A model generated the notes under the pieces. It was not told the DNA's origin. It was given only the letters and a program-made list of their open reading frames with translations, and did no database searches. From Candidatus Nomurabacteria bacterium (GTDB lineage: Bacteria; Patescibacteriota; Minisyncoccia; Phycocordibacterales; UBA9973), in the NCBI GenBank assembly GCA_023267275.1, contig JAHFNO010000016.1, forward strand, positions 1 through 34,713: a stretch of DNA of 34,713 nucleotides. The letters run 5' to 3'. The translations under genes were made by a program, and so were the position numbers. Below are positions 1-34,713 of this stretch, piece by piece (positions within the stretch are counted from its first letter, which is position 1; each line of letters begins with the position of its first letter).

Positions 1-84
1 ACTCCGAGAGAAAAACTGAAGTGGAAGACACCAAATGAAGTGATGAGAGAGAAGAAACTATTTAGAAAAAGAAAAAACCGCTAG
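1..84 (+). CDS. IS30-family transposase, C-terminal fragment (cut by window edge)
   Basis: Frame 1 is open from the first base to a TAG at 82-84 and encodes 27 residues, including PREKLKWKTPNEVM. This matches the usual ending of IS30-type DDE transposases (a PRKxLxxKTPxEVF-like motif after the catalytic core). Only the tail is visible, so it cannot be said whether the upstream gene is intact. A short hairpin (ACCGC/GCGGT, about 77-90) overlaps the stop codon, and the following G-rich stretch to about 125 may hold the element's terminal repeat. The family call is moderately sure because it rests on one motif. Confidence 0.6.
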   Translation, partial: TPREKLKWKTPNEVMREKKLFRKRKNR

Positions 85-172
85 TGCGGTCTGTTGCGTT
101 GAGGGGTGGAATGTCGCTTTGAGATGTTTTTTGCATACTACAATTTATTTTTGTTAATGTCAAAATGATAGC

Positions 173-201
173 TTGCTATAATGATATTTTTGTATTATAA
201 T
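173..201 (+). promoter_or_regulatory. Promoter upstream of the 55-aa membrane peptide
   Basis: TTGCTA at 173-178 is followed after 17 bp by a perfect TATAAT at 196-201. A second TATAAT at 177-182 is preceded by TGC and could act as an extended -10. Either would drive the small gene at 243 and possibly tRNA-Arg at 416. Confidence 0.5.
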
Positions 202-242
202 GATTTCGAAAATAACTTTGTTAATTTAAAATTAAACAGTTT

Positions 243-410
243 ATGGAAATTTCAGGAATCATTTCAGTAGTAGGCGGTTTGTCTGTTTTGCTTGGCGTCT
301 TTGATTTTTTTAGTGACGAAGATGACTGGAAGCAAGCCACTAAAAAGGTGGTAGGTGGTATTATCATCCTCTGCCTTGGTGTTGCCCTAAATAAATTCTT
401 CGGGCTTTAA
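243..410 (+). CDS. Small hypothetical membrane protein (55 aa)
   Basis: An ATG at 243 opens a 55-codon frame ending in TAA at 408-410. The protein has two hydrophobic stretches (about residues 5-21 and 37-50) separated by an acidic-then-basic loop with the motif SDEDDW, which suggests a two-pass membrane hairpin. I do not recognise a family. A good promoter lies 42 bp upstream and tRNA-Arg starts 5 bp after the stop, so the two are probably co-transcribed. Hydrophobic design, promoter and clean frame support a real gene, but there is no homology evidence and no clear ribosome-binding site. Confidence 0.5.
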   Translation: MEISGIISVVGGLSVLLGVFDFFSDEDDWKQATKKVVGGIIILCLGVALNKFFGL

Positions 411-415
411 ACAAA

Positions 416-487
416 GCTTCTGTAGTTCAATGGATAGAATATCTCCCTCCGAAGGAGGTGGTACAAGTTCGATTCTTGTCGGAAGCA
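416..487 (+). tRNA. tRNA-Arg (anticodon CCG)
   Basis: A complete cloverleaf can be drawn by eye: acceptor GCTTCTG/CGGAAGC with one G-U pair, D stem GTTC/GAAT, anticodon stem TCTCC/GGAGG with loop CTCCGAA, and T stem ACAAG/CTTGT around TTCGATT. The anticodon CCG reads CGG (Arg). The discriminator base is A at 487 and CCA is not encoded. Confidence 0.93.
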
Positions 488-635
488 CGAAAACGAAGCA
501 ACATACCCGCGGGTGTGAGGAACCCTGTCCACCGAGGTCCAAACTCATCGGATGGGACTACCGAGGGCCTACAAGTACCCGAGAGCAATATCGGTTAATG
601 AATCCTCTACAGATTATCGTAATGGTGTTTCGTAC
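488..635 (+). other. Non-coding tail between tRNA-Arg and its terminator
   Basis: These 148 bases contain no convincing coding frame. They are moderately GC-rich, include the palindrome ACCCGCGGGT and two copies of ACCGAGG followed by (T/G)CC about 35 bases apart, and run directly into an intrinsic terminator. The stretch is either a long 3' trailer of the tRNA transcript or a separate small structured RNA. I could not assign it to a known RNA family. Confidence 0.35.
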
Positions 636-665
636 ATCCCCTAGCACACGCTGGGGGATTTTTAT
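636..665 (+). terminator. Intrinsic terminator of the tRNA-Arg unit
   Basis: ATCCCCTAGC pairs with GCTGGGGGAT across an ACAC loop (one T-G pair) and is followed by TTTTATTTAT. This is a typical rho-independent terminator on the plus strand. Confidence 0.8.
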
Positions 666-672
666 TTATAAG

Positions 673-726
673 TTACCAACTCCCGAGGTCTTCGAGTCGC
701 TAGACTTACATAGGCAGTTGTATCAT
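673..726 (+). repeat. 54-bp direct repeat, copy 1 (possible recombinase attachment site)
   Basis: This copy matches 10262-10315 in the same orientation with only a few substitutions and two compensating one-base indels. Each copy has internal dyad symmetry: CAACT near the start pairs with AGTTG near the end, and GTCT pairs with AGAC around the centre. Dyad half-sites of about 50 bp suit a serine-recombinase att site, and a large serine recombinase begins 11 bp after copy 2. The att role is inference. Confidence 0.7.
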
Positions 727-755
727 GGTCAACTGTAATGGTTGACCTTTTATTA
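727..755 (+). terminator. Hairpin with T-rich tail directly after repeat copy 1
   Basis: GGTCAAC (727-733) pairs with GTTGACC (741-747) over a 7-nt loop, followed by TTTTATTATTT. It would stop read-through from the left before the RHH gene. Its CAAC/GTTG arms can also pair with the outer arm of the adjacent repeat. Confidence 0.65.
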
Positions 756-771
756 TTTCAGCATAATCTTC

Positions 772-800
772 TTGCATAGTGTAATACAATGTATTACACT
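772..800 (+). promoter_or_regulatory. Promoter with overlapping palindromic operator for the RHH-UbiB operon
   Basis: TTGCAT (772-777) is followed after 17 bp by TACACT (795-800). The spacer and -10 are covered by an odd palindrome at 778-800 whose 11-bp arms AGTGTAATACA and TGTATTACACT flank a single A. A ribbon-helix-helix protein is encoded 28 bp downstream, and such proteins commonly repress their own promoters by binding palindromes of this kind. Autorepression is inferred. Confidence 0.6.
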
Positions 801-828
801 GTAATCGTTATCAACCTAGTGAAAAATT

Positions 829-1155
829 ATGACTGACAAAAACAAAGACTACATTTTAAATATTCGGGTTTCCAAGGAAACGTATGAAAAAGTAAAAGAT
901 ATGGCGAAAGAAAACAGCGAGTCTGTTTCTGCGCTCATTCGCAAAGTAATTAAGGACAGCGAGGAAATCCTTGGTGACATCTTCCCTCGCAAGGATCGTT
1001 GGGATGATATAAAAACATTCAGCACCGAAAAGGCCGCACGAGATATCGTCTGTGAGAAAACAGGAAAGAAAATAAAGAAAGGAAGTCCTGTCGTCGTGGG
1101 ACAAACTTCCTCCGGCAAGCGTTACTACTTTGCTCCCGGCCATGAGCCACGCTAA
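829..1155 (+). CDS. Ribbon-helix-helix DNA-binding protein (CopG/Arc-like), 108 aa
   Basis: Residues 8-45 fit the ribbon-helix-helix pattern: a short strand (YILNIRVS), then helices KETYEKVKDMAKENS and ESVSALIRKVIKDS. Proteins with this fold dimerise and insert a beta ribbon into the DNA major groove. Residues 70-108 form a separate tail with DIVCEKTGKKI and a GKRYYFAPGHE-like end that I cannot assign. The gene starts at ATG 829 and overlaps the next gene by 14 bases if UbiB starts at 1142. The palindrome across its own promoter suggests autoregulation. It is the first gene inside the repeat-bounded segment. No toxin gene of the usual type follows, so a plain regulator is more likely than an antitoxin. 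Confidence 0.7.
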   Translation: MTDKNKDYILNIRVSKETYEKVKDMAKENSESVSALIRKVIKDSEEILGDIFPRKDRWDDIKTFSTEKAARDIVCEKTGKKIKKGSPVVVGQTSSGKRYYFAPGHEPR

Positions 1156-2605
1156 GCATATGGAGAACAAAAGCACTTTTGCGCGTTGGTTAAAAATCAC
1201 TTCTGTCATTTCTAAATATTTTGTATTCTACAAGCTCGGAAAACGTCGTAAGGATATTTTTGGGAAACGAATTCGCTATGCCTGTGAAGAACTAGGACCC
1301 ATATTCATAAAGCTCGGGCAGATTTTGAGTACACGGTACGACATTCTCAATAACGAAGACTGTGCCGAACTTCAGAAACTACTTGATCAAGTCGAACCTA
1401 TTCCACTTCAAAAAGTTGAGGAAATAATAGAAAAAGATTTCGGTAAGAAATATGCAGCTGTTTTCAAAACTTTTAATACAACACCGCTCGCATCCGCTTC
1501 AATCGCACAAGTTCATCGGGCGACCTTGCATGACGGCAAAAAAGTCGCAGTCAAAATCCGCCGTCCAGAAGTCAGCGAGCATGTCGAATCAGACATACGA
1601 GTTCTCAAGCAAGTGGTAGCAGTTGCATCGCTTTTTTCACCAACCCTTCGACATGTTGACGGGAAACAAGTCGTCAGTCAGTTACGAGACTGGATGCTTA
1701 TAGAAATGGATTTTAAACAGGAGGTGAAGAATATAAAGCAGATGAAAAGCTATCTTGCACATGCGGCTGAGCATACAGATACTTCCGAGGAAGAGGCAAA
1801 TAATCTGATCATCCCTGATGTCTATGATGAATATTGCACTGAAAATGTCATCGTCATGGAATATATTGATGGCGTTCCGCTTTCAAAATTTGAAACAATC
1901 AAAGACAACCTCGATTACGACATTATGAGCGCGGCAAAAGCAATCGCCATGCTCACGGTACGCCACTGGCTCACTGCGCGGAACGATGAGTACATATTCC
2001 ACGCAGATCCACATCCAGCAAATTTGCTCATACTGAAACACGGTAAAATCGCACTCGTGGATTTTGGCTTGATTGGACGACTATCCCCTGAACAGACACG
2101 GCACACGGCAGATCTCTTTCTTGCCGTCTATGCTCGCAATCTTGAACGCTCAATCGAATACGCACTAGCAATTCCGGGCGTTGATTACGATAAGTACTCG
2201 GACAAGTTACGTCCTGATATCAAAGAATATCTTCGCAAAACTCCTACTACAGGAGTCGGTTTCTGGTTCATGGGATTCGTCAGAATATTTGTAAAACACA
2301 AAGTACCTATTCCATATGACATCATCCTATTCGGTCGCCAAAACGCCGTTGGCGATGGACTCATAAGCACAATACTTCCCGGCAAGACGACAATTGATAT
2401 CATGGGAGAAGAATTAGCTCGCGCGCTTCGCAAGAAAATTACTCAGAACATATTGGATGTGGATTTTTCACGACTGGCATATGCCGTTTCTGAGGAAGTG
2501 AAAAATAGCCCCGACAGAGTGGTTTCGATTCTTGAAAGACTAAGTAAAGACCCCTACGCAATCGTGAAAGATTTTCACGAAGCAACGAGTAAAAAATATG
2601 AGTAA
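1142..2605 (+). CDS. UbiB/ABC1/ADCK-family atypical kinase
   Basis: The protein carries the hallmarks of the UbiB family: the KxGQ motif (FIKLGQILSTRYDIL, around residue 57), the Ala/Ser-rich loop replacing the glycine loop (ASASIAQVH, around 117), the lysine strand VAVKIRRP, the catalytic segment HADPHPANLL and the metal site LVDFGLIGRL. Family members are membrane-associated ATPases or kinases linked to isoprenoid lipids such as ubiquinone. About 487 aa is normal length. I see no clear C-terminal membrane anchor of the kind found in E. coli UbiB. ATGs at 1142 and 1160 are both possible starts; neither has a Shine-Dalgarno site, and a TTG at 1130 is less likely. The methyltransferase follows with an 8-base overlap, so the two are translationally coupled. 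No quinone pathway is visible nearby. Confidence 0.9.
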   Translation: MSHAKHMENKSTFARWLKITSVISKYFVFYKLGKRRKDIFGKRIRYACEELGPIFIKLGQILSTRYDILNNEDCAELQKLLDQVEPIPLQKVEEIIEKDFGKKYAAVFKTFNTTPLASASIAQVHRATLHDGKKVAVKIRRPEVSEHVESDIRVLKQVVAVASLFSPTLRHVDGKQVVSQLRDWMLIEMDFKQEVKNIKQMKSYLAHAAEHTDTSEEEANNLIIPDVYDEYCTENVIVMEYIDGVPLSKFETIKDNLDYDIMSAAKAIAMLTVRHWLTARNDEYIFHADPHPANLLILKHGKIALVDFGLIGRLSPEQTRHTADLFLAVYARNLERSIEYALAIPGVDYDKYSDKLRPDIKEYLRKTPTTGVGFWFMGFVRIFVKHKVPIPYDIILFGRQNAVGDGLISTILPGKTTIDIMGEELARALRKKITQNILDVDFSRLAYAVSEEVKNSPDRVVSILERLSKDPYAIVKDFHEATSKKYE

Positions 2606-3197
2606 TAAATTCTACGAATTATTTGGTGGTTCGATATATCAAAGTGCATCAAGCAAATTGGGGTTTTCGGTTGTGCATCGTAAACTTTTAGCGCTCATAC
2701 CCAAAAAAGAACATCTGAATATTTTGGATGTTGGCTGTGGAACAGGAAAAATGCTTAGTCACATGGCGAGTACTTTTCCCGCCTCAGAGTTGTCAGGCGT
2801 AGACCTCTCGACATCAATGATTCGCTTTGCAAAGAAAAAATATCCAAATATTTCTTTTACTGTCGGAGATGCAGAAAATTTACCAATCGAAAACGAATCT
2901 TTCGAGGTCGTGACAAACTCGATTTCGTTCCATCATTACCACTATCCGCAAAAAGCTGTAGATGAAGCGTATCGAGTACTCAAGTCTGGCGGTCAGTTTC
3001 TTCTCGTGGATATATCCCCAAGAAAACCAAAAGTTTTGGATTTTTTAACTACGCACTTTGTTCGTGACGGGCATGTTGGGTTTATCACGCCAAACAATAT
3101 GCGAAGCATGTTTGAAAAAGCTGGATTCGAAAATATCGTTCAACATAAAACTGGCATTCCGACTATCTGGATTACGGTTGGGTATAAAATCTCCTAG
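2598..3197 (+). CDS. Class I SAM-dependent methyltransferase (UbiE-like), 199 aa
   Basis: Motif I (ILDVGCGTGKML, around residues 46-57), the acidic end of strand 2 (LSGVDLS), motif II (VGDAENLP), motif III (VVTNSISFHHY) and the post-III helix (AVDEAYRVLKSGGQFLLVDIS) define a Rossmann-fold SAM methyltransferase of the Methyltransf_11/UbiE type. The substrate cannot be read from the sequence. Its ATG lies inside the last codons of the UbiB gene (overlap 2598-2605), so both are made together, and UbiB kinases are known partners of UbiE methyltransferases in quinone synthesis. A lipid or isoprenoid substrate is therefore a fair guess but not shown. It converges with the minus-strand operon, one base separating the two stops. 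Confidence 0.88.
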   Translation: MSNKFYELFGGSIYQSASSKLGFSVVHRKLLALIPKKEHLNILDVGCGTGKMLSHMASTFPASELSGVDLSTSMIRFAKKKYPNISFTVGDAENLPIENESFEVVTNSISFHHYHYPQKAVDEAYRVLKSGGQFLLVDISPRKPKVLDFLTTHFVRDGHVGFITPNNMRSMFEKAGFENIVQHKTGIPTIWITVGYKIS

Positions 3198-3198
3198 T

Positions 3199-3696
3199 TT
3201 AAGTCAAAACCTTTCCTGCTTTTCCTAGGGCGGCTGAGGCAAAAAGATTGATGAAATAATGGACGATTACCGCGATCCATATAGTTCCTGTGATTATGGT
3301 AATAATCGCAGTGATTGGACCCAGCAGGATTGTATTAGAGAGTATCTGTAGAATAAGTTCACGTTTTGAGTAAACAATAATATTCTTTAAATGCCAAAGA
3401 CCGAACATAAGTGAGGAAACAACGATTGCTACTGGTATCGAATACAGCATAAGTAAAGCAGACAGAATGAATCCTCTGAAAATGACTTCTTCGTATATCG
3501 GGCAGAAGAAAAAGAATGTCGGTGACTGAAAACGTCCTCGTAGGGTTTTTCCCGTTTTTTTATACTCCGCATGCTGAAAGAGAACAGTAATAGCGAACAA
3601 CAAACTAATGAGAAATATCTGAAGTCCGGGACTCAAAAAGCCAACATGACGCAGGGCGAAAAATCCATAACTCATATAGAGAGTAGTATACAACAA
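3199..3696 (-). CDS. CPBP-family intramembrane metalloprotease (165 aa)
   Basis: The protein is strongly hydrophobic with about five membrane segments and carries the motifs of the CPBP (CAAX protease and bacteriocin-processing) family: EEVIFRG with the paired glutamates and arginine (around residues 69-75), FGLWHL with a metal-ligand histidine (around 98), and HYFINLF near the end with a further His/Asn. Known members cleave prenylated or small membrane proteins or give bacteriocin immunity. It is the last gene of the ten-gene minus operon, 21 bases after the nuclease-acetyltransferase gene. At 165 aa it is short for the family, but all motifs are present. The substrate is unknown. Confidence 0.82.
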   Translation of the reverse strand: MLYTTLYMSYGFFALRHVGFLSPGLQIFLISLLFAITVLFQHAEYKKTGKTLRGRFQSPTFFFFCPIYEEVIFRGFILSALLMLYSIPVAIVVSSLMFGLWHLKNIIVYSKRELILQILSNTILLGPITAIITIITGTIWIAVIVHYFINLFASAALGKAGKVLT

Positions 3697-3717
3697 GATT
3701 TTTTATTCTTAACAAGA

Positions 3718-4929
3718 TCAGAGTTTCTTTACCATTACGACAACATCCTCATCTTTCCATTTATCCTTACCAATCTCATGCCAACCACCAAGTTTTTCGT
3801 AATAGCCAACAGCCTCAACAGTATCAAGATATAGATTTTTAAACCCATTTTTACGAGCAGTTTCTTCGGTCACAGTAATAAGCTTTTGAGCAATACCTTG
3901 TCCTCGATATTCTTCAGGCACAAAGACTGCGCTGATCCACGGCTCTCCATCTATTCCGAGAAACCAATTCTTTTCGATTGATAAAATTATTTTTCCAGCG
4001 AATTTGTTATCTTCAGTAAGGGCGACAAAAATATATGGAAATCCTCCCTTGAATGAGGGCAAAATAAAATCATTTTCTATTTCCTCAATAGGAACTTTCC
4101 ACAAAGGAGCAAGCCGGTCTTTTATGAATTTAATTATTTCGCTATCTGCGGAACGAAGACTACGAATATTAATCGGTTCAGCGATATTAATTTCGACAGC
4201 GAGATGATCCGAGACTCTATCAGGAAGTAATCGAGCTTGTATCATAGATTTTTCAGCAGTCTTTTTATTGACATACACATGATCGGCTTTCAGCTTGATT
4301 GAAATCCCGAGCGAAGCGAGAAAATTCGCCACTCGGGCAACGCCGAATGGCACTTTTTCCGTATAACAACTGTCTAGCGTGGCGCCGAGTGTTTTTGTCA
4401 CGCGGACGAATTCGGGCGACAACATTTTTTCGTGACCTCGAATTTCAAGCGGAAGCCCCGTGTTGAAATCACCGCCAAAAATTGCGCTGTCGAACTTATG
4501 CTTCAAAATTTCACTTTTGATAATTTTGACTTGCTCTAGACGCTTTTTTCTATTGATGCCCGGATGCAGATGTGCCGTCCCCACAAGTGTGGTCTTGCCA
4601 TCTTTTTGGAACACTCCAGCAAGAAAGCCCCAGCCACGTAGTAGATTTTGCTTGCCAAATTTTGCAAAGGAAATGAAAATTGTTTCTACGAGTTCAAAGT
4701 TATTTTTGTATATGACACACTCGTGAGTATTCTCGCCAAATTCAGGATCGAATAGATTGAGTACTTTATATTCCGTAGATATTTCAGACACCATTGAAAC
4801 GATCGGCGCGGTTGCTTCTTGGAGTAAGATAAAGTCATATTTTGATTCTCGAAGAATGCGAGCGAAAAAATCGTCAAAGCTCGACTGATATGCTTTCTGT
4901 GTATTAAGAGTGAGAATTTTTAGGTTCAT
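3718..4929 (-). CDS. Endonuclease/exonuclease/phosphatase domain fused to a GNAT acetyltransferase (403 aa)
   Basis: Residues 1-240 form an EEP-fold hydrolase (DNase I/AP endonuclease/sphingomyelinase superfamily), seen from LKILTLNTQ with the metal-site Asn, LLQEA with the metal-ligand Glu (E38), GGDFNTG, and VSDHLAV with the Asp-His pair. Residues 245-403 form a GNAT N-acetyltransferase with the acetyl-CoA loop EEYRGQGIAQKL followed by LYLDTVEAVGYYEKLGGW. The two folds lie in one frame with no sign of an error. The ATG at 4929 overlaps the upstream stop as ATGA, which fixes this start over longer in-frame extensions. Neither substrate can be read; EEP members cut nucleic acids, phospholipids or phosphoinositides. 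Confidence 0.85.
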   Translation of the reverse strand: MNLKILTLNTQKAYQSSFDDFFARILRESKYDFILLQEATAPIVSMVSEISTEYKVLNLFDPEFGENTHECVIYKNNFELVETIFISFAKFGKQNLLRGWGFLAGVFQKDGKTTLVGTAHLHPGINRKKRLEQVKIIKSEILKHKFDSAIFGGDFNTGLPLEIRGHEKMLSPEFVRVTKTLGATLDSCYTEKVPFGVARVANFLASLGISIKLKADHVYVNKKTAEKSMIQARLLPDRVSDHLAVEINIAEPINIRSLRSADSEIIKFIKDRLAPLWKVPIEEIENDFILPSFKGGFPYIFVALTEDNKFAGKIILSIEKNWFLGIDGEPWISAVFVPEEYRGQGIAQKLITVTEETARKNGFKNLYLDTVEAVGYYEKLGGWHEIGKDKWKDEDVVVMVKKL

Positions 4930-5234
4930 TTTTTCTTTGATAAAACGACTTCGATTACTACGGCAACAGTCATGCACACTAAAATCGCCCAAACGAGTTC
5001 CTCAAAAACGCTCAACCCGACAATCGGCGGAAATGTCTTTGCCAGATTCATTGTCCATGCTCCCCAATATGTCGCGGGTATATCAATTATGAAATAGAGA
5101 ACACCGCCTACCAATCCCGAAAAGAAAATGAACTCTAATCTTTTTTTCAGTATGCTTCGGTATCGAAAAACGCAAAATACGATCAGCGGTACAAAGAAAA
5201 TAATATCGAGAATTGTGTATGTCCATTTACCCAT
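4926..5234 (-). CDS. Lycopene cyclase half-domain membrane protein (CrtYd/CrtYc-like), second subunit
   Basis: This 102-aa protein has three predicted membrane helices. The stretch DIPATYWGAWTMN followed by a helix with SVFEELVWAI resembles the lycopene-cyclase domain shared by the actinobacterial CrtYc/CrtYd heterodimer and the fused archaeal and fungal enzymes, in which a Trp-rich loop precedes a P-x-E-E helix. Here the proline of the PxEE motif is replaced (VFEE). It overlaps the previous gene by 8 bases and the next by 4, so the pair is translationally linked and likely forms a heterodimer. Such enzymes make beta- or epsilon-ionone rings on linear carotenoids. No other carotenoid gene is in the window, so a related but different substrate is possible. 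Confidence 0.75.
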   Translation of the reverse strand: MGKWTYTILDIIFFVPLIVFCVFRYRSILKKRLEFIFFSGLVGGVLYFIIDIPATYWGAWTMNLAKTFPPIVGLSVFEELVWAILVCMTVAVVIEVVLSKKK

Positions 5235-5538
5235 AGAATTTTTTGCGAATTAACAAAAAGATAACGGCTAGCTCCTGCGGTAATGCAAGAAGAATCATGT
5301 ATTCCTCTATTGGCAATCCGAAAAACCAAACACCTAGGGTATTGTGATACGACCATACATGCCAAAGCGGACTGCCAACAAGATCAAACCCAACACCCCA
5401 GATGAACGAACCGATGGCGACAATGGCAAAAATTTTACCAAAATTCTTCAGGTAGCGAAAATTAAAAAACCACAGCACTGCCAATGGAATGAAAACAAAT
5501 ATCACGAGCCATGAAAGATATGGATATGAAAAATACAT
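5227..5538 (-). CDS. Lycopene cyclase half-domain membrane protein (CrtYc/CrtYd-like), first subunit
   Basis: This 103-aa protein with three membrane helices has the clearest lycopene-cyclase signature of the pair: a GFDLVGSPLWHVWSYH loop, then GVWFFGLPIEEYM, whose LPIEE matches the conserved P-x-E-E motif containing the putative acid residues. In Brevibacterium, Corynebacterium and Mycobacterium two such ~100-aa subunits together cyclise lycopene; elsewhere they are fused. The gene starts 4 bases after the isochorismatase-fold gene stop and overlaps the second subunit by 8 bases. The family is well supported. Carotenoid cyclisation in this organism is inference because phytoene synthase and desaturase are not seen here. 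Confidence 0.8.
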   Translation of the reverse strand: MYFSYPYLSWLVIFVFIPLAVLWFFNFRYLKNFGKIFAIVAIGSFIWGVGFDLVGSPLWHVWSYHNTLGVWFFGLPIEEYMILLALPQELAVIFLLIRKKFYG

Positions 5539-5542
5539 AGAA

Positions 5543-6061
5543 TTAGTGATTAGTCAGTTCAAGTTCTCGTAATATTTCAATCGCATTCTTGTGCATTTTT
5601 TCACCACTACTCGACCCAGCACATTCTTCGATGACATATGTGTAAAATCCAAGGTCGAATGCTTCCTGCGCCGTCGCAAAAACACAATCGTTGGTATCGA
5701 GTCCGACAATATGCACTTCTTGAATTTCTTTCTTTTTAAGAATTTTATTCAGGTTTTCATCTCCCTTGAATGCTGATCTTGTTTCTTTTTTAATTCGTAC
5801 AACATCCTTGCCTTCAAGAAGCTTCTGAACATCAGAAACAGATGGCTCATATGTGAAGATCCATTTCGTCTGTTTGTCCCAGAGCGAACCTTTTTCAGCG
5901 TGAAAAGTCACCTCTACATACAAATCGTAGAATTCTTGTACGCAAAGTTTTTTTAGATTCGAGAGAAGTGGTTTTTTCCATCTTTTTAAAAAGCCTTTTT
6001 GAATATCTACAAAAATAAGTGCCCGTTTACGATTTGATTTTGGAATAGGTATAAGCTTCAT
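5543..6061 (-). CDS. Isochorismatase-fold cysteine hydrolase (nicotinamidase-like), 172 aa
   Basis: The N-terminal RALIFVDIQKGFL carries the catalytic Asp of the isochorismatase/nicotinamidase superfamily. A lysine in the KETRSAFKGD region is the likely second catalytic residue, and GLDTNDCVFATAQEAFDLGF contains the nucleophilic Cys. Family members hydrolyse amides (nicotinamide, N-carbamoyl amines, peroxyureidoacrylate) or isochorismate. The metal-binding DxHxxxH set typical of true nicotinamidases is not evident, so the general family call is safer than PncA. A NadM-like gene elsewhere in the window (17228) makes NAD salvage a tempting but unproven link. It lies in the middle of the minus operon with 4-base gaps on both sides. 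Confidence 0.82.
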   Translation of the reverse strand: MKLIPIPKSNRKRALIFVDIQKGFLKRWKKPLLSNLKKLCVQEFYDLYVEVTFHAEKGSLWDKQTKWIFTYEPSVSDVQKLLEGKDVVRIKKETRSAFKGDENLNKILKKKEIQEVHIVGLDTNDCVFATAQEAFDLGFYTYVIEECAGSSSGEKMHKNAIEILRELELTNH

Positions 6062-6065
6062 TACA

Positions 6066-6971
6066 TTAGTGTAGCGGTATTTGGATGATAGTCAAAATAA
6101 TGCCAAGGCTTGTAAGTAAAAGTAGCACGATTTTGCCACTAGAAAACTGTTCCTTGGTATCAACCTTCAATTGCTTGTTTCCTTTTGATGCCACAAGATG
6201 AACGACTGCTCCTTGGAAAGAACCGACTGCCTTCGCAATCGTTACTGGTATCAAAGAAAGTGCGGCAATGGCAAGACCTCCGGCAATCCACGAGATACCA
6301 TTTTGGATATAGAGCTGTGCGTATATTTTTTTGAAAGGATTTTTTAAAAAAAGTGAAACTTCGGGGCGCGACGACCGAACAAAAAGCGGAATAAGAAAAT
6401 AAAATGGAAGCGTCAGTATGAGACTCCAAAAAAAGAATGTTTCCCAGCTCATCTGATTCAATCCGTATTTATTCAGTGAAGCCATGAGCGCGAGAACAAT
6501 AGTAGTCGGTATCATATACGCGAGTGCCTTGTTAAATTTAAATGACGATGGTTTGAATGTCATCGCAAAAGAACAGATGACAATAATTGCAAAACCAACA
6601 TATTGAAGAACAGTTAAGCGTTCACTGACAATAAAATAAGCAAAAATGGGAATAAAAATTCTTTCAAAACTAAAAAGTGACACGACGACCGATGTGTCGG
6701 TTTCGCGAAGCGCTTTATAATAAGGGATTTGATAAAAAACCTCTATTGCAGAAATTAAAAGAAGAAGCAATAACTGTCCGCCAGTGATATGTTCTGGTCG
6801 AAGGACAAAAAACAGTATTGGAATAAATGGGATGAGAACGAGACCGTTGAGGACGACAAGCGCCCAAATTGAAGAAAACGTTTTTCGTGTCAGTTGATTA
6901 TCAAAAACATTAGCAACACTAACAGTGGATGTCGCAAGAAGTTGAAGTAAAATACCGAGAGCGTAGTTCAT
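6066..6971 (-). CDS. EamA/DMT-superfamily transporter (301 aa)
   Basis: About ten membrane helices are arranged as two EamA repeats. The first repeat ends with YKALRETDTSVVVSLFSFERIF and IFAYFIVSERLTVLQYVGFAIIV, the usual E-R/E-x-L pattern of drug/metabolite transporters. Members export or import amino acids, nucleotides or other small metabolites; the substrate is not evident here. The ATG at 6971 is chosen over an in-frame TTG at 6983, which would add only four residues. It sits between the isochorismatase-fold gene (4-base gap) and the DUF218-like gene (15-base gap). Confidence 0.8.
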   Translation of the reverse strand: MNYALGILLQLLATSTVSVANVFDNQLTRKTFSSIWALVVLNGLVLIPFIPILFFVLRPEHITGGQLLLLLLISAIEVFYQIPYYKALRETDTSVVVSLFSFERIFIPIFAYFIVSERLTVLQYVGFAIIVICSFAMTFKPSSFKFNKALAYMIPTTIVLALMASLNKYGLNQMSWETFFFWSLILTLPFYFLIPLFVRSSRPEVSLFLKNPFKKIYAQLYIQNGISWIAGGLAIAALSLIPVTIAKAVGSFQGAVVHLVASKGNKQLKVDTKEQFSSGKIVLLLLTSLGIILTIIQIPLH

Positions 6972-6986
6972 AATGTTAATCAAAAA

Positions 6987-7550
6987 TTATATAACTCCAT
7001 GAAAAAGATATTTCAATCGAGCAGATAATTCGTACGGATATGCAGTAACCGCTCGACTCCAGCGTTTCTGGTTTGCTCCTTTTTCAAAAATCATTGGCGG
7101 TGATTTACGTGGAAGCATGACAATAAAACCCATCTTTTCGTATGTCCATTTTGCTCTCCAAGTATGGGGGCTTCCAGCAATAACAAGCACCCGAGTAAAC
7201 CCTTTCTCGTCGCAGTATTTTTTCTGCACAGTCGCCACACCTGATGTTCCGTGATATTCCTTTAAACCGAAATTATCGGGAATTGCCTCGCACGGTGTTC
7301 TTCCAACTACTGACACATACATTGTGTCGAGGACACGAGCAACTTCACCTTGGGCGAATATGGGTATGCTTAATTCCTTGCTATATTTCGCAGTCACTTC
7401 TGCCATGAGCTTGTTGCCTCTACTCGATGATCCATCGGCCATATCAGTCTGTGCCTGCGTCAAAATGATCTGAGCATCTTTCAGATTTTTTTGACCTCTC
7501 GGATTCCACCAGTAGAATATGCATTTGAAAAATAAGCTAATTGATTTCAT
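6987..7550 (-). CDS. DUF218/YdcF-like protein (187 aa)
   Basis: The central part, FTRVLVIAGSPHTWRAKWTYEKMGF, resembles the DUF218 (SanA/ElyC/YdcF) core, where a conserved strand is followed by a His and Arg-Ala (…H…RA…) before a helix and a Gly. An upstream segment, IPIFAQGEVARVLD, fits the earlier part of that fold. An N-terminal hydrophobic patch (ISLFFKCIFYWW) could act as an anchor. Family members are linked to envelope and lipid-carrier homeostasis in E. coli. The gene begins inside the end of the MFS gene (14-base overlap) and so is translationally coupled to it. The assignment rests on one motif region and is moderate. Confidence 0.5.
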   Translation of the reverse strand: MKSISLFFKCIFYWWNPRGQKNLKDAQIILTQAQTDMADGSSSRGNKLMAEVTAKYSKELSIPIFAQGEVARVLDTMYVSVVGRTPCEAIPDNFGLKEYHGTSGVATVQKKYCDEKGFTRVLVIAGSPHTWRAKWTYEKMGFIVMLPRKSPPMIFEKGANQKRWSRAVTAYPYELSARLKYLFHGVI

Positions 7551-8682
7551 TTTTTAAGTAAAATTTATTCAACACATGATAGACGATAAACAAACCAGAT
7601 ATTGAAAATAGAATAATAAATCGAAGCGGCATACCCAACCAGAAAAGGAGTGCCGCGAGAGTCAGAGAAATCATTGCTCCAAGATCCCAACCCACCTCAC
7701 CGAAGAAATGAAACCAAAGCGTATTTCTGCTTTCCTTCGCTAAATTGTAAAAAGCCACACTGAATGAGCTTGAATAAAAAGTAGCGGCAAACGCAATAAG
7801 CACATCTATAATAATGACCTGCGGAACGGTGTGTACCCAGAGTCCGCGAGCAAGAATTGCAATACCAGTCAAAAAAAGTCCGATCGTGGCGATTCTCTTT
7901 CCTTTGCCTTTATCCACGTAGTACCCGAGAACAACACAGAGAATTGTCGTGCTGAGCAGTTCAAAAGTAACCAACCCACCAAAAGTCACGTAGTTGCCTA
8001 CGAGATAGAAAAGAACGATCGTCCAAACGAAATCATGCATATAGGTAAGACCATCGCCCATCTGCATGACGAGGCCTCGCTTGTCGATACTCCGAAACGC
8101 CTCGCGCCAATCGAGCGGTTCGCCCGGAGTGACATCTTTCGCGTAGAAAAGCGGAACCGCCGAAAAAAGCATGATTATCGTCGCGTTGACGTAGAGCGGC
8201 AAAAAACCAAAATGCGTAATGATAAGTCCTCCCGCGAGTGGTGCTAGCGTTCTAAACAGATTGACTATGCCATGCAAGGGACCTATCTGCTTGCCCCGAT
8301 TTTCCTCATCACCTGCGGCGGCATAATACGAATGATATGGAAGCCAATAGGTAATGTCATGGAGTGAGAGGTAGAACATGTAGAAGTACAGCCAAAAATT
8401 CAGGCCGTGAACTTTTGCGAGAACAAGAAACAATCCACTACTGACGAAAACTCCGAAAATCAATGCTTTCCGCAGACCGATTTTTTCGGATAGTATCATT
8501 GAAAGTGGTCGGAGAAGTGCACGGAGGATAAGGCTTCCGACCATAATGAGCGCAACGACGGGAAATGAAATGCCGAGTCCTAGGAGATATACCGCGCTAA
8601 AGACGTCAAAAATATTATTGGCGAAGCGCCAGATGCCAGTATGCAAAGTGAGGATGTTTACGTTTTTGTTGGTGAAGTCCAT
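7537..8682 (-). CDS. Major facilitator superfamily transporter (381 aa)
   Basis: The protein has about 11-12 hydrophobic helices and an MFS-like loop between helices 2 and 3 (LSMILSEKIGLRKALIFG, a degenerate G-x-x-x-D-R-x-G-R-R/K signature). A second such loop follows in the C-terminal half (VDKGKGKRIATIGLF). Length and layout fit the family. It lies 6 bases after a second MFS gene of nearly identical length and similar N-terminus, which indicates tandem duplication or a paired transporter. No substrate can be inferred. Confidence 0.85.
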   Translation of the reverse strand: MDFTNKNVNILTLHTGIWRFANNIFDVFSAVYLLGLGISFPVVALIMVGSLILRALLRPLSMILSEKIGLRKALIFGVFVSSGLFLVLAKVHGLNFWLYFYMFYLSLHDITYWLPYHSYYAAAGDEENRGKQIGPLHGIVNLFRTLAPLAGGLIITHFGFLPLYVNATIIMLFSAVPLFYAKDVTPGEPLDWREAFRSIDKRGLVMQMGDGLTYMHDFVWTIVLFYLVGNYVTFGGLVTFELLSTTILCVVLGYYVDKGKGKRIATIGLFLTGIAILARGLWVHTVPQVIIIDVLIAFAATFYSSSFSVAFYNLAKESRNTLWFHFFGEVGWDLGAMISLTLAALLFWLGMPLRFIILFSISGLFIVYHVLNKFYLKNEIN

Positions 8683-8688
8683 AAAAAA

Positions 8689-9840
8689 TTAATCTTTGAA
8701 ATATTTCGTTGAAATAAAAAGGCTGAATATTGAGCAAATAAATATTACCGGAAAGACCGCATTATTCCATCGCCATGCAATAAGCGCAAAAATCGCGAGC
8801 GCTACAATCTCAACGAAACAGAGTGTCATCTGCACTGCCGTATTAAATAAAAACGGATTCAAACTTTTGTTGGCTTTTTCTTGAATTCGACTGTTGTAGT
8901 TGCTCGAATACATAGCCCATGTCGTGTTATTGAAACCGATTAAAAATACGAGAAGTGAGGACGCTCGCATTGCGAGAATGTAGCCGATGTTTCCAATCGC
9001 TTGCAGAAAGCTCGCACCTTCGAGTGTCTTTTTGTATCCCTTTCTATCAACCCAAACACCATAGAGGAGCGTGATGATCATCTGAATGATGATGCCGAGG
9101 ACGACCACAAAACTGAATGAGGATGTCGATTCTTTTACAAGAATGAACAAGTAGAGCGGAACGACGATCTGGTTGGCAATGATCGCAATCGACTGACCTG
9201 AAAGTGGCAATATGTTCTGACGAAATTCTGTGCTCGCAAGAAATCTATAGCTGTCAGACACTCTCGCTGTGGCGGTAAACGGAACCGTGTCCATGAAAAA
9301 GAGCGAAACAACCGCGAGCGCAAGAACAACGACGAGAACGATAACCGCAAGCAGAAAATTGCCCGCGAGTACGGATGCGCCAACACTGACAGCCAAAAGT
9401 CCTGCAATCGCGACAAAGACAAGCTCAAGAGTGTATTGCTTGCCGCGCGAGCCATCTTTCACAAAGACTGAGTGAATCGTATCAATGCAAGGATAATAAA
9501 TTCCTCGCGAGAGACTTTGAAAAATAAACGAGGAAAATCCTAGGATAAGCGAAACGTGAGTAATCCCGACAAGTACGAAAAATATGAGCAAGAAAAAATA
9601 TGAAAGAGCGACAGCATTTCGCACACCGATTTTTGAAACAATGACCGGAGAAATCGGAGAGATCAAGCCTCGCAATCCGAATTCAAAACCAAAGAAAAGC
9701 AGAATGAACGGCAATGGCATACCAAGATGATAGAACAAAACCCCCGTAAATATTTCGAGTATGCGATGCCCGATACTTTCTACGAAAACGTGAAGGTAGA
9801 GCGCGGCATAATTTTTGTTTGGAAAATATAATCTAAACAT
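8689..9840 (-). CDS. Major facilitator superfamily transporter (383 aa), tandem partner
   Basis: This protein shows about 12 hydrophobic helices and MFS-type loops VIVSKIGVRNAVALSY (after helix 2) and GVWVDRKGYKKTLEGASFL (second half). It is similar in length and plan to the MFS protein encoded immediately downstream, including an N-terminal helix ending in a GLGISFP/GMPLPF-like segment before the first loop. The ATG at 9840 lies 8 bases downstream of the DUF559-type nuclease stop. The two MFS proteins may be duplicated or may act as a pair. Confidence 0.85.
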   Translation of the reverse strand: MFRLYFPNKNYAALYLHVFVESIGHRILEIFTGVLFYHLGMPLPFILLFFGFEFGLRGLISPISPVIVSKIGVRNAVALSYFFLLIFFVLVGITHVSLILGFSSFIFQSLSRGIYYPCIDTIHSVFVKDGSRGKQYTLELVFVAIAGLLAVSVGASVLAGNFLLAVIVLVVVLALAVVSLFFMDTVPFTATARVSDSYRFLASTEFRQNILPLSGQSIAIIANQIVVPLYLFILVKESTSSFSFVVVLGIIIQMIITLLYGVWVDRKGYKKTLEGASFLQAIGNIGYILAMRASSLLVFLIGFNNTTWAMYSSNYNSRIQEKANKSLNPFLFNTAVQMTLCFVEIVALAIFALIAWRWNNAVFPVIFICSIFSLFISTKYFKD

Positions 9841-9848
9841 ACAAGTTA

Positions 9849-10238
9849 TTAATCAAGATTCACACGAATTTTTTGTTCACGCATTTTTGAAGCTTCCGCC
9901 AATGCTTCCGAAATTTCTGGTAGGTGCCGGTGGATCATTTCGTTTGGAATATGCATGGTGTTGTAACCATTTTTGTGTGAGTAGTAACCTCGTCCTAAAT
10001 CAGCCAAAATCTGACGAGGATCCGTGAGATGTTTTATGCCATCTACTTCAACATTTAATTTTGCTCGAGGAATTGCAAGATCAATGTGTTTGTGTCCATC
10101 ATCAAGTTCGACATAAACAAGAACCCCTTTTTGTTCGAGGGCTTCTTTTAAATCACGAGCTTCTTTTGTTGGAATAGGATATTTATTTTTAATTTTTAGC
10201 GTTTTTGTTTCTGTATCAATATTATTTTGCAACGTCAT
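9849..10238 (-). CDS. DUF559-like PD-(D/E)xK nuclease-fold protein (129 aa)
   Basis: The segment HIDLAIPRAKLNVEVDGIKH fits the catalytic strand pair of the DUF559/Vsr-like endonuclease fold: an Asp, then E-V-D-G before a histidine. It is followed by DPRQILADLGRGYYSHKNGY and the closing strand NTMHIPNEMI, as in DUF559 proteins. The N-terminus is short and charged. ATG 10238 is chosen because the upstream in-frame extension runs through the 54-bp repeat and the start of the recombinase gene on the other strand. It is the first gene of the minus operon and has its own extended -10 promoter. Such proteins are often found with mobile or defence genes; the target is unknown. Confidence 0.72.
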   Translation of the reverse strand: MTLQNNIDTETKTLKIKNKYPIPTKEARDLKEALEQKGVLVYVELDDGHKHIDLAIPRAKLNVEVDGIKHLTDPRQILADLGRGYYSHKNGYNTMHIPNEMIHRHLPEISEALAEASKMREQKIRVNLD

Positions 10239-10247
10239 ATGTAAATT

Positions 10248-10255
10248 ATTATAGC
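10248..10255 (-). promoter_or_regulatory. Extended -10 promoter of the ten-gene minus operon
   Basis: On the minus strand TGCTATAAT lies about 10 bases before the ATG at 10238, an extended -10. The -35 region falls inside repeat copy 2 (10262-10315), so anything that binds that repeat could control the operon. Confidence 0.5.
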
Positions 10256-10261
10256 ATTTAC

Positions 10262-10315
10262 TTACCAACTCCGAGGGTCTTCGAGTCGCTAGACTTCCAT
10301 AGGCAGTTGCGTCAT
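10262..10315 (+). repeat. 54-bp direct repeat, copy 2 (possible recombinase attachment site)
   Basis: This is the second copy of the repeat at 673-726, same orientation, with the same CAACT/AGTTG and GTCT/AGAC dyads. It lies between the divergent DUF559-type nuclease gene and the serine recombinase gene, whose ATG is 11 bases away. Recombination between the two copies would excise 9,589 bp. Confidence 0.7.
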
Positions 10316-10326
10316 TCCTTAGGTGT

Positions 10327-11646
10327 ATGGAAACAATAATACAAATGCCCGCAGGGACAAGGGCGAAAATACTAGCTCCCACAAAGGTAAAGTACTGCCT
10401 GTATGCGAGGAAAAGTACGGAGAGTGAAGAACGCCAAGTTCTCAGCATCGACAGTCAGATCAAGGAGATGCTCCAACTGGCAGAACGCGAGGGGCTCGAG
10501 ATAGTCGCCATGAAGCGCGAGTCGCACAGCGCGAAAGAGACAGGACAGCGTCCGATTTTTAACGAAATCGTCGAGGAACTTCGAGCTGGGAAATTCAACG
10601 GGATTCTGACATGGGCACCTGACCGAATTTCCCGTAACGCAGGTGATCTCGGGAAAATCGTCGATCTTATGGATTCCGGGAAGCTCGAAGAAATCCGAAC
10701 CTACAGCCAGAGCTTTCGGAACAACCCAAACGAGAAATTCCTGCTCATGATTTTAGGAAGCCAAGCAAAACTCGAGAACGACAACCGAGGCATCAACGTG
10801 AAGCGCGGACTGCGAACGAGAGTCGAGATGGGGCTGTGGCCGGGCATGGCACCGCTAGGGTATCGAAATCAGAAGCTCATGGACAAGAAGTGCCAGATCA
10901 TCATCGACCCAGACCGTGCACCGATCGTCAAAAAGATGTTTGAAAAGGTGGCGTATGACAAGTGGAGTGGCAGAAAGATACACCAATGGTTGCAATTCGA
11001 GCTAAACTTCAAGAGTGTCGGCAATAAGCATGTCGCTCTCGGAAATATTTTCCGCACATTACAGAATCCGATTTACTATGGCACATTCGAGTACCCAAAA
11101 AAGTCGGGCAACTGGTATCAAGGCAAGCATGAGCCGATCATCACAAAGGAACTCTTCGAGCAGACTCAAGCGCAACTAAAGCGCGACAACATCCAACGAC
11201 AGAGCCATGAGTTCATATTCACCAAGCTGATGAAATGCGGAAAGTGCGGATCGGGCATATCGGCGGAGGAGAAGTACAAGCAACTGAAAAATGGCACGGT
11301 CGCCAAGTATATCTACTATGGATGCGGACGAACGAAAGACAAGATGTGCAAAGGACAGTATCTTCGGGAAGAAGAACTGACTGAGCAGTTCCTGAAACTG
11401 ATGGACAGGATCGACCTCAATGAGACTGGGGTGCAGATGAAGTTTGAGGATGAACTGAAGCGACGCAATAAATTCAATCGGGGCGTGCTTGGGATACAAA
11501 ATCCGAATGTGAAGCATGAGGATGTGGATCTCAAGAGTTATGCGAAGTATATACTGCGAGACGGCACGAATGAGGAGAAGCGTGAGTTGATGGGGTGCTT
11601 TAAGTCGCAGATTACTTTGACGAAAGGGATGGTGGAGATAAATTGA
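10327..11646 (+). CDS. Large serine recombinase (resolvase/invertase N-terminus, zinc ribbon), 439 aa
   Basis: Residues 22-160 are a serine-recombinase catalytic domain with YCLYARKS (nucleophile Ser30), the SIDSQI helix, and APDRISRNAGDL carrying the conserved catalytic arginines. A recombinase DNA-binding domain follows (GLWPGMAPLGYRN to TFEYPKKSGNWYQGKHEPI), then a zinc ribbon starting KCGKCGSG with further cysteines at YYGCG and KMCKG. The C-terminal part is shorter than in phage integrases of 500 or more residues. The coding sequence looks more GC-rich than the cassette after it, which suggests a different origin. It is placed next to repeat copy 2, as integrases usually lie beside their att site. 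A second ATG at 10348 is an alternative start. Confidence 0.92.
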   Translation: METIIQMPAGTRAKILAPTKVKYCLYARKSTESEERQVLSIDSQIKEMLQLAEREGLEIVAMKRESHSAKETGQRPIFNEIVEELRAGKFNGILTWAPDRISRNAGDLGKIVDLMDSGKLEEIRTYSQSFRNNPNEKFLLMILGSQAKLENDNRGINVKRGLRTRVEMGLWPGMAPLGYRNQKLMDKKCQIIIDPDRAPIVKKMFEKVAYDKWSGRKIHQWLQFELNFKSVGNKHVALGNIFRTLQNPIYYGTFEYPKKSGNWYQGKHEPIITKELFEQTQAQLKRDNIQRQSHEFIFTKLMKCGKCGSGISAEEKYKQLKNGTVAKYIYYGCGRTKDKMCKGQYLREEELTEQFLKLMDRIDLNETGVQMKFEDELKRRNKFNRGVLGIQNPNVKHEDVDLKSYAKYILRDGTNEEKRELMGCFKSQITLTKGMVEIN

Positions 11647-11740
11647 AAAAAAGCTTATTTTGTGCGATAGTATGTTGAGCGAGTCAATTCTTCAGGCAAG
11701 ACTTCAGGATTTATGCCTTCAGACAAACGAGCTTGATTTT

Positions 11741-13936
11741 ATGAAGCAAAAAATAACAACTAAATCGTTCACAATCGATGCCCGTACTGTCATGAATTTG
11801 GGTAGAGATAGTATAAAAAATCCCACCACGGCTCTTTTAGAGTTGGTCAAAAATAGCTACGACGCTGATGCGACAGTGGTCGAAGTCGAAATTAATGAAC
11901 ATGGTATTCGCGTTGCAGATAACGGTTCGGGAATGACAGAGCAACAGCTCGAAAAAAACTGGCTACGCATTGGATTCTCAGACAAGCGATCACAGAAAGT
12001 TAGCAAGAAGTCCAGACGCAAGACGGGAGAAAAAGGCATCGGTCGCCTATCCACTGACCGTTTAGGTGAAAAACTTTCCCTTAACACAAAATCAGAAAAA
12101 GCCGAACCTTTCAACCTATCGGTTAACTGGGAGAAATTTAATGTCGACGGAAAAGAACTTTCTGATATTTCTGTTGATATTTCGAATATATCAGTTCTTA
12201 AAATTCCACAATCAAGTCGTGGCACAGGAACTGAAATTTTAATATCTGGATTACGCCAGAGTTGGCTCAAAACAGATATCGAACAGGTCTACAGTGAGAT
12301 CAGCGCGCTCGTCTCTCCTTTTTCTGCAGTAAAAGATTTTGAAATCCAATTTAATAATTATTTGGTACCGGAATTAAATGGATCAGTTAAGTCAGACTAT
12401 TATACAGCCGCAGAGGTTTCTGTTCAGGCAAGTTTTAATGGTAAATCTCAAAAAATTGAATACAAAATAATTGACCGAACATCTCCGAAAGTTTCTACGT
12501 CCAAGGGAGAGATCGAATGGAGCAAGCTCTCGCAAAGAGTGCTTAATAACGATATCGGTTTCAGTAATAAACTTACCTGTGGACCCGTGACAATTGACCT
12601 CTTGTATTTTGGCAGAACAAAAAACAATCCCTTGCTCGCAGAAAAAGGACTCGACATGAGTGGACTGAAAAATTTTCTTGATAAAAATCAGGGTATAAAA
12701 ATATATCGTGACCAAATTAGCGTAAAACCATATGGTTACAACAACGAACCTGCCGGTGACTGGCTCGGTCTTGCTCAACGAAAAGAACGAGATCCAGCAG
12801 GTCTATCGCGAGCAACTTACAAAGTCTCTTCATATCAGATAGTGGGTGCTGTGGCGATTGGTAGAGACACAAATCCTCAACTCAGAGACGGCTCTTCCCG
12901 AGAAGGCTTGGTTGAAAACGGAGCTTTCTATGACATCAGAGCTTTGACTTTAGCATGCGTTACTCTTTTGGAAAAACATAGACACGAAAAAACACTAAAA
13001 GAAAAAGCTGTCGTAAAAAATAGCAAACAAGGTCTTATCGAAGAAGTAGAAACATACAAACAGGACCTCGAAAGTCTACAGAAAAATCTAGAGGGACTGA
13101 AATCAAAATTCGAGACTAGCACCGCAACCGAGGACAAGAAGTCCCTCGAAGAAATTACTGCCGTAATTCAGAAAACAGTAGAAACAAAACGAAGGGTTGA
13201 AGAACTTCTCGATAATAATCGAGTACTGAGTGGTCTTGCGACTGTGGGTATCGCCTCTGCTGTATTTGGTCATGAGACACAGACGGCGGTGTCGCTTTTC
13301 AAGTCAGCTGTTTCTGCAGCGCAATCCGCACTGTCTCTAAAAACAGGACCGAACGTAGAAAAGGCTTTGACTCAGATGAAAACATCTCTCGGTTATGCAA
13401 AACAGGTTTCTTCATGGGGAGCTTTTGCCATGGCTCGAGTGAGAAAGGACAAAAGAACTCGCCAAAAAATCAATGTAAAAAATGCACTTGAAGGTGTTCT
13501 TAGTGAGGTTGAAGAGGCTTTTAATGCTATTAAAATTAACTTAATCAAAGAGCTTGAGGAAGTTAATGCAAAAGTATTTGTAATGGACATCGAATCGATA
13601 GTCTTGAACCTTTTGACGAATGCATATAGCGCTTGTGGTCAAACATCAAGAGAACGGAAAGTAAGAGTTGAATTGCGAGAAAAAAATAACGGCTCTATAA
13701 AAGGTTTTGAGATCATAGTTGCCGATACTGGATCGGGTGTCGACAAAACAGTTTCTGACATGATTTGGGAACCATTGTTCACCACAAAAAAGGATAAGAC
13801 GGGCAGAGAGGATGGCACCGGTCTTGGTTTGAGTATTGTTAAATCTACAGTCGAAGAATTGGGCGGTACAAAAGAGGTATCCAAGGATACAAAATTAAAA
13901 GGTGCCCGATTTCGAATTTGGCTTCCATCTAATTAA
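11741..13936 (+). CDS. MORC/Hsp90-type GHKL ATPase fused to a histidine kinase (731 aa)
   Basis: The N-terminal ATPase has a Bergerat fold like MORC and Hsp90: ALLELVKNSYDADA (E35, N39, D43), VADNGSGM (57-65) and TGEKGIGRLS (95-104). It is followed by a transducer-like region to about 400, a coiled coil (about 410-490), then a complete histidine-kinase core: H-box VFGHETQTAV (H511), N-box NLLTNAYSA (N627), G1 DTGSGV (662-667), F-box EPLFTTKK and G2 GTGLGLSIV (692-700). There are no membrane segments, so it is cytosolic. ATG 11741 is chosen because the conserved domain starts there; ATG 11672 would add 23 residues. The receiver gene follows after 6 bases. Two ATPase modules in one chain are unusual. 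MORC-type ATPases have been noted beside restriction-modification genes; sensing invading DNA is inference. Confidence 0.88.
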   Translation: MKQKITTKSFTIDARTVMNLGRDSIKNPTTALLELVKNSYDADATVVEVEINEHGIRVADNGSGMTEQQLEKNWLRIGFSDKRSQKVSKKSRRKTGEKGIGRLSTDRLGEKLSLNTKSEKAEPFNLSVNWEKFNVDGKELSDISVDISNISVLKIPQSSRGTGTEILISGLRQSWLKTDIEQVYSEISALVSPFSAVKDFEIQFNNYLVPELNGSVKSDYYTAAEVSVQASFNGKSQKIEYKIIDRTSPKVSTSKGEIEWSKLSQRVLNNDIGFSNKLTCGPVTIDLLYFGRTKNNPLLAEKGLDMSGLKNFLDKNQGIKIYRDQISVKPYGYNNEPAGDWLGLAQRKERDPAGLSRATYKVSSYQIVGAVAIGRDTNPQLRDGSSREGLVENGAFYDIRALTLACVTLLEKHRHEKTLKEKAVVKNSKQGLIEEVETYKQDLESLQKNLEGLKSKFETSTATEDKKSLEEITAVIQKTVETKRRVEELLDNNRVLSGLATVGIASAVFGHETQTAVSLFKSAVSAAQSALSLKTGPNVEKALTQMKTSLGYAKQVSSWGAFAMARVRKDKRTRQKINVKNALEGVLSEVEEAFNAIKINLIKELEEVNAKVFVMDIESIVLNLLTNAYSACGQTSRERKVRVELREKNNGSIKGFEIIVADTGSGVDKTVSDMIWEPLFTTKKDKTGREDGTGLGLSIVKSTVEELGGTKEVSKDTKLKGARFRIWLPSN

Positions 13937-13942
13937 TTATTT

Positions 13943-14614
13943 ATGGCAAGAACTAAGATAGCAGTAATTGATGATCGAGAGGACGCACGAAAACTAGTTG
14001 CGAGTGTTATTGATGATGCGATTGCAAATTTAGAGGTATCCGATGAATGGGCAGTGATTGATAGTGCGCCCCTGTCGACGATGGCAGGATACAGAGGCTG
14101 GGTCACCAAAGAAAAAATCGGGATACTTATTATCGACGAACGTCTTGGCGAGGTGCCTGACGCAACGGGAAAAACAGCAAACTATACTGGTAGCGATCTT
14201 GTGAGCGTTCTTAGGAAACAAAATAAGGACATGCCAATCTACGGAGTTACATCCTATCCCGACGACACTTCGTTGCAGGAACATTTTGCATTATTTAATG
14301 AGGTGGTAAAGAGAGACGACTTCACAGCAAAAGCCGCACAGTACGTTGATCGTTTTTTAAGATTATATAAAAATTTTCTTGATAGTAATGAGGAAGAACT
14401 TTCTGAACTTTCGAAAATCTCAAGAAAGATTGCTTTGGGAACCGCAACCGCAGCGGAAAAGAAGAAAGCTCGTGCCATCCAAGAAAGCTTGGAAATACCA
14501 CTTACCACTCTTGCGCTCGGTAGCCGAAAAGAGTGGTTGGATGAATATGAAAAAACCATTGCTAATTTTAAGAAAATGCAAAAGGATGCTAAAAAATTCC
14601 TCAAGAAAAAATGA
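13943..14614 (+). CDS. Receiver-domain protein with basic helical tail (223 aa)
   Basis: Residues 4-140 are a response-regulator receiver domain with all key residues: acidic pair D10/D11 (VIDDRED), phospho-acceptor D65 (ILIIDERLGE), T103 (YGVTSYPDD) and K123 (VVKRDDF). Residues 140-223 are helical and lysine-rich with no recognisable output domain. It starts 6 bases after the MORC-kinase gene, and its stop overlaps the HNH start as ATGA. I infer that the kinase phosphorylates D65 and that the tail transmits this to the nuclease or methyltransferase. The spacing between strands is longer than in typical receivers, so it is a divergent member. Confidence 0.85.
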   Translation: MARTKIAVIDDREDARKLVASVIDDAIANLEVSDEWAVIDSAPLSTMAGYRGWVTKEKIGILIIDERLGEVPDATGKTANYTGSDLVSVLRKQNKDMPIYGVTSYPDDTSLQEHFALFNEVVKRDDFTAKAAQYVDRFLRLYKNFLDSNEEELSELSKISRKIALGTATAAEKKKARAIQESLEIPLTTLALGSRKEWLDEYEKTIANFKKMQKDAKKFLKKK

Positions 14615-15264
14615 AATGGTCATTAATTCAAAAAACACCAAATCCGACAGTCGAGGCTTATGGCTATCATGATCCTCGTGTCAAAGAATTCTTAAGACAA
14701 GAAGGAGGACTTCGATGTGTTTATTGTGCTGTCAACGAGAACGCTCTCGGTGGGATTCAGGCATTTCATGTAGAGCACTATCGACCGAAATCAAAACCTG
14801 AATTCAGGGCATTAGAGAACGCACTGAGTAATCTTTTTTATGCCTGTCCGATTTGCAATCGTTTTAAATCCAATGATTGGCCTGCTGAACCTCACAGGCT
14901 ATTTAAAAATAGTTCCTATCCTGACCCATCGAGTGTAGACTACACAATTCTTTTTAATGTAAATAGTAAAAATGGTTCAGTTGTTGGAACTAAGGTTGCC
15001 TCAAAATACATCGTCGAAAGATTGTATTTTAATCGCCCCCAGCTCATTCTTGAGAGACGACAATATTTTCTTGATCAGGAACTCACAGAACTAAACAATG
15101 AGTACTCAACCCTCATTCCGTTGCTTGGTAAAAAGGGCGATGCGAGGTCGATAAAATATCTGACAAAACTATCTGAAATGAGTAATAAACTCAATCAGCT
15201 TTTGATAGATTTAAAGAAGATACCATCGTATGAACTTGGCGATGTTACCAAGAAGAAAAAATGA
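14611..15264 (+). CDS. HNH endonuclease (217 aa)
   Basis: A zinc-supported HNH site is visible: CVYC (C36, C39), then FHVEHYRPKSK (H53, H56), then NLFYACPICNRFKSN with CPIC (C79, C82) and the final Asn. This order (CxxC, H-x-E-H, N, CxxCN) matches HNH nucleases related to the TIGR02646 group found in defence and retron loci. The rest (about 95-217) is helical and unassigned, possibly a docking domain. ATG 14611 overlaps the receiver stop as ATGA and its own stop overlaps the methyltransferase start the same way, so amounts are probably balanced. It is the only nuclease in the cassette and so the probable effector. DNA as target is inferred. Confidence 0.87.
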   Translation: MKWSLIQKTPNPTVEAYGYHDPRVKEFLRQEGGLRCVYCAVNENALGGIQAFHVEHYRPKSKPEFRALENALSNLFYACPICNRFKSNDWPAEPHRLFKNSSYPDPSSVDYTILFNVNSKNGSVVGTKVASKYIVERLYFNRPQLILERRQYFLDQELTELNNEYSTLIPLLGKKGDARSIKYLTKLSEMSNKLNQLLIDLKKIPSYELGDVTKKKK

Positions 15265-16880
15265 TTAGCAAAAAAGAAAATGGCTCATATTACACACCTG
15301 ACATAATTGCTGATTTCATCATCAAGCGTGTTTTTGATAAGCAACACTACTCACTACCCAAAAAAATTAAAGTCCTAGAACCGAGCGTCGGCGATGGTGT
15401 TTTTGTTCGAGCACTTTTGGACAGCAAAAGTAGTTCTGCAAGAGAAATCTTCCTAGAAGTTGTTGAAAGAGAGGCTGAGGAACTAGCTAAAGTAGTTACA
15501 ATCGCCAAGACTCATAAGAGAAAGGGGTTGAGCTTCGCATCTCACGAACAAGACTATCTCGATTTTGAAAAGAATAATCAAGAAAAATACGATTTGATTG
15601 TTGGGAATCCTCCATATATTAAGAAGAATCATCTTACAAAAAAACAGCTCGAGCTGTGTGAAAAAATTCACAGTAAGGCAGGGCTTTCTGACAAGAAAAT
15701 TAAAAATATATGGACTGCATTTTTAATCAGTGCAGTTGATGCACTAAATGACAACGGCATTATTTGTTACGTGCTTCCGGCTGAGTTGCTTCAGGTCTCC
15801 TATGCTAAGGAACTCAGAGATTATTTGCGAAAGACATTACATAAAATTGAAATCTTTGCTTTTAATGAGTTGGTCTTTCAGGGTATTGAGCAGGACGTTA
15901 TTATCGTGATGGGCACGAAGTCCCCAACGACTAGCGGTGTTTCCTTTTTTCAAGCGAATAAACTCACTGATTTAAAAAAACCTGATTTGATTCCCGGGAA
16001 CACAAACATCGACAGGAATACGTTGGACAAATGGACTAATTATATTTTATCGCAAGAAGAACTCTCGTTTCTCGACAAGTTTAAGGACGGTCTGAAGGCG
16101 ATTAAAGACTATTCAAATGTGCAGGTCGGAATAGTTACTGCGGCTAATGATTTTTTCATCATCGACAAAGCGATTGCTGATAAATTCTCAATCGCTAAAT
16201 ACTGCAAGCCGATCCTGCAAAAAAGCTCTTTTGTTCCTGCTTCTTTGTCGATAACCCAGGATGATTTTACCGCTTTGAAAAAACGTAATAAGCCCGTACT
16301 TCTCTTGGCGCTCGAGGACAAGTCGATAGATTCCTTTCCAAAAGCTGTTAAGGCTTACATAAAAAAAGGCGAGGATGAAAAAATAAACAAAGGATACAAA
16401 TGTGTGATTCGGAACAATTGGTTTTATGTTTCTAGCATTTGGGCTTCAGAGGGTCTTTTTATTAAACGAAGCAATCTATTCCCGAGAGTGATTGTTAACG
16501 AGGCAAAGCTCAATGTGACTGACGCGTTTTACCGTATTTCCATGAAAGACGGGTACGAGATCAAAAGTCTGGCTTTCTCTTTCTTAAACACGCTCAGTTT
16601 GATCTTTACAGAGCTTGAGGGTAGATATTACGGGGGTGGGGTCTTAGAACTCATTCCAAGCGAATTTAAAGGCATACCGGTACCCTATGTTAAAGTCAAA
16701 ACCAGTGACTTCGCTAAATTGGATTCAATGCTTAGAGACAAAGAACCGATTGATTCAATTTTAAACTTCACAGATGGGGTCATTTTAAGAGATCACTTGA
16801 AATTGTCGAAAAAGGACATTTTGAAGATAACTACGATTTACAGAAAGTTGGTAGATCGGAGGCTCAAAATAGTCAAATAA
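15261..16880 (+). CDS. N6-adenine DNA methyltransferase (TaqI/Eco57I-like), 539 aa
   Basis: The N-terminal half has GSYYTPDIIADFI, motif I (VLEPSVGDGVFVRAL), motif IV (IVGNPPYIKK, catalytic NPPY) and YVLPAELLQVSYAKELR, as in TaqI/Eco57I-type adenine-N6 methyltransferases. Residues 270-539 look like a target-recognition region (QVGIVTAANDFFII, then VIRNNWFYVSS and YYGGGVLELIPSEFKGIPVP). No nuclease domain is fused and the length fits a stand-alone enzyme. It starts in an ATGA overlap with the HNH gene. Its last codons and stop lie inside a 52-bp perfect palindrome. In the cassette it would mark self DNA; the recognition site cannot be read from the sequence. Confidence 0.9.
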   Translation: MISKKENGSYYTPDIIADFIIKRVFDKQHYSLPKKIKVLEPSVGDGVFVRALLDSKSSSAREIFLEVVEREAEELAKVVTIAKTHKRKGLSFASHEQDYLDFEKNNQEKYDLIVGNPPYIKKNHLTKKQLELCEKIHSKAGLSDKKIKNIWTAFLISAVDALNDNGIICYVLPAELLQVSYAKELRDYLRKTLHKIEIFAFNELVFQGIEQDVIIVMGTKSPTTSGVSFFQANKLTDLKKPDLIPGNTNIDRNTLDKWTNYILSQEELSFLDKFKDGLKAIKDYSNVQVGIVTAANDFFIIDKAIADKFSIAKYCKPILQKSSFVPASLSITQDDFTALKKRNKPVLLLALEDKSIDSFPKAVKAYIKKGEDEKINKGYKCVIRNNWFYVSSIWASEGLFIKRSNLFPRVIVNEAKLNVTDAFYRISMKDGYEIKSLAFSFLNTLSLIFTELEGRYYGGGVLELIPSEFKGIPVPYVKVKTSDFAKLDSMLRDKEPIDSILNFTDGVILRDHLKLSKKDILKITTIYRKLVDRRLKIVK

Positions 16881-16917
16881 AAGACCATCCTAGGATGGTC
16901 TTTTATTTGACTATTTT
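16866..16917. terminator. 52-bp perfect palindrome overlapping the methyltransferase stop codon
   Basis: The 26 bases from 16866 are the exact reverse complement of the 26 bases to 16917, with no loop (centre CCT|AGG). The arms include AAAGACCATCC/GGATGGTCTTT flanked by A- and T-rich ends, so it can serve as a bidirectional intrinsic terminator. It contains the last five codons and the stop of the methyltransferase. Confidence 0.8.
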
Positions 16918-16925
16918 CGGCTTTT

Positions 16926-16953
16926 TTAGACCCTTGCAAAAACTAGGGTCTAA
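16926..16953. repeat. Hairpin TTAGACCCT/AGGGTCTAA after the palindrome
   Basis: Nine-bp perfect arms flank a 10-nt loop. There is no T-run on either exit side, so it is not a classical terminator. It lies just beyond the 3' end of the minus-strand tRNA-Ser and could define that transcript's end. Confidence 0.5.
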
Positions 16954-16980
16954 GCGTCTACCGATAAAAAGTACTGCTCG

Positions 16981-17067
16981 CGGAGAGGGAGGGATTCGAA
17001 CCCTCGGATCCAATTAAGGATCGACAGTTTAGTAAACTGTTCGTTTCGACCGCTCACGCACCTCTCC
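16981..17067 (-). tRNA. tRNA-Ser with unusual anticodon ACT
   Basis: A full class II cloverleaf is present: acceptor GGAGAGG/CCTCTCC, D arm CGT…ACG, anticodon stem ACAGT/ACTGT with loop TTACTAA, long variable arm ATCC/GGAT, and T stem GAGGG/CCCTC around TTCGAAT; discriminator G. The anticodon reads ACT where tRNA-Ser for AGY codons normally has GCT. The loop differs from the neighbouring tRNA-Ser(GCT) loop TTGCTAA by one base. No CCA is encoded. Confidence 0.88.
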
Positions 17068-17137
17068 ACGGGAAAACGAATCTAATATAGCACAAAATGA
17101 AAAATAATAAATAATATGCTAAAGTACGGGGGTTCAG

Positions 17138-17223
17138 GAGACGTGTCTGAGCGGTCTAAGGTACATCTTTGCTAAAGATGCAGGGTTTAATCGCCCTCGC
17201 GAGTTCGAATCTCGCCGTCTCCG
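17138..17223 (+). tRNA. tRNA-Ser (anticodon GCT)
   Basis: Acceptor GGAGACG/CGTCTCC, anticodon stem CATCT/AGATG with loop TTGCTAA (anticodon GCT, reads AGY), a long variable arm, and T stem GCGAG/CTCGC around TTCGAAT; discriminator G. It lies divergent to tRNA-Ser(ACT), 70 bp away, and the NadM-like gene starts 4 bases after its 3' end. Confidence 0.95.
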
Positions 17224-17227
17224 CAGA

Positions 17228-17806
17228 ATGCAGAAAATTCGTATCGCAGTTGTGCATGGTCGGTATCAACCACCACATAACGGACATATTCGCTACATAC
17301 TTACGGCATTTGAAAAAGCCGAGCATCTTCTTATTGGTGTCTGTACGCCAGAGATTTGTAGCGATGAAGAAGCGGAGCGCACGGGGTACCCGTGCGCTCC
17401 ACACTTGAATCCTTTTTCCTATGAAGACCGCAAAACAATGATTGGTCTCGCACTCACCGAACAAGGTATATCTCCGAGTCGCTATACCATCATCCCCTTC
17501 CCGAGTGATTACAAAAATATTGAAACACTTGTTCCGCGCGATGCTGTATTTTTTATGAGCGTCACCAGCGAACATGACGCAAAGAAAATTGAGTATCTAC
17601 AACAAAAAGGATTTGCTGTAGAAACAATTTTTTCACAACAACATGAAACACCGCGCGAAAAGGGTGGCTATGTACGTACCAGTGTGCGAGCCGGTACAAA
17701 CGACTGGGAAACGATGGTTCCTGAATCGGTACAGAAGTATATAAAGGAAAATGATTTAGTGTTAAATAGGAACCACCCCGTTTTGATTACAAAACACCCC
17801 TCCTGA
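17228..17806 (+). CDS. NadM-like nicotinamide-nucleotide adenylyltransferase (192 aa)
   Basis: The N-terminus IRIAVVHGRYQPPHNGHIRYI has the G-R-(F/Y)-Q-P-x-H-x-G-H signature of the nucleotidyltransferase superfamily as found in NadM-type NMN adenylyltransferases (HxGH binds ATP phosphates). A later GGYVRTSVRAGTNDWETMVP fits the family's second substrate-loop region (R-(T/S)-S-x-(I/V)-R), and PESVQKYIKE closes the fold. NadM joins NMN and ATP to give NAD. ATG 17228 lies 4 bases after tRNA-Ser(GCT), so the gene is probably read from the tRNA promoter. Its stop lies inside a C/G-rich palindrome. The 12-20 C-terminal residues look like read-through into that repeat. The isochorismatase-fold hydrolase far upstream could also belong to NAD metabolism. 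Confidence 0.75.
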   Translation: MQKIRIAVVHGRYQPPHNGHIRYILTAFEKAEHLLIGVCTPEICSDEEAERTGYPCAPHLNPFSYEDRKTMIGLALTEQGISPSRYTIIPFPSDYKNIETLVPRDAVFFMSVTSEHDAKKIEYLQQKGFAVETIFSQQHETPREKGGYVRTSVRAGTNDWETMVPESVQKYIKENDLVLNRNHPVLITKHPS

Positions 17807-17818
17807 TTACAGGAGGGG
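17797..17818. repeat. CCCCTCCT…AGGAGGGG palindrome at the NadM-like gene end
   Basis: Eight-bp perfect arms (17797-17804 and 17811-17818) flank the loop GATTAC. The same arms occur at 20100-20120 and 34100-34120, which makes this a small dispersed palindromic element. The stop codon overlaps its left arm. Confidence 0.7.
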
Positions 17819-17829
17819 AAGTAGGATAG

Positions 17830-17859
17830 CTTTATACTTTATACTTTATACTTTATACT
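17830..17859 (+). promoter_or_regulatory. Four tandem CTTTATA units ending in a leaderless-type promoter
   Basis: CTTTATA is repeated four times (17830-17857), giving four overlapping TATACT hexamers. The last, at 17854-17859, lies exactly 6 bases before the kinase ATG at 17866, so transcription would begin at or next to the start codon. Confidence 0.6.
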
Positions 17860-17865
17860 GTTAAC

Positions 17866-18618
17866 ATGAACCCAGAAATCACACGCCTCGAGGAAGAAAA
17901 CACAAAATTAAAAGAACAAAACGCCATGAAAGGCGACCTTATTTCCATCACCGCTCACCAACTCCGCACAAGTCTTTCTGCAATGAAATGGATTTTAAAA
18001 ATGTTTCTTGATGGCGACTTCGGTACGCTCACTAGCGAACAACAAAATTTTATACAAAAAGCATTTGATTCAGACGAACGCATGATCCGTCTCGTAAATG
18101 AAATGCTTTCTATCAACCACTCAGAAGAAACACTTAACACCGTGCATCCTATTCCTACTGACATTGTAAAATTGCTCGACGAAGTATATTTTGATTTTAC
18201 TGGCGAATCGTTTAAAAAAGGTATCGAACTTATTTTCCTCAAACCAACATCCCCTATCGCGTCAGTAACGGTTGATCCAGAGAAAATGCGAGTGGTATTC
18301 CAAAACCTTATTGAAAACGCAATCAAATATTCAAACAAAGGCGGACGAGTATTTATCAACGCTACAGAAAAAGAAGACTCAATCGAAATTTCTGTGCGTG
18401 ATACTGGTATCGGCATCGCAAACGAGGACAAAGAAAATATATTTGGAAAATTCTTCCGCACCGAAAATGCAAAGAAACAAGATTCTATTGGTTCAGGACT
18501 TGGGCTCTTTACGACAAAGAAAATAGTCGAAACAAGTCATGGTAAAATCTGGTTTGAAAGCACGGTCGGCGAGGGCACCACTTTCTATGTGGAGCTTCCA
18601 AAAATTACCAACGCATAG
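17866..18618 (+). CDS. Soluble sensor histidine kinase (250 aa)
   Basis: After a short coiled coil (ITRLEEENTKLKEQNA, residues 5-20) comes the H-box ISITAHQLRTSLSAMKW with phospho-acceptor H31, then the N-box NLIENAIKYS, G1 DTGIGI, F-box FGKFF and G2 GSGLGLFTTKKI. This is a complete but minimal HisKA-HATPase kinase without sensor or membrane domain. The ITAHQLR(T/P)SLSA(M/I)KW form is typical of Parcubacteria kinases. The response regulator follows 12 bases later and is its likely partner. The gene seems leaderless. With no input domain, another protein may provide the signal. Confidence 0.9.
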   Translation: MNPEITRLEEENTKLKEQNAMKGDLISITAHQLRTSLSAMKWILKMFLDGDFGTLTSEQQNFIQKAFDSDERMIRLVNEMLSINHSEETLNTVHPIPTDIVKLLDEVYFDFTGESFKKGIELIFLKPTSPIASVTVDPEKMRVVFQNLIENAIKYSNKGGRVFINATEKEDSIEISVRDTGIGIANEDKENIFGKFFRTENAKKQDSIGSGLGLFTTKKIVETSHGKIWFESTVGEGTTFYVELPKITNA

Positions 18619-18624
18619 TACAAT
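18619..18624 (+). promoter_or_regulatory. -10 box TACAAT of the response regulator gene (leaderless spacing)
   Basis: TACAAT begins right after the kinase stop codon and ends 6 bases before the ATG at 18631, the same spacing as at the kinase, recG and metallo-beta-lactamase genes. It may give the regulator its own transcript. Confidence 0.4.
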
Positions 18625-18630
18625 CCACGT

Positions 18631-18999
18631 ATGAATAAAAAGATACTCATAGTTGAAGACGACTCATTCCTCCAAGGCCTTGCTTCTACAAAACTCGAGA
18701 AGGAAGGTTTTACAGTGACAGCTGCTTCGAGCGGAGACGACGCACTCAAATTGCTTAAGACAGATGTGCCCGATTGTATTTTGCTCGACCTCATTCTCCC
18801 TGGTATGGATGGATTTGAAGTATTGCGCAATGTTCGAGAAGCTGGAGCAACACGTGCAGTCCCAGTAATCGTATTTTCAAACCTATCAGAAGATACCGAT
18901 ATCAAACATGCAAAAGACCTTGGTGCTACAGACTATATGATCAAGTCAAACTTCACCCTCGATGAACTCGCCGATCGAATCAAAGAATTGTTGAAATAG
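18631..18999 (+). CDS. Single-domain response regulator (122 aa)
   Basis: This is a canonical CheY-like receiver: E9/D10/D11 (VEDDSF), phospho-acceptor D53 (ILLDLILPGMDGFEVL), the switch residue in VIVFSNL and the lysine of DYMIKSNF. It lacks an output domain, so it signals by protein contact. It lies 12 bases after the soluble kinase and is almost certainly its partner. The D-Y-(M/I)-x-K-S motif is usual in CPR stand-alone regulators. The target is not evident. Confidence 0.92.
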   Translation: MNKKILIVEDDSFLQGLASTKLEKEGFTVTAASSGDDALKLLKTDVPDCILLDLILPGMDGFEVLRNVREAGATRAVPVIVFSNLSEDTDIKHAKDLGATDYMIKSNFTLDELADRIKELLK

Positions 19000-19032
19000 G
19001 TATTTGGTGTGTGGTGTTTGGTGTTAGCTTTC

Positions 19033-19063
19033 TCCACCGCACCTCCTTTGGAGGCGCGGTGGA
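19033..19063. repeat. Hairpin in the gap before recG
   Basis: TCCACCGC and GCGGTGGA plus inner CCTCC/GGAGG form a 13-bp stem with one A/C mismatch and a TTT loop. No T-run follows. It is flanked by low-complexity copies of TTTGGTGT and CCAAA-type sequence. Confidence 0.5.
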
Positions 19064-19106
19064 TTTGTATTCCTAAAACCAAACAGCAAAAACCAAAAAG
19101 CTAGGT

Positions 19107-19112
19107 TATACT
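19107..19112 (+). promoter_or_regulatory. -10 box TATACT of recG (leaderless spacing)
   Basis: TATACT is followed by AACCGT and then the ATG at 19119. The 6-base gap puts the expected transcription start at the initiation codon. Confidence 0.5.
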
Positions 19113-19118
19113 AACCGT

Positions 19119-21317
19119 ATGCAACTCACCGACCCACTCAGCTCCCATTTTCGTCTGCAAGAAGATCAGAAGAAAGCACTCGCGCGTCTCAACCTGAAAA
19201 CTATTCGCGATCTCCTCTATTACTTCCCTGTTCGCTATACCAACGTAAGCGAAATCAAACTCATTCGCGACCTTGTGGCTGGCGACTCAGCCACCATATA
19301 TGGACGCATCAGCAAACTAAAAACGCGCAAAGCATTCAAAACCAAAATGCCCATGGGTGAAGCAGAAATCGACGACAGTTCAGGAACAATTTCTGTCATT
19401 TGGTTCAATCAAGCCTACATGGCAAAGATGGTACACGAAGGTGACAATGTCGAACTCTCGGGAAAAGTATCTGAAGGAAAGCATGGGCTTTTTTTGTCGA
19501 ATCCAGAACTCAAAGAAAAAAATGTGCTTCCTATCGACACGCATGGCTCACTCTTCGGTAAAGATTCGGGTGAAGTATTCGGCTTCCCTATCTATCGAGA
19601 AACACGAGGGATCACCAGCCGATTCATATACCATGCAATCCAAAAGATCATAAAAACAGGGATCATAAAAACAGCACCCGAATACATACCGCTAGAAATT
19701 TTAAAAAAATACAATCTGCCCACGCTCGGCACAGCGCTCGTGTGGATGCATTCGCCGATGACTGAAAACGATGCCACTGCTGCGCGTAAACGTTTCAGTT
19801 TTGAAGAAGTATTTTTCATTCAGCTCGCGCGTAAGATTGAGCGTGAAAATTATTTAGAAAATAAATCATTTCCCGTTGCTGTCGACACAAACGACATCGA
19901 CGATTTCATTGGACGATTTCCATTCAAACACACGGAGGCGCAAACAAAAGCCATCAACACAATGCTTACCGATATGCAAAAGCCACATCCAATGGCGCGA
20001 TTACTTGAGGGAGACGTGGGTTCCGGAAAAACAGCCGTCGCCGCAACACTTTCGTATGCTGTAATCAAAAATAGACCACCAAAATCACCACCCCTCAATC
20101 CCCTCCTCGGTAAGGAGGGGAGGCAATCCTACGGAAACCTACAAGTCGCTTACATGGCACCTACAGAAATTCTTGCCACACAACATTTTGAAAACTTTAT
20201 TCAGTATTTTAAACACACAGGTATCTCAGTAGGACTCATCACCGGAAGCGGCTGTCGCAAATTCCCCACAAAAGTAGCGAGTGCCAAAGAACCATGGACA
20301 ACTATTTCTCGCGCTCAACTTTTGAAATGGGTAGCCAATGGCGAAATCCCTATTCTCATAGGCACGCATGCACTCATTCAAAAATCGGTAGTGTTCAAAC
20401 ATCTCGCACTCGCCATCATCGACGAACAACATCGCTTCGGCACGATGCAACGCAAAAAACTAGTTACCAAAGAAGGTTTCGCTCCGCATTTGCTTTCCAT
20501 GACGGCAACACCAATCCCCCGCACACTCGCACTCACTATTTATGGAGACCTCGATCTTTCTATCCTCGATCAAATGCCTGCGGGGCGCAAACCAATCATC
20601 ACAGAAATTGTACTTCCTGCACACCGTGAAAAAACATATGATTTTATTCGCACAGAAATGGCACAAGGAAGACAGCTGTATGTGATTTGTCCGCGTATCG
20701 ATGAACCAGATCCAGAAAAAGAAGGTGCGGTGCAAGCACGTTCGGTCACTGCCGAGGCCGCACATCTACGAAAAATATTTCCACAATATTCTGTAGGTAT
20801 TTTGCATTCCAAAATGACTCCCGCAAAAAAAGACGAAGTGATGGAAGCTTTTTCCAATCACAGTATTGATATTCTCTGTGCCACATCGGTGGTGGAAGTG
20901 GGTGTGAATGTTCCCAATGCCACACTCATCATTATTGAAGGAGCGGAACGATTTGGCTTGGCACAACTCCATCAACTTCGTGGACGCGTGATTCGAAGCA
21001 ATCATCAGGCATACTGTTACCTTTTTCCACAAAGCACTGGAGATACCGCCCTAAAGCGCCTTAAAGCGCTCGGGCAAGCAAAAAATGGATTTGAGCTTTC
21101 CGAACTCGACTTGGCACTTCGCGGTGCGGGTGAACTCGGTGGCACAAAGCAATGGGGCATCACCGACCTCGGCATGGAGGCAATCAAAAATATCAAAATG
21201 GTGGAAGCTGCCCGCACCGAAGCCACGGCAATCGTACAAAAAGATCCAAGTCTTACAGACTATCCAGAAATGAAAACCTTGGTTGACCTAAAAAAACTCG
21301 ACACACATTTTGAATAG
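19119..21317 (+). CDS. recG: ATP-dependent DNA helicase RecG (732 aa)
   Basis: The protein has the RecG plan: an N-terminal helix-hairpin segment (ALARLNLKTIRDLLYYFPVRY), the wedge OB-fold (about 55-155), then the two helicase lobes with Walker A LLEGDVGSGKTAVAA, motif II LAIIDEQHRFG, SMTATPIPRTLA, VCPRIDE, and motifs V-VI (CATSVVEVGVNVPNA, GLAQLHQLRGRV). The C-terminal hook includes FELSELDLALRGAGELGGTKQWG. RecG remodels stalled replication forks and Holliday junctions. Between Walker A and motif Ia a foreign-looking stretch of about 20-25 residues (PPKSPPLNPLLGKEGR) is encoded by a CCCCTCCT…AGGAGGGG palindrome inserted in frame. Length is otherwise normal, so the gene is probably functional. 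Confidence 0.96.
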   Translation: MQLTDPLSSHFRLQEDQKKALARLNLKTIRDLLYYFPVRYTNVSEIKLIRDLVAGDSATIYGRISKLKTRKAFKTKMPMGEAEIDDSSGTISVIWFNQAYMAKMVHEGDNVELSGKVSEGKHGLFLSNPELKEKNVLPIDTHGSLFGKDSGEVFGFPIYRETRGITSRFIYHAIQKIIKTGIIKTAPEYIPLEILKKYNLPTLGTALVWMHSPMTENDATAARKRFSFEEVFFIQLARKIERENYLENKSFPVAVDTNDIDDFIGRFPFKHTEAQTKAINTMLTDMQKPHPMARLLEGDVGSGKTAVAATLSYAVIKNRPPKSPPLNPLLGKEGRQSYGNLQVAYMAPTEILATQHFENFIQYFKHTGISVGLITGSGCRKFPTKVASAKEPWTTISRAQLLKWVANGEIPILIGTHALIQKSVVFKHLALAIIDEQHRFGTMQRKKLVTKEGFAPHLLSMTATPIPRTLALTIYGDLDLSILDQMPAGRKPIITEIVLPAHREKTYDFIRTEMAQGRQLYVICPRIDEPDPEKEGAVQARSVTAEAAHLRKIFPQYSVGILHSKMTPAKKDEVMEAFSNHSIDILCATSVVEVGVNVPNATLIIIEGAERFGLAQLHQLRGRVIRSNHQAYCYLFPQSTGDTALKRLKALGQAKNGFELSELDLALRGAGELGGTKQWGITDLGMEAIKNIKMVEAARTEATAIVQKDPSLTDYPEMKTLVDLKKLDTHFE
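20100..20120. repeat. CCCCTCCT…AGGAGGGG palindrome inserted in recG
   Basis: Eight-bp arms (20100-20107, 20113-20120) surround the loop CGGTA. It encodes part of the extra PLLGKEG segment in RecG, placed in a surface loop between Walker A and motif Ia. Related copies occur at 17797 and 34100. Confidence 0.75.
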
Positions 21318-21323
21318 TTAAAA

Positions 21324-21351
21324 TTGACGGATAAAATAAAAAGTGTAAAAT
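21324..21351 (+). promoter_or_regulatory. Promoter for the candidate non-coding RNA after recG
   Basis: TTGACG (21324-21329), a 16-bp spacer and TAAAAT (21346-21351) form the best -35/-10 pair in the window. It lies just after the recG stop and no plus-strand coding gene follows. Confidence 0.6.
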
Positions 21352-21358
21352 TTTCAAT

Positions 21359-21627
21359 AGTACAGTTCTTTAGGCTGAAAGCCAGGTCAACACGAGATAT
21401 TGATTACAGTAACCGTACAAAGAGATGTAATTCTCTACCTGACAAAAGGGTTATACCCAGACTAGTAATTAAGGTGTAGCTACCAATCATCACTGTATTA
21501 TCCCCAGGATAATGGTTGGATAGCACATATACCAAAGGGTAATTTTTACCACCGAAATTCTAGGCTCATTATGAGCGGTAAGCCATTTTTAACACAAACG
21601 CTCCATTCGGATGGAGCGTTTTTTCTT
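21359..21627 (+). ncRNA. Candidate structured non-coding RNA, about 270 nt
   Basis: The stretch between recG and the convergent sensor gene has no coding frame, a strong promoter in front and a strong terminator behind. By eye it contains many local helices: GGC(TGAAA)GCC at about 21373, CAGGT/ACCTG enclosing AGAGA/TCTCT (21383-21441), GGGT/ACCC (21448-21458), ATTATCC/GGATAAT (21497-21513) extended by CCAATCAT/ATGGTTGG, GGTAA/TTACC (21538-21550), and GCTCA/TGAGC (21564-21576). I could not match it to RNase P, tmRNA, 6S or SRP RNA. It could be a divergent housekeeping RNA or a new family. Confidence 0.55.
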
Positions 21628-21628
21628 T
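21596..21628 (+). terminator. Terminator of the candidate RNA
   Basis: AACGCTCCAT and ATGGAGCGTT pair around TCGG (a stable tetraloop context), followed by TTTTTTCTTTTA. It also lies at the end of the convergent sensor gene. Confidence 0.85.
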
Positions 21629-22371
21629 TATTTTTTGAGTGACTGTTTATTTTCCAAATCTTTTTGCAAGTGCTCCACTTCATCAATACACTGCACTGCG
21701 CGTTTTATGTAGATACCAATAAAAATAAAGACAATCGATGTAATGATGCTCATTGTAAGAATCGCAACCTGGAAATAATAATCTTCCGCTCGCCATTTTG
21801 TGGCGGACACATCCATACATACTTTTGCTACAATTTTTCCGTTGTACCAAATTGGAGCATACGCGGAAATCCATGTCCCCCAATTGTCAGTATACGGACC
21901 TTCGGTAAATGGAACACCTTCAAGATAATTCTTCATCTGGAGAGGTGTGGTGTTGTCATATATCTGTCCAGGCCACGAATAATCCTTACTACTTGGAATT
22001 TCTGAATCTACGAGAAAGATGAGTTTATTTGGATCAGTATCGCTTGCACGCATAAGATACACGAAGCGAGTATTGCTATTGATATCATGCAAGTCATACA
22101 TCTCCTGCTTTATTTTTAAATATACTGGTGAGTCGAGATCTTTCTCCGTACCAGTAAGCGTTGCTATATCCTGCGCGCTGATGAGATGAGAGATTGTTTG
22201 TACTTGAGTAAGTAAATCCTGTCGGTCTACTTGATCTACTTTTTTTAAAACATGACTCAGAAAAAGAAATCCTCCAATAAAAGAAAGAACTGCGAAAAAA
22301 TAGCAAAGGCGCGTTAATACTGATGGATTCTTTAAACTAAAAGAATCATTTGTGGGTTGTACAGTAATCAT
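21628..22371 (-). CDS. Membrane-anchored extracytoplasmic sensor without output domain (247 aa)
   Basis: A membrane helix at about residues 22-44 and another at 203-228 bracket an external domain of about 155 residues. That domain resembles Cache/PAS-like sensors of bacterial signalling proteins: a long first helix (VDRQDLLTQVQTISHLI), then TRFVYLMRA, KLIFLVDSE and a final WISAYAPIWYNGKIVAKVCMDV strand pair. After the second helix only a short coiled coil (IDEVEHLQKDLENKQ) follows, with no kinase, cyclase or methyl-accepting domain. It may signal through a soluble partner, for example the kinase at 17866, which lacks an input domain. That link is only suggested by proximity. tRNA-Ile lies just upstream on the same strand. 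Confidence 0.7.
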   Translation of the reverse strand: MITVQPTNDSFSLKNPSVLTRLCYFFAVLSFIGGFLFLSHVLKKVDQVDRQDLLTQVQTISHLISAQDIATLTGTEKDLDSPVYLKIKQEMYDLHDINSNTRFVYLMRASDTDPNKLIFLVDSEIPSSKDYSWPGQIYDNTTPLQMKNYLEGVPFTEGPYTDNWGTWISAYAPIWYNGKIVAKVCMDVSATKWRAEDYYFQVAILTMSIITSIVFIFIGIYIKRAVQCIDEVEHLQKDLENKQSLKK

Positions 22372-22449
22372 ACAGATATATCATCGCATTTTTGATGGAA
22401 GAGTTCAAGGAAAAAATTTTAACAAAAAACAAGAGATTGTGCTTAAGTG

Positions 22450-22522
22450 TGGGCGTAGAAGGATTCGAACCTTCGACCGAGCGTGTATAAGACGCTTGCT
22501 CTACCAACTGAGCTATACGCCC
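22450..22522 (-). tRNA. tRNA-Ile (anticodon TAT)
   Basis: Acceptor GGGCGTA/TACGCCC, D stem GCTC/GAGC, anticodon stem AGCGT/ACGCT with loop CTTATAC (anticodon TAT, reads ATA), T stem GAAGG/CCTTC around TTCGAAT; discriminator A; CCA not encoded. Most bacteria read ATA with a CAT anticodon modified to lysidine, so the TAT form is notable. Confidence 0.92.
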
Positions 22523-22589
22523 AAACTTAATAACACCTCTTTATAAACGACTAAAACGGACTCTCTCATACTATAAACAAAAGCTGATT

Positions 22590-22814
22590 TTAGCAATCTT
22601 CTGCGTACATCTCCTGAATATACTTTATACCCATAATAACCTGGTTAAATAATTCAGTATTACCGGCGGTTAGAGAACACGTCCCCTGACCAAATCCTGT
22701 TTTGTAAGTAATAGAAGTACTTAGACTTTCCTTAATATACGGTTTTCGAAATTGATTAACAGACAATCCTAATGTGTTTGCCCAAAATATCGTACGATTG
22801 TTGATAATCCCCCA
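22590..22814 (-). pseudogene. Remnant of a LAGLIDADG/HTH-type protein, C-terminal 74 codons
   Basis: On the minus strand a frame with no plausible start reads NRTIFWANTLGLSVNQFRKP, continues with YIKESLSTSITYKTGFGQGT and ends KYIQEMYAEDC at a TAA (22590-22592). This resembles the C-terminal part of a protein family common in CPR and phage genomes that combines an HTH with a LAGLIDADG-like endonuclease fold and ends W-x-x-x-x-x-(I/L)-x-x-x-Q-F-x-K-P-Y-I-K … F-G-x-G-T-C. The upstream two thirds are absent: the frame runs directly into a terminator hairpin at 22817. It is therefore a decayed fragment. The family link is from memory of the motif and moderate. Confidence 0.5.
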
Positions 22815-22816
22815 AC

Positions 22817-22844
22817 AAAAAAGTTCCCGTTAGGGAACTTTTTT
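22817..22844. terminator. Bidirectional terminator AAAAAAGTTCCC/GGGAACTTTTTT
   Basis: Twelve-bp perfect arms flank the loop GTTA, with A6 on one side and T6 on the other, so it works in either direction. On the minus strand it lies downstream of ftsH and immediately upstream of the protein remnant. Confidence 0.8.
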
Positions 22845-22960
22845 GCTTAATTGCATGACTTTATAAACTTTACGAACTTTCAGACTTTTGACTGATCTAA
22901 GCTTTTGCGATTGTCGCGATCACGTCTTCCTTCTTTCTAAACCGCTTCGCGGTCGAACGA

Positions 22961-22985
22961 GCAAAAATTATGCAATAATTTTTGC
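22961..22985 (-). terminator. Palindrome across the ftsH stop codon
   Basis: GCAAAAATTAT and ATAATTTTTGC (11-bp perfect arms, 3-nt loop) overlap the last codons and stop (22968-22970) of ftsH. It may act as a transcript-end hairpin; there is no extra T-run beyond the arm. Confidence 0.45.
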
Positions 22986-24890
22986 TTTAGTCTTCAGTTT
23001 GATTCCGTGCGCCTTGATTATTTCTTCGTATTCAGCTTGTTCGAGTGTTTCAACTTCGATGAGTTTTTCTGCAATTGCATCAAGTGCTCCACGATAATCC
23101 TTGAGTACTTTTTCTGCACGGTGCAATCCATCCTGCATGATTCGTTTTACTTCGCCGTTTACTTGCGCATGTGTTGCTTCAGACATATCACCATCGGCAG
23201 CTTGTCCACCAAACATTGTGCGTCCACCATCACTCTCAAGCGCAACAGGTCCAATCTCATCACTCATTCCCCATCGTGTCACCATCGAGCGTGCGAGCCC
23301 TGTAGCTACCTGCAAATCATTTGATGGTCCAGTCGTTATATCACCGAAAATCATTCGCTCTGCTGCAAATCCACCGAGTGCCATTGCAATATCATCCAAA
23401 AATTCTGCCTTGCTTTGCAACTTTCGTTCTTCGAGTGGAATCTTCATTGTGTATCCTCCGGCGCGACCACGAGCCACGATAGAAATTTTATGTACAGGAT
23501 CTGCATGCGGAAGTACTGATGCAACAAGTGCATGTCCACCTTCATGATATGCCGTGATTTTCTTTTCCAAATCGGTAAACAAATGACTCTTACGTTCAGG
23601 ACCCATCATTACTTTTTCAATTGAACGAACAAGATCAAATTGTGAAACTTTCTTTCGATTTTCGCGTGCAGCAAGAATCGCCGCTTCGTTCATCAGTGAG
23701 AAAAGATCAGCACCAGAAAATCCTGAGGTACGTTCTGCAATCACCACAAGATTGATATCTTCGGCAAGTGGCTTTTTGAGTGAGTGAATTTTCAAAATCG
23801 CTTCACGGTCGGCGCGATCTGGAAGATCGAGCACAACACGTCGGTCAAAGCGACCTGGACGGAGCAATGCTGGATCGAGCACGTCATTTCGGTTTGTAGC
23901 AGCCATTACGATCACCTTATCGTTTGGTTCAAATCCGTCCATCTCTACAAGAATCTGGTTGAGTGTTTGTTCACGTTCATCATTGCCTCCACCCACTCCT
24001 GTTCCACGAACACGTCCAACGGCGTCGATTTCATCAATAAAAATAATTGCTGGTGCAGCTTTCTTGGCTTTTGCAAAAAGGTCACGCACACGAGATGCTC
24101 CCACACCCACAAACATTTCTACAAATTCAGAACCAGACAAATGAAAGAATGGTACGTTTGCCTCCCCTGCTACGGCACGAGCGAGTAATGTTTTTCCTGT
24201 ACCAGGACTTCCCGTGAGCAACACTCCTTTTGGAATACGCGCACCGATGTCGAGAAACTTTTTTGGATTTTTCAAAAAGTCTACAATCTCTTTCAATTCT
24301 TCTTTGGCTTCTTTTGCACCAGCGATATCTTTGAATGTGACACGATTATTCAAATCATCTGGGTCGGTCATACGCGCCTTTGATTGACCAAAGGTAAATG
24401 CCTGCATGCCACTTCCTTTTGCTTGTCGTGTGAGAAACCAGAAAAAGAATGCGATCAAAATGACTGGGAGTAAAATTGGCAAAATGTTGAATAGCCAGTA
24501 TGCGAGATTGCTTTGCTCAACCACAGTGATATCTGTCGCAGAAAGTTTGTCTGGAGTCACACCGTAATTCTTCAATGTTTCAGAAAGTGATGCTTCGACT
24601 TCTTTTTTTGCAGTAACAACGCTCGCATCTTTGAGTGTTGCAGTGAGCGTGTCACCATCAACAGAAATTTTTGTTACGAGTCCAGTATTTACATCCTTAG
24701 CAAGCTCAGAAAGTGATATAGTCTTTTTTTCGTGAGTATTGTTTGAAATGAAAATATACGCTGCGGTAATAATCATAAAAACCAATATTGCCATAGCAAT
24801 ATTGCGTGAGAACTTGGGTGTCGGCATAGGCATTTTGCCTTGTGGCTTCTCCTCAGGATTCATTTTGGGGGTGTTTTTTGGTGTAGACAT
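22968..24890 (-). CDS. ftsH: ATP-dependent zinc metalloprotease FtsH (640 aa)
   Basis: FtsH is a membrane-bound AAA+ protease that degrades unfolded or regulatory proteins. The sequence shows two N-terminal membrane helices (about 30-49 and 131-150) around a small external domain, then the AAA module with Walker [17 protein letters not shown], Walker [13 protein letters not shown], the pore-loop region [17 protein letters not shown] and [25 protein letters not shown]. The zinc-protease site is [10 protein letters not shown] (HExxH) with the later Asp ligand in a TTGPSNDLQ stretch. Length is normal. The N-terminus is proline- and lysine-rich. AT-rich repeats of the type ATTAGGAATTAAG lie upstream of the start. 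Confidence 0.97.
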
Positions 24891-24961
24891 ATGGGTATAA
24901 ATTAGGAATTAAGAATTAGGAATGAGGAATTAAACCAAACACCTAATTGCCTGCGCATTAT

Positions 24962-25034
24962 ACCCGCACACTTACTATTTTGAAAGGCCTTCGGCCCGCA
25001 TGTACTCATGCCTCAAAATAGTAAGTGTGCGGGT
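24962..25034. repeat. Long inverted repeat with 22-bp perfect arms
   Basis: Arms 24962-24983 and 25013-25034 are exact reverse complements. The 29-nt interior holds two smaller hairpins (GGCC TTC GGCC and GCATG TACT CATGC). It lies between the divergent ftsH and 25111 genes where no terminator is expected. The rest of the 220-bp gap is AT-rich. Confidence 0.75.
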
Positions 25035-25110
25035 GTACCCGAAACCCTATTTTTTGAAAGGCTTTTGATTTTATGCAAATAAAGAGTAGTATGCAAAAAA
25101 ACTCCTTACC

Positions 25111-25455
25111 ATGACAATAGAAATAGAAATCCCAAAGAAGACGTACGAACTATACACAACAGGCGAACGTACATTTATTCATATCCCCCGGGACAATGAA
25201 TCGTTCAACAAACAAAAAGAATCACTCGAATTCGGCTGCGAAGTTATCATCAAAAACAGTGAAACAAAAGAAAGTATCACGGAAATTTTCTGGCATTTGT
25301 TTGATATGAAAGAATGTGATCGATTTTATATTCTAGTATTTGCCTGGAATACAAAACATCCACTTTTTTTTAAACGAAAGCAGGTTGCTCGTCGCAAAAG
25401 AGAAATAGGGCTTGATCTTGAAAACAAAGAATATTTTCTCGTTTATCCAAAATAG
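25111..25455 (+). CDS. Hypothetical protein (114 aa)
   Basis: The ATG at 25111 opens a clean 114-codon frame. The product is charged and soluble: beta-rich at the start (IEIEIPKKTYELYTTGERTFIHIP), with FGCEVIIKNSETKESITEIFWHLF in the middle and a basic stretch FKRKQVARRKREIGLD near the end. I do not recognise a family. A second small frame follows after 65 bases and reads open from upstream in another register, so the two could be parts of one gene split by a frameshift. There is no Shine-Dalgarno site. The gene is credible by length and codon pattern. Confidence 0.6.
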   Translation: MTIEIEIPKKTYELYTTGERTFIHIPRDNESFNKQKESLEFGCEVIIKNSETKESITEIFWHLFDMKECDRFYILVFAWNTKHPLFFKRKQVARRKREIGLDLENKEYFLVYPK

Positions 25456-25520
25456 AAAAATATTCGTTCAATTTACTAACAGCCTACACATCGCTTATTT
25501 TCGTTAGTACCGATAAGTTC

Positions 25521-25664
25521 ATGCCGGAAGGGAGTACTCTGTATTTTGTTGACGGAGAAGAGAAAAATTCCGAATTATTTTATGTGATCAATCACCTACG
25601 ATTAAAAAGACTCGATGATTCATTTTTCGAAGTGTATAGCTTGTTTCCGCTAAATTTAATGTAA
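25521..25664 (+). CDS. Small hypothetical ORF (47 aa), possibly the frameshifted end of the 25111 gene
   Basis: The ATG at 25521 gives 47 residues (starting MPEGSTLYFVDGEEKNSEL) before a TAA at 25662-25664, directly followed by a terminator. The same frame stays open upstream without a stop to about 25453, overlapping the end of the previous gene in another register. That pattern fits either a separate short gene or a C-terminal part detached by a frameshift. No family is recognised. Confidence 0.35.
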   Translation: MPEGSTLYFVDGEEKNSELFYVINHLRLKRLDDSFFEVYSLFPLNLM

Positions 25665-25668
25665 AAAA

Positions 25669-25702
25669 ATCCCCAACACGAAGGTGTTGGGGATTATTTT
25701 TT
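25669..25702. terminator. Intrinsic terminator ATCCCCAACAC/GTGTTGGGGAT
   Basis: Eleven-bp perfect arms around GAAG with A7 before and a T-rich tail after. It serves the plus-strand small genes and probably also the convergent minus gene at 25727. Confidence 0.88.
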
Positions 25703-25726
25703 AATAAACTATTTCTAGCAAAGTGA

Positions 25727-26287
25727 TTATTGGTTGAACGAAACCGATGCGAGGTCGATATATTTTGTTGTATCGTTTCCTCCAGCTCGAAATGGAATCG
25801 AAACAATGATATTGCCACGGCCACTGTTTAAAACATAGACTCTTGTTCCACTTTCATCATATTGATATACGTCAAAAGTATTCGAACCATACTTCTCAGA
25901 AGCAAGCTTGACGTAACCGCCACTACTGTTAAACGGAAATTCGCTGAAAACAATCGACTCCAGATATGGATCGGTAGTACTTGTACCTACGTTAATTCCT
26001 TGAGATGCATGAACAGCCAACCATGTTTTTGCATTAGCGTTATATGAAAAGCGAACTCCTTGACCGGCATATTGTTTCTCTACTGGAGCAGTATCGGTAT
26101 TCTGTACAGGCTTCACTGTATTGCTATTACTATTATTTGTATTTTGAACAGGCGTTTGCGAAACCTGAGATATATCACTTGGCGCACTTACGGTGGTATC
26201 TTTTTTATTCACCATAAACCAAAGCCCAGTGGCAACAAGAATAATAAGAATAATTAAAAGCACTGTATTTATTTTTGAGTTTTGCAT
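25727..26287 (-). CDS. Membrane-anchored extracytoplasmic protein (186 aa), unknown function
   Basis: A single N-terminal membrane helix (INTVLLIILIILVATGLWFM, residues 6-25) is followed by a low-complexity Ser/Thr/Asn/Gln/Pro linker (about 30-70) and then a compact domain of about 115 residues (GQGVRFSYNANAKTWLAVHA to KYIDLASVSFNQ), rich in beta strands. There is no lipobox cysteine, so it is held by the uncleaved helix. This stalk-plus-domain layout is usual for surface proteins of CPR bacteria. The domain has no family I can name. It shares a bidirectional terminator with the preceding small genes. Confidence 0.68.
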   Translation of the reverse strand: MQNSKINTVLLIILIILVATGLWFMVNKKDTTVSAPSDISQVSQTPVQNTNNSNSNTVKPVQNTDTAPVEKQYAGQGVRFSYNANAKTWLAVHASQGINVGTSTTDPYLESIVFSEFPFNSSGGYVKLASEKYGSNTFDVYQYDESGTRVYVLNSGRGNIIVSIPFRAGGNDTTKYIDLASVSFNQ

Positions 26288-26436
26288 AAAATTAAAAAAC
26301 GTTAAAAACGTATTAATACTAAAAGCCTAACAGGTATTTTTGCAATTGTATAGATGAGGTAAATACAGGAGACGGGGGGTGTGAGTCACGAATAATCCTT
26401 CGCCGTCGCTCAGGATTTTCTCGACCCCGCCTCGCC

Positions 26437-26456
26437 ATTTTTCCTGCTGGAAAAAT
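26437..26456. repeat. Hairpin ATTTTTCC/GGAAAAAT
   Basis: Eight-bp perfect arms around a TGCT loop, immediately left of the large three-way palindrome. Confidence 0.55.
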
Positions 26457-26468
26457 ATGACTGCGGCT

Positions 26469-26572
26469 GTTCGCTACCGCCCGCGAGCCAAGCAGTTGGC
26501 TCGCTCCACTCCACAATACAAAAGAAACCCTTGCGGGTTTCTTTTGTATTGTGGAGATGGGCGGTAGCGAAC
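26469..26572. repeat. Three-way-junction palindrome (nested inverted repeats)
   Basis: Outer arms of 14 bp (26469-26482 and 26559-26572) enclose two further hairpins: a 9-bp stem GCGAGCCAA/TTGGCTCGC (26483-26504) and a 20-bp perfect stem (26511-26530 with 26535-26554, loop TTGC). All three helices are perfect, giving a cruciform or RNA three-way junction of 104 nt. Confidence 0.75.
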
Positions 26573-26964
26573 CCCCGTGCAATGTGTGATTCTATGCGGG
26601 TCTACATGTGTAGTTAGTTTTTTTGTTTTAAGAGAGAAAGCTGTAAAAAACAAACAAAATACTTTCTCTTCCGATCTTCTTAATCTCGGGCCGTATCCGA
26701 AGAATGACACTTCCCTATCCTAAAAATATTATGCCTTCATCCGACTATTAGGAATCGCTGGAGAAGACATCGCGCGGGCCTGTTTAGGCGAACGCGAAAT
26801 CAAAATCTTTCATCGCAAAATACGGTGAAGCTTTTGATTTTCCAAGTGCGGTTGCATTTGGGAATTGGAAAAAGTTTTACGAGATTGTTTCCATACTCGA
26901 CATGCGCACACAGAATGAAACTCATTGTCTATTCATTTCATCCCCGAAATGGTTTTACATTTCG

Positions 26965-27114
26965 TCCCAAGCAAGCGTAATCGCGCGTGCGGGCAGAATT
27001 TTTGTTCCTTCCAAAAATCGCCCCGAGCGAGCGTCAGCTCGTGCTAGTGGGCAAAAATTGTTAAGAAATTTTATCCCAAGCAAGCGTAATCGCGCGTGCG
27101 GGCAGAATTTTTGT
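26965..27114. repeat. Three degenerate tandem units of about 54 bp, two sharing an exact 41-bp repeat
   Basis: Bases 26965-27005 and 27074-27114 are identical over 41 bp. A diverged unit starting near 27021 lies between them in register (CCCCGAGCGAGCGT against CCCAAGCAAGCGT, and GGGCAAAAATTG against GGGCAGAATTTTTG). Spacing is about 56 and 53 bp. It is not a CRISPR: intervals are only about 13 bp and AT-rich. Confidence 0.7.
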
Positions 27115-27138
27115 CAAAACCGTTGTTAACGAACCTAG

Positions 27139-27159
27139 ATCCTGAAATAAATTCAGGAT
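27139..27159. repeat. Hairpin ATCCTGAA/TTCAGGAT downstream of smpB
   Basis: Eight-bp perfect arms around ATAAA, 15 bases beyond the smpB stop on the minus strand. No T-run follows, so it is more likely a repetitive palindrome or RNA-stabilising hairpin than a strong terminator. Confidence 0.5.
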
Positions 27160-27174
27160 GACACAATACAGAAC

Positions 27175-27618
27175 CTACCTCTTCATCACTCGGCTCAATT
27201 CACGGTCGGTATCGCGTTTTTTTATTGTCTCGCGCTTATCGAATTGCTTCTTTCCGCGCGCGACCGCAAAACCTACCTTTATTTTGCCATTTTTATTATA
27301 CAACGATAATGGCACAATAGTCAAACCCTTTTTGGCATCAGATTCTTCAAGCGTATGAATCTCTTTTTTTGTAAGCAATAATTTGCGTGTACGGTCTGGT
27401 TCATACCCAAGTGGAGTGTTTCCTGGCTGATATGGATCGATACGCATGCCCACAATAAAGACTTCCCCACCTCGAACAATGATATGCGTTCCCGCTATCG
27501 AACCGCGTCCGTTGCGTACTGATTTGACCTCAAATCCAAAAAGCTCGATGCCCGCTTCGTAGCGTTCGAGTATTTCGTAATCAAAACGTGCCTTTGGATT
27601 GTCTAAATATGTTTCCAT
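27175..27618 (-). CDS. smpB: SsrA-binding protein SmpB (147 aa)
   Basis: SmpB binds tmRNA and delivers it to stalled ribosomes for trans-translation. The sequence has the core beta-barrel: KARFDYEILERYEAGIELFG, GFEVKSVRNGRGSIAGTHII and YEPDRTRKLLLTKKEI (matching the family's P-x-R-x-R-K-L-L motif). It ends in a Lys/Arg-rich tail (VARGKKQFDKRETIKKRD) that enters the decoding centre. ATG 27618 gives 147 residues, normal length; longer in-frame extensions to 27699 lack similarity. The tmRNA gene is not in this window. Confidence 0.96.
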   Translation of the reverse strand: METYLDNPKARFDYEILERYEAGIELFGFEVKSVRNGRGSIAGTHIIVRGGEVFIVGMRIDPYQPGNTPLGYEPDRTRKLLLTKKEIHTLEESDAKKGLTIVPLSLYNKNGKIKVGFAVARGKKQFDKRETIKKRDTDRELSRVMKR

Positions 27619-27797
27619 CCGGTAGTGAGAAATGACATAACCTTGCGGTAGATTACGCTTATCATTGAACAATAATCTGCAATTGATATAAGTATCCAAA
27701 ACACACTAAAGTAGATTCCCGCAATGTCATTATCTACTACCGGATTCCATATCAAGCTGTATGATACCAAACTATTCACAGAATGCACCTCATTGCA

Positions 27798-27827
27798 TTG
27801 CGACAGACAATACGAGTCTTGTATAAT
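27798..27827 (+). promoter_or_regulatory. Promoter of the DUF4383 gene
   Basis: TTGCGA (27798-27803), an 18-bp spacer and TATAAT (27822-27827), about 50 bases before the DUF4383 ATG. The intervening leader has a weak inverted repeat (CGAAGC/GCTTCG). Confidence 0.5.
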
Positions 27828-27884
27828 TATGTGTATGGTCGAAACACATAATACGAACGAAGCAGTTTAGCTTCGCATTAACTT

Positions 27885-28268
27885 ATGGCAAAAAAATTAG
27901 CAAAAATTCTTGGAGTGGTGTTTATCGTTGTTGGAATCCTCGGATTCATCTCGAATCCAATCGTTGGTGCAATGGGATTCTTCCACGCAAACTTCATGCA
28001 TAATCTTGTACACATCATACTTGGTCTTATCCTTGTTATGTGTGGTACAGAAGAGAAATCTTCTCTCTGGCTCAAGATTGTAGGAGTTGTATATCTTCTT
28101 GTAGCTATTCTTGGCTTCATGATGACATCAGGCGGCATGGTTTCTTCAATTCTTGGAATTGAAATAAATAGTGCTGACAACTGGCTCCATCTTGTACTTG
28201 CTCTCGTTGTTTTCTACGCTGGTTTCTCTGGCGGAAAAATGATGACTGGAGGAAGCCAGCAAATGTAA
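27885..28268 (+). CDS. DUF4383-like four-helix membrane protein (127 aa)
   Basis: Four membrane helices (about 7-27, 40-55, 62-82 and 96-113) with short loops. NFMHNLVHIILGLILV in helix 2 and NWLHLVLALVVFYAGF in helix 4 match the H-x-x-x-G/A pattern of DUF4383, a family abundant in CPR bacteria and Actinobacteria with unknown function. It has a clear promoter and its own terminator, so it is monocistronic. Confidence 0.72.
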   Translation: MAKKLAKILGVVFIVVGILGFISNPIVGAMGFFHANFMHNLVHIILGLILVMCGTEEKSSLWLKIVGVVYLLVAILGFMMTSGGMVSSILGIEINSADNWLHLVLALVVFYAGFSGGKMMTGGSQQM

Positions 28269-28286
28269 TTGTGTTTCGTTTCTTAG

Positions 28287-28316
28287 AAAGCACCGCGGCA
28301 TAGCCGCGGTGCTTTT
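28287..28316 (+). terminator. Intrinsic terminator GCACCGCGGC/GCCGCGGTGC
   Basis: Perfect GC-rich arms with flanking AAA/TTTT and an ATA loop, just after the DUF4383 stop. Confidence 0.85.
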
Positions 28317-28359
28317 GTATTTGGATGCGAAAAAAATTGTTCTAGTATACAGTGTATAC

Positions 28360-29691
28360 ATGCAACCAAAACTCACTGTCTCCGGATATCGTGGCATCTG
28401 GGGCACAACACTCACCACTCAAATCGCACAAGATTTTGCTCAAGCATTTTCGCTCTTTATGCAAGAGCGAAATGCAAAAACTATTTTTGTTGCCCGTGAT
28501 GGTCGTGAATCAGGAATTGAGTTGTGCGAAACAATAATCGGCACACTCACCGAACAAGGACAGAATGTGATCAATCTCGGCATGATGCCCACTCCCATCG
28601 TTCTTTTTCTTGTGCAAAATAAAAAGGCAGATGGGGCAATTATCGTCACCGCATCGCACAACCCCATCGAATACAACGGATTGAAATTTGTTACTGATAC
28701 TGGGTTTTTTACAACAGAGAGTGAGGTGGCAGAGATTGAGAGACTGCGTGGCTCTGCCTCGAAGGCAGAGCCACGCCCAGGCACCCGCATCGACGAGCCA
28801 AATCTATTTGACTCATATCTCTCTACCCTCCTCGAGCACATTGATATACAAAAAATTCAAAACAACCATTTCAAAGTTGCTCTCGATCCGATCAACAGCG
28901 TTGGATGCACAACTACACCAAAACTATTCGAAAAACTCGGAGTATCTTTTTCTATTATCAACGGCGAACCGACAGGAAAATTTGAACACGAACCAGAACC
29001 ACTTCCGAAAAATCTCACCGGACTCCAAGCACTCGTCCGCGAAACAAAAAGTGATGTTGGCTTTGCACAAGATCCCGATGGCGACCGACTCGTCATTTAT
29101 GATGAAAAGGGCAACATTCCTACCGAAGAAACCATGCTCGCACTCTGTGTGAAAGCAGTGCTCACAAAAACTCCGGGTACAATCGTACTCAATCTTTCCA
29201 CTTCGCGAATGAGTGAAGATATTGCAAACACACATGGATGCAAAACAATTCGCAGTAAGGTGGGTGAAGCAAATGTAGTAAGTGCTATGACAGAACATCA
29301 GGCGATTGTCGGTGGCGAAGGTGGTGGTGGAATTATTTGGCCTGTTGTAAATACGGCGCGCGATAGTTTTGTAGGAATTGCACTCATTCTTGAGTGCATG
29401 ACAATCGAACAAAAACCACTTTCACGTATCATTGCCGAACTCCCCCATTACACAATGATTAAAGAAAAAATATCTTTTTCCGGAGACCTTCTCGGTCTGT
29501 ATGAAAAAATAAAAAAAACTTTTTCAGAAGGCACCGTCAACACGCTCGACGGACTTCGACTCGATTTTCTTGATCTATCCTGGGTGCATGTTCGACCCTC
29601 AAATACCGAGCCTGTTGTGCGGATAATAGCCGAGGCAAAAACCCCTGAAAGAGCCTTGCAAATCATAGACGGAGTGAAGTCTCTCCTGTAA
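28360..29691 (+). CDS. Phosphohexomutase (phosphomannomutase/phosphoglucosamine mutase family), 443 aa
   Basis: The alpha-D-phosphohexomutase signatures are all present: SGYRGIWG at the start, the catalytic serine loop VTASHNPIEYNG, the metal loop DPDGDRLVIY, the sugar loop GGEGGGGIIW and the phosphate loop RPSNTEPVVRII. Such enzymes interconvert hexose 1- and 6-phosphates for envelope polysaccharide precursors. GlmM and ManB cannot be told apart safely by eye. ATG 28360 is chosen because the conserved N-terminus starts there. In the first domain an extra segment (LRGSASKAEPRPGTR) is encoded by a perfect 13-bp palindrome at 28746, apparently an in-frame insertion. It is followed by infC. Confidence 0.92.
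   Translation: MQPKLTVSGYRGIWGTTLTTQIAQDFAQAFSLFMQERNAKTIFVARDGRESGIELCETIIGTLTEQGQNVINLGMMPTPIVLFLVQNKKADGAIIVTASHNPIEYNGLKFVTDTGFFTTESEVAEIERLRGSASKAEPRPGTRIDEPNLFDSYLSTLLEHIDIQKIQNNHFKVALDPINSVGCTTTPKLFEKLGVSFSIINGEPTGKFEHEPEPLPKNLTGLQALVRETKSDVGFAQDPDGDRLVIYDEKGNIPTEETMLALCVKAVLTKTPGTIVLNLSTSRMSEDIANTHGCKTIRSKVGEANVVSAMTEHQAIVGGEGGGGIIWPVVNTARDSFVGIALILECMTIEQKPLSRIIAELPHYTMIKEKISFSGDLLGLYEKIKKTFSEGTVNTLDGLRLDFLDLSWVHVRPSNTEPVVRIIAEAKTPERALQIIDGVKSLL
28746..28776. repeat. Palindrome inserted in frame in the phosphohexomutase gene
   Basis: Arms GCGTGGCTCTGCC (28746-28758) and GGCAGAGCCACGC (28764-28776) are perfect reverse complements around TCGAA. They encode the extra RGSASKAEPRPG segment. 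The sequence is unrelated to the CCCCTCCT palindrome family. Confidence 0.75.
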
Positions 29692-29694
29692 GTA

Positions 29695-29809
29695 TTGACC
29701 TTTCACCAAAAATACGATAGTATAAGCCCCGTACGGCCTAAGTCGCCCTGCGACCGGCCGAACATTTTGCTTCGAGCAAAATGTTTTAGGCATAATCCAC
29801 CGATAACCC
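29695..29809 (+). promoter_or_regulatory. infC promoter and structured leader
   Basis: TTGACC (29695-29700), a 17-bp spacer and TAGTAT (29718-29723) form a promoter overlapping the end of the mutase gene region. The leader of about 80 nt has a stem GTCGC/GCGAC, a strong hairpin AACATTTTGCT/AGCAAAATGTT (29761-29785, loop TCG, followed by TTTA) and possible closing pairs GCCTAA/TTAGGC. The strong hairpin could act as an attenuator. Confidence 0.55.
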
Positions 29810-30328
29810 TTGAAACAACGAGTAAGAACCAATTTACATATACGCGCCGCCGAACTTCGAGTTCTTGACGAAGAAGGTGGAAATCTGGGCATTCTTCCCC
29901 TCAAGGAAGCTCTTGCTCTTGCACAGGCTCGCGGTCTTGATCTTATCGAGACTGGACCGAATGCAGTTCCCCCGATCGCAAAGATCATGGAATACGGTAA
30001 ATTCCTCTATCTTGAAAGCAAGAAAGAGAAAAAGATGAAAGCCGGCGCAAAACGAACCGAAACCAAAGCTATTCAAATCAAAGTTGCCACTGGCGAACAC
30101 GATTTGGAACTGAAAGCCAAACAGGCTTCAAAATGGCTTGCGGAAGGACATCGTATTAAAGTTGAACTCTATCTCTCAGGGCGCACGAAATACCAGGACG
30201 AGAAATTCCTCAAAGAACGACTCGACCGAGTGCTTCGCTTTATAACAGAACCGTTCAAAATTGCTGAGGAGCCAAAGAAAGGACCGAAAGGCCTTGCCCT
30301 CGTTATCGAACGCGACACAAAGAAATAA
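29810..30328 (+). CDS. infC: Translation initiation factor IF-3 (172 aa)
   Basis: IF-3 binds the 30S subunit and checks start-codon pairing. The N-domain is seen at LRVLDEEGGNLGILPLKEALALAQARGLDLIE, the linker at the AKIMEYGKFLYLESKKEKK helix, and the C-domain at ETKAIQIKVATGEHDLELKAKQASKWL and GHRIKVELYLSGR. An in-frame TAA lies 6 bases upstream (29804-29806), so the start must be TTG 29810 or later, a non-AUG start as infC genes often have. rpmI and rplT follow after a structured gap, the usual order. Confidence 0.96.
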   Translation: MKQRVRTNLHIRAAELRVLDEEGGNLGILPLKEALALAQARGLDLIETGPNAVPPIAKIMEYGKFLYLESKKEKKMKAGAKRTETKAIQIKVATGEHDLELKAKQASKWLAEGHRIKVELYLSGRTKYQDEKFLKERLDRVLRFITEPFKIAEEPKKGPKGLALVIERDTKK

Positions 30329-30368
30329 TAAGTGAAAATTAATGAGTGCTATGATTATAATTTTCCTT

Positions 30369-30532
30369 ACCCTGTTAAATCTTTTGTTCACAAAAGAACA
30401 TTCGCAGAAGATTGACGAACAAAATTTTACATGTAGTATAAACATTATTAAAGATAAGTTATGTAACCAAGCAAGTGCGAATGTTATTTAACAGGGTGTC
30501 GACTTGTATAGTCGCTTCACTCCTTACAAGTC
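30369..30532 (+). promoter_or_regulatory. Structured leader between infC and rpmI (candidate L20-type autoregulatory RNA)
   Basis: Two nested long-range helices are perfect: ACCCTGTTAAAT (30369-30380) with ATTTAACAGGGT (30486-30497), and inside it ACATTCGCA (30398-30406) with TGCGAATGT (30476-30484). A small hairpin GTTC/GAAC sits in the left internal loop. Next, GACTTGTA (30501-30508) pairs with TACAAGTC (30525-30532) 4 bases before the rpmI ATG and could hide the start. In E. coli and Bacillus, ribosomal protein L20 represses this operon through a leader RNA at this place; the same role here is inferred. Confidence 0.65.
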
Positions 30533-30536
30533 AGCC

Positions 30537-30722
30537 ATGAAAACAAACAAATCATATACAAAGCGTTTGAAGATTACGAAAAACGGCAAAATCAAAGCTC
30601 GCAAGCCAGGCTTCAACCATTTCAACGCAAAACAATCTCGCTCAAAACAACTTTCTGGAAAGGTCGCAAAGGATTTCAAGATGAGTAACAAGAGTAAGAG
30701 TTACTTGCTCCCGTTTAATTAG
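30537..30722 (+). CDS. rpmI: 50S ribosomal protein L35 (61 aa)
   Basis: The sequence KTNKSYTKRLKITKNGKIKAR followed by KPGFNHFNAKQSRSKQ is typical of bL35 (K-T-x-K-x-x-x-K-R-F/L-K-x-T-x-x-G-K-I-x-x). It is short and highly basic, binding 23S rRNA in the large subunit. ATG 30537 is the conserved start; an upstream in-frame extension from 30504 runs through the leader hairpin. There is no Shine-Dalgarno sequence. It lies between infC and rplT as in most bacteria. Confidence 0.95.
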   Translation: MKTNKSYTKRLKITKNGKIKARKPGFNHFNAKQSRSKQLSGKVAKDFKMSNKSKSYLLPFN

Positions 30723-30810
30723 TTTATAAAGTTTATCAAGTTCATAAGGTTAATAAAGTAAATGCATTCGCTTTCCACTTTATAAACTTTACAGACTTTC
30801 AACTACCTAT

Positions 30811-31155
30811 ATGTCACGCGTAAAAAGAGGAGTAATCAAAAACAAGCGTCGCCGCAATGTGCTTAAGGCGACAAAAGGAATGCGTTTCGGACGCAGTACA
30901 AAGGAAGCAGCAGCAAATGAGGCTCTTGTACACGCTGGAAAGTATGCCTTTGCTCACCGCAAAATGAAGAAGCGAGTAAACCGTGGTCTCTGGCAGGTAA
31001 AGATTGCCGCAGTTGCCAAAGCAAACGGTACATCATTCTCAAAATTGATGGGTACAATGACAAAGAAAGGAATCACTATCGACCGAAAATCTCTTGCCTA
31101 CCTCGCAGAACACAAGCCAGAAACAATGACTCGTGTAATAAAACAAGTAGCGTAA
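30811..31155 (+). CDS. rplT: 50S ribosomal protein L20 (114 aa)
   Basis: bL20 binds 23S rRNA early in 50S assembly. The sequence has the expected basic N-terminal helix (RVKRGVIKNKRRRNVLKATKGM), the AFAHRKMKKRVNRGLWQVKIAA core and a C-terminal globular part (ITIDRKSLAYLAEHKPETM). Length is normal. The 88-base gap after rpmI contains a 12-bp inverted repeat (AGTTTATAAAGT at 30721-30732 with ACTTTATAAACT at 30777-30788) spanning nearly all of it, so the two genes may be separated by an RNA stem. L20 may regulate the operon through the upstream leader. Confidence 0.96.
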   Translation: MSRVKRGVIKNKRRRNVLKATKGMRFGRSTKEAAANEALVHAGKYAFAHRKMKKRVNRGLWQVKIAAVAKANGTSFSKLMGTMTKKGITIDRKSLAYLAEHKPETMTRVIKQVA

Positions 31156-31159
31156 TCAT

Positions 31160-31217
31160 ATCATCGAACATAAAAGTCGCTCTAACGAGCGACTTTTATG
31201 TTCGATGATTTTTTTTA
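31160..31217. terminator. Strong bidirectional terminator after rplT (22-bp perfect stem)
   Basis: Arms 31160-31181 and 31188-31209 are exact reverse complements around CTAACG, followed by T8. It ends the infC-rpmI-rplT unit and overlaps the end of the convergent DUF4239-like gene. Confidence 0.92.
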
Positions 31218-31964
31218 TTTTTTCAACTCAATAGTATCCTTTTCTTCAATAATTCTAAAAACGTCTTCAACAGAACTCATTCCTGCAGTGTCGCCAAAAA
31301 GGGTTAAGTCATCTAACTGCCGTAGAAGCAAAATAGAAATAAATACTGCCGTACCAAAAGCTACCTTAAGAATAGAAACATACCATGAAGTCGAAGGAAC
31401 AAAATTAAAGGAAAAAATCAGAAGTATTCCCAGAATATACGTAACTGCCCATTGAAATGAAACCAATTTTTCTCCAAAAAGATGCAATACTTTTTTACGT
31501 GTAAGCTGTAAATCGGAAATAACCTCAAAACAGAATCCCCATGCTGATGCGGCGGAAGGATTCTCAATTTCTTCTTTTGTAATACTTGATAATGATTTTG
31601 TTAATCGGGTAATTGTATTTGATGGATTTTTAACATGATACGCGGGATCTTTTGTTTGCAAAATTTTTGTATAATGATCATGCATTATTCCCTTAATTTC
31701 ATCCTGAATTCTTGGCACCAATCCGGATATTCGATACAAATAAGAAAAATAACCATCATTTGTAGTAAGTTCATCAGCAATACTTGTATATCGATCGTTT
31801 TGACGGGTAATAAAATAACCAATGAAAAGCGTAAAGAAGAAAGTGGTGCCAATAATAAGATCAGATTGATCTTCAACTGACAATTTTATAAAAAACACAA
31901 AAAATGAATAGATGATAACAAAGAGTACGATTGATAAAAAATATTTCCTGGTATGGGTTGTCAT
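31215..31964 (-). CDS. DUF4239-like (bestrophin-like) membrane protein (249 aa)
   Basis: Two N-terminal membrane helices (about 8-30 and 38-57) and two C-terminal ones (about 175-193 and 200-220) surround a cytoplasmic helical region of about 115 residues. The final LLLRQLDDLTLFGDTAG matches the bestrophin-like DUF4239 family, which typically ends with L-x-x-L-D-x-P-(F/L)-x-G. The function of this family is not established. ATG 31964 is chosen over an upstream extension that would read through a C-rich run and a palindrome. It is convergent with rplT and lies downstream of the Cas2-like regulator. Confidence 0.6.
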   Translation of the reverse strand: MTTHTRKYFLSIVLFVIIYSFFVFFIKLSVEDQSDLIIGTTFFFTLFIGYFITRQNDRYTSIADELTTNDGYFSYLYRISGLVPRIQDEIKGIMHDHYTKILQTKDPAYHVKNPSNTITRLTKSLSSITKEEIENPSAASAWGFCFEVISDLQLTRKKVLHLFGEKLVSFQWAVTYILGILLIFSFNFVPSTSWYVSILKVAFGTAVFISILLLRQLDDLTLFGDTAGMSSVEDVFRIIEEKDTIELKK

Positions 31965-32018
31965 GAGTGAAATTGTACCCCCCCCCATAAGGTCGGTGTC
32001 AAATACCAATCCTATTCT

Positions 32019-32060
32019 CCCACTCAACATTCTATACGATCGTATAGAATGTTGAGTGGG
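32019..32060. repeat. 42-bp perfect palindrome downstream of the Cas2-like regulator
   Basis: Bases 32019-32039 are the exact reverse complement of 32040-32060, centred on CGA|TCG, with outer part CCCACTCAACATT. It is flanked by G7 on the right and a separate C8 run near 31979 on the left. The CACTCAACATT core recurs in the palindrome at 32548 on the other side of the regulator gene. Confidence 0.8.
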
Positions 32061-32066
32061 GGGGGA

Positions 32067-32531
32067 TTAGGCAAGTTTGTATGTTTTGATGCAAACCTTT
32101 ATATCAAGATCAATCACTTTCTTTTTAAATTCTGATGGCATTGGTCCTGGACCAATCCAAACACTGCGCTGAACCATCCGATAGCCGAATGTTTTTAGTT
32201 GCTCCCGCAACCAGTCGCGCTCAAGACGCATACTTTCCGGCACATCAAAAATAATAATCTGATGATCACTATCACCTCTCTTGAATGGAGATGGGATGAG
32301 ATCATATCGTTCTTTTTGCTCAGCATATTCCTTCCCTATTTTTGTGATCTGCCAGCCACCATTTTCTCTTTGGATCAATCCCTTCTTTTTTAATCTATAT
32401 AACGTGCTTTGCACGACTGATTTCTTTCTGCGAGAGATAGACCTTTCACGCAAAATATCAAAGTATGCTTTTGTACTTCTCGCCGAGCACAGAAAGGCAA
32501 TAATGTGATCAGATAATGTATTTTCACTCAT
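32067..32531 (-). CDS. PaaX-like winged helix with Cas2-like C-terminal domain, transcriptional regulator (154 aa)
   Basis: The N-terminal half is a winged helix (SVVQSTLYRLKKKGLIQRENGGWQIT, with the wing after the recognition helix). The C-terminal half is a ferredoxin-like domain of the kind shared by PaaX and Cas2 (IIIFDVPESMRLERDWLREQ, then FGYRMVQRSVWIGPGPMP). Such genes are common in CPR genomes and are often mislabelled Cas2. No CRISPR array or other cas gene is here. ATG 32531 is preferred because GAGAAG lies 9 bases upstream, a rare recognisable ribosome-binding site in this window; ATG 32540 is an alternative. Related palindromes on both sides suggest autoregulation. Confidence 0.72.
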   Translation of the reverse strand: MSENTLSDHIIAFLCSARSTKAYFDILRERSISRRKKSVVQSTLYRLKKKGLIQRENGGWQITKIGKEYAEQKERYDLIPSPFKRGDSDHQIIIFDVPESMRLERDWLREQLKTFGYRMVQRSVWIGPGPMPSEFKKKVIDLDIKVCIKTYKLA

Positions 32532-32547
32532 ATAAAACATCTTCTCT

Positions 32548-32614
32548 TTCACTCAACATTTTAAACCCAGTAGGTGAATTTGCTAATTCACGACCGTTTA
32601 AAATATTGAGTGAA
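32548..32614. promoter_or_regulatory. Inverted repeat upstream of the Cas2-like regulator, candidate operator
   Basis: Arms 32548-32566 and 32596-32614 (19 bp, one mismatch) share TTCACTCAA(C/T)ATTTTAAAC and enclose a hairpin GTGAATT/AATTCAC. It lies between the metallo-beta-lactamase stop and the regulator start. The CACTCAACATT core matches the palindrome at 32019, which suggests a common binding protein. Confidence 0.55.
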
Positions 32615-32637
32615 GTTTATTACTTTTATTTTATATC

Positions 32638-34029
32638 TTAGAAATCGAGCATCACACTATCCCCTTTGGCTGGAGCGGTGACGTCGAGGTTGAGTTCGTT
32701 CTTGATGCGTTGAGCGAGAAAGATTGTAGACTTTGGCTCGCCCATCACCGTAAATACTTTCTTCAGTGAATCCTTTGCTGTTGCCACAAACGCCACGAGT
32801 CCATCGCTATCTCGATGACCGGAGTAACCTCCAATCTTTTTGATACTTGCGTTCACGGCTACTGTGGCGTGTTCAATAATGACAGACTTTGCTCCATCTT
32901 CAAGGCGACGACCGAAAGTGCCGACCGCTTGATACCCTACCAAAAGAAGTGTGTTGTTGGGATTTGAAAGATAATTGTGTTCATGATGAATCACGCGTCC
33001 GCCGGCAGACATACCACTTCCCGCAATAATGACTTTTGGATCCGGCATTTTCAAAATATGTTTTGATTGTTCAGCTTCAAGTGTTTCAATCAAGCCTGGG
33101 AAAGAAAATGGATCATCATTGTCTGTAATATGCTTTTTGATCTCGTCATTCAGCTCTGAAGAAAAATCGTGATAGATCTTTGTCACAGCAATGGCAAGCG
33201 GTGAATCGAGATAGATGGGCATCTTTGGAATCTCACGAGCAGCAAGCATGTTGTTGATTTCAAACAGCACTTCTTGTGTGCGTTCAAGAGAGAAAGTAGG
33301 AATGATGAGTGTTCCTGCTTTTTTATAGTTCTCAAGCAATACATCCTTGAGCATGTCTCGACGTACAGCACGGTCTTCATGCAATCGGTCACCATACACA
33401 CTCTCCACAAGAAGATACTCTACATTCTTTGGAAGAGGTGCGGTGTCAGGCAAAATTGGTGAAGGTGTATTACCGAGGTCGCCAGAAAAAACAATGCTCT
33501 TCTCCCCTATCTTGAATTCGATAAATGCTGAGCCGAGAATATGTCCAGCGTTATGCATGATTACAGTTACTCCCGGCACGAGCTCGAATGGTTTTTCGTA
33601 TGGAATACCAGTCCAGCCAGTGAGCGACTTGTTTACGATTTCAGGAGTATAGATGGTATCGAGTTTTTCATCTGTATTGTGTGAAAGAATACCTGCCGTA
33701 TCTTCAAGCATTGGACGAGCAAGTGCGCACGTAGCAGGTGTTCCAAAAATTTTTCCTTTGAATCCATCGTGCACGAGCTTTGGAATACGACCGATATGAT
33801 CGATGTGTGCGTGCGTAATAAAAAGATAATCAATCTCTGCCGGATTGTAGGCAAATGGTTCCCAGTTTGCTTCGGTGGCAATCTTTTCTCCTTGCACCAG
33901 TCCACAATCAACGAGAATGCGAATGAGTGGACGACCCGTAGCATCGAGTGGCCCTTCAAGTAAAAAATCTGAACCGGTCACTGTTTCAGCACCAGAGCAA
34001 AATGTGAGTTTGTATTGATTGGTAGACAT
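32638..34029 (-). CDS. Metallo-beta-lactamase/beta-CASP ribonuclease-like protein (463 aa)
   Basis: The metal-binding motif HAHIDHIGR (around residue 73), a later His in HNAGHILGSAF and an Asp in VFSGDLGN define the metallo-beta-lactamase core. SGMSAGGRVIHH and VGYQAVGTFGRRL belong to the beta-CASP domain, and GYSGHRDSDGL is the C-terminal His motif. This fits the CPSF73-like/YSH1 branch of RNA-processing nucleases found in bacteria and archaea rather than RNase J, which is longer. It probably acts in RNA maturation or decay. TATACT lies 6 bases before its ATG, so it appears leaderless. Two tandem near-copies of TATACTTG(A/C) lie upstream. Confidence 0.9.
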   Translation of the reverse strand: MSTNQYKLTFCSGAETVTGSDFLLEGPLDATGRPLIRILVDCGLVQGEKIATEANWEPFAYNPAEIDYLFITHAHIDHIGRIPKLVHDGFKGKIFGTPATCALARPMLEDTAGILSHNTDEKLDTIYTPEIVNKSLTGWTGIPYEKPFELVPGVTVIMHNAGHILGSAFIEFKIGEKSIVFSGDLGNTPSPILPDTAPLPKNVEYLLVESVYGDRLHEDRAVRRDMLKDVLLENYKKAGTLIIPTFSLERTQEVLFEINNMLAAREIPKMPIYLDSPLAIAVTKIYHDFSSELNDEIKKHITDNDDPFSFPGLIETLEAEQSKHILKMPDPKVIIAGSGMSAGGRVIHHEHNYLSNPNNTLLLVGYQAVGTFGRRLEDGAKSVIIEHATVAVNASIKKIGGYSGHRDSDGLVAFVATAKDSLKKVFTVMGEPKSTIFLAQRIKNELNLDVTAPAKGDSVMLDF

Positions 34030-34035
34030 AGAGCA

Positions 34036-34041
34036 AGTATA
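34036..34041 (-). promoter_or_regulatory. -10 box TATACT of the beta-CASP gene (leaderless spacing)
   Basis: On the minus strand TATACT, then TGCTCT, then the ATG at 34029. More TATACT-like copies precede it, as at the soluble kinase gene. Confidence 0.5.
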
Positions 34042-34078
34042 AAGTATTATGTATCAAGTATAAAGAGAATCACCTCCC

Positions 34079-34549
34079 CTAATCACGAGTACGTGCTGTC
34101 CCCTCCTCGAAAAGGAGGGGAAGAATTCCATACACTGCAAAAAGTGCACCAGCAATATCAAAAAAGATATCAGAAAAAGAATCGAGCATGATGAATGGCG
34201 GATTGCCATACTGCATAAAAAGATAGAATTCCAATCCTTCCCAGAGAACACCGATCAAAAGAGTTGTGAGTACGGCATCAAACAAAAATCGTGCGTTTGA
34301 AAGTTTTGCGCGAAACGGAAACCCTAAAACATTTTTATTCCAAAATATTCGGGCGACTGTTTTGCCTTCAAAACAGTTTAGCCACACCATGGCAGAAAAA
34401 TAACACACAGAGAGACCACCGAGGAAATGCATAGGCATATCAAACCACCAAACCAAGCTGTACCAATGGAGAAAGACTGCAAATTCGTTGATAACTGCAA
34501 GCGAAATCACACTTATTGCTAGACGACGAAGTAATTTTAAGCGAATCAT
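34079..34549 (-). CDS. Membrane protein with D-x-x-x-H and D-x-x-x-D motifs (DUF2238-like), 156 aa
   Basis: Four to five membrane helices. WFDMPMHFLGGL (around residue 35-46), a helix with GVLWEGLEF (about 102) and DSFSDIFFDIAGALFAVYG (about 124-142) place conserved Asp, His and Glu residues at helix ends, as in the DUF2238/YjdF and related VanZ-like groups. The function is unknown. The last dozen residues (LLFEEGTARTRD) are encoded by the CCCCTCCT…AGGAGGGG palindrome, so the original C-terminus was replaced or extended by this repeat. TAAACT lies 6 bases before the ATG. Confidence 0.5.
   Translation of the reverse strand: MIRLKLLRRLAISVISLAVINEFAVFLHWYSLVWWFDMPMHFLGGLSVCYFSAMVWLNCFEGKTVARIFWNKNVLGFPFRAKLSNARFLFDAVLTTLLIGVLWEGLEFYLFMQYGNPPFIMLDSFSDIFFDIAGALFAVYGILPLLFEEGTARTRD
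34100..34120. repeat. CCCCTCCT…AGGAGGGG palindrome at the C-terminus of the 34079 gene
   Basis: Eight-bp arms around CGAAA; third copy of the dispersed palindrome seen at 17797 and 20100. It lies within the coding end of the membrane protein. Confidence 0.7.
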
Positions 34550-34555
34550 ATTGAT

Positions 34556-34561
34556 AGTTTA
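34556..34561 (-). promoter_or_regulatory. -10-like TAAACT of the membrane protein gene
   Basis: TAAACT, a 6-base gap, then the ATG at 34549 on the minus strand; same spacing as the other apparently leaderless genes. Confidence 0.35.
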
Positions 34562-34659
34562 ACATACCAATATACAAATGATACGAATCTGCAAATGATG
34601 CGATGAAATCCTGCTACGATTAGAGTTGGTCGCATTACCAACTAATCATTAGCAATCAT
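34562..34659 (+). other. Non-coding stretch before the IS110 transposase, possible left end with guide RNA
   Basis: About 100 bases with a hairpin AGTTGGT/ACCAACT (34624-34643, loop CGCATT) and two copies of CAAATGAT followed by (A/G)CGA (about 34575 and 34594). IS110-group elements carry a non-coding bridge RNA upstream of the transposase. Whether this one does cannot be decided from the short piece visible. Confidence 0.3.
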
Positions 34660-34713
34660 ATGTACTCAATAGGCATAGATTTACATAAGGAAAGTTTGTA
34701 TTGGACGGTGCTC
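34660..34713 (+). CDS. IS110-family transposase, N-terminal 18 codons (cut by window edge)
   Basis: ATG 34660 opens a frame MYSIGIDLHKESLYWTVL that runs off the window. IGIDxHK at the very N-terminus is the hallmark of IS110/IS1111 DEDD transposases, the Asp being the first catalytic residue of the RuvC-like domain. Such enzymes recombine DNA in a bridge-RNA-guided manner in the IS110 group. Completeness cannot be judged. Confidence 0.8.
   Translation, partial: MYSIGIDLHKESLYWTVL

Follow-up and report, generated by a model that had tools for sequence, protein, structure and literature searches.

A four-gene operon in a Candidatus Nomurabacteria contig (34,713 nucleotides were analysed, hereafter the window) is probably a mobile defence system of the restriction type, its nuclease being gated by a phosphorelay. 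All four genes lie on the forward strand, in the order kinase, receiver protein, HNH nuclease and methyltransferase, and are tightly coupled: the receiver gene starts 7 bases past the kinase stop, and the HNH and methyltransferase genes each overlap the preceding stop by ATGA. A promoter scan gave a signal no better than in shuffled sequence. The operon consists of:

11741 to 13936, forward strand: dual-GHKL sensor histidine kinase, 731 aa, first gene in the operon (PF13589 and PF02518; model pLDDT 88)
13943 to 14614, forward strand: response-regulator-like protein, 223 aa, with a receiver at residues 1-129 and a helical output domain at 130-223 (model with receiver fold; D10, D11, D65 and T103 conserved)
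14135 to 14137, forward strand: codon of the receiver phospho-acceptor D65 (Asp in 75/75 relatives)
14611 to 15264, forward strand: HNH nuclease of the PtuB/TIGR02646 type, 217 aa (PF01844, 5e-5; PADLOC PtuB, 1.3e-19; PtuB in the PDB, 5e-8)
15261 to 16880, forward strand: Eco57I/BseCI-type adenine DNA methyltransferase, 539 aa (PADLOC MTase_II, 2.5e-153; M.BseCI, 3e-15; NPPY at 116-119)
16867 to 16914, no strand assigned: long, perfect inverted repeat that closes the operon, a probable terminator (read from the sequence)

In the proposed mechanism, a soluble dimeric kinase would bear an ATP-driven MORC-like clamp in the usual sensor position, and the clamp would close on a signal, most likely invading DNA without the methyltransferase's mark. 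The change would be relayed to the kinase core via the S5 domain and the long helices. The core would autophosphorylate H511 and pass the phosphate to receiver D65; the receiver's helical output domain would then directly activate the PtuB-like HNH nuclease, which would cut DNA, with defence against phages as the presumed outcome. Host DNA would be protected by the adenine methyltransferase, which would mark it as self.

The kinase frame is open from TTG at 11660, and ATG at 11741 agrees with where the proteins of relatives begin; the frame closes with a stop at 13936. Within it were assigned:

11825 to 12205, forward strand: N-terminal MORC/MutL/Hsp90-type GHKL ATPase domain, residues 29-155
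12338 to 12919, forward strand: S5/transducer-like domain, approximately residues 200-393 (from the Morc3 ATPase-CW match of the model; R387 invariant)
12920 to 13435, forward strand: long helices and DHp-like hairpin, residues 394-565 (model secondary structure and HK853 match)
13271 to 13273, forward strand: codon of the phospho-acceptor H511, followed by E512
13463 to 13933, forward strand: C-terminal kinase catalytic (CA) domain (N, G1 and G2 boxes conserved)

A first-pass annotation of the letters had claimed two intact Bergerat-fold sites in this protein, and all the motifs it quoted were found: VADNGSGM (58-65) and TGEKGIGRLS (95-104) in the N-terminal ATPase, and NLLTNA (623-628), DTGSG (662-666) and GTGLGLS (692-698) near the C-terminus. 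PF13589 (HATPase_c_3) matched residues 29-155 with E = 1.2e-23 and PF02518 (HATPase_c) matched residues 616-730 with E = 3.8e-26, both well above the Pfam cut-offs; on these scores, a chance explanation is far exceeded. Both domains were present in 45/45 relatives, and the H, N, G1 and G2 boxes of a two-component kinase are all there, with H511 in FGHE.

The kinase was modelled as a monomer with AlphaFold2 from an alignment of 68 relatives (mean pLDDT 88). The best match of residues 7-418 of the model was the Morc3 ATPase cassette (Z 23.6 over 304 aligned residues), with Hsp90, MORC4 and MutL next, and residues 506-731 matched the complete kinase core of HK853 (Z ~21). From sequence alone, a profile of the N-terminal part searched against the PDB found MORC3 (1e-8), MutL, MORC2 and Hsp90, in agreement with the annotated MORC-like GHKL module. 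H511, which had been expected not to vary among homologues, is His in 165/171 relatives (the other six being four gaps, one N and one A) and in 68/68 of a curated set, in which R387 of the S5/transducer-like domain is likewise found in 68/68. Conservation counts at Glu34, Asn38 and Asp41 are biased because the search was seeded with the stretch containing them; those at R92, G96, K98, H511 and N623 are unbiased. The earlier picture of two different kinds of GHKL module, a conserved His between them and an ATPase standing where kinases normally carry a sensor thus holds, whereas its proposal of DNA or a phage protein as the signal, and of an ATPase that clamps DNA, is conjecture; it had also overlooked the receiver, HNH and methyltransferase partners and a precedent from 2021.

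In MORC, MutL and Hsp90, ATP binding closes the modules into a dimeric clamp. By analogy, closing of the clamp could determine the state of the kinase, since the clamp is joined through the S5-like domain and helices to a kinase that is expected to dimerise. It is unlikely that the dual-GHKL protein is instead an energy or nucleotide sensor, holding the nuclease off until the nucleotide pool changes: two ATP sites within one soluble protein would fit such a role, but MORC/MutL/Hsp90 modules bind substrates besides ATP, and a methyltransferase as partner argues for the sensing of DNA status. NTP levels have been speculated to be the signal for a related family (PMC8011034), which favours the nucleotide sensor.

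The receiver match of the 223-aa protein in Pfam was weak (0.0056), and its model (a monomer, pLDDT 92.6) shows a receiver fold followed by helices. Among 75 relatives, the acidic pair D10 and D11, the phospho-acceptor D65 and T103 are conserved, and K or R mostly occupies the Lys position; in the close group the canonical Lys is often Arg or shifted, a point against the proposed mechanism. The protein has the acidic pair, phospho-Asp, Thr/Ser and Lys positions by which two-component receivers are recognised. The family search gave no DNA-binding family match for the short helical output domain, and no receiver-nuclease fusion was detected with the profiles built for the partners.

Residues H56, N74, N83 and K86 of the HNH nuclease are conserved (62/62). 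No target-recognition domain was recognisable in this protein, which counts against the proposed mechanism. The NPPY motif of the methyltransferase is intact, and the operon holds what a Type II restriction-modification (R-M) system does, a DNA methyltransferase and a separate endonuclease gene.

Related loci were sampled as 80 genome, 80 viral and 8 plasmid loci, which are the best-scoring ones and no census; gene calls at these loci were simple longest-ORF choices, from which the partner profiles were built. Scanning viral contigs with the single sequence P0001 gave nothing, whereas alignment-based scans worked. In 160/171 non-paralogue loci, a same-strand gene starts beside the kinase stop, mostly encoding the receiver protein. 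The window's clade (70 rows, support 97) spans many phyla, plasmids and prophages. A simple label assigned an HNH gene to 66 of these rows, another (L031) has HNH plus an MBL match, and the three rows without HNH stop at the contig end; HNH is thus kept in 67/67 assessable members, a strict co-occurrence. The methyltransferase, upstream or downstream, is present in 64/68 HNH loci, and three of the four loci without it (L016, L018 and L112) stop at the contig end. In a separate sister clade of 15 (L009, L012, L065, L088, L123 and others), an MBL-fold protein replaces HNH. On deeper branches the kinase is accompanied by different partners, among them C5 methyltransferases, Vsr and HNH_2, as in the 2021 publication.

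Across 59 complete systems, distance correlations were 0.79 for kinase and HNH, 0.68 for kinase and receiver, 0.59 for receiver and HNH and 0.29-0.44 for pairs with the methyltransferase, all values being inflated by relatedness of the sequences. The ranking of the first three above those with the methyltransferase points to a tight unit of kinase, receiver and nuclease. The kinase-HNH value, as the highest, would also suit a MutL-like arrangement, in which the GHKL protein loads on DNA and activates HNH directly while the kinase part tunes the ATPase state and phosphotransfer is inessential; MutL activates a nuclease through contact. We give this arrangement a small chance of being right, as H511 and receiver D65 are nearly invariant, which is difficult to explain without phosphotransfer. 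For VcSduA, the GHKL module is the suggested driver of the nuclease (PMC12137116), a point in favour of direct activation.

Control of the nuclease through the receiver, the reading preferred here, is consistent with how the receiver protein varies. Profiles of the receiver domain detected their counterparts across the HNH and MBL systems (10/10 and 44/60); profiles of the C-terminal parts detected none (0/10 and 0/60). The output domain is helical with HNH, in the model of the window protein, whereas in MBL systems its sequence is different and probably rich in strands, so that it is matched to the nuclease type. Such a switch would be expected if the receiver controls the nuclease directly; as it coincides with one tree split, it is a single event, and shared descent could explain it. 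The two-component pair might alternatively regulate expression of the R-M genes, transcriptionally or post-transcriptionally, rather than the nuclease protein. Expression control is the usual role of most response regulators and R-M systems often have controller genes, but we consider it improbable here: the output domain, besides being short, helical and free of DNA-binding family matches, changes with nuclease type, and all genes lie in one coupled operon.

Three features flank the operon or the cassette's insertion site:

10327 to 11646, forward strand: serine recombinase adjoining the operon, a likely mobility gene (PF00239, PF07508 and PF13408)
16980 to 17224, no strand assigned: pair of tRNA-Ser genes at which the insertion ends on its right side (in G366, this pair also adjoins a serine recombinase)
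17228 to 17806: NMN-adenylyltransferase-like gene right of the tRNAs, 192 aa

In a family relative (G366; locus L184), a serine recombinase lies at the same tRNA-Ser pair without the four operon genes. Since the pair and the recombinase occur there without the cassette, their position bounding it in the window suggests an integration hotspot. A search beside the tRNA-Ser genes gave no direct repeat of sufficient length for an att site. Kinase relatives within the phylum were found in 3/380 sampled genomes at 1e-20, the window's own genome counted, and the closest relatives of the kinase are in TM6, Bacteroidota, Planctomycetes and Elusimicrobia. Horizontal acquisition of the four-gene operon is the simplest reading of the recombinase and tRNA flanks, the relative without the cassette, the rarity in the phylum and the nearest relatives in other phyla. 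Elsewhere, some cassettes lie in prophages, adjoining integrase, terminase or capsid genes, and others on plasmids. Two gammaproteobacterial-type cassettes had no close DNA relative in 5,426 complete E. coli genomes.

Several observations were made at individual loci. An HNH-type cassette at L099 (6708-11547) is inside a prophage, beside terminase and capsid genes, and the kinase of a Klebsiella plasmid relative (L006, 5995-8265) is annotated as three fragments and probably frameshifted. The NMN-adenylyltransferase-like gene has ~340-350 aa in genus relatives (L182, 9729-10781; L183, 8275-9300), with an extra N-terminal domain that was not found elsewhere in the window. At 17866-18999, the window has a small HisKA and HATPase_c kinase and a CheY-like receiver beside RecG; these are syntenic in relatives and unrelated to the cassette. 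Contig 31 of the same genome (G000; L002, 424-2079) encodes one more MORC-like ATPase, in which HATPase_c_3 is joined to a Ymh domain of the HEPN type (PMC3710099); it is likely a defence protein.

Two-component logic in phage defence is known from Detocs, whose sensor and effector domains probably differ from those of the window system. The HNH nuclease is of the same family as the PtuB effector of Septu and retron Ec78, but the operon has neither a retron nor a PtuA-type ATPase, a receiver gene taking that place; a PtuA-model match of the HNH protein falls on an HNH stretch. PorX of PorXY likewise has a receiver and helical segment (profile match over 189 residues) but carries a PglZ phosphodiesterase, whereas the enzyme here is a separate protein of HNH type. 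In VcSduA (GHKL-Shedu), mutants showed that the GHKL ATPase and the nuclease are both required for anti-phage defence (PMC12137116); there, the nuclease is fused directly to the GHKL ATPase, without kinase or receiver.

MORC and paraMORC ATPases were found in R-M operons by Iyer et al. (2008; PMC2292703). The window protein shares with them an N-terminal GHKL and S5-like domain, R-M neighbours and HNH partners, and so has the paraMORC arrangement within an R-M operon, but it differs by a complete C-terminal histidine kinase; PMC2292703 mentions no receiver for those families. Membership in the MORC family proper was rejected: against the S5-domain motif GhXhhpXXRhl (PMC2292703), the window's GIKIYRDQISV has I at position 9 instead of R, the consensus R of the family lying one position later.

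The sole direct precedent in the literature searched (subscription papers and preprints lying outside its scope) is that of Bellieny-Rabelo et al. (2021; PMC8011034), who described HATPase_c_3, HEF_HK and HATPase_c with a Response_reg_2 partner beside R-M genes and proposed the N-terminal ATPase as sensor. The window kinase is also a soluble HATPase_c_3, DHp and HATPase_c protein with an adjoining receiver-like gene and R-M neighbours; it differs in having an Eco57I-type adenine methyltransferase and PtuB-like HNH, the published context being a C5 methyltransferase with Vsr/HNH_2. Despite the identical architecture, membership in the HEF_HK/Response_reg_2 Pfams was rejected: neither the window kinase nor the receiver matched PF19191 or PF19192 at E 0.1, and among relatives these gave 2/45 and 1/44 matches, near or below cut-off, with HEF_HK matches on deep branches only. 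While the dual-GHKL architecture was thus already published in 2021, the window's branch and its fixed nuclease partner seem undescribed; the system is ranked apart from the 2021 family because of the absent Pfam matches, the adenine methyltransferase with PtuB-type HNH, and a four-gene unit kept over many phyla. Although widespread, it has no name in the annotation libraries searched.

More tentatively, and with the odds somewhat against it, the system may represent phosphorylation-licensed restriction, in which a MORC-type clamp kinase checks DNA for absent self-methylation, a His-Asp relay alone frees the nuclease, and nucleases (HNH, MBL fold, others) are interchangeable via the receiver output domain. 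If true, this would connect the His-Asp relay with the restriction of foreign DNA, two textbook machines that seldom occur side by side. An ATP-driven clamp of the MORC/MutL type would gain a readable output, phosphate on a receiver, and what prokaryotic MORC-like ATPases sense would become directly testable.
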